Origin: Solidesulfovibrio aerotolerans
GTDB taxonomy: Bacteria > Desulfobacterota > Desulfovibrionia > Desulfovibrionales > Desulfovibrionaceae
Reading direction: 5' to 3'
Assembly (NCBI RefSeq): GCF_009856865.1
Contig: NZ_WVUD01000001.1
Location: 1-64,000, forward strand
DNA: 64,000 bases
Below the pieces are notes generated by a model. That model worked only from the letters and a program-made list of their open reading frames with translations. It was not told the DNA's origin and ran no database searches. Positions within the stretch are counted from its first letter, which is position 1. Every line of letters starts with the position of its first letter. This document shows positions 1-64,000 of the stretch, piece after piece. The translations under genes were made by a program, and so were the position numbers.

Positions 1-120
1 ATGAAGACCGTAGACTCGATCAGCTCAAATTGATGTAGCGGTTGCCGCCTTCAGGCGGCTCCAGTTCTCACCGCTTTGAGCGGTTAACTGCCTTGCATGC
101 CCCCGGCTTTGCCGGGGGTA
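1..120 (+). mobile_element. Three tandem hairpins; possible 3' end of an IS200/IS605-type element
   Basis: An open frame entering from the left edge stops at TGA 31-33 (last codons MKTVDSISSN). It is followed by three perfect hairpins in a row: GCCGCC/GGCGGC (44-49/54-59, loop TTCA), ACCGCT/AGCGGT (70-75/79-84, loop TTG) and CCCCCGGC/GCCGGGGG (100-107/111-118, loop TTT). Stacked subterminal hairpins just after a transposase stop codon are typical of IS200/IS605 ends, which carry hairpins instead of inverted repeats. The element identity is inference, because the transposase lies outside the window; a chromosomal gene followed by terminator-like stems is the alternative. Confidence 0.35.
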
Positions 121-400
121 GCTGACTTATCAATTTACAATAGGGCTCTTTCTGCTGCAGAAATTAAAACATATTTCACTACTACCCGAACAGAATACTG
201 TAAGGGTTCGCATTCCAAGGAGACAATCTGCAAGGCAAGTCCTTAGCAAATTTAACCATGAGTTGGCTATGAACCCAAAGATGTAATTTCATCAAAGTCT
301 TTCAAGGTGCCCTAGTGAAGGATTTATAGGGCATCACTAGTGGTTCAGGCGTGTCTACCCAGCAAATCGATTTCGGAAATATCAGCCTTTCCCTGCCTTT
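121..400. other. Intergenic, no gene seen
   Basis: This stretch is AT-richer than the rest of the window and has no frame with a start, ribosome binding site and protein-like composition. I see no tRNA or recognisable riboswitch core. It may be the flank of the element that ends near base 120. Confidence 0.5.
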
Positions 401-456
401 GCGCCTCCCGAAAAACAGCACAACGAAGCGTTGTCCGTATTCGGGCGGCGCTTTTT
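401..456 (+). terminator. Two-tier hairpin followed by a T-run
   Basis: The outer stem pairs 401-412 with 440-451 (GCGCC.CCCGAA against TTCGGG.GGCGC, one mismatch). An inner hairpin ACAACG/CGTTGT lies at 420-425/429-434, and TTTTT follows at 452-456. This fits a rho-independent terminator read on the plus strand. No plus-strand gene is seen just upstream, so it may end a transcript from the left-edge element or a small RNA. Confidence 0.5.
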
Positions 457-620
457 CTATTTATTGATAGATAAAAATGCATGTTTAGATAAATATTTGA
501 ATATATAATGATCTAACTTTGGTTGAATTGCAATTCACAGGAAACAGTGTATGGAGCAATTTATAGCTATTCGCCCACTTGAATGGGTTTTCAGTTCAAC
601 CCAGTGCGTGGAGACGAGGT

Positions 621-2036
621 GTGTCTGCGGTGGATGGTTGCATCGTTCGCGTTGTAGTGCGAAAATACTTGCATCATGCCGCTCTTGGTTCCGGGGGAAG
701 TAGCGTCCTCTTTGCTATTTTTGGAATAACCGTTCTTGCTTCCCTGGCCGCCTCCATCGCCCGCATGTCTCCCAGTGCCGCCCAGACCAAACTGGCCGGT
801 GTCAATGAAACCCGCGCCTACTACATGGCCCTTTCCGGCCTCAATGTCTGGTCTGCAGGCACAACCGGAACCTACTCCTTGGCCGACGGTTCCTTCACAC
901 TGTCCCAAACCGGCCCGGACGCCTCAGGCTACTACACAGTCACATCCCTTGGCTGCGTCGATCCAGGCAAGGCCAGCGAGGCCAACCACACGATCAGCGC
1001 ACGGCGCAAATCCGCAAAGCCCATCACGTTTGAAGACAATATCGACGATTTCATTCTGCCGAAAGTCGGCGAAACGACCAACAACGCCCGATCCATACTG
1101 GTGTTTGACCGCGATCTGACCGATGCGCCGCCCGGCGTTTCCCAAAGCGACTGGGCCACCTTGTGGGCCACGAATGTGGATCGCTATGCCGGCGGATGGA
1201 TGCGGTTCGGCAGCGGATTGGGCGATTCCACCGGTGCGATTTGGTATGGCGGCGATTATGGTCTCTGCCCGCAGGGCGTGTGCCCGGACGGGGCGTGCAA
1301 AGACGGCGCATGCAATCTGGGACAAGGGCTGCGCGCCTATTTCCGCTTTGCGTTTTCCGATTACGACGCCAGTGCGGACTCCACGCGCTGCGCCGACGGT
1401 TTCACCTTTGCCGTGGTCACAGCGGCCAACGATCCAGCCACGGCCTGCGGCGGTCCGGCCTCAGGATCGCGGGGCGAATACCTCGGCTATGCCGGGCCGG
1501 GGCCGGCAGGCGTTGGCATAGCGCCGCCAAAGATCGCCGTGGAAGTGGACATCTACCCCAACACCGGAAACGGGAAGCCGAGCGAGGCGAACAGCCGGGC
1601 CGATGCCAGCAACGCCAATCACGTGGCGGTGCTGTATTGGGGCGGTAACGCCAACTCCTACGACGACAACACCCATAGCGCAGGCAATAAGCCCGGCAAT
1701 CCTGGTAAAAACAGCAGCGGCTACTACGAGATGCCCAAAACGGCTGTTGGTGCCAACGGACTGGAAGACGGACTACTCCATGCCTTGCGGCTGGAGATCC
1801 ACCGAACAAGTGCCGGCGTTTACCGGGTAAAGACGTGGATCGATCCCCAAGGCCTGGGCAACAGCGATGTGACTGCCGATTATGCCGCCGAGCCCCCCCA
1901 GCTCGACCACAGCGCCACCTTGTCCGAGGCCGATCATGCCGGCCTAAAGACCATACGCTTCGGCTGGACCGAAGGCACCGGCGGCCAGACCCAGACCGTG
2001 GCCGTAGCCAACTTCTCGCTGGATTTCAGGCACTGA
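621..2036 (+). CDS. Membrane-anchored, pilin-like protein with an L-type-lectin-like domain
   Basis: The frame is open from a TTG at 579, but GTG 621 has the better ribosome site (GGAG seven bases before), giving 471 residues. Near residues 27-48 there is one hydrophobic helix (SVLFAIFGITVLASLAASIA) followed by KLAGVNETRAYYMALSGL, the layout of PilX-type minor pilins, where a hydrophobic N-terminal helix precedes residues resembling 'A..A.AGL'. From about residue 140 on, DGFTFAVV, AVEVDIYPN and NHVAVLYWG resemble the conserved strands of legume/L-type lectins. Four cysteines at exact five-residue spacing (about residues 216-231, CPQGVCPDGACKDGAC) sit inside this domain. A surface-exposed, possibly sugar-binding pilus or envelope protein is inferred. 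No other pilus genes are next to it. An ATG-started frame at 551 with an SD overlaps it but is short and not protein-like. Confidence 0.6.
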   Translation: MSAVDGCIVRVVVRKYLHHAALGSGGSSVLFAIFGITVLASLAASIARMSPSAAQTKLAGVNETRAYYMALSGLNVWSAGTTGTYSLADGSFTLSQTGPDASGYYTVTSLGCVDPGKASEANHTISARRKSAKPITFEDNIDDFILPKVGETTNNARSILVFDRDLTDAPPGVSQSDWATLWATNVDRYAGGWMRFGSGLGDSTGAIWYGGDYGLCPQGVCPDGACKDGACNLGQGLRAYFRFAFSDYDASADSTRCADGFTFAVVTAANDPATACGGPASGSRGEYLGYAGPGPAGVGIAPPKIAVEVDIYPNTGNGKPSEANSRADASNANHVAVLYWGGNANSYDDNTHSAGNKPGNPGKNSSGYYEMPKTAVGANGLEDGLLHALRLEIHRTSAGVYRVKTWIDPQGLGNSDVTADYAAEPPQLDHSATLSEADHAGLKTIRFGWTEGTGGQTQTVAVANFSLDFRH

Positions 2037-2078
2037 CCGGCGGTTGCCAAAATCCGTGCATCCAAGCACAATCGCCCC

Positions 2079-2645
2079 ATGCCAAGCGTCCGTCTCGCCC
2101 TCGCCCTCGCTCTCGCCCTGCTGCTCGCTGTGCCGCCGGTTGCGGCCATGGCTGGCGAGCCTATCTATCAATACCGCGACGCCAAGGGCAGCCTCCATCT
2201 AAGCAATCGAAAGCTCGACCAGAATTTTCAGCCCTACGACTACATGCGCCTGCCGGCGGGTACGGATCAGGGCAAGATCGTGCCCTTTATCCGCTACTAC
2301 TGCCGCCGCCACGGCGTGGACCCCGCCCTGGTGCGGGCCATGGTGGAAGTGGAGTCGGGCTTTGCCGTGCGGGCCGTATCGCCCAAGGGCGCGGCCGGTC
2401 TCATGCAGATCATGCCCGGCACCGGCCGCGATCTGGGGCTGGCCGACGCCTTCGACGGCGCCAACAACCTTGAAGCCGGCATCCGCTACATGCGCGCCCT
2501 GCTCGATGCCTACGGTGATGTGCGTCTGGCCCTGGCCGCCTACAACGCCGGTCCCGGCCGGGTGAAAAAAGGCGGCACGGTACCCGATATCCCCGAAACC
2601 CGCGCCTATGTGGACAAGGTGCTGGCCCGCACGGGCGGGCGCTGA
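2079..2645 (+). CDS. Lytic transglycosylase, SLT family, with DUF4124-like N-terminus
   Basis: This 188-residue exported enzyme is predicted to cleave the MurNAc-GlcNAc bond of peptidoglycan in the periplasm. Residues 1-25 form a signal peptide rich in Leu/Ala. Residues 27-45 (EPIYQYRDAKGSLHLSNRK) match the short DUF4124 motif often placed before SLT domains. The SLT domain spans about 70-185: catalytic Glu92 in VEVESGF, GLMQIMP at 107-113 and AYNAGPG at 154-160. It starts 42 bases after the lectin-like gene, so cotranscription is possible. No strong ribosome site is visible before the ATG. Confidence 0.88.
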   Translation: MPSVRLALALALALLLAVPPVAAMAGEPIYQYRDAKGSLHLSNRKLDQNFQPYDYMRLPAGTDQGKIVPFIRYYCRRHGVDPALVRAMVEVESGFAVRAVSPKGAAGLMQIMPGTGRDLGLADAFDGANNLEAGIRYMRALLDAYGDVRLALAAYNAGPGRVKKGGTVPDIPETRAYVDKVLARTGGR

Positions 2646-2774
2646 GCCTGGGCCGCGCAAGAACTGTTTCGGATGCGGTCGGCCGGCGGTTTCCTTTTGG
2701 CCGCATTGCGCGTATGGCTGGGCGCATATGCCAGTACACCATGCCCGGCCACCGGTTGGGCTTAAGGAGCCGAT

Positions 2775-4064
2775 ATGAACGGTCACGGTTTGGGCGGTTT
2801 TTGGCGCAATAACGGTCTGCGGTCCGGGCGGCGCTGGCTCGCCGGTTGCCTGCTCCTGCTGGCCCTGGTGCCCGGGGCGGCCCTGGCCCAGAAGGGCGGA
2901 GCCATGACCTTCGGCGTCTTGTTGCCGCTGACCGGCTCCCTGGCCGAGTCCGGCAAGACATCCAAGATCGCCCTGGATCTGGCCCAGGCCGACATCAACG
3001 CCTATCTGGCCGCCGGCGGCCAGAGCGGCCAGGTCACCTTCCAGATCGAGAATACCGGCAGCAGCCCCGAGCAGGCTGCGGAAAAGCTCAAAGCCCTGGC
3101 CGGGCGCGGCGTGCGCGTGGTCCTTGGCCCCTTTTCCGATGACGAAGCCGAGGCCTGTCTGGAATTTGCCGAGAAGAACAACATCGTGCTCATAAGCCAG
3201 GGCAGTTCCGGGCCGTTTTTGTCCAAAAAGGGCGATAATCTCTTTCGCCTGTCACCGTCCGACACCTACCAGGCCGAGGCGGTGACCGGGCTGATGCGCC
3301 AGGAAGGGGTGACGGCCATCGTGCCTTTGTGGCGCGGCGACCGGTTTGGCGACGACATGGTGGTGCATGTCAAGGCACGTTTCAAGCAGCTTGGCGGCGA
3401 AGCCCTGCCCGGTAGCCGCTACGCCCCGGATCGCAAGGATTTCAGCCCCATCCTCGACGATCTGGCCAAGCAGTTGGCGCAAGCCGGGCGCAGCGGCAAA
3501 TCCCCCAAGGCGGCCGTCTATTTTGCCGGCGGCGAAGAGATCGTGCCCATCTTGAAAGCCGCGGCCAAGCGCCCCGAGCTGGTCGGCGTGGGCTGGTACG
3601 GCTCAAGCGGCACGGCCATGCTCGACGCCATTGCCAAAGACCCCGAAAGTGCAGCGGCGGCGTTAAAGACCCGGCTGATCAGCCCGCGCTACGGCGAAGG
3701 CGGGGCCAATGTGTACGGGCTGCTCGAAAAGCGCATCCAGGATAAGGCTGATATGTTTGTCGATACCCAGAGTGTGGTGGCGTATGACGCGGCCTGGGCA
3801 GCGTTTTTTACGGCCCAGGCCGCGGGCGGGGCCACGGATTTCGCCCGGTTCAAGCAGGCGTTCGTTGCGACCTGCGAGCGCATGTACGGGGTGACGGGCT
3901 GGCTGGCCCTGAATGAGCACGGCGACCGGCGCGAGGACTGGGATTTTGATTTCTGGGTGCTGCGCAGCGAAACCGGCAAGTATTTTTGGGAAAAGGCAGC
4001 CCGCTACCAGTTCGAGCCGGGCACGGCCAAGGAATTGTTTCTCAGCTCCGGCAAGTCGAAATAG
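2775..4064 (+). CDS. ABC transporter substrate-binding protein, branched-chain amino acid (Liv) type
   Basis: The 429-residue precursor begins at an ATG with AAGGAG six bases upstream. A long, arginine-containing N-region and hydrophobic core end at ALVPGAALA-Q (about residue 39), a signal peptidase I site. The mature N-terminus (FGVLLPLTGSLAESGKTSKIALDLAQ) is the hallmark of type I periplasmic binding proteins of the LivJ/urea/amide family. No permease or ATPase genes adjoin it, so it may serve a distant transporter or a signalling receptor. It converges on a histidine kinase gene across a strong stem-loop. The ligand cannot be read from the sequence. Confidence 0.85.
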   Translation: MNGHGLGGFWRNNGLRSGRRWLAGCLLLLALVPGAALAQKGGAMTFGVLLPLTGSLAESGKTSKIALDLAQADINAYLAAGGQSGQVTFQIENTGSSPEQAAEKLKALAGRGVRVVLGPFSDDEAEACLEFAEKNNIVLISQGSSGPFLSKKGDNLFRLSPSDTYQAEAVTGLMRQEGVTAIVPLWRGDRFGDDMVVHVKARFKQLGGEALPGSRYAPDRKDFSPILDDLAKQLAQAGRSGKSPKAAVYFAGGEEIVPILKAAAKRPELVGVGWYGSSGTAMLDAIAKDPESAAAALKTRLISPRYGEGGANVYGLLEKRIQDKADMFVDTQSVVAYDAAWAAFFTAQAAGGATDFARFKQAFVATCERMYGVTGWLALNEHGDRREDWDFDFWVLRSETGKYFWEKAARYQFEPGTAKELFLSSGKSK

Positions 4065-4092
4065 CCGGCCACGCGCCGCAGGCCAAGTGACG

Positions 4093-4124
4093 ACGGCCCG
4101 CCCCGGGAGACTGGGGCGGGCCGT
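4093..4124. terminator. Perfect 12-bp stem between convergent genes
   Basis: ACGGCCCGCCCC (4093-4104) pairs perfectly with GGGGCGGGCCGT (4113-4124) across an 8-base loop. It sits between the stop at 4064 and the stop of the minus-strand kinase at 4133. The T-tract is poor (GTTTG), but position and stem strength suit a bidirectional terminator. Confidence 0.65.
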
Positions 4125-4132
4125 TTGCCGTC

Positions 4133-6334
4133 CTACCCCGCTGCGTCCAGCTCCAGCGGCAGGCTCACGTAAACGGCCGTGCCCTGGCCGAGTTGGCTGT
4201 CCAGGCAGATGGAGCCGCCCATAAGCCCCACCAGGCGGCGGGCGATGGCCAGACCCAGGCCCAGGCCGCCGAAACGGCGGCTTGAGGAACCGTCCTCCTG
4301 GGTGAACGGCTCGAAAATATACTCCAGCTTGGCATCCGACACCCCTATGCCCGTGTCCGAGATGATGGCCAGAAGCTGCCAGACCGGACCGGCTGCGGTC
4401 AGGTGCGGCTGCCCGCCCAGATACAGCCGGGCTTCGCCGTCCAGGGTAAACCGCACGGCATTGCCGAGCAGATTGCCAAGCGCTTGCCCCAGCCGCTCGG
4501 CATCGCCCAGCAGCGCGGCCGGCAGCCGGGGCGACAGGTCCACGACCAGGGCCACGTCTTTGGCCCGGGCCGCTGCGGCAAAACGGCTGGCCACCTCCCG
4601 GGCCAACAGCCCCGGGGCAAACGACTGGCGGCGCAGAAACACCCGGTCGGCTTCGAGGCTGGCGTAATCGAGCATGGCGGCGATGACGTCGAGCATGGAC
4701 TGGCCGGAGGCCAGGGCTTGGCCCACCCCGGACTGGGTTTGGCCGGGCAGGGGCAGGCTTTGGACGTGCTCGAGCATGCCGAGCATGATGTTGAGCGGCG
4801 TGCGCAGTTCGTGGGAGAGTACGGCCAGAAATTCGGTCTTGGCCCGGCTGACGGCCTCGGCGGCCTTGCGCGCCCGGACAAGCGCTTCGGCCCGTTGCCG
4901 TTCGGAGATGTCCATGGCCAGACAGACCACGCCCGCATCAGCTTCGTGGGGGCCGCGCAGCAGAGCCAGCGACAGCAGCACCGCCGTGCGGCGGCCGTCC
5001 TTGCCGTAGAGCGTCTTTTCCATCCCCGTCATGCCGCCGTCGGCCAGCAGATGCTGGATGGGAGGGGATTCCAGCAGTTCGCCGAGCGGATCATTCGGGG
5101 CAAAAAAACGCGTCGCCGGCTGCCCCAGAATGGCAACCTCGTCGTAGCCCAGCATGGCGCAGCCGGCCCGGTTGCAAAGGCTCACCCGGCCGTGGTGGTC
5201 CACCACCCACACCGCCTCGTTGACGTTGGCCAGGATGCGCTCCAGGGATTCCTTGGCCCGGGTCAGGCCCTGGCGGGAAAAAGCCAACCCGGTGGTCATG
5301 GCGTTAAAGGCCACGGCCAGATCGCGGGTTTCCTGCGGTCCGGTGGTGGGGGCGCGTACGGTCAGATCGCCGCCGGTCACAGCCCGGGCCGCATCCGCCA
5401 GCCGGGCCAGGGGGCGGACCACGCCGCGCGCCCAGACCAGGGCGCTTAACAACGCGACAAAGGCCGCTCCCGCAGCCACAGCCAAGGCCCAGCGCCGCAG
5501 CCGGGCCATCTCGGCGTCAATGGCCAAAGCGCGCGGCTGCACCACCAGCACCGACAGGCCGTGCAGCCCCACCGGGGCGGTGGCAATAAGACTTGGCACG
5601 CCGCCAAAGGCGATGTCCAGAAGCTGGGGGGAACCCGTGGCCAGGGCGTTTGCAAGGCGCGGTGCATCCACTGGCCCAAGCGGCGTGTCGGTGGGGGAGG
5701 CCGGCGACAGCAGCAGGCCCTTGGCGTCGGCCAGCACGGCAAAGCCGCCGTGTTCCAGGTGCAGGTTCGTGATCGGTCTGGCGATTGCCGCAACAGGCAA
5801 GGCCACGCGAAAAACCCCCAGCAACCGGCCAAATGGACTTTGGCGGGCCAGGGCCATGATAAGGCGGGGGGGGGCGCTCGCGTCCGGGGATGGCTCTAAA
5901 TCGGAAACGACCGTCTCGGGTTGGGCCAGGGCTGCCGCCACGAGGGGATCGGGCCGCACGGAGACGGGGTGGTCGGTGTAGTTTGAACCGCTGCCGGCGT
6001 ATTCCTGGACACCTTCGGGATTGATGTAGGCCAGGGCGGCAAAGGTGTCGCTGTAGCGGTCGAAAAGCGCCTGGAAGAGGTGGTAGTCGTGGTTGCGGCC
6101 GAATTGCTCCAACGCCGGGCTGGCAGCCATCTGGCGCAGCCGGTCTTCGCCCTGGGCGGCGGTCATGGCGGTTTCCCGGGCCAGACTGTCGGCCAAAAGC
6201 CTCAGAATCTCAAGCTCTTTGCGTTCCAGAATGTCGGCGGCCAGTTGGAACATGCCGCCGCCAAGGACCAGGGTCAAAAGGACCACCAGGACCAACTGGC
6301 CCGCGTACACCTGGGTTTTGATGGAACGAGACAT
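4133..6334 (-). CDS. Membrane sensor histidine kinase (periplasmic sensor, HAMP, PAS, HisKA, HATPase)
   Basis: This 733-residue kinase has TM1 at about 9-31, a periplasmic sensor domain at about 32-278 (Cache-like length), TM2 at about 282-304, HAMP at 305-358 and PAS at about 365-480. The HisKA phospho-acceptor is His508 in LSHELRTPL. The ATPase domain shows the N-box NLLGNAVRF (621-629), DTGIG (660-664) and GLGLGLA (690-696). There is no receiver domain and no response regulator next to it. Its ATG shares an A with the stop of the upstream binding-protein gene (TGATG), so the two are translationally coupled. This suggests that the binding protein presents the ligand to this kinase, which is inference. 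Confidence 0.9.
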   Translation of the reverse strand: MSRSIKTQVYAGQLVLVVLLTLVLGGGMFQLAADILERKELEILRLLADSLARETAMTAAQGEDRLRQMAASPALEQFGRNHDYHLFQALFDRYSDTFAALAYINPEGVQEYAGSGSNYTDHPVSVRPDPLVAAALAQPETVVSDLEPSPDASAPPRLIMALARQSPFGRLLGVFRVALPVAAIARPITNLHLEHGGFAVLADAKGLLLSPASPTDTPLGPVDAPRLANALATGSPQLLDIAFGGVPSLIATAPVGLHGLSVLVVQPRALAIDAEMARLRRWALAVAAGAAFVALLSALVWARGVVRPLARLADAARAVTGGDLTVRAPTTGPQETRDLAVAFNAMTTGLAFSRQGLTRAKESLERILANVNEAVWVVDHHGRVSLCNRAGCAMLGYDEVAILGQPATRFFAPNDPLGELLESPPIQHLLADGGMTGMEKTLYGKDGRRTAVLLSLALLRGPHEADAGVVCLAMDISERQRAEALVRARKAAEAVSRAKTEFLAVLSHELRTPLNIMLGMLEHVQSLPLPGQTQSGVGQALASGQSMLDVIAAMLDYASLEADRVFLRRQSFAPGLLAREVASRFAAAARAKDVALVVDLSPRLPAALLGDAERLGQALGNLLGNAVRFTLDGEARLYLGGQPHLTAAGPVWQLLAIISDTGIGVSDAKLEYIFEPFTQEDGSSSRRFGGLGLGLAIARRLVGLMGGSICLDSQLGQGTAVYVSLPLELDAAG

Positions 6335-7191
6335 CAGGGTGCGCGCGGTTGCGGGGTGGGGAAGCAGCCCTGGCGCAGCAGCAGGGCCTGGGCCTGGGGA
6401 GTGGCCAGGAATTGCAGGAACCGGGCGACGTCCGGGGCCAGGGGGGGCTTGCCGACCAGGGCCAGGGGGATGGTCAGCGGATAGTCTGCCTGCCCGGGTT
6501 GTTGCCCGGGGATTGGGCGCGCGCCGTCAAAAGCCAGGGGAACAAGGGCGGTCCCGGCCATGGCCGACAGGGAAAAATAGCCTATGGCTCCGGGGTTTTC
6601 GGCGGTCAGGGCCACGGCCTCGGGGGTGGTATAGGCCACGGCCTGGCCGCGACAGCCCTCGGCTGCAAAGCCGGGGATGGCGGCGTTTAAAAGCTCCCGG
6701 CTCGTTTCCGGGGTTTCCCGGCAGACCCGGGCAATGGGCAGATCGGGACCGCCGAGTTCGGACCAGTTTTTGATTTTTCCCGAAAACAGGGCCAGGGTCT
6801 GGTCCGTTGTCAGGCCGGTGACGCCGGTCACGGACGGATGGACGGCAAAGACCACGGGTACCCTGGCGAAAACGATTTCCGTGAGCCCGGCGGCGCGTTC
6901 GTCTTCCCGCAGGGGCCGGACTGTGCGGGCCAGCTGGGCCTGGCCGGAGACAAGGGCCCGGATGCCGGCCGTTGTGCCGACGGATTCCGGCACATCCACC
7001 CGGATGCCCGGATTATCCCGCGTAAAGGCCTGGGCCAGCAGGCGCAGCAGTTCCTGGCTGTCCCCGGTGCCGGCCACGACAAGGGGTGCGGCCGCTTCGC
7101 CTTCTCCAGCCGCCAGCAGTCGGGCCGGCAGCAAGAGAACGACGAGCAGGATGACGCCAAGTGTCTGTCGTCTCCACAGGCCTGGGTGCAT
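6334..7191 (-). CDS. PstS-like periplasmic substrate-binding protein
   Basis: The ATG at 7191 lies 13 bases after the stop of the preceding gene and gives 285 residues. The N-terminus is a signal peptide (RRQTLGVILLVVLLLPARLLA). The mature start (PLVVAGTGDSQELLRLLAQAF), then SVGTTAGIRAL and a run ending in LARTVRPL, match the phosphate-binding-like family (PBP_like_2). There are no pstC, pstA or pstB genes nearby. The gene lies in the rnr - small membrane protein - binding protein - kinase operon, so it is more likely a ligand receptor for the kinase than a transporter subunit. The ligand may be phosphate or another oxyanion; this is not decided by the sequence. Confidence 0.8.
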   Translation of the reverse strand: MHPGLWRRQTLGVILLVVLLLPARLLAAGEGEAAAPLVVAGTGDSQELLRLLAQAFTRDNPGIRVDVPESVGTTAGIRALVSGQAQLARTVRPLREDERAAGLTEIVFARVPVVFAVHPSVTGVTGLTTDQTLALFSGKIKNWSELGGPDLPIARVCRETPETSRELLNAAIPGFAAEGCRGQAVAYTTPEAVALTAENPGAIGYFSLSAMAGTALVPLAFDGARPIPGQQPGQADYPLTIPLALVGKPPLAPDVARFLQFLATPQAQALLLRQGCFPTPQPRAP

Positions 7192-7204
7192 GGTATGCTC
7201 CGGG

Positions 7205-7618
7205 TCAGGTGCGGTGCGGTGTTTGGCCGAGTGCCGTGCAGATGGTCGCCAGCAGCCACCAGATGGCGGCTGTGGCGAGCAGGGTGAACACGACAATGCG
7301 GACCCGCTCGGTGGTCAAACTGAGCAACGCCTGGTCATGGCGGGCCTCGATGGCGGCAACATCAAAGCGCGGGCCGAAACGGGCCGTGAAATCGTTGACC
7401 AGCAAGTGGTACGGACCTTGCCAGTCGTCGTCGCTGACCGCAACCGTTGGCAAAAAAGTCTTGTCCACGGCGTTGGCCAGCAGCAAGGCCGTGCGGTACC
7501 GCTCTTCGGCCAGTCTGGCCGGGGTGGGCCAGTCTCTGGCGGCGGCGGCCACCGCCACCAGGAGCCAGGCGAGGGCAAGGGCCAGCCCCAGCCGGGTGCG
7601 CGAGGAAACGGGGGTCAT
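7205..7618 (-). CDS. Small bitopic membrane protein of unknown function
   Basis: This protein has 137 residues with one hydrophobic helix at each end: LGLALALAWLLVAVAAAA near residues 10-27 and IVVFTLLATAAIWWLLATICTAL near 108-130. The roughly 80 residues between them are predicted to face the periplasm. Its start codon overlaps the stop of the RNase R gene by four bases (ATGA), so translation is coupled. It is followed by the binding protein and the kinase. I do not recognise the family; a role in anchoring or relaying the binding-protein signal is a guess from context. Confidence 0.65.
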   Translation of the reverse strand: MTPVSSRTRLGLALALAWLLVAVAAAARDWPTPARLAEERYRTALLLANAVDKTFLPTVAVSDDDWQGPYHLLVNDFTARFGPRFDVAAIEARHDQALLSLTTERVRIVVFTLLATAAIWWLLATICTALGQTPHRT

Positions 7619-9891
7619 CGCCGCCGTCTTCGGCTTTTGCGTTTGGGCGCAGGCGCGGCCTCTTGGGTCTGCCCGCCTTCGATCAGATTGAGATCCACGG
7701 CCAGCCGGCCAAGATCCACGCCGGACAGTTCCACATCCACGGGCTGGCCCAGCCGCAGCCGCCGGCCGGTGCGTTCGCCGAGCAACTCGTGGCGCTCGGG
7801 AATGAACTGGTAATAGTCGTCGGACAGGCTGGATAAGCGTACCATGCCCTCGGCCATGACCTCTTTAAGCTCCACCCAGAAGCCGAAATCGGCGATGGAG
7901 CCGATGACGCCGGTGAAGTTGCGGCCCACCTTGTCGGACAAAAAGAGCACCGTGACGCGTTTTAGGATTTCGCGTTCGGCTTCCATGGCCACCCGTTCGC
8001 GGCGGCTGATGTGCTCGGCCACCTTGGGCAGTTTGGCCACGAGCTTTTGCGAGGCCGGTTTGCCGGCGATGGCGGTTTTCATGGAGCGGTGGACCACCAG
8101 ATCGGCGTAGCGGCGAATGGGCGAGGTGAAGTGGCAGTAGCAGGTGGAGGCCAGGCCAAAGTGCCCGTCGTTTTTGGGGGAATAGGAGGCCTGCATCATG
8201 GTGCGAAGCGCCATCCGGCTGACCAAAAAGTCGATGTCCGAACCGGCCGCGTCGCGAAGGACGGCAGCCAGATCGCTGGCGCCAGGGGTGGCCGGCAGTT
8301 TCGTGGCCATGTCGGTGGTGCCGAGCAGCTTGAAAAAGCCCTCCAGCTTGGCCGGGTCCGGTTCGGGGTGGACGCGGTAGAGCACCGGGGCCTCGCGTTC
8401 GGTGAGGAAGCGGGCCACGGCCTCGTTGGCCGCGATCATGAATTCCTCAACGATCTGGTGGCCGAAATGCCGGGACTTGGGTCGTATGTCCTCGGCTTCG
8501 CCCTGGAGATTAAAAAGGATTTCCGGCTCGGGCAGATCGAAGTCGAGATTGCCCCGGTCGGAGCGTACGGCATTGATGGCCCGGGCCAGACTCTCGGCCG
8601 TCTCCAGCATGGGCAGCACGGCCGTGACATTGGCCCGCTCGGCCTCCTCCTTGAGGATGACCGCCCGGTTGACCTGGGAATAGGTCAGCCGCGCCTTGCT
8701 CTCGATAACGGCGGTGTAGAAATCCGTGCGCCCTGGCACGCCCTTGGCCGTGAAGTCGATTTCGGCCACCATGGCCAGACGCGGCACATGGGGATTTAAG
8801 CTGCACAGGCCGTTGGAGATACGCTCGGGCAGCATGGGCTCCACGGATTGGGGGAAGTAATACGAGTTGCCGCGCTCAAGGGCTTCCTTGTCCAGTTCGC
8901 TGCCTTCGGGCACGTAGTGGGACACGTCGGCAATGGCCACCCACAGGGTGTAGGCCGGGCCGCGCTTTTTGACGTAAATGGCGTCGTCAAAATCCCTGGC
9001 TTTGACCCCGTCGATGGTGACGAAATCGAGGTGGCGCAGATCCTTGCGGCCGGCGAAATCAGCCTCGCCCGGCTGATCCGGCAAGGCTTCGGCCTCGCGC
9101 AGCACCTTGGGGGCAAAGGGGCCGGGGATTAAATGGTTGAGCTTGACGAGGCGCTCCTGCACGGACACGTCGCCCTGGGCGCCGAGCAGTGCAAGGCCCC
9201 GGCCGGAATAGAGCTTGTATTCAAGCTTTTCATCAATTTCGACGTTTAAGATGTCCTCGGCCTGGGGCACGGGATCGCTTTCGGTGGGCGGCAGATAGTC
9301 CACCATAAAGCTCATGGTGTGGCGCGGGTCTGTTGGGCGGCACAGGAACAGATCGGCGGTCATGCGTTTGACCACCCGGCAGGGCAGGGTGGTGACGCCG
9401 CGTTCGATGACGCGGGCCACGCGGCCTTCGTGATTTTTGTCCTTGCGTTCCCGGGTGACGGCGGCAACGACCCGGTCGCCGTGCCAGGCATCGCCGATAT
9501 CCTTGGGATGAATGAAGATATCTTTGCGGCGTTTGTCTTCGGGCAAAACATAGCCCACGCCCGAGCGGCTTATTTCCAGCACCCCGGTGACCAGGCGCAT
9601 GCTTTCCACGAGACCAAATCCCCGGCGGACCCGGATGATCTTGCCGGCTTCCTGGAGATCGTCGAGAATGGCGAGCAGTTCGTGCATCTTGGCGCGCGGC
9701 GCGCCAAGATGATGCAAGACGTCTTTTTCGGCCAGCGGTTTGCCGCTTTCGCGGAAAACCCGCACCACGGCGGCGGCATCAATGCCTTCAGCCGGGGTCT
9801 TTTTGGGGCGGGACTTCTTGGCTGCGTCAGTCGTGTCGCTATCCGTACCCGGTCCGGTTTTGGCCCGGGATCTTCTTTTTCTGGCTGTCAT
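7615..9891 (-). CDS. rnr: Ribonuclease R (RNB-family 3'-5' exoribonuclease)
   Basis: This processive exoribonuclease degrades structured RNA in the cytoplasm. The chosen ATG at 9891 has GGAGG directly upstream, gives 758 residues, and removes an upstream extension that does not look like protein. Order: basic N-terminal tail, winged-helix region (AAVVRVFRESGKPLAEKDVL...), cold-shock-like domains, the RNB catalytic domain with DGVKARDFDDAIYV carrying the metal-binding aspartates, a C-terminal S1 domain, and a lysine/arginine tail (KRKSRRRRR). Length and order are normal for RNase R. It is the first gene of a four-gene coupled minus-strand run and is divergent from the gene at 10017. Confidence 0.93.
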   Translation of the reverse strand: MTARKRRSRAKTGPGTDSDTTDAAKKSRPKKTPAEGIDAAAVVRVFRESGKPLAEKDVLHHLGAPRAKMHELLAILDDLQEAGKIIRVRRGFGLVESMRLVTGVLEISRSGVGYVLPEDKRRKDIFIHPKDIGDAWHGDRVVAAVTRERKDKNHEGRVARVIERGVTTLPCRVVKRMTADLFLCRPTDPRHTMSFMVDYLPPTESDPVPQAEDILNVEIDEKLEYKLYSGRGLALLGAQGDVSVQERLVKLNHLIPGPFAPKVLREAEALPDQPGEADFAGRKDLRHLDFVTIDGVKARDFDDAIYVKKRGPAYTLWVAIADVSHYVPEGSELDKEALERGNSYYFPQSVEPMLPERISNGLCSLNPHVPRLAMVAEIDFTAKGVPGRTDFYTAVIESKARLTYSQVNRAVILKEEAERANVTAVLPMLETAESLARAINAVRSDRGNLDFDLPEPEILFNLQGEAEDIRPKSRHFGHQIVEEFMIAANEAVARFLTEREAPVLYRVHPEPDPAKLEGFFKLLGTTDMATKLPATPGASDLAAVLRDAAGSDIDFLVSRMALRTMMQASYSPKNDGHFGLASTCYCHFTSPIRRYADLVVHRSMKTAIAGKPASQKLVAKLPKVAEHISRRERVAMEAEREILKRVTVLFLSDKVGRNFTGVIGSIADFGFWVELKEVMAEGMVRLSSLSDDYYQFIPERHELLGERTGRRLRLGQPVDVELSGVDLGRLAVDLNLIEGGQTQEAAPAPKRKSRRRRR

Positions 9892-10016
9892 GAAACCTCC
9901 AGCGCAATGCGCTTCCAACCATGTACCCTCCTGGCGGCCGGCGCACAAGTCCGACGGCCCATTGCCGCCGTATTTGGAGCATGCTACCCGGGTGTTTGTT
10001 CGCCACAGGAGGGGAC

Positions 10017-10436
10017 ATGGACCAGTTTGCCTGTCGGTTGTTGGGGGAGATTCGTTATCCCGAGGACTATGCTTTTGAGCGTGTGGCGGCTCTTGAGGCC
10101 GAAACCGGGCCGGCGTTGGAAGAGGCGTTGGCCGCTTTGGGCGTTTCCCGGCTGGAAGTTGCGCCCGGGCCGGAGTCACTGCGCTTTGAGGTTTTTTGCG
10201 ATGCCTGTTCGCCCGAAGAGGGGTCTTCGGTGTGCGAGGCGCTTATGCCGCTGGCCGGCGACGGTCCGCTGGGGCGGCTGGTGGTGCTGCGTTCAGCCGA
10301 TGAGCCGATGTCGGTGTTTTATTTTTGCGGCGAAAATTTGGACGAAGTGACGGTGGAGCAGCCGAGCTGCGGTATTATGGATGCGGACGGGACGGACGAT
10401 GCGGACGGAGCGGACACGGCGGACGCAGAGACCTAG
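10017..10436 (+). CDS. Conserved hypothetical protein with acidic tail
   Basis: The ATG at 10017 has AGGAGGGG just upstream and gives 139 residues (MDQFACRLLGEIRYPEDYAF...). The first 115 residues are compact and soluble with a few cysteines. The end is a low-complexity acidic repeat (DADGTDDADGADTADAET). It is transcribed away from rnr, about 125 bases separating the two starts, and its 3' end overlaps the convergent kinase gene by four bases. I do not recognise a family. Confidence 0.65.
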   Translation: MDQFACRLLGEIRYPEDYAFERVAALEAETGPALEEALAALGVSRLEVAPGPESLRFEVFCDACSPEEGSSVCEALMPLAGDGPLGRLVVLRSADEPMSVFYFCGENLDEVTVEQPSCGIMDADGTDDADGADTADAET

Positions 10437-11746
10437 CCGGCGACACTACGCGGCAGCTTGACCACAACGGTTGTCCCCGCTTCCGGTGAGGAGAACACTT
10501 CAAGAGAACCATGCTGGGCCAGAGTCATAAGCCGAGCGCTGTAGACGCCAAGCCCGGTGCCGCCAATCTTGCCGTGGGTGACATATTTTTGGAACAACTT
10601 TGGAAGGATATGCTGTGGGATAGGCATTGTGTTCGTGATGTGAATCTCAATAAGGTCTTTTGCGTAAAAATTGATTTTGATGGATTCCTCTTCGGTCGCG
10701 GCCTCGGCAGCATTTTTGGCAATATTCATGAGTGTGTTGTAACAGAGCAGGTGATCGCCCGTGACCAGAAGGAGGTCGCCGAGATGCAAGGTGCGATCTT
10801 CGTACGTCATGGCGAATGTCGGCTTTGTTTTTTTTGAGAGCGTAATATCCTGGACAACTTGTTTTGCTATGGTGATGATGTCAACAGGAACAGGGATGAG
10901 CTTGTACGTGTTCATTTCCATATGGAAAATGTCTTTGGAAAAATCTATTTGGCGCAACATCTGCTCGCCGGCGTTTGCTATGTAGTTTAAGCTTTTTTGC
11001 TGCTCAGGCGAGAGGTTGCCGTCGGCAGAAATGATGCCGGGTAAATTCACGATGGCATTGAGGTTTGACTTCAAATCGTGCTGCATGATGCGGATAACGT
11101 CTTCGCGTAAATATTCGAGTGCTTTTCGAGATGAGATATCTTGAATTGTCCAGATGAATCCGGAATCTTTGCTGTTGGGATTGAGCAGTTTCCCGGACAG
11201 GTGGCCCCAGAAGGGGTCGCCTGTCTTGGTGGCAAACGGGCATTCCAGGCTGATTATTTCCGAACCGCTTGGCTTGGGAAGTTTTTGCTGTTCCGAAATA
11301 CAGCTGTTGGCGCTCGTTACAAGAAACGATTCAATTTCGTTATAAACAATGTCTTGTGCTGTGTATCCGAGTAGAGAGGCCAGACGGGTGTTGTGTCTGT
11401 AAATTTTTCCACTCTCATCCACAAGGGCAATGCCGACAGAGCTGTTATTAAAGACGTTCTCAAATTCACAGATTTTTTCTTCAAGCATTTTCTCTCGTAA
11501 GAGAAGATTCTTATTGGATTTGTCAAGTGTTTTTTTCTGCTTCTGTATGGTTGTATGCGCTTCCTTTATGGATTCACCCATCTTGTCGCTGATGCGGACA
11601 AGCCGCTGCAGGGAGAGGTAGAGTTTTTCATATTCATCGGCAAGCCGTTGATACTCTGTCGGCCAGTCCGTGTCCTTTGGATTCGCCTGGACCTCTTGAG
11701 CGTGTGCAACGACTTGCTTCTCCTGCCAATATGCGTCAAAATCCAT
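10433..11746 (-). CDS. Soluble PAS-domain sensor histidine kinase
   Basis: A start at ATG 11746 (GAGGGG upstream) gives 437 residues with no transmembrane segment, so this is a cytosolic kinase. Residues about 45-105 form a charged coiled coil. A PAS domain follows (FNNSSVGIALVDESGKIYRHN...). The phospho-acceptor box is MQHDLKSNLNAI, the HDL variant of HisKA. The ATPase domain has MNIAKNAAEA as N-box and GGTGLGVYSAR as G2 box. DNA here is noticeably AT-richer than the flanking genes, which may indicate acquisition. No response regulator adjoins. Confidence 0.85.
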   Translation of the reverse strand: MDFDAYWQEKQVVAHAQEVQANPKDTDWPTEYQRLADEYEKLYLSLQRLVRISDKMGESIKEAHTTIQKQKKTLDKSNKNLLLREKMLEEKICEFENVFNNSSVGIALVDESGKIYRHNTRLASLLGYTAQDIVYNEIESFLVTSANSCISEQQKLPKPSGSEIISLECPFATKTGDPFWGHLSGKLLNPNSKDSGFIWTIQDISSRKALEYLREDVIRIMQHDLKSNLNAIVNLPGIISADGNLSPEQQKSLNYIANAGEQMLRQIDFSKDIFHMEMNTYKLIPVPVDIITIAKQVVQDITLSKKTKPTFAMTYEDRTLHLGDLLLVTGDHLLCYNTLMNIAKNAAEAATEEESIKINFYAKDLIEIHITNTMPIPQHILPKLFQKYVTHGKIGGTGLGVYSARLMTLAQHGSLEVFSSPEAGTTVVVKLPRSVAG

Positions 11747-11837
11747 GCCTGCCCCTCTCTTGCTCGCGTTGTTGCGCGAAGTTATCGCGTGGGCGTGTCC
11801 TTGCCCGGTAACGCATAACAACAATTGCCGAACACGA

Positions 11838-12674
11838 CTAGTCAGCCACAGCGCCCAGCCAGCCCGGCAGATGATGGCGCGCCGTTGCTAATTGCGCGTC
11901 CAGCGCCCGGCAGCCCGGCACATGCCGCTCCAACAGATCCCAGAAGCGCTTGGAGTGGTTGAGCTCCACCGTGTGGCACAATTCATGGTAGAGGACCAGC
12001 CGGCACAGCTCCCAGGGCAAAAAGGCCAGGGTGAAATTGAGGCTGATGCGTCCCCGCAGGGTGCAGCTTCCCCAGCGGGTGCGCTGGGCCCGGATGGTCA
12101 GGCCGGTAAAGCCCAGCCCGGATTCCCGGCTGACCTCGCCAAGCGCCTGGCGCAACAGAGCGCCGCCCCGGTCGCGGCAAAAGGCCGCCAACACCCCGGC
12201 CACCGCGCGTGGCTGCTCCACCGCCCCGGTCACCGCCACTTCCCCCGGCCCCCGCAGCGTCAGCCGGCAGCCGTCAAGCTCCCGGGCGGCATAGGACACG
12301 CCCCATTCCCGGCCAAAAGCCGTCAGCACCAGCCGCGTCGGGCGCACGAACTCCCGGGCCGGCCGGGCGGCCAGACCCTCGGCCGCGAGTCTGCCAACGG
12401 CAGCCGCGATCCAGTCCCGCCGGTTGGATACCGCCGCGAGCAGGGTCTTGACGCTGACACCGGCCGGAGCCACCACTTCCAGCCCCCGGCCCGGCCGCAG
12501 CCGCAGCACCACATTTTTGGCCCGGGAACTGACCCGCACCGTCACCGGCAGCTCCAGGGGCAGCTCCTTGGCCAGCAAAGCAGCGGTTTCCAGCGGGTCG
12601 AACACCGCTTTTTGCCGGGCCAGGGCTCTCTTGGCCGTGTCGCACCCCTGTTCGGGGCTTGTTTTCGCCTGCAT
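11838..12674 (-). CDS. YgjP-type zinc metallopeptidase (DUF45, M48 superfamily)
   Basis: This protein of about 278 residues has the zinc-binding motif LVLYHELCHTVELNHSKRFW near the C-terminus (HExxH variant HELCH plus NHS..FW). The upstream TRWGSCTLRGRISLNFTLAF is the other signature of the YgjP/SprT-like DUF45 family. TTG 12677 and ATG 12674 are adjacent possible starts; GGAGG is spaced slightly better for the TTG. Related genes often accompany type I restriction loci, but here it stands alone. The substrate is unknown. Confidence 0.8.
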   Translation of the reverse strand: MQAKTSPEQGCDTAKRALARQKAVFDPLETAALLAKELPLELPVTVRVSSRAKNVVLRLRPGRGLEVVAPAGVSVKTLLAAVSNRRDWIAAAVGRLAAEGLAARPAREFVRPTRLVLTAFGREWGVSYAARELDGCRLTLRGPGEVAVTGAVEQPRAVAGVLAAFCRDRGGALLRQALGEVSRESGLGFTGLTIRAQRTRWGSCTLRGRISLNFTLAFLPWELCRLVLYHELCHTVELNHSKRFWDLLERHVPGCRALDAQLATARHHLPGWLGAVAD

Positions 12675-12749
12675 CAACGTCTACCCTCCGCAGGGCCGGT
12701 TAATCGGCCGACGCACCGGCCGTCAAGCCGGTCAGGGGAGCCAGCCGCC

Positions 12750-14120
12750 ATGCGTGTTTTGATCAAGCGTTTTCCCGCCTATGCCTTGCTTTTGGCCCTT
12801 TTGCTGTCCTTTGGCTGCGCCAAACCGCCGCCGCCGGCCCCGCCCGTTGCGCCCGTCCCCACGGGACCGGGTGAAGTCGAGGATATCCGCGTCCTGCCCC
12901 AGGATCTCAATGCCTATCTGCGCCCGGACACCGCCGACCGGCCACTGGTCCCCAAAGAACAGACGACGCTGCGTATGGAAGGGTTCCTGCAGGAGTGGCT
13001 CAAGCCCTGGAATCTGACCAGGCCCGGACCCCAGCGCCGGGATGTGGAAAAAATCTTTCAGGCCTATGAGAAGAACCCGGGGTTCGGCCCGCGAAACGTC
13101 CGACATGAGCCGGGTTCGGCGGCAGCGCTGTTGGCCGGAGCCGATTTGCGCACCTTCCCCAACGCCATGCGCAGGGCCATAACCATTAAAAACACCAGCC
13201 AGCGCGGCATGCCAACCACTGAACCGCGCTTTCTCGATCCCAATAAGCCCGGCGAAGGCTATCCCTTTGATTATCTGCAGCACACATCGCTGCCGCCGGG
13301 CACGCCGCTCCTGGTCATCCACGCCAGCCGGGACGGCTCGTGGCTGTATACCGAATCCAGCCTGACCCATGGCTGGGTGCCGGCCGCCGACGTGGCCTCT
13401 GTGGACGACGCCGTTATCCGCGAATTTTCCACCCCGCGTCTGGCGGCGGTTGTCCGCGACAATGTGCCCGTGGCTGAAATCGGTCAGGGCGTGGACATCG
13501 GCGCGGTTTTTCCCCTGGCCGGGCCGCCGGATTCCGGGGGGGTGACGGTGTCGGTGCCGGTGCGCGGCGCGTCGGGTCTGGCCGAGCTGCGCCGGGTGCG
13601 GCTGCCGGCCGGCACGGCTGTTGCCATGCCCATGCCCATGACGCCGCGAAACGTGGCCACCGTCGGCAATGTGATGCTGCGCCAGCCCTACGGCTGGGGC
13701 GGCCTTGACGACCGGCGCGACTGCTCGGCCCTCACCCATGATCTCTACGTGCCATTTGGCTTCTATCTGCCCCGCAACTCGGCCAGCCAGGCGGCCTATG
13801 GCGGTTCCGTGCCCCTTGGCGATATGCCCGGGGACCAGAAGGAGGCCGCCGTCATCAGCCAGGGCGTGCCTTTTGCCACCCTGGTCTGGATGCAGGGCCA
13901 CATCATGGTCTATGTGGGCCAGTACAAGGGGCGGCCGGTGGTTTTTCACAACATGTGGGGATTTCGGACCTTTGGCGAAAACGGGCGTGACGGCCGGTTG
14001 GTCATTGGCCGGGCCGTTATTACAACGCTTCGGGCCGGCGAGGAAGTGCCGGCCGTGGGGCCAAGCCACATCCTGCTCAACCGGGTGCGTTCGCTCTCGA
14101 TTTTAAGCAGACCCTACTGA
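12750..14120 (+). CDS. SH3-domain NlpC/P60 lipoprotein (C40 peptidase)
   Basis: A 456-residue lipoprotein starts at ATG 12750. The lipobox LSFGC puts the acylated Cys at residue 23, followed by a Pro-rich linker. The middle part (EPRFLDPNKPGEGYPFDYLQ... and LVIHASRDGSWLYTESS) fits the NlpC/P60 stabilising and SH3 modules of cell-wall amidases. The C-terminal domain has the catalytic Cys in GWGGLDDRRDCSAL and the catalytic His in GHIMVYVG. It should hydrolyse peptidoglycan stem peptides at the inner face of the envelope. An ORF open further upstream (from 11892) is antisense to the metallopeptidase and is not part of this gene. Confidence 0.87.
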   Translation: MRVLIKRFPAYALLLALLLSFGCAKPPPPAPPVAPVPTGPGEVEDIRVLPQDLNAYLRPDTADRPLVPKEQTTLRMEGFLQEWLKPWNLTRPGPQRRDVEKIFQAYEKNPGFGPRNVRHEPGSAAALLAGADLRTFPNAMRRAITIKNTSQRGMPTTEPRFLDPNKPGEGYPFDYLQHTSLPPGTPLLVIHASRDGSWLYTESSLTHGWVPAADVASVDDAVIREFSTPRLAAVVRDNVPVAEIGQGVDIGAVFPLAGPPDSGGVTVSVPVRGASGLAELRRVRLPAGTAVAMPMPMTPRNVATVGNVMLRQPYGWGGLDDRRDCSALTHDLYVPFGFYLPRNSASQAAYGGSVPLGDMPGDQKEAAVISQGVPFATLVWMQGHIMVYVGQYKGRPVVFHNMWGFRTFGENGRDGRLVIGRAVITTLRAGEEVPAVGPSHILLNRVRSLSILSRPY

Positions 14121-14159
14121 CCCTGACGTCGCGCGCGACGGCAGGAAGCGGAGAACAGC

Positions 14160-14597
14160 ATGCGCAATCTTTTCGCCTGGGCCAGTGTTTGTGTGACCGG
14201 CGGCGCTTTTGGCGCTTTTGCCAACAGCGTGTTTTTGTGGATGGCCGGGGCTTACGGCTGGACAGCGGCTCTGGGCGTGACCCTGGCCCCGGAGTGGACC
14301 CGGCCGTGGCTCTACCAGCGGCTCGTCTGGGGCGGGTTGTGGGGGCTGGCTTTTATGCCGCGTTTCATGCCCAATTCCATTTTTTGGCGGGGGCTTCTCG
14401 TGAGTCTGGGGCCGACGCTGGTCCAGTTGCTCATTGTGTTCCCCAACCAGTTGGACAAAGGGTATCTCGGTCTTGATCTGGGCAACCTGACGCCGCTGGT
14501 GGTCGTTCTCGCCAACGCCGTCTGGGGCTGGGCCGCCGCCGTGTGGATTCTCATGGCTGACGAAGACCGCCACATGTATAGCCGGCGATTGCGCTAG
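14160..14597 (+). CDS. Small integral membrane protein, unknown function
   Basis: This protein has 145 residues and about four hydrophobic helices (LFAWASVCVTGGAFGAFANS; LVWGGLWGLAFMPRF; FWRGLLVSLGPTLVQLLIV; LVVVLANAVWGWAAAVWIL). It starts 40 bases after the NlpC/P60 gene, so cotranscription is possible. The glycine-rich helices are compatible with a small channel or accessory membrane protein, but I recognise no family. Confidence 0.6.
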   Translation: MRNLFAWASVCVTGGAFGAFANSVFLWMAGAYGWTAALGVTLAPEWTRPWLYQRLVWGGLWGLAFMPRFMPNSIFWRGLLVSLGPTLVQLLIVFPNQLDKGYLGLDLGNLTPLVVVLANAVWGWAAAVWILMADEDRHMYSRRLR

Positions 14598-14754
14598 AGC
14601 GGCCGGCTGGCGTGTGGGGGAGGTCTGCTTGGGGCCTGAAAACTCGTCGGCTGGGGCGTGGGAAGCAGGAGCGCCGTGTTGCCCCTGTGGACAGAGTGGC
14701 AGAAACCGTGAGCCGTCTTTTTTGCCCGGCTTGGAGCGATGACCAGAATCCGTC

Positions 14755-15981
14755 ATGACGTACTCGATGGACACCAGAACGATCATCCTGCTGTTGGCTA
14801 TTGGCTCGTTCCTCTTTTTTTTGTTGCTGCTGCTTGACCAGTTCCGCAAAGCACCCGCGCAACGCATTCCCTACTGGGCCGGCGCGAAATTTCTCCAGGC
14901 CGTCGGCTCCCTCATTCTCTTTGTGCGAGGACCAACGCCCGAGTTCGCGACCATTGCCAGCGCCAACACCCTGCTGCTGCTCGGCTGCGCCTACGAAGCC
15001 TGGGCGGTCTGCTATCTGGTCGGCTACCGGGTTGGCCGGCGGGTCCATGTGCCCGTGGCCCTGGCCATCGTCGCCGTGTGTCTGGCGACCTTTTGCCTGG
15101 CACCGCCCAACCGGGCCCAAGTGGTATTTGCCGTCCATACTGTTTTTTACGCCCTGCCGGCCGTGGTCCTGCTGCGGCAAAACCGGGCCGGCTCCCTGTT
15201 GCGCTGGGTGTTGGGGGCGAGCTATCTGCTGGTGTCCCTGCTGTTTCTGGCCCAAGTCCTGTGGCTGGCCGTTGACGTGGCCCAGAGCTGGCAACGCTTC
15301 GGCGCGATCATCTATGCCGTCATGGTGCCCTCGATTTACGGTATCCTGATCGTGAGCGGCTTTAGCATGCTGCTTCTAGCCAAGGACAAAAGCGACAGCG
15401 AGCTGGAGGCGGCCCAGGCATCGTTGCGCAACAAGGACGAGCAGTACCGCCGCAAGCTGGAACGGCTCAATAAGACCGATGATCTGACCGGCATTGCCAA
15501 CAGACGGCATTTCGACGCGGTGCTGGCCCGGGAATATGCCCGCCATACGCGGTCTGGCGAGGTGCTGTCGCTGATTCTCGCCGATGTCGACCATTTCAAG
15601 GCTTTTAACGACTGCTACGGTCACGTGGCCGGGGACGAGTGCCTGCGCCGCATCGGTGGCCTACTGGCCGCCAACGCCTCCCGGGCCACTGATCTGGCGG
15701 CCCGCTACGGCGGCGAGGAATTCGCCTGCATCCTGCCCATGACTGACCTTAACGGGGCCTGCGCCATAGCGGAACAGATCCGCCGGGCCTTTGAGGCCCT
15801 GGCCATTCCCCATAAGGGATCAAGTACGGCAGGCGTTGTCACCGCGAGCTTTGGCGTCGCCACGATGCGCTGCACCAAGGACCGGACCTTTTCTGAAGTA
15901 GTGGCGGCGGCGGACAAGCTCTTGTATGCAGCCAAATCCTCTGGCCGCAATTGCGTGCAGTGCCAGGCGGTCAAGGACTAG
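14755..15981 (+). CDS. Membrane diguanylate cyclase (GGDEF domain)
   Basis: 408 residues. The first ~210 residues hold about six to seven hydrophobic helices (an integral membrane sensor). A short coiled coil (SELEAAQASLRNKDEQYRRK) leads into the GGDEF domain, with DDLTGIANRRHFD and the active site RYGGEEF. The inhibitory I-site RxxD is present (RATD, five residues before GGEEF), so the enzyme is probably active in c-di-GMP synthesis and product-inhibited. A second ATG four codons downstream could be the true start, since no clear ribosome site favours either. A strong hairpin follows the stop. Confidence 0.9.
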   Translation: MTYSMDTRTIILLLAIGSFLFFLLLLLDQFRKAPAQRIPYWAGAKFLQAVGSLILFVRGPTPEFATIASANTLLLLGCAYEAWAVCYLVGYRVGRRVHVPVALAIVAVCLATFCLAPPNRAQVVFAVHTVFYALPAVVLLRQNRAGSLLRWVLGASYLLVSLLFLAQVLWLAVDVAQSWQRFGAIIYAVMVPSIYGILIVSGFSMLLLAKDKSDSELEAAQASLRNKDEQYRRKLERLNKTDDLTGIANRRHFDAVLAREYARHTRSGEVLSLILADVDHFKAFNDCYGHVAGDECLRRIGGLLAANASRATDLAARYGGEEFACILPMTDLNGACAIAEQIRRAFEALAIPHKGSSTAGVVTASFGVATMRCTKDRTFSEVVAAADKLLYAAKSSGRNCVQCQAVKD

Positions 15982-15988
15982 TGCAGCG

Positions 15989-16020
15989 TTCACTAAAAAA
16001 CATTTATGTTTTTTAGTGAA
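15989..16020. terminator. 15-bp perfect AT-rich hairpin, bidirectional terminator
   Basis: TTCACTAAAAAACAT (15989-16003) pairs perfectly with ATGTTTTTTAGTGAA (16006-16020). The stem itself carries an A6 run on one arm and a T6 run on the other, so it can act as a terminator in both directions. It lies just after the GGDEF gene stop and before the convergent FAD oxidoreductase. Confidence 0.7.
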
Positions 16021-16165
16021 TAAGAATAATAAATGCAGAGTGTTGACGCCAGGTAAGCCATGACAGCAATTGCCGAACGCGACACGAGACGCCAGGGCAG
16101 GCAAGCTTGGCCGGGTTGGCGTGGCGCATACGGCCCGGCACCCCGATTGAGGGAGGTTTTCTCCC

Positions 16166-17563
16166 CTACCCCTTGCCCTTGATAATCGCCTTGGCCGGAA
16201 TAAGCCCGGTGGTGGCGGCCGAGACGATGTTGCCGGCCACGCCCGGACCGTCGCCGGCCACGTACATGCCGGCAATGGCCGTCTCCAGATCAGACGTGGT
16301 GTCGATCTGGGTGGCGAAGAATTTGATCTCCGGTGCGTAGAGCAGCGTCTCGTCGTTGGCCACGCCCGGCACAACGGCGTTTAACTGTTCCAGCCCGTCC
16401 ACCAGATTGGCCACGATGCGCTCGGGCAGGGCCATGGCGATGTCTCCGCAGGTGACCGAGGTCAGCGTCGGCTCGACGCTGCCCCGGCGGATGCGGCTCC
16501 AGGTGCTGCGCCGGCCGCGTTTGAGATCGCCAAACCGTTGCAGGATGGGGCTGCCGCCGCCGATCATGGTGGCCAGCCGGCCGATGGCTTCGCCGTAGGC
16601 CTGATTGTCGGAGACCGGGTCGTTTAAAACGACTTTGGAGAGAAAGGCGAAGTTGGAGCTGTCGGATTTGGCGTCCATGTAGGCGTGGCCGTTGACGCAC
16701 ACGAAATCCTGGTAGTTCTCAAGAGCCACAAAGCCGCCCTGATTGGTGCAAAACGTCCGTGTCTGGTCGTCGTATTTGCGCGTGCGCACGAAAAAGGTCG
16801 GATCATAGATGACGTCGGTCAGATCAGCCAGAATCTCGTTGTGGACCTCCACGCGCACCCCCACCTCGATGCCGCGCTGGCTATACGGCAGGCCGTGGCG
16901 TCGGGCGAGCTGCCCCATCCACTCCGCACCCACCCGGCCCGGGGCCAGGATCACGGCCGGGGCCTCATAATCGGCCTGGTCGGTGGTCACGCCGGTGACG
17001 CGCCCGTTGGCAACGATAACATCGCCAACGGTTTCGCCGGTGCGTATCGTCACGCCGCGCGCGGCAAGCCCCTTAGCCATGGCCGCGATATGGTCGGGCA
17101 GATGGTCGCTGCCCAGGTGTTTTTGGCGGATGAGGAGCAATTCGATGCCGAGCTTGCGGGCTTCCTTGCGGATGGCCCGGGCCTTGTCCATGTCCGTGGG
17201 ATAGACCGGACCGTCCATGCCAAGGGCCGTGAAGATGGCCTCGGTTTCATCGATAAGGGCTGCGGCCTGGGACAGGGGCATGAACTGGGTCAGATCGGTC
17301 TTGCCGAGCTTGGGGATGAAATTGAGTTTGCCATCGGAAAAAAGCCCGGCCCCGCCGATGCCCGAAAGGATGTTGCACGGCGAGCATTTGATGCAGTCGG
17401 TGCGGCCCTTTATGGGGCAGCGGCGTTTGCCCGGGGCCTTGCCTTTTTCGAGCAATAAAACGGACAGGTCGCTGTGCAGGCTCAGCCAATAGGCGGCGAA
17501 CAGGCCGGCCGGACCGCCGCCGACGATGATGACGTCGAAACTGGTGCGCGCTTTGTGGGTCAC
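16166..17563 (-). CDS. FAD-dependent oxidoreductase / dehydrogenase
   Basis: A GTG start at 17563 is preferred because GGAGG lies six bases upstream; a longer frame opens at 17590. The 465-residue protein begins with a Rossmann FAD-binding motif (VIIVGGGPAGLFAAYWLS). A cysteine cluster (RRCPIKGRTDCIKCSPC) and then GGAGLFSDGKLNF follow, typical of the uncharacterised FAD-dependent dehydrogenase family of bacteria. The C-terminal DLETAIAGMYVAGDGPGVAGN is the second FAD motif. The substrate is unknown. Confidence 0.82.
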   Translation of the reverse strand: MTHKARTSFDVIIVGGGPAGLFAAYWLSLHSDLSVLLLEKGKAPGKRRCPIKGRTDCIKCSPCNILSGIGGAGLFSDGKLNFIPKLGKTDLTQFMPLSQAAALIDETEAIFTALGMDGPVYPTDMDKARAIRKEARKLGIELLLIRQKHLGSDHLPDHIAAMAKGLAARGVTIRTGETVGDVIVANGRVTGVTTDQADYEAPAVILAPGRVGAEWMGQLARRHGLPYSQRGIEVGVRVEVHNEILADLTDVIYDPTFFVRTRKYDDQTRTFCTNQGGFVALENYQDFVCVNGHAYMDAKSDSSNFAFLSKVVLNDPVSDNQAYGEAIGRLATMIGGGSPILQRFGDLKRGRRSTWSRIRRGSVEPTLTSVTCGDIAMALPERIVANLVDGLEQLNAVVPGVANDETLLYAPEIKFFATQIDTTSDLETAIAGMYVAGDGPGVAGNIVSAATTGLIPAKAIIKGKG

Positions 17564-17576
17564 GGGGAACCTCCGC

Positions 17577-17601
17577 AAAAAGCCCCGCACGCTGGCGGGG
17601 C
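17577..17601 (-). terminator. Rho-independent terminator just before the FAD gene start
   Basis: Read on the minus strand, GCCCCGC and GCGGGGC (17595-17601 and 17582-17588) form a 7-bp stem with a 6-base loop, followed by TTTTT (17581-17577). The T-run ends only seven bases before the GGAGG of the FAD oxidoreductase. It may end transcripts from 17806-18243 or attenuate entry into the FAD gene. Confidence 0.6.
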
Positions 17602-17805
17602 ATAGTTACGACATACCCGGAGGGCGGGGTGTCTGGCAAGGAGCCGTGCCGCCCGCCTTGCCCCGGTAGCGTCGCCAGCCCCTTTGCCGCCAACCGCCAA
17701 CCGCCCGGCCTCGCGCCTTTGCTGGAGCCTTGGTCCAGGGAGCGGGGCTGGGGGAGCAACGCGCCACAGGGCGGCGATCCACAAACGGTGCCGGCTGGCG
17801 ATGGG

Positions 17806-18243
17806 CTATCGATTTTTTGTGGAAGAGGCGAAGCGTCCCGGCCGGTGCATGGGGGGGATGATCCGGGAAGGCGCAGGCCCTGGCGGGGCAAAGGGTTTGG
17901 CCGAACGGCGCAGGGCCGGGAGCAGGCCGCCGTGCTCGGCGCGCAGTAGCAGCAGGCAAGGCACAAGGAGCAGCGGCGGCAGGGCCAGCAGGCAGAGCAG
18001 GACGTCATAGCCAAGCAGCGCCGCCCACAACCGGCCGGGCAGGCCGTCCTGGAGCAGGGCGGCGGCCCCGGGCGTCCACCCCTCGGGAACGAGGCCGTAG
18101 AGCCGGGTGTCGGGCCAGGCACCGAACCAGAGCCGGGTGGCGAGTTTGAAAAGGGCGGTTAAAAACGAGCCGCCGACCCAGATGACGACCAGACAGGCCG
18201 CCAGGAAGGCGGCGGAGCGGCGCAGAGGCGTTGTTTGTGCCAT
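17806..18243 (-). CDS. Small membrane protein, unknown function
   Basis: 145 residues with hydrophobic helices near 9-30 (AAFLAACLVVIWVGGSFLTAL) and 76-103 (ALLGYDVLLCLLALPPLLLVPC), and a basic, proline-rich C-terminal tail. ATG 18243 is preceded by AGGG. No family is recognised. The tail has low-complexity Pro/Arg content, so the real 3' half is less certain than the N-terminal half. Confidence 0.5.
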   Translation of the reverse strand: MAQTTPLRRSAAFLAACLVVIWVGGSFLTALFKLATRLWFGAWPDTRLYGLVPEGWTPGAAALLQDGLPGRLWAALLGYDVLLCLLALPPLLLVPCLLLLRAEHGGLLPALRRSAKPFAPPGPAPSRIIPPMHRPGRFASSTKNR

Positions 18244-18308
18244 GGTCTGTCCCTGATCGCGCCTTGGCGCGATCAGGGGTCGAGATGCAAGGAAGATGCC
18301 GCGTGGCG

Positions 18309-20411
18309 TTAGGAGGTCGAAAGGGGCGGGTCGCCAGAGGCTGCTTGGGGCGTCAGGTCCTGGCCCAAAACAGCCGTGAAGGTGAAGACCGAGCCAACGT
18401 CTGGTTCGCTTGCAACGGTGATGGCCCCGCCCATGCGTTCGACCAGCCGGCGCGTGATGGCCAGCCCCAGGCCCGTGCCGCCAAAACGGCGGGTATAGGA
18501 GCCGTCGGCCTGGGTAAAGGCCTCAAAGATGCGCCGGGTGTCCTCGGGCCGGATGCCGATGCCGGTGTCGCTGACGGTGAAGACGAGTTCCAGCTCGGTG
18601 GGGGCGTCGGGCAGGTCGCGGCCGCGGCGCACGCCGACGACAATGCCGCCGCGGGCGGTGAATTTGACGGCATTGCCGACCAGATTGGCCAGCACCTGGT
18701 GCAGCCGGTCCGCGTCGCCAAGCAGCGCGTCAGGCACGTCGGCGTCCACCTCCACGGCCAGCCCCAGACCTTTCTCCCGGGCCTGGGCTCCCGGGTTGGT
18801 CTCGATAAAGGTCAGCAACGCGCGCAGGCTCAAGGGAGCACAGCGCAGTTCCAGGTGGTCGGCCTCAATGGTCGCAAATTCGAGGATACCGTTGATAAGT
18901 GAGAGCAAGGAAGCGGAAGAATCCATGATGTCGGCTAGATAGCTTTGCTGGGTGGGGTCAAGTTCGGTCGCGGCCAGCACTTGGGCCATGCCCATGATGC
19001 CGTTCATGGGGGTGCGGATTTCGTGGCTCATGTTGGCCAGGAATTCCGATTTGGCCTGGCTGGCCGCTTCGGCCGCCTCTTTGGCCACGGCCATGGCCGC
19101 CTCGGCTTCGCGCCGCTCGCCCACTTCGCGGATGAGTTCCTGGTTCATGCGGTTCAGTGTCCGGGTGCGTTCCCGCACCATGACTTCCAGGCGCTCATTG
19201 ACGCTTTCGAGGTCCTGGCGGGCCAGCACCCGGTCGGTGATGTCCTCGGCAATGCCGGCCACCCGGTAGACGAGGCCGCTTTCGTCGGCCACGGGAAAAA
19301 TGCGGGCCTGGACCCAGCGCTGGCTGCCGTCGGGACGCTGCAGCCGGTATTCCGGGAACGCCCCGGGCGCGATGGTCCGGCCGGCCAGGGCGGCGATGTA
19401 GTCAAACACCTGGGGACGGTCTTCGGGGTGCACGCCGTCGATCCAGGACAGGGGGGCTTCATAGAGGCTTTTGGTGGAGCGGCCCCAGAGGCGCTCGTAG
19501 GCCGGGCTGATGTAAAAAATGCGTTTGAAGTCCGTGGAGCCAAGCCAGAATACCTCGCCGATGGTCTCGGCCAGTTGGCGGAATTTTTTCTCGCTTTTGC
19601 GCAGGGTCCGTTCGGCCATCTTGCGCTCGGAGATGTCGCGCGTAACGGCAATGACCCGTCCCGGCCGGCCGGTCTCCATGGCCCGCAGGTTGACCTCCAC
19701 CCAGAACAGCCGTCCGTTTTTGTCCCGGGCCAGCCACTCGAAGAGTTGGGGCTGGCCACTGGCGGCTTGCCGCAGCCTGTCCATGATTTCGGTTGCGCCG
19801 TAGGGCGGATAGCCGGCGCTGAGCTGGCCGGCGGTCAGGCTGCGCAAGGCCTCTCTGGGATAGCCGTACAGGGAGACGGTCTGGTCGTTGGCGTCCAGAA
19901 ACGCGCCGGTGGCAGCGTCCTGGATGATGATGGCGTCGCTGGCGGCATTGAAAATGGCGCGGTAATCGGCCTGGGTGTCGCGCAGGCACTCCCAGGCGGC
20001 CTGGATGCCGGAGTTGTCGCGGCCGCAGCCAAGGACGGTGGCCCCGTTGCCATCCGGCCCGGCCAGGGGTGTAAAGAGCCAGCTCAGGCGTCGGTGGCCG
20101 CCCGTGGCAACCAGGGCGTCGAGATCGATCTGGCCGGGCCGGGGGGCGCTGTCGCCGGCAAGGCAGGCGTGAAACGCCGCCCGCCCCTGCTCCCGGTTGG
20201 CTGCGGCCAGGGTCTGCCCGAAAAAATCCTGGTCGAGCATCTCCTGGCGCGTGCGCCCCAGAAAGGCCAACCCCCGCTCGTTTATGGCGGCAACCCGGCC
20301 GGCGGCAGTCAGCACAACGACCACGTCGCCAGCCGACTCCAGCAGGGCGTCCCGCAGGCGATCGGCGTCGGGGGTGACTTCAGTCGTTGGCGGGGGCTGT
20401 TGTTGCGTCAT
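18309..20411 (-). CDS. Multi-PAS sensor histidine kinase
   Basis: An ATG at 20411 gives 700 residues; a TTG 39 bases upstream is the alternative. There is no transmembrane helix. Three PAS domains run from about residue 20 to 390 ([61 protein letters not shown]). A coiled coil follows, then HisKA with [20 protein letters not shown], then the HATPase with [18 protein letters not shown] and [13 protein letters not shown]. No receiver domain is fused and none lies next to it. It is a soluble kinase for intracellular or redox-type signals. Confidence 0.9.
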
Positions 20412-20743
20412 GGCGTTCTGTGCTTTTTCACGGGAGGCGATAACACTCAAACAGCTTATGGCCTTTGGCCGCCCGGGGCAAGTGTCAGACTGTGCGGTGT
20501 CAGCCTGACAGTAGGAGGGCTGCGGCGGGCTTGCCCGGCTGGGCCGGCAGCGTTATGAACACGCAGCCGGCGGTGGGGCGCACGGTCGCAGCGGCCGATA
20601 CCGTCTGAAACGCAGAGGCAAGTTTTGTGCAAAAAACGGGAAATTGGATCAAAATGCACCGCAACTTCACGAATCGAACCGAAGGCATGATTGCAGTTGT
20701 CGCGGGCAGCAGTCTTTGTTGTACCTCCTTCTCGTATTTGAAG

Positions 20744-20773
20744 TTGACAAGTCCTTTGGAAAATTTCTAGCAT
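20744..20773 (+). promoter_or_regulatory. Candidate sigma-70 promoter of the DUF169 gene
   Basis: TTGACA (20744-20749) and TAGCAT (20768-20773) are spaced by 18 bases and lie about 100 bases before the ATG at 20873. The -35 box is a perfect consensus and the local sequence is AT-richer than its surroundings. Confidence 0.5.
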
Positions 20774-20872
20774 AGCGTCTATCTGGCGACTGGATCAGCC
20801 GATGAAACGTCCATTGCGGTGTTTTCGACGGGTGTTTATCGGTGTGTCTGACGCCGGGAAAAAGGAGCCGTC

Positions 20873-21676
20873 ATGGAAACAATGACCTATCAGGAAATGC
20901 AGCGCGTACTGATGGACGAGCTGCGTCTTATGCACTATCCTATCGCCATCAAATACTTTTTTGATCAGGCTGAATTGGATGCCTTTAAGGCCAAGGCGGA
21001 GTATTACCAGTCGGCCAAGGCCCTGACCTTTTGCCAGGCCGAGCTCGGGGCGCGCATGGAAGGCCTGACCGTGCTCATGGGCCGGGAGCAGCTTGGCTGC
21101 GGCAACGCCAAGTGCGTTTTTGGCTGGAAGGAAATCGACGCCGCCGAGATCAAGGGGCATCTGAAGTACGTGCGCGATCTGGAGCAGGCCGAGCGGTTTG
21201 TGCGCAGCAAGCCGCGTCTGGCCGGCGAACTGCTGGCTGTTGCCGTTTCGCCCCTGGCCGAGACTGTTTACCCGCCCGACGTGGTGCATTTTTACTGCGA
21301 CAACATGCAGGCCTACCATCTGGTGGTGGACTGGATGTCCGCCCTGGACCACCATCCCCTTCGCCCCAACATGACGATGAATTCGGCGGCCTGCGGTGGC
21401 AACGTCCAGTGCTTTAACACCGGCGAAGCCAACGTGTTTCTGGCCTGCAGCGGCAGCTACAACGCCGGCAAGACCGAGCGCGGCGAAATAAACGTGGCCA
21501 TTCCCGGGGCCGACATCGGCAAAGTGGTGGCCCGTCTGGCCGAGCGCAAGGCTGCCACCGGCGGCGCGTCGGTGACGCGCTCGGGCGAGCCCTTCCCCGG
21601 GGCCGACATCTGCAAGAACTGTCCGCTGATCGTTTTCAAAAAGGGCAATGCCGCCGATACCAACGCCGCCTCCTGA
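20873..21676 (+). CDS. DUF169 domain protein
   Basis: 267 residues from an ATG with AAAAAGGAG upstream. The sequence (PIAIKYFFD near the start; CGNAKCVFGW; SAACGGNVQCFNTGEANVFLACSGSY near the middle; PFPGADICKNCPLIVF at the end) matches the DUF169 family found in sulfate reducers and methanogens. Conserved Cys residues suggest a metal- or redox-linked role, but no reaction is established. It stands as a single gene between its own promoter and terminator. Confidence 0.85.
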   Translation: METMTYQEMQRVLMDELRLMHYPIAIKYFFDQAELDAFKAKAEYYQSAKALTFCQAELGARMEGLTVLMGREQLGCGNAKCVFGWKEIDAAEIKGHLKYVRDLEQAERFVRSKPRLAGELLAVAVSPLAETVYPPDVVHFYCDNMQAYHLVVDWMSALDHHPLRPNMTMNSAACGGNVQCFNTGEANVFLACSGSYNAGKTERGEINVAIPGADIGKVVARLAERKAATGGASVTRSGEPFPGADICKNCPLIVFKKGNAADTNAAS

Positions 21677-21701
21677 TCCGGGCTGGCCACAGGCAACGTA
21701 C

Positions 21702-21731
21702 AAAAAGCGGTCCTTCGGGGCCGCTTTTTTT
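21702..21731 (+). terminator. Rho-independent terminator after the DUF169 gene
   Basis: An A-run plus GCGGTCC, loop TTCG, and GGGCCGC followed by TTTTTTT form a classical stem-loop with a T-tract, starting 25 bases after the stop. Confidence 0.85.
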
Positions 21732-21831
21732 GCGTTGCGTGGGCAGGGGCGGGGCGGCGGGCTGTCAGTCCGGCCCGTCTTGACGTGACGTGACGCGGCC
21801 GGGGGCGTCGGAGCCGGTCCGGCCGGGCCGT

Positions 21832-22050
21832 TCAGACGGCGGTGCGGATAATCGCCCCAAGTCCGGTGTCGAGAAAGTGGGTGGAAAAAAGCGCGGGCGT
21901 GTTGTCCGGGACATTGGAACCCATGTCCGGGGCCTGACGCTGGGCGGCGAAATGGCTGGCCGCCAGGGAGGCCACCAGATCCGCCGAGGAGGTCAGATCG
22001 AAGCGGGTGAGGAATTGGGCGCGTTCCCACATGCGGTCGGATATGGCCAT
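21832..22050 (-). CDS. Small hypothetical protein
   Basis: 72 residues starting MAISDRMWERAQFLTRFDLT, with an SD (GGGAG) six bases before the ATG. Composition is that of a real soluble protein, mostly helical in the first half. No cysteines and no recognised family. It is divergent from the secreted Pro/Tyr-rich gene at 22267. The same frame stays open further upstream to 23268, but that extension is low-complexity and antisense to other genes. Confidence 0.5.
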   Translation of the reverse strand: MAISDRMWERAQFLTRFDLTSSADLVASLAASHFAAQRQAPDMGSNVPDNTPALFSTHFLDTGLGAIIRTAV

Positions 22051-22206
22051 GTCCGCTCCCTGGGCTGCTGCTTGGATATAAAAATAGTGCGCCGGCCGCC
22101 GCTCGGCAAGGGATTTTCGGATATTTCGGCGAAATGGGCAGCAGGGCTGTGGGCGGCCAGCCGGGCAAGGCCGGGCAAATGCCCGGAAAGCGGCCAGCCA
22201 GGCGCA

Positions 22207-22223
22207 TTGGCACGCTTCTGGCT
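22207..22223 (+). promoter_or_regulatory. Candidate sigma-54 promoter
   Basis: TTGGCACG (22207-22214) matches the -24 box, and TGGCT (22219-22223) the -12 box with one mismatch. The GG and GC dinucleotides are separated by exactly 10 bases. The expected start site near 22235 would leave a leader of about 30 bases with AAGGAGGA before the ATG at 22267. Confidence 0.45.
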
Positions 22224-22266
22224 TTCTCCCGGCGAGCTGTGTTGTTCCCCATAAGGAGGAATTTGT

Positions 22267-22542
22267 ATGCGCCGACTCTTTATCATCCTGGCCACGGCCT
22301 GTTGGGTGGCCGCCCTGGCCGGTTCGGTCGAGGCCTTTACCGTGGTGACGCCGGGTTTTGCCATAAGCGTCCCCCTCTACGCCGCCCCGCCGCCGCCGGT
22401 CTACGTGGGGCCGCCGGTGTATGTGGCACCGGCCTATGCCCCGCAACCGGTCTATGTGGGGCCGGCCTATCTGCCGCCGCCGGTCTACCCGAGGCCGGTC
22501 TATCCGAGGCCGTACTATCCGAGGCCGTACTGGGCCAGATAG
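22267..22542 (+). CDS. Secreted proline/tyrosine-rich repeat protein
   Basis: 91 residues with AAGGAGGA upstream. Residues 1-23 are a signal peptide (RRLFIILATACWVAALAGSVEA). The mature part is almost entirely Pro, Tyr and Val in imperfect units such as PPVYVGP and YPRPVYPRPYYPRP, with no globular domain. Such repeats occur in small surface or cell-envelope proteins. Function is unknown. Confidence 0.65.
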   Translation: MRRLFIILATACWVAALAGSVEAFTVVTPGFAISVPLYAAPPPPVYVGPPVYVAPAYAPQPVYVGPAYLPPPVYPRPVYPRPYYPRPYWAR

Positions 22543-22770
22543 GATTGCCGGCCGGCACAGCCTGATGCTGCGCTCTACGCCAACACAAAAAGCAGGGCGG
22601 GCCGGAAAGGGGGGGGCGACCGGGGCGTCTGCTTCCCCCACTGGCTGCGCCCGCCCTGCGCCGCCGCCTTGACCGGGACGGCAATCTCGGCCACCACAAT
22701 CGGACCGGGAGCGGTGGGGTCCGTGTTCCCGGCCAACGCCGTCGCCGACGGCAAACAGCAGGAGGCCGCA

Positions 22771-23115
22771 ATGGTTGTCAATTGGCAGGAAATGTTGGGC
22801 GAAGCCGTCAAGACGCTGGGTGGGTTGGCCAAGGGCAATCCGGGCATCATGGAAGGGTATAAAGGCCTGGACGGTGCCGGCAGCGCCTTTGGCGCCCTGG
22901 ACGCCAAAACCCGGGAGCTGATCAGTCTGGCTGTGGCCGCCACCACCCGCTGCGACACCTGCATCGCCGTGCATGCCCAGGCCGCAGCCGAAGCCGGAGC
23001 CAGCCGCGAGGAACTGCTCGAAACCCTGGCCGTGGCCATCACGCTTAATTCCGGCGCGGCCTTTGTCTATTCCTCGCGCGTTTTGGAAGCCTTCGACGCC
23101 TTCTCCAAAAAATAA
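22771..23115 (+). CDS. Carboxymuconolactone decarboxylase / AhpD-like family protein
   Basis: 114 residues from ATG 22771 with AGGAGG five bases before it. The motif TRCDTCIAVHAQAAAEAGAS contains the CxxC...H of the AhpD-like family, where the two cysteines act as a redox pair. EELLETLAVAITLNSGAA is the second helix signature. Likely a small thiol peroxidase partner or alkylhydroperoxidase. The substrate is not known. Confidence 0.85.
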   Translation: MVVNWQEMLGEAVKTLGGLAKGNPGIMEGYKGLDGAGSAFGALDAKTRELISLAVAATTRCDTCIAVHAQAAAEAGASREELLETLAVAITLNSGAAFVYSSRVLEAFDAFSKK

Positions 23116-23252
23116 CGGCGCAAAACCCAGTTCCCGGGGGGGGGCGGCCAGACCGCCCCCGCCTTGCTGCCATGGACAAAGTTTCGGGAAAATGATTTTG
23201 TCGCGACCGGTTGCCCGACCCAGGGCAAACGCAGACGTTCCCGGAGGCGTAG

Positions 23253-23729
23253 ATGGCGGCAAAAGCACTCTTCCTCACCCTGGCCCTGGCCCTGCTCCTT
23301 GGCGGCTGCGGCTCGCTTGGTACAAAGGCCGCAAGCCCCGGTGCCGCCACGACAGCCATGCCCCTGACCCCGGACAACGTGGCCAAGGTGCGCGCCAGTG
23401 TGACTGCGGCCAAAGCCAAGGCTCCCCGGGTCGAAAGCCGCGACGACTACGTCCGGCTGGCCCGAAGCGTCTATGTCGCCTCCTGGGCCGGCCAATACGA
23501 TGCCGCCGCCACCACGGAAACGGCCCTGGCCCAGTCCAAGGCCGGCAATTCCACCGCCCGGGAATACCTCGTCATCATGGTCTATGACATCCAGCTGCAA
23601 ACAGCCATGGAAGGAAAAACCCTTTCCGCCGAGGATTGGCAGGCCGTCTATGTCGGCTCCGGCATCATGACCAACGCCGCCTACGCCGGCTATGTGGACA
23701 TGGCCCGGGGCGGCAAGGTGCTGCCCTAG
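23253..23729 (+). CDS. Small lipoprotein, unknown function
   Basis: 158 residues, SD GGAGG before ATG 23253. The lipobox LLGGC places the lipidated Cys at residue 19. The rest is helical, Ala-rich, with no recognised domain. The next gene (23751) starts 21 bases after the stop, so the two are probably cotranscribed. Confidence 0.65.
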   Translation: MAAKALFLTLALALLLGGCGSLGTKAASPGAATTAMPLTPDNVAKVRASVTAAKAKAPRVESRDDYVRLARSVYVASWAGQYDAAATTETALAQSKAGNSTAREYLVIMVYDIQLQTAMEGKTLSAEDWQAVYVGSGIMTNAAYAGYVDMARGGKVLP

Positions 23730-23750
23730 GCGGGTCGGATAGTCGCACCT

Positions 23751-24707
23751 ATGGAACGCACGTTTTCCTCCCTGCCCCAGGCCGCCCGGGCCGTGGTCGT
23801 CGATGCTGGCCGGATCTGCCTGGATCTGTTCAAGGTCATGGTGCCGATCCTTATTGCCGTTAAGATCTTAAAAGAACTCGGCTGGATCACCTATCTGGCC
23901 AAGCCGCTGGCACCGCTGATGCAACTGGTGGGCCTGCCGGCGGAATGCGGCCTGACCTGGGCCACGGCCATTGCCAACAATCTCTATGCCGCCCTGGCCG
24001 TCCACGCCGCCCTGGTCCCGGACATGGCCCCGCTGACCGTGGCCCAGGCCACCGTCATTGCCACCATGATGCTTATTGCCCACAATCTTTTCGTGGAAGG
24101 GGCCATAGCCAAGCGCTGCGGCGTGGGGTTTTGGGGGCAGGCGATTTTGCGTCTGGCCGGGGGGCTGGCCTGCGGCATGCTCCTAAACGGCGTCTTTTCC
24201 GGGTTGGGCCTTTTCACTGCTCCGGCCCCGCTGCTTTTCAGCCCGTCGTCCGACGACGCAACGCTTGCCACCTGGGCTTTGGGCGAAGTCAAAAATCTCG
24301 GCCTGATCTATTGCGTCATCGCCGCCTTGGTGGGGACCATGCGGGTGTTGGACGCCCTGGGCGTCACCCGGCTGTTCGAGAAGGCGCTCATGCCTTTTTT
24401 GCGGCTCATGGGCATCGGCGGCGGGGCGGCCACCATCACCGTCATCGGGTTGGTCATGGGACTGGCCTACGGCGGCGGGCTTATTCTGCACGACGTTCAG
24501 AAAGGCAAGGTGGAACAGCGCGACGTCTTTTCCGCCATAAGCCTTATGAGCCTGTCCCATGCGCTTATTGAGGACACGCTGCTGATGTATCTTATCGGGG
24601 CCACCATGTGGGGCACCTTTGTCGGCCGCTTGGCCTTTTCCCTGGTGGTGGTGGCCGTGTTGTCGCGGCTGATGGCTCTTTTGGCCCGGCCGCAAGCGGC
24701 CGTCTGA
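23751..24707 (+). CDS. Nucleoside-recognition (Gate) domain membrane protein
   Basis: 318 residues with about eight hydrophobic helices. The pattern of two similar halves (MVPILIAVKILKELGW... and GLIYCVIAALVGTMRVLDALGV...), with LMSLSHALIEDTLLMYLIGA near the end, matches the Gate/nucleoside-recognition family related to spore maturation proteins SpmA/B and FeoB gates. Transport role inferred; substrate unknown. Confidence 0.8.
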   Translation: MERTFSSLPQAARAVVVDAGRICLDLFKVMVPILIAVKILKELGWITYLAKPLAPLMQLVGLPAECGLTWATAIANNLYAALAVHAALVPDMAPLTVAQATVIATMMLIAHNLFVEGAIAKRCGVGFWGQAILRLAGGLACGMLLNGVFSGLGLFTAPAPLLFSPSSDDATLATWALGEVKNLGLIYCVIAALVGTMRVLDALGVTRLFEKALMPFLRLMGIGGGAATITVIGLVMGLAYGGGLILHDVQKGKVEQRDVFSAISLMSLSHALIEDTLLMYLIGATMWGTFVGRLAFSLVVVAVLSRLMALLARPQAAV

Positions 24708-24827
24708 CACCGTGCCCGGCTTGGTTGGGCCAAGCGGGCCGGCCGGGCGCAGGCACGGCATGATCCTATTTTAGGACGCGGCGTTGGCGTTTTGCGCCGC
24801 TACGACTGCAGGGACGTTTGTTTGCTT

Positions 24828-25973
24828 ATGAAGACTGCGTTTTCCATGATGCGCCTGCGGCGCTGGTGTGCTTTGGCCGCCAGTCTGGCCGTGGTGGCCC
24901 TGGCCCTTGGCGGGGCCTTGGCCGCTTCCACCGTGGACCCGGCTTTTGAACCGATCCTCAGGCGCCTTGCCGCCGACGGGCTGCCCGAATCGAAGCTGCG
25001 CCGGCTGTTCGCCCGGGCCGAGCTGGTCTTTTCGCCCAGGGCCATGGCCGACAAGCTGACCGCCCTGTATATGCGCAAATATGGCCTGCGGCTGGTGGCC
25101 GATGTCCAGGCCGGGCTTGCCGCTCTGGGCTGGTATCCCGGTCCGGTCGATGGCAAGCTCGACCGGATGACCCGCTGGTCGATCAAAACGTATCAGTCCG
25201 CCGTGGGCCTGCCCCCGGACCCTGTCGCCACCGAAGCCTTGCTGCGCGAACTTGGGACGACCCCCCGGCGCGCCCCGGCCGGCCTTGTTTTCCCCGAATT
25301 CCCCACGGCCGAGGTCCACGAAGTGGTGCTCTCGGCCGAGCGAATGGCCGAAGCCCGGGAGTTTTACGCCCAAAACCGAGCCGCCCTGGCCCGGACCCGG
25401 GAGGCCTACGGCGTTCCCGAGGAATATCTGGTGGCGCTGCTCGCCGTGGAAACCCGCGTCGGGCGGTATCTGGGCGACGAGGTGGCGGTGGTCAATCTGG
25501 CCTCGCTGGTGGCCGGCGAAGACCCGGCCCGGCTGGCCCCGGCCTTTGCCTATGAAAAACCCGCCGCAGACCGGCAGGCCTGGCTCAATAAAAAAGCCCT
25601 GGAAAAGGGCGAATGGGCCTACGGCGAACTGCGGGCGCTGTTGCGCTACGCCGAGGCCCAGGGCATCGACCCGCTCTCCATCCCGGGATCGATCTACGGG
25701 GCCATCGGCATCTGCCAGTTCATGCCCTCCAATGCGCTCAAGTACGCCGTGGACGGCAACGGCGACGGCAAGGCCGATCTGTTTGATGTCCCGGACGCCC
25801 TGGCGAGCCTGGGCAACATCCTGCGGGCCATGGGCTGGAAGCAGCCCATGTCGGAAGAGGCCATGCGCAAGGTTTTTTACGGCTATAATCATAGCCAGGT
25901 GTACGTGAATACGATTATGGATGCGGCGCGGCGTTTGCGTGAAGCCCCCGCCTCTGGTACGACAAAACCATAA
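24828..25973 (+). CDS. MltB-like lytic murein transglycosylase with peptidoglycan-binding domain
   Basis: ATG 24828 gives 381 residues; a TTG at 24792 and an ATG at 24846 are alternatives. After a hydrophobic export segment comes an N-terminal helical region, then a peptidoglycan-binding module (AGLAALGWYPGPVDGKLDRMTRWSI...). A catalytic SLT_2 domain follows: VALLAVETRVGRYLGD contains the catalytic Glu, and GSIYGAIGICQFMPSNALKYAVDG is the MltB signature. Predicted to act on peptidoglycan in the periplasm. Confidence 0.87.
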   Translation: MKTAFSMMRLRRWCALAASLAVVALALGGALAASTVDPAFEPILRRLAADGLPESKLRRLFARAELVFSPRAMADKLTALYMRKYGLRLVADVQAGLAALGWYPGPVDGKLDRMTRWSIKTYQSAVGLPPDPVATEALLRELGTTPRRAPAGLVFPEFPTAEVHEVVLSAERMAEAREFYAQNRAALARTREAYGVPEEYLVALLAVETRVGRYLGDEVAVVNLASLVAGEDPARLAPAFAYEKPAADRQAWLNKKALEKGEWAYGELRALLRYAEAQGIDPLSIPGSIYGAIGICQFMPSNALKYAVDGNGDGKADLFDVPDALASLGNILRAMGWKQPMSEEAMRKVFYGYNHSQVYVNTIMDAARRLREAPASGTTKP

Positions 25974-26047
25974 GGCGACCTGGGGCGCGCCGCCGGCGTT
26001 GGGCCGGTGGATCGAGCGTCTGTCGGTTCGCAGCATCGGGGGTGCTT

Positions 26048-26890
26048 ATGCGCGCCAGAGGGCTTTTTTGCGCCGTTACGACGGCGGTCTGCCTGCTTAT
26101 CCTTGGCGTGGCGCTGCCGGCTCGGGCTGCCACAGTCCTGGTGTACCACAGCTTTGGCGTGCGAACCTCCATGTCCATTTCCCTGGCCGCCTTTGAAGCC
26201 CAGTTGGATTTCCTGGAGAAAAACGGCAACACGGTCATCGGCATCGACGAACTCGTGCGCACCGTGGCAGCGGGGCAAAACCCGCCGGACGGGGCGGTGG
26301 TCATCGCCATCGACGACGGCTGGGCCACGGTGATGCAGGCCTTTGAGATCTTAAAGCGCCGCAATCTGCCGTTTAGCCTGTCGCTGCCCATGGCCTACAC
26401 GGCCAACCCCTATTGCAAGGCCACCCTGTCCCAGGCCGATATCGACATAATCAAGACCTATCCCAAAGTGGTTTTTGCCGACCATTCCTTCAGCCACTCC
26501 CCCAAGCTGGCCAAAAGCGAGGACTTTGCCCGGGATGACATCCGCAAAAGCCGGGAACGTTTTCGGCAGGTGTTCGGCTTTGACACCAAATATTTCGTCT
26601 ATCCCTACGGCGCGGTGAGCGAGGCCTACACGCGGCTTTTGCGCGAGGCCGGCTACGAATACCTGTTCGTCACCGGCGAGAGTCCGGTATCCGCCGCCAC
26701 CAAAATCCAGGCCATCCCGCGCATCGCCGCCCACCGCATGTCGCTGCCGGTGCTGGCCTCGGTGCTGCGCAATCAGCGGGCCATGATGGCCAAGGCCGCG
26801 CCCGCTGCGGTTCCGGCTGCCCCGGCAACTGACACGACCCTGGTCAGCGCCACCAAGGCGGCCGAGCAGATTCCGCATAACGTGGAGTAG
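26048..26890 (+). CDS. Polysaccharide deacetylase family protein
   Basis: The ATG at 26048 has GGGGG five bases upstream; GTG 26042 is an alternative. 280 residues with a signal peptide (AVTTAVCLLILGVALPARA). NodB motifs are visible: VVIAIDDGW (catalytic Asp pair) and FADHSFSHSPKL (metal-binding His residues). The last ~25 residues are an Ala-rich tail. It probably deacetylates an N-acetylated surface or wall polysaccharide. It follows the MltB-like gene by about 75 bases, and its stop lies at the first unit of a tandem repeat. Confidence 0.85.
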   Translation: MRARGLFCAVTTAVCLLILGVALPARAATVLVYHSFGVRTSMSISLAAFEAQLDFLEKNGNTVIGIDELVRTVAAGQNPPDGAVVIAIDDGWATVMQAFEILKRRNLPFSLSLPMAYTANPYCKATLSQADIDIIKTYPKVVFADHSFSHSPKLAKSEDFARDDIRKSRERFRQVFGFDTKYFVYPYGAVSEAYTRLLREAGYEYLFVTGESPVSAATKIQAIPRIAAHRMSLPVLASVLRNQRAMMAKAAPAAVPAAPATDTTLVSATKAAEQIPHNVE

Positions 26891-27130
26891 CCGCGCCGCG
26901 CTGGCTGCCAGGGGGTTTCCCGCCGTTGCCGGCGAGCGCCCCACGCCGTGGAGTAGCCGAGCCGTCTGGCTGCCGGGGGAATCTGCCCGCCACTGCCGGC
27001 CGGATTCCACGCAATGTGGAGGAGGCGCGCCGCCCTGAAGTGGCAACTGTGCCGTATTCCTGGCGTAGCTGGTGATCTCTGAAAAAATGATTTGGACGGC
27101 CGTTTTCCACAATACGTGGAGCGGCCGTTC
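26878..27130. repeat. Degenerate tandem repeat at the gene 3' end
   Basis: The block CGTGGAGTAGCCG..CCGnnCTGGCTGCC begins at 26881, recurs at 26947 (period 66), recurs more loosely at 27014 (GTGGAGGAGGCGCGCC, period 67), and is reduced to ACGTGGAGCGGCCG at 27114. The first unit includes the last codons and TAG of the deacetylase gene. Each unit is preceded by a CCAC-type arm that can pair with its GTGG. Confidence 0.6.
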
Positions 27131-27137
27131 TTTTTTG
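27094..27137 (+). terminator. Terminator built from the last tandem-repeat unit
   Basis: ACGGCCG (27096-27102) pairs with CGGCCGT (27122-27128). Inside it CCAC pairs with GTGG, and TTCTTTTTTG follows. It would end plus-strand transcription from the transglycosylase/deacetylase genes. Confidence 0.65.
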
Positions 27138-27204
27138 TTTTTGGAATGTGGTTTTTTTTCGAGATAAGGAGAAAATAATGTGCTCCGGGGGCCAGCCACA
27201 CGAA

Positions 27205-27303
27205 CCCCTTAAAGTACTTTCTCCGTTCGGGGGGTCCGGGGGGGATGATCCCCCCCGGCCGCCGGAGGCCTCTTCTGCCTTCTCTTCTCTTACTCTCTTC
27301 TCC
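27205..27303 (+). repeat. Dispersed intergenic repeat, copy A
   Basis: Core palindrome at 27236-27258 (CC, G7, ATGAT, C7, GG), followed by CCGCCGGAGGC.TCTTCTGCCTTCT and preceded by TTAAAGTACTTTCTC. Related copies are at 33421-33555 (inverted) and 38310-38455. It lies between convergent genes. Confidence 0.75.
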
Positions 27304-27312
27304 GCATCGCCC

Positions 27313-28626
27313 TTACACGCCGGCCGCGACGCGATGGGCGAGAGTCTGGTAGTCCTTGGCTCCGGGCGAGCGCGGGGCGAATTCGAAGATGGTGCGCCCT
27401 TCGGCCGGGGCTTCGGACAGTTTGGCGTTGTAGCGCACCGGCGGGCAGATGCGCTCGGGGTAGAGCGTTGCCAGCTCCTGGGCCAGGGCGGCCGGACCGC
27501 GCACGCGCTTATCTAAAAATGTCGGGACGATGTAGGCCAGGGAGAGTTCCGGCCGGTAGCGCGACACGGCAGCGAAGCTGCGCAAGAATTCCGAGAAACC
27601 TTGCAGCGACATGGCTTCCAGCGCCACCGGCACCAGCACTTCGCGCACATAAAAGAGCACGTTGACCGTCAGCGCGTCCCAGCCCGGGGCGCTGTCCACC
27701 ACGATGATGTCAAAACGGTCATCGAGCGGGGCCAGGGCGTCGTCGAGGGTGCGCTCGCCGCCGAAATCCTTGCGGCTGATCAGGCGTTTAAGGCCGGCCA
27801 GCGATTTGCCGCCAGCCAGCAGCCACAGGTTTTCCCGGGCCATAAACAGGGCGGTTTCGGCATCGGCCGAGCCTTCGACCAGTTCGGCCAGCCCCTTGGC
27901 CGGCGCGACACCTAAAGCATAGGCGCATTGGCCCTGGGTATCGGCATCGACCAGGAGCACCCGCTGGCCAAGGGCGGCCAGGCCGGCGGCCAGATTGACG
28001 GCCGTGGTGGTCTTGCCGACCCCGCCCTTGCTGAGCATGACCCCGATGCGCCGGGCTGTGCCCGGACCGGGAGCCGGCAGCCTGGAAGGAGCCGGGGCCG
28101 GGTCGGCGGCAAGCTGGTGCTTGATGGCCGATAGAGCAGCAGCGGCGGCCCGTTCCTCGGCCGCGTCGGGTTCGGCCATGACCGGCGGACCGGCCTCTTC
28201 CTCAAGTTCAACAGCCGGTTGGGCGGCTGGGGCGAGTTGGGGTGGAGCGATTGCTGCAGCCCTGTCCGGGGGGATTGGTGCCGCCCTTGGCGCGGTCAGG
28301 GACGCGGCGGCCGACTGGGTGGCCTGGGCCACGGCCTGGGCGGCAGCCTGGGCGGCGGCTGGCCCGTCGGCCAGGGCAGGAGCTGGCGTTGCGGCCGCCA
28401 GAGCTGGTCTGGCCACGGCCTGGAGCCGGCGTTCGATGAGTGTCGGCCGCTCGAACGCGCCGTGGGGCCGTTCCAGGCGCAGTACCGGGCTGGCAGCTTC
28501 GGCCAGGGCCGGTTCCGGCCGGTTGACGCGAAAACGGCGGTGGCAGGTGCTGCAGGTCGCGCCAGCGGCATCGGCATCGGCGGGAAGCGTTTGTCTGGCC
28601 CGGCAAAAGGGGCAAATGGAAATCAT
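27313..28626 (-). CDS. ParA-family ATPase with N-terminal zinc ribbon
   Basis: 437 residues, ATG preceded by GGAGG. Residues 1-35 form a CxxC-x16-CxxC zinc ribbon (ISICPFC...CSTCHRRF, MJ0042-like). Residues about 40-165 are an Ala/Pro-rich disordered linker. Then comes a deviant Walker-A ParA/MinD domain (LSKGGVGKTTTAVNLAAGLA, LLVDADTQGQ), with DIIVVDSAPGWDALT as Walker B. The zinc ribbon and long linker are not found in plasmid or chromosomal ParA. It is preceded by a small gene 14 bases upstream instead of parB, so it may position a cellular cargo other than the chromosome. Confidence 0.85.
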   Translation of the reverse strand: MISICPFCRARQTLPADADAAGATCSTCHRRFRVNRPEPALAEAASPVLRLERPHGAFERPTLIERRLQAVARPALAAATPAPALADGPAAAQAAAQAVAQATQSAAASLTAPRAAPIPPDRAAAIAPPQLAPAAQPAVELEEEAGPPVMAEPDAAEERAAAAALSAIKHQLAADPAPAPSRLPAPGPGTARRIGVMLSKGGVGKTTTAVNLAAGLAALGQRVLLVDADTQGQCAYALGVAPAKGLAELVEGSADAETALFMARENLWLLAGGKSLAGLKRLISRKDFGGERTLDDALAPLDDRFDIIVVDSAPGWDALTVNVLFYVREVLVPVALEAMSLQGFSEFLRSFAAVSRYRPELSLAYIVPTFLDKRVRGPAALAQELATLYPERICPPVRYNAKLSEAPAEGRTIFEFAPRSPGAKDYQTLAHRVAAGV

Positions 28627-28640
28627 GGTTTCCTCCGGGG

Positions 28641-29099
28641 TCAGGCGGGCGTCTTGGGAGCGCTTTGGCCGGGCTGGCCCAGCAGGCGACGGGCCAGCGG
28701 GCTTTGCGGCCCGGTGGCTTCAAAGGCGTCGCAGGCCAGGGTCAGGGCGGCTTCCAGGATGGCGGATTTGCTGATGCGACGGGCGGTTGGGGCGCTGTCC
28801 CGGGCCATTTCAGCCAGGGCGTCCCGGGCCGCGTCCAGGCGGATGGCGGCTCCGACCTCGATATAGTGGGTGGCCTTGCGCTTGGACGGACGCTTGGCTT
28901 TTGGCGGCACAGGGCGCAGGATGGGCCGGATCGCCGCTGCTTCGGGCGTCGGGACCGGGGCCGCCTTGGGGGCAGGGCCGGGGACGGCGGCCCGGCGGAT
29001 GAGGCGCTCCAGGCCTTCGTGGCCGGGGTAGGGCGTCTCGTCTGTGGCGCGCAGCAAGGCGTCCATGATATCGACGGCGGCCGGTGGTGCGCTTGACAT
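28641..29099 (-). CDS. Small ParA-linked protein, possible ribbon-helix-helix partner
   Basis: ATG 29099 with GGAG upstream gives 152 residues. The N-terminal third (VDIMDALLRATDETPYPGHEGLERLI) is followed by a Pro/Ala linker and a basic stretch (PPKAKRPSKRKATHYIEV). A helical C-terminal domain (DAARDALAEMARDS...RISKSAILEAALTLACDAF) resembles an RHH-type DNA-binding or dimerisation fold. It is 14 bases upstream of the ParA-like gene in the same direction. Function is inferred from context only. Confidence 0.55.
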   Translation of the reverse strand: MSSAPPAAVDIMDALLRATDETPYPGHEGLERLIRRAAVPGPAPKAAPVPTPEAAAIRPILRPVPPKAKRPSKRKATHYIEVGAAIRLDAARDALAEMARDSAPTARRISKSAILEAALTLACDAFEATGPQSPLARRLLGQPGQSAPKTPA

Positions 29100-29251
29100 G
29101 GTCGGCTCCTGGGTTTGGCTGCGGACAGTGGTCCGCCTCCTTGACGCCAAGCAAAAACTTTGCCAGAACCCGCACCCTGCAACGAACGACCGGTCCCGGA
29201 CCCGGCCGCCAAACCCGGCTCCCGCTTTTTCGGGGCCAGCGGAGATGCGTT

Positions 29252-30634
29252 ATGACACGCTGGCACGGCCCGGGCGGCATCGCCCATGTGTTGCGGCTGG
29301 GGCTGCCGCTGTTGGCCGGCATGGGGTCGCTGACCGCCATGCACCTGACCGACCGCATTTTCCTCGGCTGGTATTCCCAGGACGCCCTGGCCGCCTCCCT
29401 GCCGGCCGGCGTGACCTTTTTCCTTTTGACCTCGTTTTTCCTGGGCACGGCCGGCTATGCCGGGGTGCTGGTGGCCCAGCATGTCGGGGCCGGGCTGTCG
29501 GCCATGGTTGGCCGGGTGGTCTGGCAGGGCATCTATTTCGCGGTGCTGTCCTTTGTGCCGCTGCTGCTCCTGGCTTTGGCCGCCGAGCCGATCTTTGAGG
29601 CCATGGGCCATGCCCCGCCGGTGCGCCGGCTGGAGGTCGTCTATTACCGGGTGCTGATGTTCGGGGCCGGGCTTATGGTGCTGGAGGCCTCACTGGCCGC
29701 CTTTTTCAGCGGCCGGGGGCTGACCCGGGTCATCATGTTCGTCAATTTCGGCGGCGCGCTGCTCAATATTCCCCTCAATTATATACTGATCTTCGGGAAG
29801 CTCGGGTTGCCGGCCCTGGGTGTGGCCGGTTCGGCCCTGGCCACGGCCACGGCCTGGGGAACCATGGCCGCCGCCTACGGGGTGCTGATTTTCACCCGGG
29901 ACAACGACCGGCTCTACGGCGTCTTTCGCGGCTTTCGGTTCGATACCGCTCTGTTTGCCCGGCTGGTGCGGCTGGGGATGCCGGGTGGTGCCCAGGTCTT
30001 TCTGGATGTCTTTGCGGCCATGGTCTTTATTGCCCTGTCCGGGCGACTTGGCCGGGCCGAGCTGACCGCCACGAGCATTGTGCTTTCGGCCAATACGCCG
30101 GCCTTTTTGCCGCTGATCGGCCTGTCCCAGGGGCTGGCCGTCATTGTCGGGCAGGCCATGGGGGCCGGGAAACCGGCCGAGGCCGTGCGGGCCGCCGGCA
30201 GCGCCGCGCGTGTCATGGCCGTCTACATGGCCATCATGGCCGTGATCTTTCTGGCCGTGCCCGACCAGCTGGCCCGCATCTTTGCGCCAAACGATCCCGA
30301 TGCCTCCTTTGCCGACGCCGTGGCATTTTGCCGGCCGCTTTTCGCCTGGGCCGCCGTGCTCGGCTGTTGCGACATCGTCATCCACATGGGGTTTGGCGTG
30401 TTGCGCGGGGCCGGCGACACCCGCTACCTCATGTGGGCCGCGGCAGCGGTCTCTGTCTTCGCCCTGGTGATCCCGGCCGCCTGCGCCGTGGCCTACGGCT
30501 GGGTCGGGGTGGTCGGGCTGTGGGGCTTTTTTGCCTTTTACGCTGCTGTCATGGCCGTGGTCTTGTGGTTGCGCTACCGGGGCGGGACGTGGCAAACCTT
30601 GCGGCTGGTCAAACCGGCTGGCAGCGGCCCGTAA
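29252..30634 (+). CDS. MATE-family multidrug/Na+ efflux transporter
   Basis: ATG 29252, GGAG eight bases upstream, gives 460 residues with about 12 hydrophobic helices in two halves. VLRLGLPLLAGMGSLTAMHLTDRIFLGWYS and LVRLGMPGGAQVFLDVFAAMVFIAL are the paired N-terminal signatures of MATE (NorM-like) transporters. Length is normal. It is followed 13 bases later by the UbiE-type methyltransferase. Confidence 0.88.
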   Translation: MTRWHGPGGIAHVLRLGLPLLAGMGSLTAMHLTDRIFLGWYSQDALAASLPAGVTFFLLTSFFLGTAGYAGVLVAQHVGAGLSAMVGRVVWQGIYFAVLSFVPLLLLALAAEPIFEAMGHAPPVRRLEVVYYRVLMFGAGLMVLEASLAAFFSGRGLTRVIMFVNFGGALLNIPLNYILIFGKLGLPALGVAGSALATATAWGTMAAAYGVLIFTRDNDRLYGVFRGFRFDTALFARLVRLGMPGGAQVFLDVFAAMVFIALSGRLGRAELTATSIVLSANTPAFLPLIGLSQGLAVIVGQAMGAGKPAEAVRAAGSAARVMAVYMAIMAVIFLAVPDQLARIFAPNDPDASFADAVAFCRPLFAWAAVLGCCDIVIHMGFGVLRGAGDTRYLMWAAAAVSVFALVIPAACAVAYGWVGVVGLWGFFAFYAAVMAVVLWLRYRGGTWQTLRLVKPAGSGP

Positions 30635-30647
30635 CACAGGAGCCCCC

Positions 30648-31337
30648 ATGCGCGACACCCTCGTGCGGCGGATGTTTGAAGACATCGCTTTTTCCTACGA
30701 TTTCCAAAATAGCGCCCTGTCCCTGGGCATCGATATCTGGTGGCGCAAGGTCTTGGTCGGCCTGCTGGAACCCACTTCGGGCCTCGTGCTTGATGCGGCC
30801 ACCGGCACCGGCGAAGTGGCCCTGGCCATCCGCCGCCGCCGGCCGCGGCTGACCGTGATCGGCCTGGATTTTTCCCCGGCCATGCTGGCCGTGGCTGCGG
30901 CCAAATCCGCCCGCAAGCACGTTTCAGGCTATCACCTGGGCGTGGCCGACTGCCGGGACGTGCCCCTGGCCGGGGCCAGCGTCGAGGCCGTGACCATGGC
31001 CTTTGGCATCCGCAACATCGCCGAGCGGGTGGCGGTCATGAGCGAGTTTCACCGGGTGCTCAAACCCGGCGGGCAGATGCACATTATGGAATTCGGCCTG
31101 CCCCGAAACGGGCTGGCCGCCGCCCTCTATCGTTTCTATTTCGACCGCATCCTGCCGCCGGTGGGCAACTTCCTGTCGCGCACGGACTACGCCTACAGCT
31201 ATCTGGTCGAATCGGTGGACGCCTTCCCGCGCGACCGCGATTTCCTGGCCCAGATGGCCGAGGCCGGGTTTGGCCAATGCCGGGTCACGGACCTCACCTT
31301 CGGCGTGGCCCGGATCTTTACCGGGCGCAAACTCTAG
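30648..31337 (+). CDS. ubiE: UbiE/MenG-type demethylmenaquinone methyltransferase
   Basis: 229 residues, SD CAGGAG. The start FEDIAFSYDFQNSALSLGID and motif I LVLDAATGTGEVALAI fit UbiE/COQ5. VTMAFGIRNIAERVAVMSEFHRVLKPGG is the diagnostic FGIRN block. It would make the C-methylation step in menaquinone synthesis. It lies upstream of cydAB and a UbiA-type prenyltransferase, consistent with a quinone/terminal-oxidase cluster. Confidence 0.85.
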   Translation: MRDTLVRRMFEDIAFSYDFQNSALSLGIDIWWRKVLVGLLEPTSGLVLDAATGTGEVALAIRRRRPRLTVIGLDFSPAMLAVAAAKSARKHVSGYHLGVADCRDVPLAGASVEAVTMAFGIRNIAERVAVMSEFHRVLKPGGQMHIMEFGLPRNGLAAALYRFYFDRILPPVGNFLSRTDYAYSYLVESVDAFPRDRDFLAQMAEAGFGQCRVTDLTFGVARIFTGRKL

Positions 31338-31421
31338 CCGATAATAGAGATTGTCCTTGACAGCGCCCCCGTCTGTCTGGTGCAACCTGGGAGACTGACC
31401 GCAGCAGCGCAGAGGGGAACC

Positions 31422-32024
31422 ATGGAAGTCAACTGGCCGGAACGTTTCTATTGCCGCAGCTTCGTGCGAAAGATCGCCCAATGGCGCGAAGTGTCCTTTT
31501 TTCGCGCCGCCCACCCCATCCCGCCCGGGGCCAAAGTCCTGGAAATCGGCTGCGGCGACGGCGGTGGGGCAGCCATCTTTGCCCGCAGCTTTGCCCCGTC
31601 CCTCTACCACGGTCTGGACGTGGACCCGGCCATGGTCACCATCGCCGCCGGCCGCCGCAAGGGGCCGGCCTGGGACAACCGCCTGTTTGTGCTGGGCGAC
31701 GCCGAGCATCTGCCGTACCCCGACGCCGCCTTCGATGCGGTGGTCAATTTCGGCATCATCCACCACCTGCCCGATTGGCGCCGGGGCGTGGCCGAGGTGG
31801 CCCGGGTGCTGCGGCCGGGCGGGGTGTTTTATTTCGAGGAAATCTACCCGCCGCTCTATGCCAATCCCCTGTTTCGCCGTATCCTGGCCCACCCGAGGGA
31901 AAACCGGTTTCACGGCCCCGAGTTCCGGGCCGCCCTGGCCGACGAGGGCCTCAGCCTGCGGCCGGGCTACCATGAATCGAGCCTTTTCATTCTCGGCGTC
32001 GCCATCAAAACCGCGCGCCCCTAA
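31422..32024 (+). CDS. Class I SAM-dependent methyltransferase
   Basis: 200 residues from ATG 31422 with GAGGGG. Motif I is AKVLEIGCGDGGGAAIFA; FDAVVNFGIIHHLPDWRRG and LRPGGVFYFEEIYPPLY are the downstream motifs of the Methyltransf_11 fold. It is shorter than the adjacent UbiE-type enzyme and lies 18 bases before cydA. The substrate is unknown; a quinone-related role is only suggested by position. Confidence 0.75.
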   Translation: MEVNWPERFYCRSFVRKIAQWREVSFFRAAHPIPPGAKVLEIGCGDGGGAAIFARSFAPSLYHGLDVDPAMVTIAAGRRKGPAWDNRLFVLGDAEHLPYPDAAFDAVVNFGIIHHLPDWRRGVAEVARVLRPGGVFYFEEIYPPLYANPLFRRILAHPRENRFHGPEFRAALADEGLSLRPGYHESSLFILGVAIKTARP

Positions 32025-32042
32025 CCATACCTTGGAGCCGCC

Positions 32043-33425
32043 ATGGACTACCTGACCGATCCGCTGTTCCTGTCCCGGCTGCAATTCGCCTTCACCACGG
32101 CCTTTCACATCACCTTCCCGACCCTGACCATCGGCCTGGGCGTTTATCTCGTGGTCCTGGAAGGGCTGTGGCTGAAAACCGGCGATCTGACCTATTTTCG
32201 CCAATTCCGCTTCTGGTCCGGGCTGTTCGCGGTCAATTTCGCCGTGGGCGTGGTCTCGGGCATCCCGCTGGAGTTTCAGTTCGGAGCCAACTGGGGACCG
32301 TTTTCGGCCACGGTTGGCAACTTCTTCGGCCAGATCCTCGGCTTCGAGGGGACCATGGCCTTTATGCTCGAATCGGCTTTCCTCTATATCATGCTCTTTG
32401 GCTGGAAGCGGGTCGGGCCGAAAATGCACTATTTCGCCACCATCATGGTGGCCTTTGCCGCTTCACTGTCGGCCTTTTGGATTCTCGTGGCCAACTCCTG
32501 GATGCAGACCCCGGCCGGCGGCCATCTGGCCGGCGGCATCTTCGTGGTGGACGATTATCTGGCCGCCGTTTTCTCCCCGGATCTGCCCCTGGCCTTTTCC
32601 CACATGTACGTGGCCTGCCTGGAAGTGACGCTTTTTGTGGTCGGCGCGGTGTCGGGCATCTATATCCTGCTGGGACGGCATACGGCCTTTTTCCTGCGCT
32701 CATTTAAATTTGCCGCCGTGGCCGCCCTGGTCGTCGCCCCCCTGCAACTCTTGGTCGGCGACTTAAACGGCCAGGAGATCGGCCATCTCCAGCCGGCCAA
32801 GGTGGCGGCCATCGAATCCCATTGGGAAACCAACAAACCCGGCCAGGGCGCGGCCTGGCACATGTTGGCTTGGCCTGATCCGGAAAATGAACGCAATCTC
32901 TTCGAGATATCCGTTCCCTACGGCCTCAGCCTTTTAATCACCCATTCCCTGACCGGAACCGTGCCGGGGCTTAAAGATTTTCCCAAGGAAGATCGGCCGC
33001 CCATCGTGCTGCCGTTTTACTCCTTCCGCGTCATGGCCGGCGTTGGCGGCATCATGATCGCCGTCATGGCCTGGACGCTTTTGTGCTGGAAACGCGGCCG
33101 GCTGACCCTGGAGCGCGCCCCGGAAAATAAGCTCCTCTATCTGGCCTGGGTGGCCATGGCCGGCGGAGCCTATCTGGCCGTGGTCATGGGCTGGGTCACC
33201 CGCGAAGTGGGGCGGCAACCCTGGCTGGCCTACGGACTGATCCGCACCAGCGATGGCCATTCGACCAACCTGACCGCCGGGCAGGTCGGCCTGTCCCTGG
33301 CCGGCTTCGTCCTGGCCTACACGCTGCTTTCCCTGGCCTTCGTCTATTTCATGGGCAAACTGCTGCGCAAAGGGCCAAACATGGAAGAACTCCCCCCGCC
33401 CGCCCATAGGCGGCTTGGAGCGTAA
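32043..33425 (+). CDS. cydA: Cytochrome bd oxidase subunit I
   Basis: 460 residues, multi-spanning membrane subunit carrying hemes b558, b595 and d. SRLQFAFTTAFHITFPTLTI holds the axial His near residue 20. GRQPWLAYG is the conserved quinol-oxidase motif in the C-terminal half. The periplasmic Q-loop is of the short type. It reduces O2 to water with quinol. The next gene, cydB, is not immediately adjacent: about 290 bases containing an inverted repeat copy intervene. Confidence 0.95.
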   Translation: MDYLTDPLFLSRLQFAFTTAFHITFPTLTIGLGVYLVVLEGLWLKTGDLTYFRQFRFWSGLFAVNFAVGVVSGIPLEFQFGANWGPFSATVGNFFGQILGFEGTMAFMLESAFLYIMLFGWKRVGPKMHYFATIMVAFAASLSAFWILVANSWMQTPAGGHLAGGIFVVDDYLAAVFSPDLPLAFSHMYVACLEVTLFVVGAVSGIYILLGRHTAFFLRSFKFAAVAALVVAPLQLLVGDLNGQEIGHLQPAKVAAIESHWETNKPGQGAAWHMLAWPDPENERNLFEISVPYGLSLLITHSLTGTVPGLKDFPKEDRPPIVLPFYSFRVMAGVGGIMIAVMAWTLLCWKRGRLTLERAPENKLLYLAWVAMAGGAYLAVVMGWVTREVGRQPWLAYGLIRTSDGHSTNLTAGQVGLSLAGFVLAYTLLSLAFVYFMGKLLRKGPNMEELPPPAHRRLGA

Positions 33426-33555
33426 GAAGAAAAGGCAGAAGATGCCTCCGGCGGCCGGGGGGATGATCCCCCCGGACCCCCCATCGGGAAAAGTATTCAA
33501 GGGGTATTGGACGTTGGCTGGCAGACTGGCCGGCTACCGGCCCGGACAGCCAGCG
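33421..33555 (-). repeat. Dispersed intergenic repeat, copy B
   Basis: Inverted copy of the elements at 27205 and 38310. A 10-bp palindrome with a single central base lies at 33455-33475. The flank GTAGCCGGCCAG.CTGCCAGCC (read on the minus strand) is shared with copy C. It begins at the stop codon of cydA. Confidence 0.8.
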
Positions 33556-33713
33556 TGAGCGCGCAAGGGCGGCAGCCCCCCCCTTGCCTTCCAGGAGGGA
33601 TTCCAAAGGGGCCACCCCTTTGGCCGCCGGAGGCACTCTTCTCATCGCAAGAGACGCAACATGTGGAGCACCGCTCGTTTGGGGAACCGCGAGCAAGGAG
33701 AAAGGCGGCGAAC
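33556..33713. repeat. Second hairpin module between cydA and cydB
   Basis: CCAAAGGGG (33603-33611) pairs perfectly with CCCCTTTGG (33615-33623). GGCCGCCGGAGGCACTCTTCTC follows, echoing the GGCCGCCGGAGGC tail of the dispersed repeat. No gene is seen here. The ribosome-site-like AAGGAG near 33695 is 13 bases before the cydB ATG. Confidence 0.55.
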
Positions 33714-34727
33714 ATGGACGGACAAACAAGCCTGGCCGATGTCTGGTACTGGATTATGGCTTTGCTGCTGTGGCTCTATGTCTTCACCGACGGGTTCGAC
33801 CTGGGCGTCGGCATCCTGTGTCTGTTGGAGAAAGGCGAAGCCCGGCAAAGTGTCATGATCGAGACCATCGAGGGCGTGTGGCATGCCAACCAGACCTGGC
33901 TGGTGATGCTGGGCGGGGTGCTTTTCGGTGCGTTTCCGCTGGTCTACGGCACGGTGCTGGCTGCTCTCTATCTGCCGGCCGGTTTTTTGCTGTTTGCGCT
34001 GATGGCCCGGGGCATCGGCATTGAATACCGGGCCGAGGTCGAAGGCTCCAAGGGCTTTTGGACCAAGACCTTTGGCTGGGGCAGTGTGGCCGTGACTGTT
34101 GCCCACGGCATCCTGCTCGGGGCCATTCTGCAAGGCATGCCCTTTGACGGTCTGCGCTATCTGGGCGGGATGTGGGACTGGTTTTCGCCCTTTGTCATTT
34201 TGGTGTGCGCCACGCTTTTGTGCCTCTATCCCATGTTCGCCGCCGCCTGGCTGGTCCTTAAGACCGAAGGTGAAGTCCAGGACGCCGCCCGGCTGTGGGG
34301 GCTGCGTTTCGGCTCGGGCGCGGTGGGCTGTCTGGTGCTGCTGGTGGGCTGCATCGCACTCGACGGCCATCTGGGCCATCTGGTCGGCCGGCCGGGCCAA
34401 GGGGGCCTGGGGCCACTGTTTATTTTGCTGCTGGTGGTGGCGGTGCTCAACGCCGCCCTGTATTTCCGGGCGCTGGGCAAGGGCTGGGAACGCCGGCCGC
34501 TGCTCTACTGCGCCGTCATGCTGCTCTTTGTCTTTTTGGCCTTTGGCGTAAACCTTTTCCCCTTGATCGTGCCGCCCGCAGTGACTGCCGCGTCCGCCGC
34601 CTCGCCGCCGGAAATGCTGCGCATCATGCTCTATGTTGTTGGCGGCATGCTGCCGGTGGTCCTTTTCTACAACGCCTACCAGTACCGGGTGTTTCGCGGC
34701 AAGGCGGTCCCGGAGAACGAGGCCTAG
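33714..34727 (+). CDS. cydB: Cytochrome bd oxidase subunit II
   Basis: 337 residues with about eight to nine helices. MALLLWLYVFTDGFDLGVGIL is the CydB start signature, and GVWHANQTWLVMLGGVLFGAFP follows. It pairs with CydA to form the quinol oxidase. The frame stays open upstream into the repeat region, but ATG 33714 begins the conserved N-terminus. Confidence 0.93.
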   Translation: MDGQTSLADVWYWIMALLLWLYVFTDGFDLGVGILCLLEKGEARQSVMIETIEGVWHANQTWLVMLGGVLFGAFPLVYGTVLAALYLPAGFLLFALMARGIGIEYRAEVEGSKGFWTKTFGWGSVAVTVAHGILLGAILQGMPFDGLRYLGGMWDWFSPFVILVCATLLCLYPMFAAAWLVLKTEGEVQDAARLWGLRFGSGAVGCLVLLVGCIALDGHLGHLVGRPGQGGLGPLFILLLVVAVLNAALYFRALGKGWERRPLLYCAVMLLFVFLAFGVNLFPLIVPPAVTAASAASPPEMLRIMLYVVGGMLPVVLFYNAYQYRVFRGKAVPENEA

Positions 34728-34731
34728 CCGC

Positions 34732-35676
34732 TTGAAAGACGTTTCGTGCGCCGCATCTGGAAAGCGGGGCTTTGCCCTGACCGTGTATCTGGCCCTGTCC
34801 CGCACGCCGCATGGCCTGCTGGATCTGGCCGGCCCGTTTTGCGCCGCCCTGCTGTGCCGGGGCGGCCTGCCGCCGCTGCCGGTCGTGGCCCTGGGCATCG
34901 TCGTCGTCTTTGCCGGCTACACCGCTGTTTATGCCTTAAACGACATCGTGGACTACCGATCCGACAAGCGCCAGCTCGAAGCGAGCGGGGCCGACGAGCG
35001 CGTCAACTACCTCGACGCGGCCTTTATCCGCCATCCCCTGGCCCGGGGCTGCCTGTCCCTGCCTGGGGCCATCGCCTGGTTTCTCGGCTGGGCCGTGGTG
35101 GCCTTTATCGGGGCCTATGCCTTAAATCCCGTCTGCGCTGTCCTGCTGGTTCTTGGCTGTGTCCTGGAAACCGCCTACTGTCTGCTGCTCACCGTCACCC
35201 ATCTGCGGGCGCTCATAAACGGCCTGGTCAAGGCTCTGGGGCCGCTGGCCGCTGCCTATGCCGTGGTCCCGGACCCCTCTCCCTGGTTTCTGGCCGGCTT
35301 GGTGGCCTGGGTGTTTGCCTGGGAAATCGGCGGCCAAAACATCCCGGCCGACTGGCACGATGCCAGCCGCGACGCCATCACCGGCGCACGCACCATGCCG
35401 GTGGTCCTGGGCTATGCCCGGGCCAGCCGGTTGGCCGTGGTCCTGTTGGCGGTAAGCCTCATCCTGTCCGTGCCGCTTTTGGCGCTCTCGCCGCTGGGGG
35501 TGTCTGCGCCCCTGGTCCTGGCCGCCGGCCTGGGCGGGGCCTGGCTCGTCCTGCCGCCGGCCCTGACCCTGGCCGCAACTCTCGAAGATGCCCAGGCGGC
35601 GGCGCTGTTTAACCGGGCCAGCGCCTACCCGGCCCTGGTGCTGGCCGTCCTGGTCGTCGCCCTGCTCACAGGCTGA
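34732..35676 (+). CDS. UbiA-family prenyltransferase
   Basis: The probable TTG start at 34732 lies four bases after the cydB stop, with GAGG upstream, giving 314 residues. YALNDIVDYRSDKRQ is the first Asp-rich UbiA motif (NDxxDxxxD), and PADWHDASRDAITGARTMPVV is the second. There are about eight hydrophobic helices. With ubiE and cydAB nearby, a role in menaquinone side-chain attachment (MenA/MqnP-like) is plausible, though the sequence alone does not fix the substrate. Confidence 0.78.
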   Translation: MKDVSCAASGKRGFALTVYLALSRTPHGLLDLAGPFCAALLCRGGLPPLPVVALGIVVVFAGYTAVYALNDIVDYRSDKRQLEASGADERVNYLDAAFIRHPLARGCLSLPGAIAWFLGWAVVAFIGAYALNPVCAVLLVLGCVLETAYCLLLTVTHLRALINGLVKALGPLAAAYAVVPDPSPWFLAGLVAWVFAWEIGGQNIPADWHDASRDAITGARTMPVVLGYARASRLAVVLLAVSLILSVPLLALSPLGVSAPLVLAAGLGGAWLVLPPALTLAATLEDAQAAALFNRASAYPALVLAVLVVALLTG

Positions 35677-35869
35677 GCCCGCAACTGTCCCGCGTCACCG
35701 TCAACACGAGCGGCCGGGCGATCCTGGACCGCCGGCCCGGGCTGCGTTGTCCTGCGCGCTGCGGGGGCGCGGCGTCTGACGCGTATGGCGTAGCCGCAGT
35801 TCGCGTCTGTATGGAAGCGGGCCGGCAAACTGCAATACAACGCTCTTGCGTCAGGAATACGGCCGTTTG

Positions 35870-37726
35870 TTAAGAAGCGCGCCGCTGGGTCAGGGCGGGT
35901 TTCCCGGCAGAAGCAATGGCCTTTGGCGACGCCGCATCGGCCGTCGTGCTCTGTGTGGTCATTTCGGCGACGAGGTTTTGCAGCACCTGCGTCTGGGCGG
36001 CGAGATCGGAAACAGCCCGGTCCGCCTGCCCCATGGCCTGGGCGGTTTCAGCCGAGAGGGTTGCGACCTCTTCGATGGAGCGATTGATTTCCTCGCTCGC
36101 CGAGGATTGCTCTTCGGAAGCCGTGGCGATGGAATGGGCCTGATCCGAAGTCTGGTCGACCAACAAGACGATGTCCCTGAGGGCATCGCCCGACTTTCCG
36201 GCCAGAACCGTCATCTCCTCTATGGCGTGGACCGCTTGTTCCACGCTGGAATAATTCATTTTCGTCCCCTGCTGGATACCACGAATCGCTTCTCCCACTT
36301 CCTTTGTGGCGGTCATGGTCTTTTCCGCGAGCTTGCGCACCTCATCGGCGACAACGGCAAAGCCGCGTCCGGCATCGCCGGCCCGGGCGGCCTCGATGGC
36401 CGCGTTGAGCGCCAGCAGGTTGGTCTGGTCAGCGATGTCGGAGATCACGCTGAGGATGTTCCCGATTCCTTCGGCCTGGCTGCCAAGGGCTCCCATATCC
36501 GTAAGCGATTGACGGGCCTGCTCCTTGACCTGGGTCATGAAATCGACGACCTGCCCGACGATCCTGGCACCTTCTTCGGCCTTGAGCTTGGCCTGGGTGG
36601 ACGTTGCGGCGGCTTGGGCAGCGTTTCTGGCAACCTCCAGGACCGTGGCGTTCATTTCCTCCATGGCGGTCGCGGTTTCGCCGACGCGGCGGGACTGTTC
36701 TTCGGACCCTCGGCTGGATTGTTCGATTTGCGCCGCAAGCTTTTCCGAGGCTGCGGTGGCTATGGCAACGACGCCATCAATTTTATGCGCTGCCTGGTGC
36801 ATGGTTTTCCGTCCCTGCTCGGCCAACTTTCCCTCAAAGACGGCTTGTTCCATAGCCTGCTTGGCCTTTTCAGACTCTGCAAGCGCCTCGTCGGATCGTT
36901 GCTTGGCGATGTCAATTTGGGTCTTTAAATCCGCGACCATGGATCGGAGCGCGTCTGCCAGAATCCCAATTTCATCAGTGCTTGCAACTTCTAAAATGGT
37001 ATCAAACTTCCCAGCTGTTACAGATTTTGAAAATGCGACACATTTATTTAAGGGGATGGTAATTGAGCGAATGATGATAAAAGATAAAACGCAAATAGAA
37101 ATTATTACGCCAGAAATGATGGCGGAAAATGCAAGGAATATGTCATTTTTTGTGGCGTTAACTTTTTCTGTTGTTGTTTGCAATATTTTATCGCAGTCAG
37201 TGTTGATGTCTTTGACGATATCATCGATAGCTTTGGTCGGTTCGCGGTCGATTCCGGAGACTAGGGCGTCCACAATTTTGCCTGCGTTGCTATCGTTTTT
37301 GTCAAATTTTTCTAAAGCAGCGAAGTATTTGTCGAGTAGCAGCGTATGAATGGAAATAGCGTCGTCTAGCTTAGTGGCCGGAAGTCTCAACTGCTGCATG
37401 GTTGCTTTCAAACGAGTCAAGTCATTGACGACGGCAGTGTGCTCTTGCTTAAAGAGATCAAGATACGGCTGAAATTTTTTGGGATCATTGCCCCGGATGA
37501 GGATGTTTTTCCATTCCTGGACTTGTTTTTTAAAGGAAACCTGTGACGATCTGGCGAGATCGGTGGCATTTTGTGCAAGTTTTAAATCATTAAGCGCTAC
37601 GGAGTAGGATTTTTCAAATACGGATACGCTATAAAAACCATACCATGCAACGACTATTAAAGATATGATGGCAATTGCGGCCAAGGCAAAGAGACGGCTG
37701 CTGATCTTGAAATTTGTGATGTGCAT
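35870..37726 (-). CDS. Methyl-accepting chemotaxis protein
   Basis: The ATG at 37726 gives 618 residues. TM1 spans about 11-31. A periplasmic helical-bundle sensor ([24 protein letters not shown]...) of the 4HB type extends to about 185, and TM2 lies near 187-210. A HAMP domain and a long signalling coiled coil follow. The tip is [49 protein letters not shown]. The sensor half is AT-rich and the signalling half GC-rich, as expected for a mosaic receptor. The ligand is unknown. It ends with TQRRAS and has no CheR pentapeptide. Confidence 0.93.
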
Positions 37727-37771
37727 GGATATCTGTCCTCTTGTAAATATTTCCGTTGGAGACTGTTCCAA

Positions 37772-38309
37772 CCGAATTCTTTTTTATATGTGCGGGTTAT
37801 AGAAATGGGATGGTGCCTGATCGTCACAAATATGTCAAATTGACAGGGGTGAGCGCTTTTGGCCGGAGAGTGTCACGCGTGCTCTGATGCGGCCCAAGAG
37901 TGGATGGAAGAATTGCGTGATGCGACGTTGCAGGGAAAAAACTGCTGTTGTTGAACCCGCAATAGCGCGAAGAAAAGAAATTTGAACAACGGGAAACGGT
38001 GCTGGCGGCTGCGGCACGGCACGGATTTTCCTGAAGTTGCCCAAGGCGGGGACCGAAAGGCTTCAGATCGAAATGAAAGCCCCTCGCCGCCTGGCGGGCG
38101 GAATGGGAATCCGCAACGCTGGGTCTGTCCCGACGGCCATGGCGAAGCTTGCTGCGCCGGTCGCGTCAGGGTATCGCGCGCGTTGCATACCCCGAGCGCG
38201 TGGCGGGGGATGCGGGAATGGTCACGGTGAATCGGATCAGACCGGAACTCTTCTGGTGCCTGGGGCTTCCCCTGAGCCGGTTAACGGTGATTCCCGTCAA
38301 GCACGAACG
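37772..38309. other. Intergenic, no gene supported
   Basis: More than 500 bases lie between the chemoreceptor promoter region and repeat copy C. Several frames are open but none has a ribosome site with protein-like composition. Two weak stem structures are visible but nothing that identifies an RNA class. Confidence 0.5.
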
Positions 38310-38455
38310 CGGCTGGCCAAGCCCGTAGCCGGCCAGCCTGCCAGCCAACGCCCATACTCCCTTGAAATACTTCTCACTTCCAGGGGGTCCGGGGGGGATG
38401 ATCCCCCCCGGCCGCCGGAGGCATCTTCTGCCTTCTGTCTTCTCTTCTCCCCCCT
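38310..38455 (+). repeat. Dispersed intergenic repeat, copy C
   Basis: The palindrome at 38389-38411 (CC, G7, ATGAT, C7, GG) is the same as in copy A. The left part GTAGCCGGCCAG.CTGCCAGCCAACG is shared with copy B, followed by CTTGAAATACTTCTC. It ends at the stop codon of the minus-strand gene at 38454. Confidence 0.8.
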
Positions 38456-39191
38456 AGTCGTCGTGGGGCGGGAAGGTCAGGGCTGCGCCGAACCAGCCGA
38501 TGAGGGACACCAGCGGCAGCAGGGCCAGCACGACCAGCACGAAACCGAGGTGGTCGCCGGGGTGGGCGGCGATATCGGGCGTTTTGACGCATTCGATAAA
38601 GGCCCACAGCACGGCCAGGAACAGCACGGGTGTGGCGGCGAGTTTGATCAGGATGGGCGGGATGCGGGCTGTGGCGTAGTTGAGCCACCAAGTGAAAAGG
38701 CCGGTGGCGATGGCCACGGGGGTAAAGAGCAGGGCCGCGCCGAGGAGCACGGGCAAGGCGGCGGCGAAGCCCGGCCAGCCCGTGGCCAGGGCCAGCAGCA
38801 GGGTCAGCGGCGCAACGACGCAAAAAGCGATGGGAAAGTGGACGGTCATGGGGTGGGGATGGCGCTTGAGCATTGGGAAGCGCTTGATAAAGCGTGCGAG
38901 CCAGGGCGGCACGCGTTCGGCGGCCGGCTCGGGCTTGAGGACTTCGGCGTCGAGGACGCCGACCCGGGGGAAGCGTTCGAGGACGGCGGGATCATGGGGG
39001 GCCTGGGAGAGTTCGAGGCCCATGTCGCCGCCGGCGTGGTGGCGGTTCATGTGTTTGCCGGCTTTCCACAGGCGGCTGGTGGAGACGTCGTAGACGATGC
39101 CGTTGTAGGCGAGATAGACGGGCTTGCCGTCGCTGCCGTCAAAGGCGGCCAATTCCTGGGGGGTAAACCGTTTGTCCGGGGTCTGGCTCAT
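38454..39191 (-). CDS. Cytochrome b5-like domain fused to a DUF2231 membrane domain
   Basis: 245 residues. The N-terminal 75 residues (RFTPQELAAFDGSDGKPVYLAYNGIVYDVS...HMNRHHAGGDMG) match the cytochrome b5-like heme/steroid-binding domain. HPHPMTVHFPIAFCVVAPLTLLLAL begins a DUF2231-type four-helix membrane domain carrying conserved His. A role in electron transfer at the membrane is inferred. It lies 12 bases downstream of the response-regulator gene in the same direction. Confidence 0.8.
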   Translation of the reverse strand: MSQTPDKRFTPQELAAFDGSDGKPVYLAYNGIVYDVSTSRLWKAGKHMNRHHAGGDMGLELSQAPHDPAVLERFPRVGVLDAEVLKPEPAAERVPPWLARFIKRFPMLKRHPHPMTVHFPIAFCVVAPLTLLLALATGWPGFAAALPVLLGAALLFTPVAIATGLFTWWLNYATARIPPILIKLAATPVLFLAVLWAFIECVKTPDIAAHPGDHLGFVLVVLALLPLVSLIGWFGAALTFPPHDD

Positions 39192-39203
39192 GGGGAGGTT
39201 CCT

Positions 39204-39623
39204 TTAGAGACGTAGGGCTTCGGGCTCGATGATGTCGAAGCGGCGCAGTTCGTTAAGGACGGAGTCGCTGGAGAAGGGTTTGGACAGAAACGACATGGCC
39301 TGGCCTTGGAAAAAGGCCCGGTAGATGTTTCGGGAGTCGTCAGACGCCGAGATCATGATGACTTTGGCGGCGTCGGTCACGCCGATGCTCTGCTGGCGTT
39401 CCAGATGGCGCATGCCTTCCAGGGCCTGGTGGCCGTCCATGCCGGGCATCATGACATCGAGAAAGATGAAATCGTAGGGCCGGTTGTCGGCCAGGGCCTG
39501 GCCGAAGGCATCAAGCCCTTCACGGCCGTTGTTCGCGATATCGCAGGCGGCGTAGGGTGCAAGGATTTCCGTCAGGAAGCGTTTGCTGACGGGATCGTCA
39601 TCGACAATAAGGGCACGCAGCAT
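39204..39623 (-). CDS. Stand-alone response regulator (CheY-like receiver)
   Basis: 139 residues from ATG 39623. LRALIVDDDPVSKRFL carries the acidic pocket. FIFLDVMMPGMDGHQ holds the phospho-acceptor Asp. VIMISASDDS and FLSKPFSSD supply the Ser/Thr and Lys. There is no output domain. It is cotranscribed with the cytochrome b5/DUF2231 gene. No kinase adjoins, so one of the orphan kinases in the window could be its partner. Confidence 0.88.
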   Translation of the reverse strand: MLRALIVDDDPVSKRFLTEILAPYAACDIANNGREGLDAFGQALADNRPYDFIFLDVMMPGMDGHQALEGMRHLERQQSIGVTDAAKVIMISASDDSRNIYRAFFQGQAMSFLSKPFSSDSVLNELRRFDIIEPEALRL

Positions 39624-39816
39624 GGACCATACTTCTGTTGGAGCGTTTAAAGGCGCAGCAATTGTCAAAGCCTACCAGAAAAGCCCTTCGCGTCAACTTC
39701 TTCCGGGTATTTCCGACGGTTTCGCTCCTTAATAGCGCCGCTTCCCGCCGTGAACGGCCGGCCCGCGACACGACCAAGTCGTGGCGCGGGCGGCCCAGGC
39801 CGTGGGAAGACCGGGT

Positions 39817-39990
39817 TCAGGCTTTGGCGGCCAGGGCGGCAGGCGGTCCGGCCAGACCGCAGTAGCCGGTGTCGGGTTCGGCGGTGCGCCACAGCATGCA
39901 CATGGCACCCTGGCAGAATTTCATCTTGTCGTCGTGGGTTTTGAGTAGCGGACAGTATTTGAATTTGGCGTCGTTTTCGTTGATGAGCAT
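39817..39990 (-). CDS. Small four-cysteine protein
   Basis: 57 residues (MLINENDAKFKYCPLLKTHD...), with AAGGA before the ATG at 39990. Cysteines are at 13, 26, 31 and 44. The central FCQGAMCMLWR resembles the 'CxGxxCMxWR' motif of small phage-associated and Desulfovibrio proteins. A metal-binding fold is likely. It lies 15 bases downstream of the RsbU-like gene in the same direction, so it is probably cotranscribed. Confidence 0.75.
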   Translation of the reverse strand: MLINENDAKFKYCPLLKTHDDKMKFCQGAMCMLWRTAEPDTGYCGLAGPPAALAAKA

Positions 39991-40005
39991 GGCGTTTTCC
40001 TTGTG

Positions 40006-42210
40006 TCAGGCGGTGCCGGTTGGAGTGGTTGGGCCGGATTCGGCCAGAGTGGCGGCGAGCAGGGTGACGTCGTCGGCCAGGGGAATGTCGCCCCGAAAGG
40101 CGTCCAGGGCGGCCATGAGGGCATCGCATACGGCCTGGGGGCCGTGCGGGGCGGCGGCGGCCAGGACTTCCCGGGTGCGCGCCTTGCCAAACATTTCGCC
40201 GGCGGCGTTGCGCGCCTCCCACAGGCCGTCGGAACCGATCAAAAGGATTTCGCCCGGGGCCAGCCCGGCGACGTGGCCGGTTTCGTAGCGGGCGTCGTCG
40301 GTGGCGCCGAGGATCATGCCCCGGCAGGTCAGTTCCGTGGTCTGGCCGGTGGCCGGATTGTGGCGCAGGGCCGGATCGTGTCCGGCCCGGGCGTAGGCCG
40401 CCGTGCGGGCGGCCGGATCGATCTCCATATAAAAAAGGGTCATGAACCGGCCGGTGCCCAGGGTGTCGCGGGCCAGTTCCCGGTTGACGTCGACGAGTAC
40501 GTCGGCCGGCGTGCCGGCTGCGGCGGCGCGTGGGCGCAAGAGCGCCCGGGCGGTGGTCATGAGCAGGGCGGCTTCCAGGCCATGGCCGGTGACGTCGCCC
40601 ACGGTCAGGCCGACGAGGCCGGCTTTGGGGCCGTCAAAGGGCAAAAAGTCGAAATAGTCGCCGCCGGTTTCGTCGCAGTAGCGGCACACGGCGGCAAGCC
40701 GCAGTCCGGGGACGGCCGGCGGGTGGGCCGGGAGCAGGCTGCGCTGGATTTCGCTAGCCAGGGACAGGCTCTCGCACAGGCGCAGATGGGCGTCGAGGGT
40801 GGGGGCGAGGGTGTTGAATGCCCGGCCAAGCGCGGCGATCTCGTCGCTGCCCCGGGCCGGCACGCGCACGGAAAAATCGCCGGCCGTCAGGCGTCTGGCG
40901 GCGTCGGTCAGGGCCAGGATGGGCCGGGTGACGGCGCGCGAGGCGTAGAGCGAAATAAAGGCCAGGGCCAGCATGACGGCCAGGGCGATGACGGTGCCGA
41001 AGATGTAGAGTTGTTGGATACTGGCTTTGACGTCATCGGCCACGGCCGTGGCTTCGGCCAAAAGCTCGGCCACCGGGGCGATCTGCAACAGCGCCTCGCC
41101 CTCGCCGGTTTGGGCGTAAGCGGCCAGACAGTCGCGGTCGTTGTAGGTCAGACGCCGCACGCCGGGAGTGCCGGCGGCCACGTCGGCGGCCATGGCGGAG
41201 AGGACTTCGGCATCGGGCGAAGCCAGGGGCGAGGGCGTGACGAAGGTCTGCCAGCCGTGCCCGCCGTGGCGCGGGTTTCGGGCCACTTCGCCGGCTTCGA
41301 CCAGCAGGCGCGCCGGGCCAGACCCGCCCGGCTCGGCCAGGACAAGCAGCGTTTCCACGTCGCCGGCAATGTGGCCCGGGCTGGAGACCGAGGCGAGCAG
41401 GTCATCGAGCGGCGTAAAGACAGCCGTGGCCCCGGCCATGGTGCCATTGGGGGCCGGCACCGCACAGGCCACGGCCACCGCGATGCGGCCTGTGCCGGGT
41501 TCGGCCTGGGGCGGGGTCCAGACCGGGCCGGTTGCGGCCAGGGCGGCCCGATACCACGGGGCCTGGGTCGGGTCGTAGCGCCGGGGAAAGCCGGGGATGG
41601 CCGGGAAGACGGCAGTCAGCCCATCGGCCAGCACGGTGGTTTGGAAATGGACGAGTGGGCCGGCCAGGGCGGCGATGCGGCGCATAGGTTTGGCCAGGGC
41701 GGCCAGGGCAACGGCCTGGGGAGGGGCCTTGGCCGCGTCGGTTCCCTGGGGCAGGCGCAGCAGAAGGCGCTCGGCGGCAATGGGCAGGGGCAGTCGTTGG
41801 CCGTCGGGCAGGATGCGAAAATAGTCCGGGGTTTCGCTGAAACCGGCCTCGGCCGGGGGCGGCTGGAAACGGCCCATCCCCATCCCCGGGCTCTCGGGGG
41901 GCATGACGACGGCTTCGGACAGGTCCGGGGGAGTGTCGTTGGGGGCGGCGGCCAGGGCTTGCCGCACCACGTCGGCCTGCATGGCCACGGCCAGGACCAG
42001 GGTCTGGCGGCGGGCGGCCAGCAGCCGGGCGTGGTCTTCCACGGTGCGCTGCAAGCGGGACTGGGCCTCGGCCACCAGATGCGCGCCGACCCGGGCGGAC
42101 AGACGCTCGGCCAGATGCGAGAGAGCCCGCTGGTTGTTGACGCGCAGCGCCAGCAGCGGCACGAGCGAAAGGGCGGCCAAGAGCCAAAACAGTTTCCAGC
42201 GGATGCGCAC
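40006..42210 (-). CDS. RsbU-type PP2C phosphatase with HAMP and sensor domain
   Basis: Starts at GTG 42210 with GGAG upstream; 734 residues. TM1 lies near residues 6-23, then a long periplasmic sensor to about 395, TM2 near 397-420, then HAMP (ALTDAARRLTAGDFSVRVPARGSDE). The C-terminal SpoIIE/PP2C-like domain has GGDYFDF, VGDVTGHGLEAALLM and LLIGSDGLWEARN as metal-binding Asp motifs. It probably dephosphorylates an anti-sigma-antagonist-type protein in response to an extracytoplasmic signal. No anti-sigma gene adjoins. Confidence 0.87.
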   Translation of the reverse strand: MRIRWKLFWLLAALSLVPLLALRVNNQRALSHLAERLSARVGAHLVAEAQSRLQRTVEDHARLLAARRQTLVLAVAMQADVVRQALAAAPNDTPPDLSEAVVMPPESPGMGMGRFQPPPAEAGFSETPDYFRILPDGQRLPLPIAAERLLLRLPQGTDAAKAPPQAVALAALAKPMRRIAALAGPLVHFQTTVLADGLTAVFPAIPGFPRRYDPTQAPWYRAALAATGPVWTPPQAEPGTGRIAVAVACAVPAPNGTMAGATAVFTPLDDLLASVSSPGHIAGDVETLLVLAEPGGSGPARLLVEAGEVARNPRHGGHGWQTFVTPSPLASPDAEVLSAMAADVAAGTPGVRRLTYNDRDCLAAYAQTGEGEALLQIAPVAELLAEATAVADDVKASIQQLYIFGTVIALAVMLALAFISLYASRAVTRPILALTDAARRLTAGDFSVRVPARGSDEIAALGRAFNTLAPTLDAHLRLCESLSLASEIQRSLLPAHPPAVPGLRLAAVCRYCDETGGDYFDFLPFDGPKAGLVGLTVGDVTGHGLEAALLMTTARALLRPRAAAAGTPADVLVDVNRELARDTLGTGRFMTLFYMEIDPAARTAAYARAGHDPALRHNPATGQTTELTCRGMILGATDDARYETGHVAGLAPGEILLIGSDGLWEARNAAGEMFGKARTREVLAAAAPHGPQAVCDALMAALDAFRGDIPLADDVTLLAATLAESGPTTPTGTA

Positions 42211-42249
42211 GGCGACTCCAAAGGGCGACAGGTGGCGGGATGTGCGTTG

Positions 42250-44484
42250 TTAGGAAGCATCCTCCATTTTCAAATACGCGGCAAGGATGACCTTGGGGCC
42301 GAAATTGGGGAAATTGATGCGGTATTTGCCGTCATCCAGGATGGCGATGATCTTGCCGCGCCCAAAAATCTTGTGCTGGCAATAGCCCATGGCGGCAGCC
42401 GAGGTGGCGGGCGACCCGGCACTCGACCCGCCACCCGCTCCGGTGCCCGGGGCCGCGACCTTGGCTGAAAGCGGGGCCGAGGTGGCCCGGCGGATGGGCT
42501 GGCGCAGCGGTGGCTGGGAGGTCTGGCCGGCGCTGGCCCCGGTCCGGGGCGTGGGGCAGGCCGCAAAGCTGGCCGCCCGGTTGCCACCTAAGCGTTCGCG
42601 GCGTTCGTCCAGGACGTCGGTGGGGAGTTCGCGCAAAAACAGGCTCGGCATGGCCGGGGTACAGCCGCCGCCCTGGCGCTGGTAAATCGTCTCCGGGGCA
42701 AACAGGCCCAGATACTCTCTGGCCCGGGTGCAGGCCACGTAGAGTAGTCGGCGCTCCTCTTCCAGATCGTCGGCCCGGGACAAGGCGTGGCGCGAGGGGA
42801 AACGCTCGTCCACGAGGTCGATTAAAAGCACCGCCGACCATTCCAGGCCCTTGGCCGAATGCACGGTGGATAAGACCAGATGGTCTTCGCGGGCCTTTTT
42901 ATGGTCCTGGTCCGGGTTTTCCAGGACCAGATCGGCCAGGAAGGCGTCGAGGTCGGCGTAGCTGGCGGCGATCTGTTCGAGCTGCTCCAGGCCGGCCTGG
43001 CGGCGCGGATAGTCCTCGGGGTACTTTTCGGCCAAAAGCGGTGCATAGGCCTCGATGACCTTGGAGAGCAGTTCGGCCGGATGGGGCGGCAAGGCGCGCA
43101 GAGCGTCGAGAAATTCGATCAGCGCCTTAAATTCCGCTGTTTTGGCCGCCAGCTTGCCCAAAACCGCCCGGTCGCCGGCCCGGATGGCCTCAAAGATCTT
43201 TGTGGCGGTCTTGGGACCAATGCCCGGCACAAAGGCCAGCACCCGGGACCAGGCCGGAAAATCCGCCGTGTTGCGGGCCAGCCGCAGATACGACAACACG
43301 TCTTTAATATGGGCGGCCTCGGAAAACTTCTGGCCGCCGTATTTTTGAAACGGGATGCCGAGTTTGCCCAGTTCCACTTCCAGGGGATAGGACTGGTAGC
43401 CGGCCCGAAAGAGCACGGCGATTTCATGCAGCGGATAGGTGGCGGTCAGTTCGCGCACCTTGGCCGCAGCCATGGCCGCCTGGGTGAGATCGGAAAACGG
43501 CCGCATGCACTCCGGGGTGGGGCCGTCCTCGCGGGTGGTATAGAGCCGCTTGTCGAACTTGCGCGCCGCCCCGTCCAGAATGGCGTTGGTGAGATTTAAA
43601 ATCGGCTGGGTGGAGCGGTAGTTGCGTTCCAGCTTGATCAGCGTGGTACCGGGAAAATAGGTCGGAAAATCGAGAATGTTTTCCACGGACGCGCCGCGAA
43701 AGGCGTAGATGGACTGGGCGTCGTCGCCAACAGCCATGACGTTGCCCGAGGCCGGGGCCAAAAGGCGCGTGAGCCGGGCCTGGACCTTGTTGGTGTCCTG
43801 GTATTCGTCCACCATGATGTAGCGGTGGCGCTGGCGCAGATGCTCGGCCAGTTCCGGCGACTCCGTCAGCATGCGTTCCAGGGAGAAGAGCAGATCGTCG
43901 TAGTCCAGGAGATTGTGCTGGGTTTTAAAGGTCGTGTAGGCCTGCCCCAGGCTGTCGATGCCCTCGGCGTAGGGGAGCAGATGGAAGGCCTCGCGGGAGA
44001 TGATGTCGCCGACATCGAGCTCCTTGTTGCGCGACTTGGAGAGCATGCCCAAAATGGCGCTGCGGCGGGGAAACGAGCGGTCGCCCTTGCCCAGGCCCAG
44101 CTTGGTCTTGCACTGGCCCAGGATATCCTCGCAGTCCGAACTGTCCAGGCAGGTAAAGCCGGTGGGGAAACCGGCGGCCTCGTGGTAGCGGCGCAGCGTG
44201 GCAAAGGCAAAAGCGTGGAAGGTGCCGCCGGCCACGCCCGAAATGCCCTGGGAACCAAGGGCCAGCAGCAGCCCGGCCCGGGTCAGCATCTCCTGGGACG
44301 CCTTGCGGGTAAAGGTCAGGAGCAGGATGGAGGCCGGCTCCACCCCCCTGGCCACCAGATGGGCCAGCCGGTAGACGATGGTGCGGGTCTTGCCGCTGCC
44401 GGCTCCGGCGATGACCAGGACCGGACCTTCGGTGGTGACAACGGCTTGGTGCTGGGCGGAGTTTAGCTCGCGCTCGAAATCCAT
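42250..44484 (-). CDS. UvrD/Rep/PcrA-family ATP-dependent DNA helicase
   Basis: ATG 44484 gives 744 residues. LNSAQHQAVVTTEGPVLVIAGAGSGKTRTI contains the Q motif and Walker A. DEYQDTNKVQ is motif II. GDDAQSIYAFRGA is motif III. LERNYRS and VHSAKGLEW belong to motifs IV-V. The C-terminus is a PcrA-like Tudor/KOW fold (YCQHKIFGRGKIIAILDDGKYRINF...). Superfamily 1A 3'-5' DNA repair helicase. The start lies 22 bases inside the preceding gene, so translation is coupled. Confidence 0.92.
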   Translation of the reverse strand: MDFERELNSAQHQAVVTTEGPVLVIAGAGSGKTRTIVYRLAHLVARGVEPASILLLTFTRKASQEMLTRAGLLLALGSQGISGVAGGTFHAFAFATLRRYHEAAGFPTGFTCLDSSDCEDILGQCKTKLGLGKGDRSFPRRSAILGMLSKSRNKELDVGDIISREAFHLLPYAEGIDSLGQAYTTFKTQHNLLDYDDLLFSLERMLTESPELAEHLRQRHRYIMVDEYQDTNKVQARLTRLLAPASGNVMAVGDDAQSIYAFRGASVENILDFPTYFPGTTLIKLERNYRSTQPILNLTNAILDGAARKFDKRLYTTREDGPTPECMRPFSDLTQAAMAAAKVRELTATYPLHEIAVLFRAGYQSYPLEVELGKLGIPFQKYGGQKFSEAAHIKDVLSYLRLARNTADFPAWSRVLAFVPGIGPKTATKIFEAIRAGDRAVLGKLAAKTAEFKALIEFLDALRALPPHPAELLSKVIEAYAPLLAEKYPEDYPRRQAGLEQLEQIAASYADLDAFLADLVLENPDQDHKKAREDHLVLSTVHSAKGLEWSAVLLIDLVDERFPSRHALSRADDLEEERRLLYVACTRAREYLGLFAPETIYQRQGGGCTPAMPSLFLRELPTDVLDERRERLGGNRAASFAACPTPRTGASAGQTSQPPLRQPIRRATSAPLSAKVAAPGTGAGGGSSAGSPATSAAAMGYCQHKIFGRGKIIAILDDGKYRINFPNFGPKVILAAYLKMEDAS

Positions 44485-45788
44485 GGATGCTCTTTGGGTT
44501 CGGGGAGATTGAAATACGAAGCAACGACGGCCCCGGCGTCGGAGGTGCGGGCCGGGCGGGAGCCCTCGCTGTCGCACCACAGGGCGTCATGGGGGCTGTG
44601 GCAGCCAAAGCGGCCGAAGCGTCCGGTCAGTTCCGTGCGGTTGTATTTGGCGGTGAGGCTGACACCGGCCCGGCCGACGCAGATGAGATCCGGGGCACGG
44701 CGCACTTGCGGACCGGCATAGATTTCACCGCGCAGATGGATGGACTCAAAGACCGGCCGGCCGTCAAGGACAACGGTTAACAACTCGTCGCGCAATTCGT
44801 TGGCGAGCCGTTCGGCTATGTGCTCATGAAAGACGCCCCGGGCGAAGCGTTCCTTGATATTGATGTAGATGCGGCCTGGGTCCAGGGCAAAGGCAGCGGT
44901 GTGGTGCGGCACGATGCGGGCGTCGTATTCGCCGCTGGCCCCGGGTTCGGTCTTTAAAAGGCCCTTGGAGGCCAGCCAGACGTTTAAATCAAATTCGGTC
45001 TCAAGCTCCACAAAACCGTGGTCGGCCAGGGCAATGAAGCGCTTGGGGCCGGGCAGGGCTTCGTAGCGGTCCAGAACGAGTCCGATGAGCTTGTCCCAGT
45101 CGGTGAGCAGATCAAGGGCAGCACCATGGAGCTGGTGCTCGGGATGGGCAACCGCCGGGAAGAAGAAATGAAACAGCCGGTCGGTTTCGGTGGCGACCAG
45201 CATAAAGAGGTCAAAGTCGCCGCCGGCCCAGAGCATTTCCAGGGCGGCCCGGCGCGAGGCCAGGGTGGCGCGAAGCCCTCTCGCCAGTGCGTCGAAATCG
45301 GCGGCGCCCCGGCTGGTGTCGGCTTCGAGGCGGTAGCCGGCGAGCTTGAGATTTTGGGCCAACTCCGGCGGATAGACGGCCCGGTCGAAGTCGGTTTCCG
45401 GGAAGCCGGCGATGATGGCTCCGTTAAGGGGCTTGACCGGTGCTGCGCAGGGGATGTTGATCATTTTGGCGACAAGGCCGGCGGCGCTGGCGCGTTCCAT
45501 GAGGGTCGGGGCGGCGATGGTCCCAGCGTCCACAGGACCGAGGCGGTAGCTGGCCGGATCGATGCCGACGAAGCCGAAGATGCCGTGTCGGCCGGGGCCG
45601 GCGGCGGTTAAAAACGAGGTCCAGTTGACGGGTGAGAGCTCGGGCAGTTCGGCCTCGATGCTGGCGGCGTCGATGGCGAGCAGCCGGTCGAGGTTGGGGA
45701 GTCTGCCGGAGGCGGCCAGGGTTCGGGCCAGGGAGAGCGGCAGTCCGTCGAGGCCCAGGACAACGAGTTGTTTTCGTTCGTGCGGCAT
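44463..45788 (-). CDS. Alkaline phosphatase superfamily (type I phosphodiesterase) protein
   Basis: 441 residues. VVLGLDGLPLSL at the start and ELSPVNWTSFLTAAGPGRHGIFGFVG hold the metal-binding Asp and the Thr/Ser nucleophile region. LVATETDRLFHFFF and FIALADHGFVELE carry the metal-binding D/H residues. This matches the AP-superfamily phosphodiesterase/nucleotide pyrophosphatase type. No signal peptide is evident. It overlaps the helicase gene at its 3' end. The substrate is unknown. Confidence 0.8.
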   Translation of the reverse strand: MPHERKQLVVLGLDGLPLSLARTLAASGRLPNLDRLLAIDAASIEAELPELSPVNWTSFLTAAGPGRHGIFGFVGIDPASYRLGPVDAGTIAAPTLMERASAAGLVAKMINIPCAAPVKPLNGAIIAGFPETDFDRAVYPPELAQNLKLAGYRLEADTSRGAADFDALARGLRATLASRRAALEMLWAGGDFDLFMLVATETDRLFHFFFPAVAHPEHQLHGAALDLLTDWDKLIGLVLDRYEALPGPKRFIALADHGFVELETEFDLNVWLASKGLLKTEPGASGEYDARIVPHHTAAFALDPGRIYINIKERFARGVFHEHIAERLANELRDELLTVVLDGRPVFESIHLRGEIYAGPQVRRAPDLICVGRAGVSLTAKYNRTELTGRFGRFGCHSPHDALWCDSEGSRPARTSDAGAVVASYFNLPEPKEHPWISSAS

Positions 45789-45904
45789 GGCCGGGTGTGT
45801 AACAGGAAAGGGCGGGTCTGGCTACGCGGTGGGTGGGCGTGCGGTGCATTGGGAGACGCGGAATTGACGTGCGGCCGGATTCAAGGCAAGAAAGCCGTCT
45901 CGGT

Positions 45905-45991
45905 GCCCGAGTGGCGGAACTGGTAGACGCCAGGGACTTAAAATCCCTTGTTCTTCGGGACGTGCCGGTTCGATTCCGGCCTCGGGCACCA
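45905..45991 (+). tRNA. tRNA-Leu (anticodon UAA), with encoded CCA
   Basis: Acceptor arms GCCCGAG (45905-45911) and CTCGGGC (45981-45987) pair perfectly; the discriminator A and CCA follow. The anticodon stem-loop AGGGACTTAAAATCCCT gives UAA, and a long variable arm (TTGTTCTTCGGGACG) marks a class II leucine tRNA. GGTTCGATTCC is the T-arm. Its 3' end is duplicated at 61826-61882, so it is the insertion site of the island to the right. Confidence 0.96.
45935..45991 (+). repeat. attL: left attachment repeat of the island
   Basis: The last 57 bases of the tRNA (from the anticodon loop to the CCA) are identical to 61826-61882. The integrase gene starts about 800 bases to the right and reads into the island. 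The left copy keeps the tRNA intact. Confidence 0.9.
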
Positions 45992-46050
45992 TAAATTTCA
46001 ATGGGTTACTGACTCTGTCGGTAGCCCATTTTTCGTTATCTTGATTTTTT

Positions 46051-46071
46051 GCTCCAATTTTGCTCCACTCG
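46051..46071 (+). repeat. Left arm-type repeat (GCTCCA cluster)
   Basis: GCTCCAATTTTGCTCCACTCG occurs here and again at 61702-61722 as an exact 21-base match, continuing in a similar direction with CTCCAGAAAA versus GTCTGGAAAA. Both copies lie just inside the two att repeats. This fits arm-type recognition sites for the integrase, which is inference. Confidence 0.55.
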
Positions 46072-46142
46072 CTCCAGAAAATGTCTCAGGAATTCCCGTC
46101 TGGAAAACCCTTTTGGTCCAGGGGCATGCCCGGGGGGCGAGC

Positions 46143-46766
46143 ATGGAGCAACGGCACATCAAGGGCGTGCTTTTCGACGCTTTCGGCACCTTGTGTCACA
46201 TCGAATCCCCCCGGCTCCCTTACCGCTTGATCATGAAGCGATGGGGGAAAGGGGCGGCCGATTGCTATCAAGCCATCATGACGCGGGATGTTTCCTTGGC
46301 GGAGTTCGCCGGGGAAGCGGGGTTGTCCCACGAGGAAGCCGCTTTCTTTGAAGCGCATGTGGCCGAGGAAACGGACTCCATGCGCCTTTTCCCCGAGGTC
46401 CCGCAAACGCTGCAAGCGCTCCGTGGACATGGCCTCAAGATCGCGGTGGTCTCCAATCTCGCCAAGCCCTACGGCGCGCCATTTCTCAAGCTCCTGCCTT
46501 TCGACCTGGATGCGTGCGCCTTTTCCTACGAGGTCGGCGCGCGCAAGCCCGAGGTGCCCATCTACCGATATGCCTGGGAAAGGCTCGGCTGTGCCCCAGA
46601 TGCGCTCCTTATGGTCGGCGATTCGCTACAAAACGATTATCAGGCTCCCCGTGATCTTGGGCTTCACGCCTTATGGCTTGATCGAAAGGCCGGCTCGCTT
46701 GAGAGCGAAAATGGGCATGTTGTCCATTCCCTTCAGGGCGTCCTTGGCTACCTGGGGATCGGTTGA
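46143..46766 (+). CDS. HAD-superfamily hydrolase (cargo gene)
   Basis: 207 residues with the HAD motifs GVLFDAFGTL (nucleophile Asp; the 'FDAFGTL' type), IAVVSNLAKP and ALLMVGDSLQNDYQAPRDLG. SD GGGGGG before ATG 46143. Probably a phosphatase of small phosphometabolites, substrate unknown. It is placed between attL and the integrase gene, so it travels with the island. The integrase ATG follows 25 bases after its stop. Confidence 0.85.
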   Translation: MEQRHIKGVLFDAFGTLCHIESPRLPYRLIMKRWGKGAADCYQAIMTRDVSLAEFAGEAGLSHEEAAFFEAHVAEETDSMRLFPEVPQTLQALRGHGLKIAVVSNLAKPYGAPFLKLLPFDLDACAFSYEVGARKPEVPIYRYAWERLGCAPDALLMVGDSLQNDYQAPRDLGLHALWLDRKAGSLESENGHVVHSLQGVLGYLGIG

Positions 46767-46791
46767 GATTAGAATTTTCCAAGGAGGCAGC

Positions 46792-47787
46792 ATGGCGACC
46801 ATACGCAAACGCGGTGCAGCGCAGTGGGAAGCCCGGATTCGCAAGCGGGGCTATCCCACGACATGCAAGACCTTTGACACCAAGGTGGAAGCCGAAGCCT
46901 GGGCCAAGGACATCGAAACGACCATGAACAAGAGCCTCTTCGTGTCCGCCAAGGAGGCCGAGCAATATACGCTGAGCGAGTGCCTTGAGCGCTACATTGA
47001 GGAGTATATCCCGCGCCTGAAGCACGCTAAGCGGGAAACCGACCGGGCTAGGTTCCTCCAGAAGCGGACCATCGCCCATCGGATCATGGCCACGATCCGC
47101 GCCCGGGACATTGCCGACTTCCGGCGGGAACGCGAGGCCGAAGGGGTGAGCGGTAACACCATCCGTCTGGATTTCGCCCTGCTCTCCAAGCTCTTCAACT
47201 ACGCCCGCTCGGATTGGGGCATGGAAAGCCTGCAGAACCCCGTGGAGCTGGCCGCCAAGCCCAGGCCTGCCAAAGGCCGCGACCGACGCCTGGAAGATGG
47301 CGAGGAAGAGCGCCTCTTGGCTGCGGCTGCGCCCAGGTTTAGGCCGGTCATCCTCTTTGCTCTGGAAACCGCTATGCGCCGGGAGGAAATCGCCAGCCTA
47401 CACTGGAAGAACGTCAATATTCGAGGGCGATACGTCCTCTTACCCGAAACCAAGAACAGCGAGGCCCGGACAGTCCCCCTTGCAGAAGGGGCCTTGGCTG
47501 TCCTACGCGAGCTGCCACGAAGCTTGGATCAGGGGCCTGTGTTTGGCCTTTTAGCGGAGCAGATTACGGCGTCAATGAGATATGCGTGCAAGAGGGCAAA
47601 GCTTGAGAATCTCCGTTTTCATGACCTGCGGCACGAAGCCACCAGCCGTTTCTTTGAACTTACGGATTTGGACGTTATGGAAATCAAGGCCATCACCGGA
47701 CACAAAACGCTGCAAATGTTGGCACGGTACACGCATTTGAGAACGGCACGGCTGGCGGATAGGTTGGCTGGGATGAAGCGAGGATGA
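46792..47787 (+). CDS. int: Tyrosine recombinase (integrase) of the island
   Basis: 331 residues, AAGGAGG before the ATG. The N-terminal arm/SAM-like part (ATIRKRGAAQWEARIRKRGYP) is followed by the catalytic domain: RREEIASLHW (first Arg), HDLRHEATSRF (HxxR) and GHKTLQMLARYTHL with the catalytic Tyr. It is expected to recombine the attachment sites in the tRNA-Leu gene. It lies 800 bases from attL, reads toward the island and converges on hsdR. Confidence 0.95.
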   Translation: MATIRKRGAAQWEARIRKRGYPTTCKTFDTKVEAEAWAKDIETTMNKSLFVSAKEAEQYTLSECLERYIEEYIPRLKHAKRETDRARFLQKRTIAHRIMATIRARDIADFRREREAEGVSGNTIRLDFALLSKLFNYARSDWGMESLQNPVELAAKPRPAKGRDRRLEDGEEERLLAAAAPRFRPVILFALETAMRREEIASLHWKNVNIRGRYVLLPETKNSEARTVPLAEGALAVLRELPRSLDQGPVFGLLAEQITASMRYACKRAKLENLRFHDLRHEATSRFFELTDLDVMEIKAITGHKTLQMLARYTHLRTARLADRLAGMKRG

Positions 47788-47883
47788 ACATCTTAATAAC
47801 CTAAAGATCAGAGCCTATTATCCGACAAGCGTCAGAAGGTGTGTCTGTGTGTATTGGGAATCAAATCACTTGTCGTTGGATAG

Positions 47884-50800
47884 TTATTGAGATTGGCCCC
47901 CAATAGTGCTTATTGCGTTTACAGGTATTGATGTTTGGTAGGTGACCCCAAAAATCGTATCACCCAGCCATTTCTTGAACGAAGGATTATCGCTAAATTG
48001 TTTAAAAAGCTCTGTATGGTCTGCCAGTAGATCGATGACGACACGTTGCAAGGCCTTGTCATGTTCTATCCTGGCATTTTGCTTGTCGGAATTCTTCATC
48101 GCGTTCTGGTAGGCAATGTCAGCGCTCACCTTGACGGGAATTTCCTCGGCGATGACCTTGCGGATTTTGTCGGCGTCTTTCCATTCAACGCTTCCGAACT
48201 GATCGTTGAACGCTTTTATGATGTTGCTGAGTTGGTCTAGCTCCGGTTCCGGCATCCTGCCTCCGCCACTGGTGGGAACGGGATCAACCTCCGCGTCCGC
48301 GTCGGGGAGTGCGATTTGCAGTGCGGATTGCACCTCGACTCGGTAGCTATCCATATCGACGGCATCCAGAATGCCTCGGGACAGGTCATCTTCCTTGGGG
48401 GCGGGGAGCTTCGGGATGAGAAAGTTCAGAAAAATCGAAAGTTTTTCCCAATCTGAATTATTGTAGGGAAGAATCGAAGCCAAAAAACCGTATGTCCGCA
48501 CAAAGGCCTTGGCTTTCCCTTTAAAGTCCACTTGGCCATCTTCATCCAGGTCGGCGTTGTAACCGGCGACACAGGCATCCAGGATCGGGTCAAGAGCGTC
48601 GCGATCCGCACCGGCAAGATAGCGACTCACGAAGTTACCAACCTGCTCCTGGGAATAGACTTGATGGCCTTCCAGGTCAGCTCGGATGTCGTGCAGCTTG
48701 TTCGGGTCAGTCTCTTCCGAGAGGATGGTTGTCCGGTAATAATCGGAGAACGATTTTTGTATCGTGTCGGCGTCGTTATAAAAGTCCAGTACAAAAGTGT
48801 CGTGCTTTAATGGATGGGCTCGGTTGAGGCGCGAGAGCGTTTGCACAGCTTTGATGCCGGATAGCGCCTTGTCTACATACATTGTATGTAATAGGGGCTC
48901 ATCGTAGCCAGTCTGAAACTTATCAGCGACGATTAGAAAGCGGTATGGGTCTTGGCGCACCATGTCCGGAATTTGGCTGCTCGGAAACCCATTCAGTGTC
49001 GCTTCGGTCACCTTTTTCCCGCCGTACTCTTGTTCGCCGGAAAATGCCACGATGGCTTGGTACGGGCTCTTCCGCACCTTGAGATATTCTTGAAAGGCAT
49101 GGAAATACTGGATGGCCCGCTCAATGCCGTTGGTGATGACCATGGCTCGGGCCTGGCCGCCGATTTTACGATGGCCGACCACCTGCTCATGGAAATGGTC
49201 CACCATGATTTCGGCCTTTTCCCGGATGGCGTGCCGGTGCGACTCCACGTAGCGACGCAACTTTTTCTGCGCTCGTTTTGCATCGAAAAGCGGGTCGTCC
49301 TCTACCTTTTTGGCCAAACGATAGTAGCTCTCCACCGGGGTGTAATGCTGCAACACATCCAGGATGAAGCCTTCTTGGATTGCCTGCTTCATTGTGTAGG
49401 CGTGAAACGGCAGGTGTCTGACCTTGTCGCCTTCCGGCCTCGGCTCACCAAAAATTTCCAGGGTCTTGTTCTTCGGCGTGGCGGTGAAGGCGAAGTAGCT
49501 GGCATTGGGCAGCATCTTGCGACCTTCCATGATCTTGTTGATCTTGTCCTCGGTCGTCTCCTCCTCATCCGTGCCGGCAGTCTCCTGGCCCTCCGCCAGG
49601 GCCATGTTCATCATGGCAGCCGTCCGGCCTCCCTGGCTGGAGTGCGCTTCGTCGATGATGATGGCGAAATGGCTCCGCCGATGCTCGTCTCCGATCTCGT
49701 CGAGGATGAAGGGGAACTTCTGGACCGTGGTGATAATGATCTTTTTTCCGGACTTGAGGAATTTTCGCAGGTCGCCGGAGTGTTCAGCGTGCCCGACTGT
49801 GGCCGAGACCTGGGCAAACTGCTTGATGGTGTCCCGAATCTGCTTGTCGAGCACGCGCCGATCCGTAACGACAATGACGGAATCGAAGAGCGTGTTGCCC
49901 GCCTTCTCCAGGCCAACGAGTTGATGCGCCAACCAGGCAATGGAGTTGCTCTTGCCGCTGCCGGCCGAATGCTGAATCAGGTAGCGTTTCCCGAGGCCTG
50001 ACGTCTCGGCGTCCGCCAAGAGCATACGGACCACTTTTAACTGGTGGTAGCGGGGGAAGATTTGCTTATGCTTCTTTCGGCCGGTTTTCTGGTCCTTTTC
50101 CACCACCACCTGGGCATAGTTCTCAAGAATGTCGGTCAACCCTTCCTTGGTAAGGATTTCCTTCCAAAGATAATCGGTGGCAATGCCGTCTGGATTTGGG
50201 GGATTGCCCGCGCCATCGTTGTAGCCCTTGTTGAAGGGGAGAAACCATGACTGTTTGCCCTTGAGATAGGTGCACATCCGCACTTCGTGATCGTCCACAG
50301 CGAAATGCACAAGGCAGCGTCCGAACTGAAACAAGACCTCTCTTGCGTCGCGATCGAGCTTATATTGTTGCACCGCATCGTCTACGGTCTGCTTGGTGAG
50401 CTTGTTTTTCAGTTCAAAGGTGATGACGGGCAGGCCGTTGATGAAGGCGGCCATGTCGAGGGCGAGTTGGGTTTCGTCCCGGCTGTAGCGGAGTTGACGG
50501 GTGACGCTGAAGATGTTCGCTGCGAACCGCTCGACGGCTTTGGCGTTTCCCGGGCTTGGCGTACCGTAGAAAAGCTCGATGCTGGCTGATTGGTGCTTGA
50601 TGCCGCTACGCAGCACGTCCACCACGCCACGCTTGGCGATTTCGCCCTGTAATCGGTGCAGGAATTGGACGCGCTTGGGGCCTTCAACGCCAATTCCCAG
50701 GCTCTCGACCACATCCTGCTGGGTGGCATTAAGAAACGCGAGCAGCTTGGCCAGGTCAACGGCATGTTCCCGGTCGAAATCACCCGGATCGCCGGCAACC

Positions 50801-50931
50801 CATCCGGTGTTTTCCGAGGGCGCGGCAAGCTCGGCGGGCTCTTCGGAGGCTTTCCGGCAAAGGCCTGACCGGCCGGTCATAGCTCGAAAAATCAACGTCT
50901 CCAGGCCCTTTTCGCTGGTATCCGTGGGCAT
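47884..50931 (-). CDS. hsdR: Type I restriction enzyme, R subunit
   Basis: An ATG at 50931 with AGGAGA upstream gives 1015 residues; a longer frame begins 30 bases upstream. VITFELKN near residues 170-176 is the endonuclease PD-(D/E)xK core. HSAGSGKSNS (about 322-330) is Walker A, IIIDEAHSSQGG is motif II, and helicase motifs such as FQTGYDEP and SRLNRAHP follow. It cleaves unmethylated DNA after translocation in complex with HsdM and HsdS. It is set apart from the rest of the operon by the AlbA_2-type gene and by about 130 bases. Confidence 0.95.
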   Translation of the reverse strand: MPTDTSEKGLETLIFRAMTGRSGLCRKASEEPAELAAPSENTGWVAGDPGDFDREHAVDLAKLLAFLNATQQDVVESLGIGVEGPKRVQFLHRLQGEIAKRGVVDVLRSGIKHQSASIELFYGTPSPGNAKAVERFAANIFSVTRQLRYSRDETQLALDMAAFINGLPVITFELKNKLTKQTVDDAVQQYKLDRDAREVLFQFGRCLVHFAVDDHEVRMCTYLKGKQSWFLPFNKGYNDGAGNPPNPDGIATDYLWKEILTKEGLTDILENYAQVVVEKDQKTGRKKHKQIFPRYHQLKVVRMLLADAETSGLGKRYLIQHSAGSGKSNSIAWLAHQLVGLEKAGNTLFDSVIVVTDRRVLDKQIRDTIKQFAQVSATVGHAEHSGDLRKFLKSGKKIIITTVQKFPFILDEIGDEHRRSHFAIIIDEAHSSQGGRTAAMMNMALAEGQETAGTDEEETTEDKINKIMEGRKMLPNASYFAFTATPKNKTLEIFGEPRPEGDKVRHLPFHAYTMKQAIQEGFILDVLQHYTPVESYYRLAKKVEDDPLFDAKRAQKKLRRYVESHRHAIREKAEIMVDHFHEQVVGHRKIGGQARAMVITNGIERAIQYFHAFQEYLKVRKSPYQAIVAFSGEQEYGGKKVTEATLNGFPSSQIPDMVRQDPYRFLIVADKFQTGYDEPLLHTMYVDKALSGIKAVQTLSRLNRAHPLKHDTFVLDFYNDADTIQKSFSDYYRTTILSEETDPNKLHDIRADLEGHQVYSQEQVGNFVSRYLAGADRDALDPILDACVAGYNADLDEDGQVDFKGKAKAFVRTYGFLASILPYNNSDWEKLSIFLNFLIPKLPAPKEDDLSRGILDAVDMDSYRVEVQSALQIALPDADAEVDPVPTSGGGRMPEPELDQLSNIIKAFNDQFGSVEWKDADKIRKVIAEEIPVKVSADIAYQNAMKNSDKQNARIEHDKALQRVVIDLLADHTELFKQFSDNPSFKKWLGDTIFGVTYQTSIPVNAISTIGGQSQ

Positions 50932-50947
50932 GCCGTTCTCCTGCGAG

Positions 50948-51055
50948 CAAGCAACCGTCAAACAAATTTTGCGAAGCTAACCGCTAGAATTAAAAGCATT
51001 GCACCCATTGGGTGGCTTCTGGCGGCCTCGCCAGTCAAGCAACGGTCAAACAAAT
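50948..51055 (+). repeat. Direct repeat flanking the hsdR start
   Basis: CAAGCAACCGTCAAACAAAT (50948-50967) recurs as CAAGCAACGGTCAAACAAAT (51036-51055), 19 of 20 identical, 88 bases apart. It lies between hsdR and the next gene. It could be a recombination scar or a pair of operator-like sites. Confidence 0.5.
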
Positions 51056-51067
51056 CCGGAAGCCGCA

Positions 51068-52534
51068 TCAAGCCCACCAGGGAAGGTACTTTTTCGCTTT
51101 GCTCCCCACCGTGTCGTCATGGCAGCGGATGCGCCCGGCCTCCAGGGTGTCGCGGATGATCCGCGAGGCCATGGCGCTGTTCTTGGCGTCGATGCCGAAC
51201 CGTTCCCGCAGGGTGCTGTTGGTCATGAAGTCGCGCTGCACGTAGCGCAAACAGGCGTGCAGATAGCAGGCCCATATCCGGTCGCCCTTATCCATCTCCC
51301 GAAGGTCGCGGTGGGCAAAGAGCACAATCCGTGTGTGCTCCTCCACGGTTTCGAAGAGTGGGGCCGGCAGTTGGAAAAGTTCGGTCTGGGATACGACCTT
51401 GTCGATGCCACTTCCTCGTTCTTCGCAGATTCGGAAGCGGCGCATGAGCGACGCCAGCGTCTCGTTGCGGGATTTGGGCGGTGTATCGATGAAACGGTCG
51501 GTAGAAACCAGCGGCACGCCGGGGTTGGTGATTTCCATCCGATCGTCGAAAAGCTCCACCATCGGTCCCGCGCCGGTAATGAAAAAATCCTGGTGGATGA
51601 GTGCGTTTGCCACCAGCTCACGGACGGCAAGTTCAGGGTACATGGGCACGGTCTTGCGCAAGGCCTGACCGATGACCTCGTTGCTTGGCACCAGCGCCAT
51701 AATGAAGCTGATGAGTCCCTCGAACCCGCTGGCGTAGCCCTTGCCGCCAACCTGCTCGCGGAGGGTTTCTACACGCCCCTTGCCCTTGTAATGGATGACG
51801 CGCATGGCCTTTCGCTTGAGGCTCGGAAAGTCGTCCAGCTTCTTGGCGAAAAGGATCGCCCCCATGTTGGTGATGTTCCAATCGCCGGCCTGACAGGATT
51901 GGATAATGCCGTCGTGCTCCAAAGCCTCAAGAATCGCCGCCCGGCCATCGGGGAGGGGCAATTCCAGCAAATCAAAAAAGGCGGGGTAGTCGAGCAAGCG
52001 CAGCACCTCTTCCGCGCCCACGTGCTCGGAGGCAATGCCGCGCTCGAACGGAACCTGGTCGAAAACGCGCCACAACGCCCGTTCCTTTTCAGGATGCTCT
52101 TTCAGCTTTGTTTTATGGGAGCCGACCCGGATATATTCCTGATCCTTGAACCGCACGGGGTGCCGGAACGCCGCGCCGATTTCCAGCAGCACGACGGGCT
52201 TGTCCTCGACTGATATCTCGAAAAAACGGAAGTTGATTTTGGGAGCCAGCAGCCGCAGCAGCCAGTTTTCCAGCTCTTCATTGCCGATTTTGGCAGCGCC
52301 GGGCTTGAATGTGGTTCCAATGATGTCGTGGGTCGTGTCATCCACTCCCCACACCAGATAGGCATTGACCTTGCCCAGCAGCGCCGCCGAGTTGGCCAGG
52401 GCGGAGAGGTATTCCCCGATCATATCCGGGGTGTCGTTGTTGTGCTTGAACTCCACCCACTCGGTTTCAGCCGGGAGTTTGCGCAGCTCATGCACCAGAC
52501 CGACGTAATACTCGGCCTGCCGGTCGAGGTTCAT
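51068..52534 (-). CDS. AlbA_2/ATP-binding (Schlafen-type) protein of the restriction locus
   Basis: 488 residues. The N-terminal domain (TEWVEFKHNNDTPDMIGEYLSALANSAALLGKVNAYLVWGVDD) matches AlbA_2/Schlafen-type DNA-binding modules. Near residue 310, YPELAVRELVANALIHQDFF and RMEITNPGVP fit a GHKL-type HATPase_c_4. The C-terminus looks like a winged helix. Its ATG overlaps the hsdS stop (ATGA), so it belongs to the operon. Such proteins are often placed in type I restriction loci; the role (regulation or additional defence) is not established. Confidence 0.82.
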   Translation of the reverse strand: MNLDRQAEYYVGLVHELRKLPAETEWVEFKHNNDTPDMIGEYLSALANSAALLGKVNAYLVWGVDDTTHDIIGTTFKPGAAKIGNEELENWLLRLLAPKINFRFFEISVEDKPVVLLEIGAAFRHPVRFKDQEYIRVGSHKTKLKEHPEKERALWRVFDQVPFERGIASEHVGAEEVLRLLDYPAFFDLLELPLPDGRAAILEALEHDGIIQSCQAGDWNITNMGAILFAKKLDDFPSLKRKAMRVIHYKGKGRVETLREQVGGKGYASGFEGLISFIMALVPSNEVIGQALRKTVPMYPELAVRELVANALIHQDFFITGAGPMVELFDDRMEITNPGVPLVSTDRFIDTPPKSRNETLASLMRRFRICEERGSGIDKVVSQTELFQLPAPLFETVEEHTRIVLFAHRDLREMDKGDRIWACYLHACLRYVQRDFMTNSTLRERFGIDAKNSAMASRIIRDTLEAGRIRCHDDTVGSKAKKYLPWWA

Positions 52535-53862
52535 TCTTCCGTCTCCGGTATGTCATCCTGTTCAGCATCGTCTATGGATTCGACGTCATCTTCGATAGCG
52601 AGTAATTCTTCTTCGGGTACCGGCGCAAGCTCGATGTTTCGTACATCCACCTTGCCGGTGACGACGTCGGATATAAGGCGGGCACGGTATTCGCGCATAA
52701 GTTCTACTTCACGCATTGTTTTCGAGATAGCAATGTCAATATTCTTAGACTCATTGCAAAAATAGGAAGCAATATCAGACTGTTCATTAAGTGGAGGTGC
52801 AGGAATCTGTAGGTTCATTATTTTCTCAACGGATATCCCTGGTTGCGCTGCGGATTCAGAGTATTGGTTTAGATTCATCACGCGGAGAAGCTCTGAAAGC
52901 CAACGTATATCATCGTTCCCATTTAATGTTGTTACTATAGCATGCTCAGACGCCCAAAATCGGCCATTGACTAAATGCACATTTCCGCACAAGGCCCCTT
53001 GCCGCCCAACAAGGATAAAATCACCATCATGAGTGTATGAGGAGCTGAAACCACGGTGGCCATTCCCGCCATAAACAGGATAAGCGCCGCGCTCAGAGAT
53101 TGACAACGAGGTAATGCCATCACCACTTTTCATTGAAACCAATCTCTTGAGTTTCATGACTGGCCAATGTTCCGGGATATCCCCAAGCCACGGCACACCG
53201 CTAGGTTTGAGTGTGACATCAGGATTTATTCCTCGGGTGATGGCCTTATTGATGATGTTTTGTCTTTGCTCTTTGAGGAGGGCGATAAGTCGACGTTTTC
53301 TTCGAATAAAACAATTAATTTTCTTCTTCCAGCTATTGACATACTGAACAATATCGTCTTGTTCTTCTTTGCTCGGAAGAGGAAAAAACATGCGAGCCAA
53401 ATTCGGATATCTAAGCCTTGGGGCTCGCTCTCGTACAGCTGGGCATATTATTCTGATAAAATCCAGTCTAGCCATTTCCCTGATGAGGAGAGCATAATAC
53501 TGAAGGTTAATGGTTGGATGTTTTGCATTAAGAATAACATATTCTGGAGTGCATTTCCCGTTACTGTCAGATACGCCGACAGCTCCTGCAAAGGCATCCA
53601 TCGCATGGACAACAAGTTGATTAACCCGAACGCCTTGATATCCTCCTTCGAGTAAAGCATTCATGAAACCCCGTTCACGACGATTCTTTCTCAAAGTAAC
53701 TTGTCCATCACGAAAACACGTAACAATTTCATCTTCTTCGCGGACTGGAAGGTTTGATTCAGAAAATAAATTCTTGGCTCTTTCACTCTGCCATTCCGAA
53801 GGGATCGTTGGAAGCCATGTGATGCCAGAGTCCTTGTGCTGTCGGTAAAGCTTGGAATTCAT
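52531..53862 (-). CDS. hsdS: Type I restriction-modification, specificity subunit
   Basis: 443 residues. Two half-repeats begin with SGITWLPTIPSEW (near 12) and SGVPWLGDIPEHW (near 209), each followed by a target-recognition domain and a coiled-coil spacer. This is the classical two-TRD layout. The DNA is clearly AT-richer than the flanking genes, as expected for exchanged recognition domains. It overlaps hsdM upstream and the AlbA_2-type gene downstream by four bases each. Confidence 0.93.
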   Translation of the reverse strand: MNSKLYRQHKDSGITWLPTIPSEWQSERAKNLFSESNLPVREEDEIVTCFRDGQVTLRKNRRERGFMNALLEGGYQGVRVNQLVVHAMDAFAGAVGVSDSNGKCTPEYVILNAKHPTINLQYYALLIREMARLDFIRIICPAVRERAPRLRYPNLARMFFPLPSKEEQDDIVQYVNSWKKKINCFIRRKRRLIALLKEQRQNIINKAITRGINPDVTLKPSGVPWLGDIPEHWPVMKLKRLVSMKSGDGITSLSISERGAYPVYGGNGHRGFSSSYTHDGDFILVGRQGALCGNVHLVNGRFWASEHAIVTTLNGNDDIRWLSELLRVMNLNQYSESAAQPGISVEKIMNLQIPAPPLNEQSDIASYFCNESKNIDIAISKTMREVELMREYRARLISDVVTGKVDVRNIELAPVPEEELLAIEDDVESIDDAEQDDIPETEE

Positions 53863-55994
53863 CTTTCCACCTTTCCGACAATCTGTTCAAGCAATCCATC
53901 AGTCTCCTGCTCCAACGCGTAGATATCTGCCTTGATCTCCTCCAGTGTGCGCATGGGGATAGGCTTGTAAAAATGTCGCGTAAAGGAAACTTCATAACCA
54001 ATCAGAATCTTGTCAGGATCAATCCAGGCGTCCGGTGTGTAGGGCAGAACCTCGCGTTTGAAAAAGGCCTCGATGCCGCCTTCTTCGAGCAACGGTATCT
54101 GCTCGGTGTCGCGGAGGCTGGTGTCCGACTCGTATTCCACCACCCGGGTCTTGCCGTCCATCTCGACCGGATACAAACCGTGCAGCGGGTCTGGTTGGGT
54201 TTTCCCCGGCTTATGCACCTTCTTGACGACGGGTGAGGCCGATGCGTCGGTGACCGTAAGCTCGACCTGGAGGAGCTTCTTGCGCTTGGCCGTGAGCTTG
54301 ACGCCATGCTTGTCGGCGTCCGTTTCAACCGCGTCCATGACGACGTTGAAATCAAGATGCGGCCCAGCGCCAAGGAGCTTCGCAACCCGCCGCGCCAGCT
54401 TGGGCAGGGGCTCTTCCTTGGCCGCTTTGCAGACTTTTTCAAAAAGATCGAGCCTTGCGGGGCTCAAGTCGGTGGCGAGACGCAAAGGGCGGTCCACCGT
54501 GATCTTCCAGAACCCAAAAGCTTCGTTCGCAAAAATCTTGGACTGTTCGGTTTGAACGGGATTGACGATCAGCTCGCAAATTTGCCGGATATGTTCCTCG
54601 GAAAACTCGCAGTTCTTTTTGCCAAGATTCTTGCGGAGCGGCACGGACCAGCCCGTGGCGTCGATGAGCTGCACCTTGCCTTTGCGCGCCTCGGACTTGC
54701 GGTTGGTCAGTATCCAGACGTACGTGGCAATACCGGTGTTGTAGAACATGTTTTCCGGCAAGGCGATGATCGCCTCCAGCCAGTCGTTCTCGATGATCCA
54801 GCGACGGATGTTGCTTTCACCCTGGCCTGCGTCGCCAGTGAACAGAGAAGACCCGTTGTGGACTTCGGCGATGCGGCTGCCGAGCTTGGTGGCATGCTTC
54901 ATCTTGGACAGCTTGTTGACCAGGAACATGAGCTGCCCGTCGCTTGAGCGGGTGATCATCTTGAATTCCGGATCACCGCCGTGCTGCACGACAAAACGGG
55001 GGTCCGTAATGTCGCCCTTGCCGCCCAGGCGCTCAAGATCGGTCTTCCAGCTCTTGCCATAGGGCGGATTGGAAAGCATGAAATCGAACTCGTGGGAGGG
55101 GAAGGCGTCGCTGGACAGGGTGGAGCCGTATTTCAGGTTTTCGGCCTCCTCGCCTTCTCCCTTGAGCAGCAAATCCGCCTTGGAAATGGCGTAGGTTTCC
55201 GGCTGCACCTCCTGACCGAAAAGGTGCGTTTCAACCGCCTTGCCATGGCTTTGCGACAGCTCTTTCAAGCGTTCTTCGGCCACGGTCAACATGCCGCCAG
55301 TGCCGCAGGCTCCGTCGTAGACAAGAAACGACCCTGACTCGATCCGATCCACCACGGGAAGGAAGATCAGGTCGGCCATGAGCTTGACCACATCGCGAGG
55401 CGTGAAATGCTCCCCGGCCTCCTCGTTGTTTTCTTCGTTGAACCGGCGGATCAGCTCCTCGAAAATGGTGCCCATGGCATGGTTGTCGAGGGCGGGCAGT
55501 TTTTCATTGCCCTTGTCGTCAAGCACAGGCTTGGGACTCAGATTGATCTTGGTGTCCAGGAACTTTTCGATAAGGCTGCCAAGAATGTCCGCGTCGACAA
55601 GCGTTTGTATTTGATTGCGAAATTTGAACTTGTCGAGAATCTCCTGCACGTTTTGGGAAAACCCGTCCAGGTAGGCTTCGAAATCGGCCCGAAGCTGTTG
55701 TTGCTTGGCCCGGGATTTCAGGTCGCGCAGGGTAAAGGGGGAGGCGTTGTAAAAGGCCTCCCGGGAAACTTGAGCAAGAGCGGCGTGCTGATTGGCGATG
55801 CCAGCCGCGTCGAGCTGCTTTTTCATCGCGAGCACGGCTTCCTTGGTCGGCTCAAGCACGGCGTCAAGACGTCGAATGACCATCATGGGCAGGATGACGT
55901 CGCGATATTTCCCTCGCACATAGACATCCCGCAGAACATCGTCAGCGATGCCCCAAATGAAGCTGACAATGGTGTTATGCATCGCATGATCCAT
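53859..55994 (-). CDS. hsdM: Type I restriction-modification, methyltransferase subunit
   Basis: 711 residues. The HsdM N-terminal helical domain is at 5-140, and GEHFTPRDVVKLM starts the MTase domain. Motif I DGACGTGG (227-234) and motif IV NPPYG (309-313) define an N6-adenine methylase. The C-terminal 200 residues are a larger-than-usual extension of the ~500-residue core. ATG 55994 has AAGGAG 12 bases upstream inside the end of the preceding AlpA-like gene. Confidence 0.95.
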   Translation of the reverse strand: MDHAMHNTIVSFIWGIADDVLRDVYVRGKYRDVILPMMVIRRLDAVLEPTKEAVLAMKKQLDAAGIANQHAALAQVSREAFYNASPFTLRDLKSRAKQQQLRADFEAYLDGFSQNVQEILDKFKFRNQIQTLVDADILGSLIEKFLDTKINLSPKPVLDDKGNEKLPALDNHAMGTIFEELIRRFNEENNEEAGEHFTPRDVVKLMADLIFLPVVDRIESGSFLVYDGACGTGGMLTVAEERLKELSQSHGKAVETHLFGQEVQPETYAISKADLLLKGEGEEAENLKYGSTLSSDAFPSHEFDFMLSNPPYGKSWKTDLERLGGKGDITDPRFVVQHGGDPEFKMITRSSDGQLMFLVNKLSKMKHATKLGSRIAEVHNGSSLFTGDAGQGESNIRRWIIENDWLEAIIALPENMFYNTGIATYVWILTNRKSEARKGKVQLIDATGWSVPLRKNLGKKNCEFSEEHIRQICELIVNPVQTEQSKIFANEAFGFWKITVDRPLRLATDLSPARLDLFEKVCKAAKEEPLPKLARRVAKLLGAGPHLDFNVVMDAVETDADKHGVKLTAKRKKLLQVELTVTDASASPVVKKVHKPGKTQPDPLHGLYPVEMDGKTRVVEYESDTSLRDTEQIPLLEEGGIEAFFKREVLPYTPDAWIDPDKILIGYEVSFTRHFYKPIPMRTLEEIKADIYALEQETDGLLEQIVGKVER

Positions 55995-56003
55995 GATCCG
56001 GTA

Positions 56004-56219
56004 CTACTCCTTACGCTTGTTGTCCGACTCAACAGGTTCGGCCGCGCCGCCGGCCTTTACCCACCCGTCCACTTCGTCTTTTTTGAACTTCCAAAGACGC
56101 CCCATACGGTGGGCCGGCATCCCATGCTTGTCGATCCACTTGTATACCGTGTCGTTGCTGACGCCGAGATGCTGGCATATCTCGGTCATCGACAACCAGC
56201 GGTCTTCGATTTCGACCAT
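56004..56219 (-). CDS. AlpA/excisionase-family helix-turn-helix protein
   Basis: 71 residues from ATG 56219 with GGAG upstream. SMTEICQHLGVSNDTVYKWI is a MerR/AlpA-type winged-helix DNA-binding start; RMGRLWKFKKDEVDGWVKAG is the wing. It is the first gene of the hsd operon, nine bases before hsdM, so it may control expression of the restriction genes, as suggested by position. Confidence 0.82.
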   Translation of the reverse strand: MVEIEDRWLSMTEICQHLGVSNDTVYKWIDKHGMPAHRMGRLWKFKKDEVDGWVKAGGAAEPVESDNKRKE

Positions 56220-56515
56220 TTCAATCTCCGAAAGGTGTTTGGGTGAAGAGCCCACGCTCGCCGACGACAGGCGCGAGGTCAGGCCGCGACCTCCCCAAGC
56301 AGGTGGCGTAGAATAGGGAACCGAATTGTGTGATGTCAATCGATCTTTGCCGATTTGAGCCGATGAGAGGGGTTTGATGGTGGCTCCGGTAGATGAGCAA
56401 TCAGTCCAAGGACGCCATCGAAAGCAGTATCGCGTTTCAACGGCAATCTGATTTCCTCAAGCCGGAATTATGGGAAATTGCATGCAGATGCAAATTAGCC
56501 CTTTGCCGTTGAATT
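56220..56515. other. Intergenic spacer between hsd and mob modules
   Basis: About 300 bases without a convincing gene. It holds the presumed promoter of the hsd operon, in the minus direction. AT content rises toward 56510. No structured RNA was recognised. Confidence 0.5.
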
Positions 56516-58105
56516 TTAACGACCAAAATTTTTTTCTCGACTGAGCCATCTGCTAATTTCCTCTACTTTTGGCTCAGCATAACGTTTAAGCGAGTCAATA
56601 ACGGCTCCAGTCTCGTTGACAGCTCGTTCAAGCACTGCAATTGCTGCATTGATTCTCGCTGCTGTGCTTTTAAATTCGAAACCTGCTGCTGGATTTGGCG
56701 CAAGGCATCCGCATGGGAGGTCAGAGCCCGCGCTTGTTCTGTAAGTTTTTGAGCCTGTTCTTCCTGTATCTGGCGAAGTTCCTGCTCCAATGCGGTCAAA
56801 GTGGAGGTGATGAGGCGTTCTATTTCCGTCATTATCTACTCCAATTTCACGGCTTGCTGTTTGCCCACCGTCCAGCCAGTGTGGGCCGAAGTCTTCGGCG
56901 GCAGGATGATGAACCGGCCCTCCTGGTTCTCCAGGAGCTTCAATCCCCAGGTCCGCTTTTCCAATTGGCCGGCGGTGTTCTCCAGCTCGGTTTTGCTGAC
57001 ATTTAGGCTCTGAATCTCCCCTTGTAATGCCTTGACCCTGTGTGTGAGCAGGGTCACCACGCCCCAACCGCCCAAGGCCGTCCCCGCCAGAAGGGCCATG
57101 CTCAGGAGCAGGGCTTGCAGCCATTTGCGGCCGAAGGTCCAGCTCAGGGTTTGGCAGCGTGAGGCGATGTGCTCTTCCAATTTCCCAAGCTTTTCCTGGA
57201 TAGCGGCTTCGGTTGTACGCAGCGCGGCGGTCGACGACTGCTGCAAGCTCTTGCTCAAGGCGTCGAATTGCTGCCGGGTCAGGGCTTCGAGCTCCTGTCG
57301 GTCCTGTTCGGTCTTGGCCCGCATGCGCTCGGCCAGGGAGGTCAGCGAGTTGCCAGTGTTCGGCATAGATTCCCCCTTTGAGGCGAAGCTTTTCGCCGCT
57401 GGCTGGGTCTTTGACGGTGACGTAGTGCTTGCCTGCCCTGTTGATCTCCAGGTCGGCCTCCCGAAGCGCCGCAAGAAGCTCGGGGCGGTTTGTAACCTGT
57501 CCCTCTTCGATCTTCATGAGCAGGAAGGCGTGGACGGCGTCCTTGGCCTCCGCGCGTTCGTCCTTGCCGGGCGCTGTCCCCCATCGGATCAGACGGGCTT
57601 TGTGCAGGTCCGCGTGTTCCGGCGTGCGCAGTCGGGCTCGGGTTGGATCATCCGGCCTGGCCCAACCTTCGCGGTGATTGTGCAGGTCCCGGAACACGTC
57701 GAAGTGCTTTTGCCAGCCGGGCGGGCAGGGATTGAAGGCCTTGCCGCCTGAGAGTTCCACGCGAGGGATGACGAAATGGAGCTCATGATGCCCGGCATGG
57801 TGATGCCTCACCCAAAGGATATTGCGCTGATCCGGCTCCAGGCTGGCAAAGGCCACGGCCTCGAAGTCCTCCATGACGCGCGTTTCCTGCTTGGGCGTCA
57901 CGACTTCGTCCGGATGCCAGGAAAGGACCCCTGCCGTGAACTTCCATTTGGTGTCCAGGGAGTCGATCAGCTCTCGCGTCAGCTCAGGATCGCCGCGCAG
58001 CACCTCGGGCGGATATTTGTCCCGGTCCGGGTAGTCCGGCCGCACCAGATAGCGCGTCGGCCCATCCCCGGCCCCCTGACCGTGCTGGAAGACCTTCATG
58101 TACAT
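56516..58105 (-). CDS. mobA: MobA-type relaxase (ColE1/MOB_HEN-like) with long C-terminal tail
   Basis: 529 residues from ATG 58105. The N-terminal relaxase domain has RYLVRPDYPDRDKYPPEVLRGDP (candidate catalytic Tyr19) and HHHAGHHELHFVIPRVEL (near 101-118), the metal-binding motif. GWARPDDPTRARL follows. Residues from about 250 run through a region that also encodes two other proteins in another frame, and end in an amphipathic coiled coil (INAAIAVLERAVNETGAVIDSLKRY). The protein nicks and leads the island DNA during mobilization. Its start overlaps the mobC stop by 10 bases. Confidence 0.88.
   Translation of the reverse strand: MYMKVFQHGQGAGDGPTRYLVRPDYPDRDKYPPEVLRGDPELTRELIDSLDTKWKFTAGVLSWHPDEVVTPKQETRVMEDFEAVAFASLEPDQRNILWVRHHHAGHHELHFVIPRVELSGGKAFNPCPPGWQKHFDVFRDLHNHREGWARPDDPTRARLRTPEHADLHKARLIRWGTAPGKDERAEAKDAVHAFLLMKIEEGQVTNRPELLAALREADLEINRAGKHYVTVKDPASGEKLRLKGGIYAEHWQLADLPGRAHAGQDRTGPTGARSPDPAAIRRLEQELAAVVDRRAAYNRSRYPGKAWEIGRAHRLTLPNPELDLRPQMAASPAPEHGPSGGDGLGRLGRGDPAHTQGQGITRGDSEPKCQQNRAGEHRRPIGKADLGIEAPGEPGGPVHHPAAEDFGPHWLDGGQTASREIGVDNDGNRTPHHLHFDRIGAGTSPDTGRTGSKTYRTSAGSDLPCGCLAPNPAAGFEFKSTAARINAAIAVLERAVNETGAVIDSLKRYAEPKVEEISRWLSREKNFGR
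56563..56832 (-). CDS. mobD: MobD/MbeD-like protein, nested within mobA
   Basis: 89 residues, MTEIERLITSTLTALEQELRQ..., almost entirely coiled coil, similar in length and shape to ColE1 MbeD. The SD GGAG lies in the last codons of mobB and the ATG comes three bases after the mobB stop. It is completely inside mobA in another frame. Confidence 0.72.
   Translation of the reverse strand: MTEIERLITSTLTALEQELRQIQEEQAQKLTEQARALTSHADALRQIQQQVSNLKAQQRESMQQLQCLNELSTRLEPLLTRLNVMLSQK
56836..57366 (-). CDS. mobB: MobB/MbeB-like protein, nested within mobA
   Basis: 176 residues, AAGGGGG before ATG 57366. Helical N-terminal part (SLTSLAERMRAKTEQDRQELEALTRQ), matching the MbeB N-terminal region. Then one transmembrane helix (WLQALLLSMALLAGTALGGWG, near 82-102) and a C-terminal part with coiled coil. 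In ColE1-type systems MbeB stabilises the relaxase at the membrane. It lies entirely within the mobA frame in a different reading frame. Confidence 0.75.
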   Translation of the reverse strand: MPNTGNSLTSLAERMRAKTEQDRQELEALTRQQFDALSKSLQQSSTAALRTTEAAIQEKLGKLEEHIASRCQTLSWTFGRKWLQALLLSMALLAGTALGGWGVVTLLTHRVKALQGEIQSLNVSKTELENTAGQLEKRTWGLKLLENQEGRFIILPPKTSAHTGWTVGKQQAVKLE

Positions 58106-58479
58106 GGCGTCTCCCTGAAGGCGTTTGACTCCATGGAGGAAGAGGGCTCTTGCCGCTCGCCTTCTCCAGCGCCTGCGCCTCGCTTGAGGGACCTCTCGAT
58201 ACTCAAGAGGGCAACCAAGACCTGAATGGTCTCTGCCCGGCTTTTGTACGTATTGGCCCACCTAGCCAGTTGGTTCAGGTTCGCGCCCACTCGGGCAAGC
58301 TGGCGAACGTGCTCCTTCTCTAAAGGTGTTTGGCGAAGGCGGTAGTCCAGGGCGCGTTGGCGGATGAAATCCGTCACAGTCTGGCCCTGGGCTTGCGCCT
58401 TGGCCGTGATCGCTTCCTTCTCAGCCGGGGTGACGCGAAGTTTGATCCAGGCTGTCCGGCTCGGAGCCTTTTCTTTCAT
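58096..58479 (-). CDS. mobC: MobC-family mobilization accessory protein
   Basis: 127 residues from ATG 58479 (AGGTGA upstream). WIKLRVTPAEKEAITAKAQAQGQTVTDFIRQRAL is a ribbon-helix-helix start, and VRQLARVGANLNQLARWANTYK is the MobC signature. It probably binds the adjacent oriT and helps the relaxase open the strand. It overlaps the mobA start by 10 bases. Confidence 0.87.
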   Translation of the reverse strand: MKEKAPSRTAWIKLRVTPAEKEAITAKAQAQGQTVTDFIRQRALDYRLRQTPLEKEHVRQLARVGANLNQLARWANTYKSRAETIQVLVALLSIERSLKRGAGAGEGERQEPSSSMESNAFRETPCT

Positions 58480-58507
58480 GGCGTCACCTGCCTTGATGCC
58501 TTTGGCA

Positions 58508-58592
58508 GGGGTCGAGGGGGGCGCAGCCCACCCGCCAGCCCCGGCAGGGGGCACCGCGTCAGCGCGTGCCCACAACGGGTAGGCTGGCTCTG
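58508..58592. other. Candidate oriT (ColE1 bom-like)
   Basis: Directly upstream of mobC. GGGGGGCGCAGCCC (58516-58529) resembles the GGGGCGCAGCC of the ColE1/pBR322 bom region as I recall it. A hairpin follows: GGGCAC (58549-58554) pairs with GTGCCC (58566-58571), extended inside by GCG/CGC with one bulged C, loop TCAG. CTGGCT (58584-58589) is like the ColE1 nick context CTGG/CTTA. The match is by memory, not alignment, and the nick site is inferred. Confidence 0.5.
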
Positions 58593-58639
58593 CGACATGC
58601 CGCCGATGCGCGCAGGCTTCCCGCAACAACATACCGATG

Positions 58640-58713
58640 GCGAAAAAAGCGAAATAAGCGAAATAAGGTTCACGCGAGATTCCTCCTTTCTTCGCTTATT
58701 TCGCTTTTTTCGC
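58640..58713. repeat. 23-bp perfect inverted repeat at the end of the DUF3987 gene
   Basis: 58640-58662 is the exact reverse complement of 58691-58713, with 28 bases between. Each arm is built from TTCGCTTATT/TTCGCTTTTT units. The right arm encodes the last SEKSEISE residues of the DUF3987 protein. It may be a terminator/stabiliser or a replication or transfer site. Confidence 0.65.
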
Positions 58714-60061
58714 TTAATTCGCGCAGAGCCAGGATGATCCGGGGACGGCCCGCATTTTTCAGCTTGGTGATGGTGATGCGCTGTTGTGCCTCGAGTTGTT
58801 GCAGCAGGGGTTTGAGGCGGTCGCGGGGGACATGCCTGCTCAGGACGGTGCTTAGTTCGGTGGCCGTGAGCGGGCCGGCCCTGAGCGCTTCCAGGATTTT
58901 ATCTTCCAGCGGGTCCGTCGCCCGGTCTCCGAAGATGTAGCGCGCCGAATCCTGGGCATAGCGCCACATGACAAGGGCCGCTTGCAGGTGGGGCTCCTCG
59001 ATTTTCCCCTGAGCGTCCAAGAGCGCATAGAGGAGAGCCAGACGGAGGGTTTGGGCTTCGGCCCGGTTGATAATGCTCCCGGCCAGTCCCGTGTGCTCCT
59101 GGGAGAGCTCTGGGTAGACGTGTCGCCAGAGCTCCAGGGCATTCGACGTCATGGTCATGACGCCGCGTTGCTGGGCTTGTCCCACGCACCGCCAAAGCTC
59201 ACGTTGCAAGGGCGCAAGCTCTGCGTCCGGCATCCGTGAAGGCAGGGCGACCAGTTTCGAGCGCCGGGCGCATATCCAGAGGAAACGGTTGCCGAAGCCA
59301 TTCACGGCCTGCACCTCGCCCAAACACACGGCTAGTTCCTGCATGGTGATGTGGGTGATGATGCTGATGTGCGCGCCGCGCACCAGAACGGGGTTGTTCT
59401 TGGTCAGGGGGGCATAGTCGCCGGAGTCCCAGAAACAGCGGATGCCCATGGAGAGCGTGTTGCCTTCCCGTTTGGTGCAGGCAAGGGCGCTGGCAAACTC
59501 CTCGTCCATGATGACGAGCCTTTTGTCTCCCTTTTCGCGGACCGGTTCAGCAGGGTTCTGACGCTGTCTCCGTTCCCGCTCCTCATCGCTTTCGTCGCGT
59601 ACATGATGGGCCAGCCCTTCTCCCGTGGAGAGCGGGCCGCCACTCTCTCTGGCGGGCAAAGGGACGCCCCAGACCTTCAGATCAGCGGGCAGGCAGTGTT
59701 CCCGCCCAAAGAGCTTCGCCACGGGATGTCGAGAGGTTCCTTTGCGGGCCTTGCTGGTGCTGCCGCAGATGACGGCAAAGAGGCGCGGCGAGTGGACGGT
59801 CTCGCCCACATAGAGGTGCGGGCCTTTATCGGGCGCATAGCCGTAGACCTCCGCTCCGAAACGCACCAACGCCGTGATGCAGACCGCCGCCGGATCAGCT
59901 TCGCTGTCACGCGTCGCCAGCCGCACGAACTCGCCCAGGATGCCCGGGCAGGCGTCAAACGAGAATCGAGGCCACTCCTTGAGGTTGAGGCCAATGGGAT
60001 CATCCGGCTGGGCCTCTTGACGTGCGCAGGGCAGCGAAGCGACCAAGGGTCTGCCGCTCAT
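58670..60061 (-). CDS. DUF3987 protein, replication-type ATPase of mobile elements
   Basis: 463 residues. LKEWPRFSFDACPGILGEFVRLATRDSEADPA is the DUF3987 start; GSTSKARKGTS is the Walker-A-like site; LVIMDEEFASAL and FGNRFLWICARRSKLVALP follow. The C-terminal part is a winged-helix-like tail (LKPLLQQLEAQQRITITKLKNAG). Such proteins accompany primases or act in replication on phage and plasmid-like elements. It overlaps the AlpA-like gene by four bases (ATGA). Confidence 0.8.
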   Translation of the reverse strand: MSGRPLVASLPCARQEAQPDDPIGLNLKEWPRFSFDACPGILGEFVRLATRDSEADPAAVCITALVRFGAEVYGYAPDKGPHLYVGETVHSPRLFAVICGSTSKARKGTSRHPVAKLFGREHCLPADLKVWGVPLPARESGGPLSTGEGLAHHVRDESDEERERRQRQNPAEPVREKGDKRLVIMDEEFASALACTKREGNTLSMGIRCFWDSGDYAPLTKNNPVLVRGAHISIITHITMQELAVCLGEVQAVNGFGNRFLWICARRSKLVALPSRMPDAELAPLQRELWRCVGQAQQRGVMTMTSNALELWRHVYPELSQEHTGLAGSIINRAEAQTLRLALLYALLDAQGKIEEPHLQAALVMWRYAQDSARYIFGDRATDPLEDKILEALRAGPLTATELSTVLSRHVPRDRLKPLLQQLEAQQRITITKLKNAGRPRIILALRELSEKSEISEERRNLA

Positions 60062-60345
60062 TTTTCACCCCTGTCCCGCTGTTCCGCCTTTGTTGGTCTG
60101 CCGCGTCGCCTGGCAGGAGGCAGAGCATGACCGAGGTTATTCTTAGCCTTGATGTCGGCCTGGGCGGCTTTGTCGTCGATCCAAGCGTCGACGGACTCCA
60201 CCTGCCAGGCTAGGCGGCGACCCAACTTTATAGGCGGCGGAACGGCGTCAAACTGCTTGCGAGCGAGATGGCCGTGAATGGAAGCGATGCTTTTCCCAAG
60301 GATGATGGACAATTCTTCGATGTTGTAAAACCGTTTTGTGACCAT
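60058..60345 (-). CDS. AlpA-like excisionase/regulator
   Basis: 95 residues from ATG 60345 with AAGGAG. FYNIEELSIILGKSIASIHGHLARKQFDAVPPPIKLGRRLAWQ is an AlpA-type HTH and wing, followed by a basic tail (PARRRGRPTKAEQRDRG). It precedes the DUF3987 gene and lies next to iteron-like repeats that may be its operator. It may promote excision or control the replication/mob genes. Confidence 0.8.
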   Translation of the reverse strand: MVTKRFYNIEELSIILGKSIASIHGHLARKQFDAVPPPIKLGRRLAWQVESVDAWIDDKAAQADIKAKNNLGHALPPARRRGRPTKAEQRDRGEK

Positions 60346-60419
60346 GGGTACTCCTTCTATGAAGTGCAAACTATGAGCGCCAAGCATAAGCACATATCGC
60401 CAGAAAATGTCAATTACTT

Positions 60420-60475
60420 AAAATTTTCGCACCCATACGCAAATTTTGCGTACCCCCCCCGCAAATTTTGCGCAC
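60420..60475. repeat. Iteron-like repeats upstream of the AlpA-like gene
   Basis: AAATTTTCGCACCC (60421), AAATTTTGCGTACCC (60441) and AAATTTTGCGCACCC (60463) recur with spacings of 20 and 22 bases. The second lies in a 15-bp palindrome (ACGCAAA T TTTGCGT, 60437-60451) and the third in CGCAAATTTTGCG (60460-60472). It is the most AT-rich spot of the island's right half. It could be an operator or a replication origin iteron set. Confidence 0.6.
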
Positions 60476-60760
60476 CCATGATGCCGCTATTTCGCAGTTA
60501 AGACGTGGCAGTATCATTGAGTGCTACTGTGCAATATAGTGGAATGACATCGTCTGGCAGGGGCTTGCCAGCGAGGAAGAGGGAGGAAAGGCAGGTTTCG
60601 CCGCGGTGGGGTAGTCCCCGCGAGGGGCGGAAGTACGCCTTCGGAGGCTTCAGACTGCGAGGTGGCTGGGGCGGGTTACGCGCTAAGGTCGGGGATTCGT
60701 TTTCGTGCGGGTGGGAGGTAGGGGGCGGAAAAGCGCTGTCTGGGGCATGAGCAAATGGCC
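60476..60760. other. Intergenic between AlpA-like gene and mqsRA
   Basis: GC-rich, G-skewed stretch with a poor open frame (60505-60750, glycine-rich) that I do not accept as a gene. Short hairpins such as GCCT/AGGC with loop TCGG are present. No known RNA class is recognisable. Confidence 0.5.
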
Positions 60761-60789
60761 TTGACGAAAAGTACCTTTATGGTAATTTT
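60761..60789 (+). promoter_or_regulatory. mqsRA promoter/operator region
   Basis: TTGACG (60761-60766) is a likely -35 box. Then AAAAGTACC (60767-60775), TTTAT, GGTAATTTT (60781-60789) form an imperfect palindrome (one mismatch per nine-base arm). It lies only five bases before the mqsR ATG and would suit autoregulation by MqsA. No clear SD is present before mqsR. Confidence 0.5.
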
Positions 60790-60794
60790 TTCCC

Positions 60795-61097
60795 ATGGAA
60801 AAACGAAAGCCGACGTATGACCTGGGCTCTTTCCAGGATGCGGCGAGAAGGGGCGAAGTCGCTGTGACGAAAACCGCCGCCCAGGCAGCCCAAGGCCTCG
60901 GCTTCGATTACGACGGCATGATGGCGGTCATTGAGAGCATGAACCGCAGGCACTTTTACAAATCCATGACCGCCTACGCGGACAACGCGGCTTGGCAGGA
61001 TGTGTATCATGTGCCGACATCCGCTGGGATTTTGTACGTGAAATTTATGGCTGGAAGGATTTCGGCCTTTGATCTGCTTTCTTTCAAGGAGAAATAG
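60795..61097 (+). CDS. mqsR: MqsR-family toxin (mRNA interferase)
   Basis: 100 residues. YDLGSFQDAARRGEVAVTKTA near the start, and LGFDYDGMMAVIESMNRRHFYKSMTAYADNAAWQDVYHVP with C-terminal LLSFKEK, match MqsR, a RelE-like ribonuclease that cleaves at GCU. It is followed two bases after the stop by the antitoxin gene. Confidence 0.88.
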   Translation: MEKRKPTYDLGSFQDAARRGEVAVTKTAAQAAQGLGFDYDGMMAVIESMNRRHFYKSMTAYADNAAWQDVYHVPTSAGILYVKFMAGRISAFDLLSFKEK

Positions 61098-61098
61098 C

Positions 61099-61521
61099 AT
61101 GGAAACACTTCCCATGTGCCACGAAGACGGAACCGAAATGGTTCGTGACGTGAGGCCGGTGGAATTTTCCTACAAGGGACAGACGATGACTGTCGCCATG
61201 CCCGGATGGTATTGCCCGAAATGCGGGGAAGGTCTCTATACCCGTGCGGACATGAAGGTCTCCGACCGGGCACTAAACGCCATGAAGGCGAGGTGCGAGG
61301 GGCTGTTGGACGGCCCGCAGGTCAAGCGCATCCGCAAAAAGCTCGGGCTGACCCAGGCGGCGGCCGGCGACCTCATCGGCGGCGGACCGAAAGCGTTCAC
61401 CAAGTATGAGAAGGGGGATGCCCTGACCAGCCGGGCCGTGACCAACCTGTTAAAGGTGCTGGACGCCGTGCCTGACGCGCTCACGATCCTTCGGGAAAAT
61501 CAGGGGCGCCCTACCTGCTGA
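61099..61521 (+). CDS. mqsA: MqsA-family antitoxin
   Basis: 140 residues, AAGGAG before the ATG and one base after the mqsR stop. N-terminal zinc part: ETLPMCHEDG and PGWYCPKCGEG. Then a Cro-type HTH (IRKKLGLTQAAAGDLIGGGPKAFTKYEKGDAL). In E. coli MqsA the first pair is CPVC; here the aligned residues are LPMC, so one of the four zinc cysteines is missing, while the second CPKC is intact. It neutralises MqsR and binds the operator. Confidence 0.86.
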   Translation: METLPMCHEDGTEMVRDVRPVEFSYKGQTMTVAMPGWYCPKCGEGLYTRADMKVSDRALNAMKARCEGLLDGPQVKRIRKKLGLTQAAAGDLIGGGPKAFTKYEKGDALTSRAVTNLLKVLDAVPDALTILRENQGRPTC

Positions 61522-61701
61522 TGCTTCTTGGCGTCCTGCCTTTTCCATCCTCCTGCAGAAAGGGAACGGCGTCGCAGTGCACACTCCGGAGAGCGCTTGC
61601 CGGCCAGCCGCGAGTTCTCCCCGGGATTGGAGGATCATTCCGCCAAGGCCGGAAGCAATGCAAATTTTTCGTCGGTGGAGCAAAAAAAGTTGCTCCAATT
61701 T
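61522..61701. other. Right end of island, no gene seen
   Basis: Noncoding between mqsA and the right arm repeats. It includes an inverted pair TGGAGCA / TGCTCCA near 61678-61697. Confidence 0.5.
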
Positions 61702-61722
61702 GCTCCAATTTTGCTCCACTCG
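61702..61722 (+). repeat. Right arm-type repeat (GCTCCA cluster)
   Basis: The same 21 bases as 46051-46071. An extra TTGCTCCAATT unit lies just to the left at 61690, so the right side has three GCTCCA boxes. It is about 100 bases from attR. Confidence 0.55.
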
Positions 61723-61825
61723 GTCTGGAAAAACGTGCATTTTCATGAAAATTCGTGAGTGTTCATCTGTCTGATATTATTTGAATATTTGTGGTAACAT
61801 ATGGTTAAAATTGAGCGATTTTTGA

Positions 61826-61882
61826 GACTTAAAATCCCTTGTTCTTCGGGACGTGCCGGTTCGATTCCGGCCTCGGGCACCA
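61826..61882 (+). repeat. attR: right attachment repeat
   Basis: 57 bases identical to the 3' end of tRNA-Leu at 45935-45991 (anticodon loop through CCA). There is no tRNA 5' half here, so this is the duplicated core left by site-specific integration. Confidence 0.9.
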
Positions 61883-62442
61883 GTAGAATCAACAGGTTGC
61901 GACGGTCTAGGACGGCCGGGCGCGACCTTTTGTTTTTGGAAGGCGATTTTGTGCCGCACCTGTCCCCGGCTTTCGGATTCTATGGGGTGATTCCTCGTGA
62001 AGTTTGCCGAGGTCCGGGGCATCTACGGCAACTCAGCGTAAATTTGCCCGCAGCAACCACGGCCGCCCTCTCGCCAAAGCCGACACCATGCGCTACCTTG
62101 TCATCGAGTCCCACGGTGGTGGGGATTTCGTGCCCTGTGCAGCAGGGCCGCGCCCGGCTGTGACGAGAACCGACTTCGCCTCCTGCGCAGCACCCCGCCG
62201 TTGTGACGCATCCGCTTCGAGGCTCTTTGCCACCCTGGCCGGCAAGGGGATCGTTACAACCGAAACCCCAGGCCTGCCGTCACCGTCGCTTGCCCAGGTC
62301 GCGTTGCTCCAGGCGCAACTTGCCACAGTCGCCCTGGGAAGAATCCTTCACGCTCACCTGCCGTCGCTATCACCGACACCAGCCCTGGCTCCATCGTCAG
62401 TGCCGAGGGGTTGGGGCGGAAGAAGGTGGGGATGTACGCAAT
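61883..62442. other. Chromosomal flank, no clear gene
   Basis: About 560 bases right of attR. Open frames exist (for instance a 149-codon frame, 62004-62453) but they are rich in Ser/Pro/Ala, lack a good SD and match nothing I recognise. Confidence 0.45.
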
Positions 62443-62715
62443 ATGAAATATAGCGAAGATTTCAAACAACGTTGTCGGGACTTGTTCCCCATGTGGCCGG
62501 ACTTATCCAGAGACCTTGATAGCGGTTCTGTTATGGTCGGAACCTATTTGGAAGAATCAAGGGCTTACGGTGTCTCGGAAAAATTGGCCCGCGAAAGGCC
62601 GGATGACGCCCGGATTGTTGCGGAGCGTTCTCTTGCCATCAGTGAACTGTATGATGAATGGGTGGCGCTTTATCAAGACCAGGTTCTGAGTAAGCCGTTC
62701 GTTCCTCCTTCATAA
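62443..62715 (+). CDS. Small hypothetical protein
   Basis: 90 residues starting MKYSEDFKQRCRDLFPMWPD. AAGGTGGGG is about 10 bases upstream. It has a protein-like composition (charged helices, VGTYLEESRAYG, SLAISELYDEWVALYQDQ) and is AT-richer than its surroundings. No family is recognised. Confidence 0.6.
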   Translation: MKYSEDFKQRCRDLFPMWPDLSRDLDSGSVMVGTYLEESRAYGVSEKLARERPDDARIVAERSLAISELYDEWVALYQDQVLSKPFVPPS

Positions 62716-62760
62716 CAAGCGCGTTGGCGCCCACGCATCTCTCAAATTGTAGAGGCCTTT

Positions 62761-62967
62761 ATGGACTCAACTCGCATATTCCCGACGCATCGACAGCTTG
62801 AAACGAACACAATTCATTTTGATCTCGTTAAGGATGACGTTTCTTTGTCTGGGGTAGTGGCTTGCGGAGAACTGCGGCTCTATGGATCGTCGGGGACCAT
62901 AGACCCCTCCGCCGTGACCTGCCGGCGTTGCCTGCGGACGAAGGCCTATCGAGAGGCGGTGAAATGA
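62761..62967 (+). CDS. Small hypothetical protein with CxxC
   Basis: 68 residues; GAGG five bases before the ATG. The sequence ends DPSAVTCRRCLRTKAYREAVK, a CxxC motif like those of small phage-type proteins with 'VTCxxCL'. It lies 45 bases after the preceding small gene in the same direction. Confidence 0.55.
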   Translation: MDSTRIFPTHRQLETNTIHFDLVKDDVSLSGVVACGELRLYGSSGTIDPSAVTCRRCLRTKAYREAVK

Positions 62968-63099
62968 AACGGCCAGCGTTTCCTTTCCCGTATTCATGCC
63001 TGTCGCCACCGGGGGCGCGTTCGCGCTGCTGCCGCGTTGAGGTGTTGGCGTATCCACCGTTTCCATAGGCCTTGTTCGGGTCTGCCTGCCGCCCTGGAG

Positions 63100-64000
63100 T
63101 TAGTCGAAACGGCGCTGGTCGATGAGTCTGGGCGCGCCTGGGGCGATGGTTTCTTCGGCCGGCAGCACCGTCACCTGGGGGCGCAGCTTGAGCCGCTCCT
63201 GGAACCGGGCCGCGAAAGCGGCTGTGTCCAGCGGCTCGCTGCAGCACAGGCGCACCTCGATGGCATCTTTGCCGTCGGGATTTCGCACCACGATCTGCCA
63301 CGCGGCGATGGCCGGGAAGCCGGCGGCGACTTCGGCGGCCTGGGCCGGATAAATGAACTGCCCTTTGACCTTGGCCGTATCGTCGGCCCGGCCGAGGATG
63401 CCGGTCAGACGCGGCGAAGTGCGGCCGCAGGGGCAGGGCGCGTCATCCAGCCTGGAGAGATCGCCCGTGGCCAGGCGGATGAGCGGATAGGCGTTAACAA
63501 AGGGCGTAAAGACCACTTCGCCGATCTCGCCGGCAGGCAGGGGACGGCCGGTGCCTGGTTCACAGATTTCGAGAATGCCCCGGGAACTGACGTGCATGCC
63601 GGTGAGTTCCGAGCATTCGTAGGCGATGCAGCCCACGTCGGCCGTGCCGTAGCCTTGGCGGATGGTCATGGCAAAGGCGTCCTGCACCTTCTGGCGCAGG
63701 CTCTCGGGCAGGCGCTCGGCCGCCACAAAGGCCGTGCGCAGCCGGAAATCCCGGTGCAGGTCGAGGCCCCGCTCCCGGGCCTTGTCGGCGATGACGTCGA
63801 GGTAGCTGGTCATGCCGACGAAGCCGGTCACCGGCAGGCGGGTCATGAGGTCGATCTGGACGTCGGTGTTGCCCGGTCCGGCCGGGATGACGGCGCAACC
63901 GAGTTCCAGCAGCGGTTCCTCCAGCATGAGTCCGGCCGGGGTCAGGTGGTAGCTAAAGGTCATCTGGACCAGATCGCCCCGGGCAAAGCCGGCGGCGTAA
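63100..64000 (-). CDS. Phenylacetate-CoA ligase family protein (5' part outside window)
   Basis: The frame is open to the right edge (it reads YAAGFARGDLVQMTFSYHLT upstream of the first internal Met at 63963). Motifs: GYGTADVGCIAYEC (adenylate-binding), YPLIRLATGDLSRLDD (motif with the catalytic Asp) and LTGILGRADDTAKVKGQFIYP, all typical of the PaaK branch of acyl/aryl-CoA synthetases. Probably activates an aromatic or short-chain acid with ATP and CoA. Confidence 0.87.
   Translation of the reverse strand, partial: YAAGFARGDLVQMTFSYHLTPAGLMLEEPLLELGCAVIPAGPGNTDVQIDLMTRLPVTGFVGMTSYLDVIADKARERGLDLHRDFRLRTAFVAAERLPESLRQKVQDAFAMTIRQGYGTADVGCIAYECSELTGMHVSSRGILEICEPGTGRPLPAGEIGEVVFTPFVNAYPLIRLATGDLSRLDDAPCPCGRTSPRLTGILGRADDTAKVKGQFIYPAQAAEVAAGFPAIAAWQIVVRNPDGKDAIEVRLCCSEPLDTAAFAARFQERLKLRPQVTVLPAEETIAPGAPRLIDQRRFD

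Follow-up and report, generated by a model that had tools for sequence, protein, structure and literature searches.

We consider it likely that mobB and mobD of Solidesulfovibrio aerotolerans are real genes nested out of frame within the relaxase gene mobA, that all three belong to the mobilization module of an integrative mobilizable element, and that the MobA protein combines selected helices with an open tether. We observed the gene layout, the homology of its parts, the selection specific to each frame, and the borders of the island computationally, in a stretch of 64,000 nucleotides (contig NZ_WVUD01000001.1, positions 1 to 64,000; hereafter, the window) and in related loci.

Layout of the mobilization module

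Direct inspection of the open reading frames (ORFs) confirmed the proposal, made in the initial annotation of this DNA, that two complete genes lie out of frame inside the relaxase gene. The features of the module are as follows:

58524-58590, minus strand: candidate oriT carrying GCCAGCCTACCC, in a conserved stretch ~45-110 bp upstream of mobC
58096-58479, minus strand: mobC, ribbon-helix-helix type accessory protein (PF21983 NikA-like, 1.7e-21; PF05713 MobC, 5.2e-10)
56516-58105, minus strand: mobA, MOBP relaxase of 529 aa (PF03432, E 1.7e-8)
57371-57376, minus strand: Shine-Dalgarno-like site of mobB, GGGGGA
56836-57366, minus strand: mobB, 176 aa, wholly inside mobA in the +1 frame (ORF check, MbeB homology)
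56839-56842, minus strand: Shine-Dalgarno-like site of mobD, GGAG, within the last mobB codons
56563-56832, minus strand: mobD, 89 aa, wholly inside mobA in the +1 frame (ORF check, MbeD homology)
57203-57277, minus strand: MobA helix 277-301, whose DNA also encodes the MobB N-terminus (AlphaFold, w_A, composition)
56669-57193, minus strand: MobA linker 305-479, modeled as disordered, near-neutral, and stop-avoiding (AlphaFold, w_A, shuffles)
56522-56665, minus strand: MobA C-terminal helix 481-528, overlapping the mobD end (AlphaFold, composition test)

On the minus strand, mobC precedes mobA and overlaps its start by 10 nt. That start is probably the ATG at 58105, with the ATG at 58099 as an alternative; of the 10 loci read, 7 begin mobA with the residues MYMKVF, and contig ends cut the remaining 3. 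Depending on the start chosen, mobB begins at mobA codon 245 or 247. Together, mobD and mobB span exactly 56563-57366, and the mobB stop is separated from the mobD start by 3 nt, a gap shared by 42 of 52 loci. By eye, MobB has one membrane-like segment. Each nested gene had also been credited with a ribosome site of its own; indeed, Shine-Dalgarno-like sites stand before both starts (AAAGGGGGAATCT-ATG for mobB and TTGGAGTAGATA-ATG for mobD), and a loose pattern, applied without a chance control, found such sites at 50 of 50 MobB and 52 of 52 MobD starts.

The 12-mer GCCAGCCTACCC is identical in all 14 aligned loci (the window's included), and the conserved stretch upstream of mobC that carries it is a likely oriT. 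Three plasmids have resembling sites upstream of mobC (GCCAGCATAC, GCCAGTATAC, and GCCAGCCTAC), and the motif may be related to the ColE1 nic site. A 463-aa ORF (58670-60061) adjoins mobC; its 3' end is conserved in relatives, and it has no Pfam match above the cut-off.

The island that carries the module

The module had been assigned to a chromosomal island, for which we found an integrase, a tRNA-Leu gene, and a perfect repeat. The features are listed below:

45905-45991: tRNA-Leu(TAA)
45935-45991, plus strand: att repeat, formed by the 3' end of tRNA-Leu(TAA)
46792-47787, plus strand: tyrosine integrase (PF00589, 8e-23)
47884-55994, minus strand: cargo, comprising type I restriction-modification hsdR, a Schlafen/AlbA gene, hsdS, and hsdM
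56004-56339, minus strand: excisionase-type HTH protein (TIGR01764, 5.5e-19)
61826-61882, plus strand: att repeat, perfect 57-bp copy

The tRNA-Leu gene and the 57-bp repeat bound an island of 15.9 kb, in which a HAD-family ORF lies between the integrase and the tRNA gene and an mqsRA pair is also present. The Schlafen/AlbA_2 gene (51068-52534) is situated between hsdR and hsdS. Type IV secretion system (T4SS) genes had no match among the island ORFs scanned. Judged by these sequence features (i.e., an integrase, tRNA att repeats, a relaxase, and no T4SS among the scanned ORFs), the island is an integrative mobilizable element. The module is likewise flanked by a tRNA gene on one side and by a distant direct repeat of 32-60 bp on the other in all four relatives examined, which were picked because their contigs are long. 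Elsewhere in the genome of S. aerotolerans, we noted a second relaxase match and, on another contig, a VirD4-type coupling-protein match (G000:C73:339236-339535 and G000:C135:174-1382); a search of this genome for a VirB4/CagE-type protein (PF03135) gave no match.

Homology and relaxase class

Profile comparison by hhalign matched MobB to MbeB (probability 99.3, E 4e-20) and MobD to MbeD (probability 96.1, E 3.4e-9). With tblastn, MobB found MbeB-annotated plasmid genes at E 2e-6 over 97% of its length and at 1e-7 over its last 44 residues. MobD as a single sequence had no plasmid match at E 0.1, and the Pfam models MbeB_N and MbeD_MobD match the ColA proteins but not MobB and MobD of the window. 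At the window locus alone, openness of the mobA frame is not rare, since shuffling of the synonymous MobB and MobD codons left it open in 8.8% and 6.7% of cases, respectively, as might suit a view of the nested ORFs as chance ORFs in GC-rich DNA. That view is nevertheless refuted by the MbeB/MbeD homology and is further contradicted by the conserved nesting and the purifying selection on MobB described below, leaving it with next to no probability.

The best NCBIfam model for MobA was relax_MbeA_E1 (E 2.7e-35; 122 bits, with a cut-off of 500), whose match covers residues 2-251 of the shorter MobA, that is, up to the overlap. The PF03432 domain and a motif I tyrosine in RYLV (the tyrosine identified by eye) place the protein in MOBP. 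Its motif III is HxHx4ELHF (HEH), whereas that of all 13 plasmids is HxDx4ELNF. A regular expression found the ELHF form in 56 of 70 loci, including the window's, and missed 14, one of which (L078) has EMHF. According to the portions available of two accounts, a HEN motif III defines MOBP5/MOBHEN (PMC12857230, PMC3297438), a feature that the window MobA, having HEH, does not share. The description of the module as ColE1-type therefore stands for its layout and MbeB/MbeD homology and fails for motif III. More specifically, the module resembles the mbeC-mbeA module of the ColE1 group in gene order, in the +1 frame of both nested genes, in MbeB/MbeD homology, and in an oriT-like GCCAG motif; it differs in residing in a chromosomal tRNA-targeted island, in having HEH rather than HEN, and in a MobA end that is not of the YDGPSL-like type seen in enterobacterial plasmids.

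The mob region of the Methylomarinovum tepidoasis plasmid IN45P (L029) likewise has a MobB match nested at +1 inside mobA and, by eye, a MobD-like ORF nested at +1 with the start MTELETELLKAL. Its motif III region, HREHGGGCHVH, is neither HEN nor the HEH of the window and, unlike the chromosomal window module, it lies on a plasmid, one classed as non-mobilizable by MOB-suite. Since this non-HEN relaxase shows the same nesting, the layout is not tied to HEN. The same mobA/mobB overlap is present in R1162/RSF1010. In the part available of an account of pAsal1, which cites the R1162 work, mobB is translated in another frame of mobA and has a membrane domain (PMC4655240). The mobB of pAsal1/pAsa3 is thus like that of the window in occupying another frame of mobA; no mobD appears in that part of the account (PMC4655240). 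Enterobacterial MbeB proteins (L100-L113) have similar N-terminal halves, joined to either of two C-terminal types that look unrelated, which suggests mosaicism.

Nesting in related loci and plasmids

Counting the genome of the window itself in both cases, 21 of 119 relatives have MobB, and 65 of 288 genomes in the family have MobA, as represented by its first 247 residues. Named genome contigs, when scanned, supplied 14 loci, all with Desulfovibrionaceae, Solidesulfovibrio, Humidesulfovibrio, or Desulfovibrio in their titles; the closest of these 14 belong to a Desulfovibrionaceae MAG and two Solidesulfovibrio. Of the 70 loci, 56 matched MobB and 65 matched MobD at E up to 1e-6; three of the 70 (L037, L059, and L062) run off the contig. 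Among Desulfovibrionaceae loci that lie clear of contig ends, 50 of 55 have the MobB-matching frame nested in mobA, and 61 of 64 the MobD-matching frame. Frameshifts or stops in most related islands, named in the initial annotation as the outcome that would speak against nested genes, were thus not what we found.

Counted among the 50 nested mobB rows are L060 (mobB interrupted close to its start, mobA and mobD open), L094 (shortened mobB), and L053 (mobB and mobD fused in one frame), and in L079, mobA is split near its start. The MobB frame is not nested in L038, L050, and L083, which have disturbed ends, nor in L052 and L054, where the mobA frame is broken and mobB/mobD are intact. A separate lineage (L058, L061, L063-L067, L069-L071, L073, and L075) has no MobB match at E up to 1e-6 and a mobD that is still nested; its MobA is shortened to ~393-402 aa.

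Both mobB and mobD are nested in mobA with an offset of +1 in 13 of 13 ColE1-type plasmids measured, and the same offset follows from ColE1-group coordinates in the part available of a published account (PMC9282650). From the 19 plasmid regions, L026, L028, L101, L102, L109, and L111 were excluded from this geometry, mobA being interrupted or cut or mobD unannotated. In L026 (ColA record NC_001373), the mobA frame seems interrupted, and mbeB and mbeD are annotated.

Selection on each frame

Rates were estimated for 43 of the 70 loci, in four clades of 14, 13, 9, and 7, and for 10 plasmids; L027, L114, and L115, which had been measured for geometry, were excluded from the rates as more divergent. 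We define w_A as the rate of A-nonsynonymous, B-synonymous changes divided by the synonymous rate of mobA alone, and dropped NN/SN as a measure of it, since the second codon positions of MobB are where SN changes fall. For non-overlapped mobA, omega was 0.14-0.15 (14 gapless loci, including the window's). Where the overlap begins, MobA residues are under constraint; across the remainder of mobB, they evolve near-neutrally. In the window clade, w_A was 0.56 (0.39-0.75) over mobB codons 1-60 and 1.22 (1.02-1.42) thereafter; the corresponding pairs in two other clades were 0.55 and 0.86, and 0.77 and 0.92. In the lineage without a MobB match, mobA codons 245-314 gave a dN/dS of 0.66 over a stretch that is similar, by eye, to helix 277-301.

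Purifying selection on MobB is clear in the Desulfovibrionaceae, with NN/NS values over the first 60 codons and the rest of 0.65 and 0.46, 0.47 and 0.50, and 0.79 and 0.74 in three clades. Over mobD, w_A was 0.81-0.95 in most segments of three clades, and 0.43 (0.24-0.60) for the lineage with a 402-residue MobA when only the second half of mobD is considered. In the window clade, w_A over mobD was an anomalous 2.4-2.6, all rates being raised 2.4-2.6 fold relative to mobA synonymous changes. There, NN/NS values of 0.88 and 1.01 indicate no constraint on MobD by that measure, and the case for MobD in this clade therefore rests on homology and conserved nesting. The ten plasmids gave a w_A of 0.16 and then 1.02-1.16 over mobB, and of 0.37-0.46 over mobD. 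Their NN/NS over mobB (1.30-1.36 in the first 60 codons, 0.88-1.00 in the rest) carried no signal of purifying selection on MobB in this ratio; over mobD, it was 0.48-0.58.

The expectation that both frames are coding is thus supported, with a refinement. In its favor are the MobB NN/NS of 0.46-0.79 in three clades, together with the stop avoidance of mobA and the composition at both ends of the overlap (see below). After mobB codon 60, however, the MobA residues are near-neutral (w_A 0.86-1.22), so that between the helices, "both coding" means that the frame is open rather than conserved. Our search of the open-licence PMC literature found no per-frame selection study of this nested module.

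Stop avoidance in the mobA frame

Without filtering, 52 of the 56 loci with a MobB match are free of mobA-frame stops over that match, as are all 65 loci with a MobD match over theirs. Shuffling the codons of the nested loci produced 183 stops over mobB (n = 50) and 88.5 over mobD (n = 61), where the real count is 0 by construction; the third frame of the same mobB and mobD holds 660 and 402 stops, respectively. Since these counts come from related loci, they are not independent. Two controls showed mild depletion: MobA codons 1-230 of the 70 loci had 731 real versus 840 shuffled stops, and nine other genes of the window had 147 versus 198. Eight plasmids, drawn from the 13 used for geometry and used for both the shuffle and the composition tests, had 0 mobA-frame stops versus about 28.5 (mobB) and 9.5 (mobD) after shuffling. 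By parsimony, 0 A-frame stop substitutions were inferred over mobB in the window clade versus 27.5 expected. Elsewhere, the parsimony counts, which concern ancestral states and not extant frames, are ambiguous (10 inferred versus 40.9 over mobD; in other clades, single segments had as many as 8), and it is therefore the codon shuffles that carry the argument.

Architecture of MobA and its C-terminal end

The AlphaFold model of MobA, built on a nine-sequence alignment, had a mean pLDDT of 55 and a pTM of 0.40, and given these low overall scores, we used only its local confidence. In this model, an N-terminal region of both helices and strands is followed by a helix at 277-301 (a block of pLDDT 66-89), an unstructured stretch at 305-479 (pLDDT below 50 throughout), and a helix at 481-528 (pLDDT 74-89 for residues 481-520 and 58 after). 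In a Foldseek search with this model, the best PDB match was the R1162 MobA relaxase domain 2ns6 (E 0.062), and none reached E 0.001 or better.

We then read the overlap in the MobA frame with MobD residues and codon usage held fixed. In 61 loci, the last 30 mobD codons encode fewer Pro+Gly (177 versus 279.5 expected) and more hydrophobic residues (705 versus 584.9) in this frame. The same holds for 27 hand-chosen representatives, with 64 versus 110.5 Pro+Gly (z -6.4) and 319 versus 267.7 hydrophobic residues (z 6.8), z-values that treat related loci as independent; the third frame gave z -2.0 and -0.5. Over the first 60 mobB codons, for which 23 representatives entered, the MobA frame has 174 versus 229.4 Pro+Gly and 337 versus 291.0 hydrophobic residues, and the third frame departs in the opposite direction (z 2.3 and -2.0). 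The representatives showed no such MobA-frame signal in the middle of mobB or at the start of mobD. In the eight plasmids, the Pro+Gly depletion over the first 60 mobB codons recurs (44 versus 80.4), but the C-terminal composition does not stand out from that of the third frame (z -1.7 and 2.2 versus -2.4 and 1.1). An apparent Pro+Gly excess and hydrophobic deficit in the linker over all loci (z 2.8 and -3.7; 3.8 and -5.0) was rejected, |z| being at most 1.7 in the 27 representatives. Collectively, MobA reads as a relaxase, a helix, a tether, and a helix. The impression that its end is protein-like agrees with the modeled C-terminal helix 481-528 and the selected composition.

These results bear on whether only mobB and mobD matter in the overlap, with the mobA frame after residue 305 a passive by-product that is open by chance. 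Such passivity fits the w_A beyond codon 60 in both the three clades and the ten plasmids, as well as the disordered model, and is opposed by the stop-free loci, the stops that arise on shuffling where controls are only mildly depleted, and the selected C-terminal composition. The MobA tail after mobD also argues against it: two clades give this tail a dN/dS of 0.45 and 0.55, and the plasmids 0.55-0.70, though a third clade gives 1.18. We regard this explanation as quite unlikely. A mobA frame passive across the overlap, as a w_A of about 1 had implied, was overturned by the stop and composition tests with respect to its openness and the two helices.

Alternatively, mobA might stay open only for translation coupling to mobB/mobD, the end of the MobA protein doing nothing. 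Coupling would account for stop avoidance combined with near-neutral linker residues and for the conserved mobB/mobD spacing. It would also sit well with the extension of mobA past the mobD stop, whose median of 13 codons equals the distance to the next stop in other frames and is therefore no evidence of function. A selected C-terminal helix is not predicted by coupling, however, and two loci keep mobB/mobD intact behind a broken mobA; we hold this account to be unlikely.

A basic tail (net charge +2 or more in the last 14 residues) occurs in 46 of 67 loci and in 8 of 14 plasmids; among 14-mers of the linker, 55 of 343 reach this charge. Clusters of positive charge at the C-terminus are known T4SS signals, according to the part available of PMC3297438. 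In the window's clade, the last 20 MobA residues are no more basic than those of other frames; a basic translocation signal as a general feature of MobA fails there and is retained only as a lead. Likewise only a lead is a putative C-terminal motif common to the plasmids (14 of 14) and Desulfovibrionaceae (11 of 67 loci), as its loose pattern was drawn after seeing the tails.

A hypervariable mobD end

Compared with eight relatives (L031-L036, L039, and L040), the window is 0.92-0.95 identical in 5' mobA and 0.88-0.93 in mobB, and 0.48-0.73 in mobD (0.48-0.55 in 6 of the 8). The hypervariable stretch, which we had not expected, comprises mobD and the end of MobA that it overlaps. Its mobD is 0.71-0.72 identical to those of L041 and L042, which belong to other genera (mobA 0.83-0.84), versus 0.73 to that of the best congener, L039. 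In the ten relatives compared, the mobB stop marks an abrupt fall in identity, with no recovery over the next 0.8 kb. The simplest reading of these alignments would be that one allele replaced another, with the breakpoint where mobB and mobD adjoin.

One speculation, to which we attach very little probability, is that mobD and the overlapping MobA C-terminal helix form a self-recognition pair encoded by one DNA stretch in two frames, such that MobD of a resident cell would recognise this helix on a relaxase of the same type as it arrives and would block its entry. If true, factor and target would switch together, which would explain the strong divergence between otherwise similar elements, and the pair would provide the donor target that is so far missing for ColE1 MbeD exclusion. 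The hypervariable mobD makes it testable what MbeD-type exclusion recognises.

Proposed mechanism and implications

Returning to the reading that we prefer, of real nested genes and a MobA with selected helices and an open tether, we propose that nicking of oriT would fall to MobC and the MobA relaxase, and movement of the strand to a type IV system of a helper. Expression of mobD would probably start by reinitiation, because its start lies 3 nt past the mobB stop and its Shine-Dalgarno site falls in the last mobB codons. The overlap would leave MobA as a relaxase, a helix, a loose tether whose residues are largely dictated by MobB and MobD, a C-terminal helix, and a short tail. Selection would keep mobA free of stops so that this last helix and tail, which may act as a docking or translocation element, are made.

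The nested mobB/mobD layout is thus not limited to small enterobacterial plasmids or to HEN relaxases, and it recurs in chromosomal mobilizable islands of the Desulfovibrionaceae, where the set of relatives allows selection on each frame to be separated. It also offers a reason why MobA C-termini seem unconserved and yet stay open.
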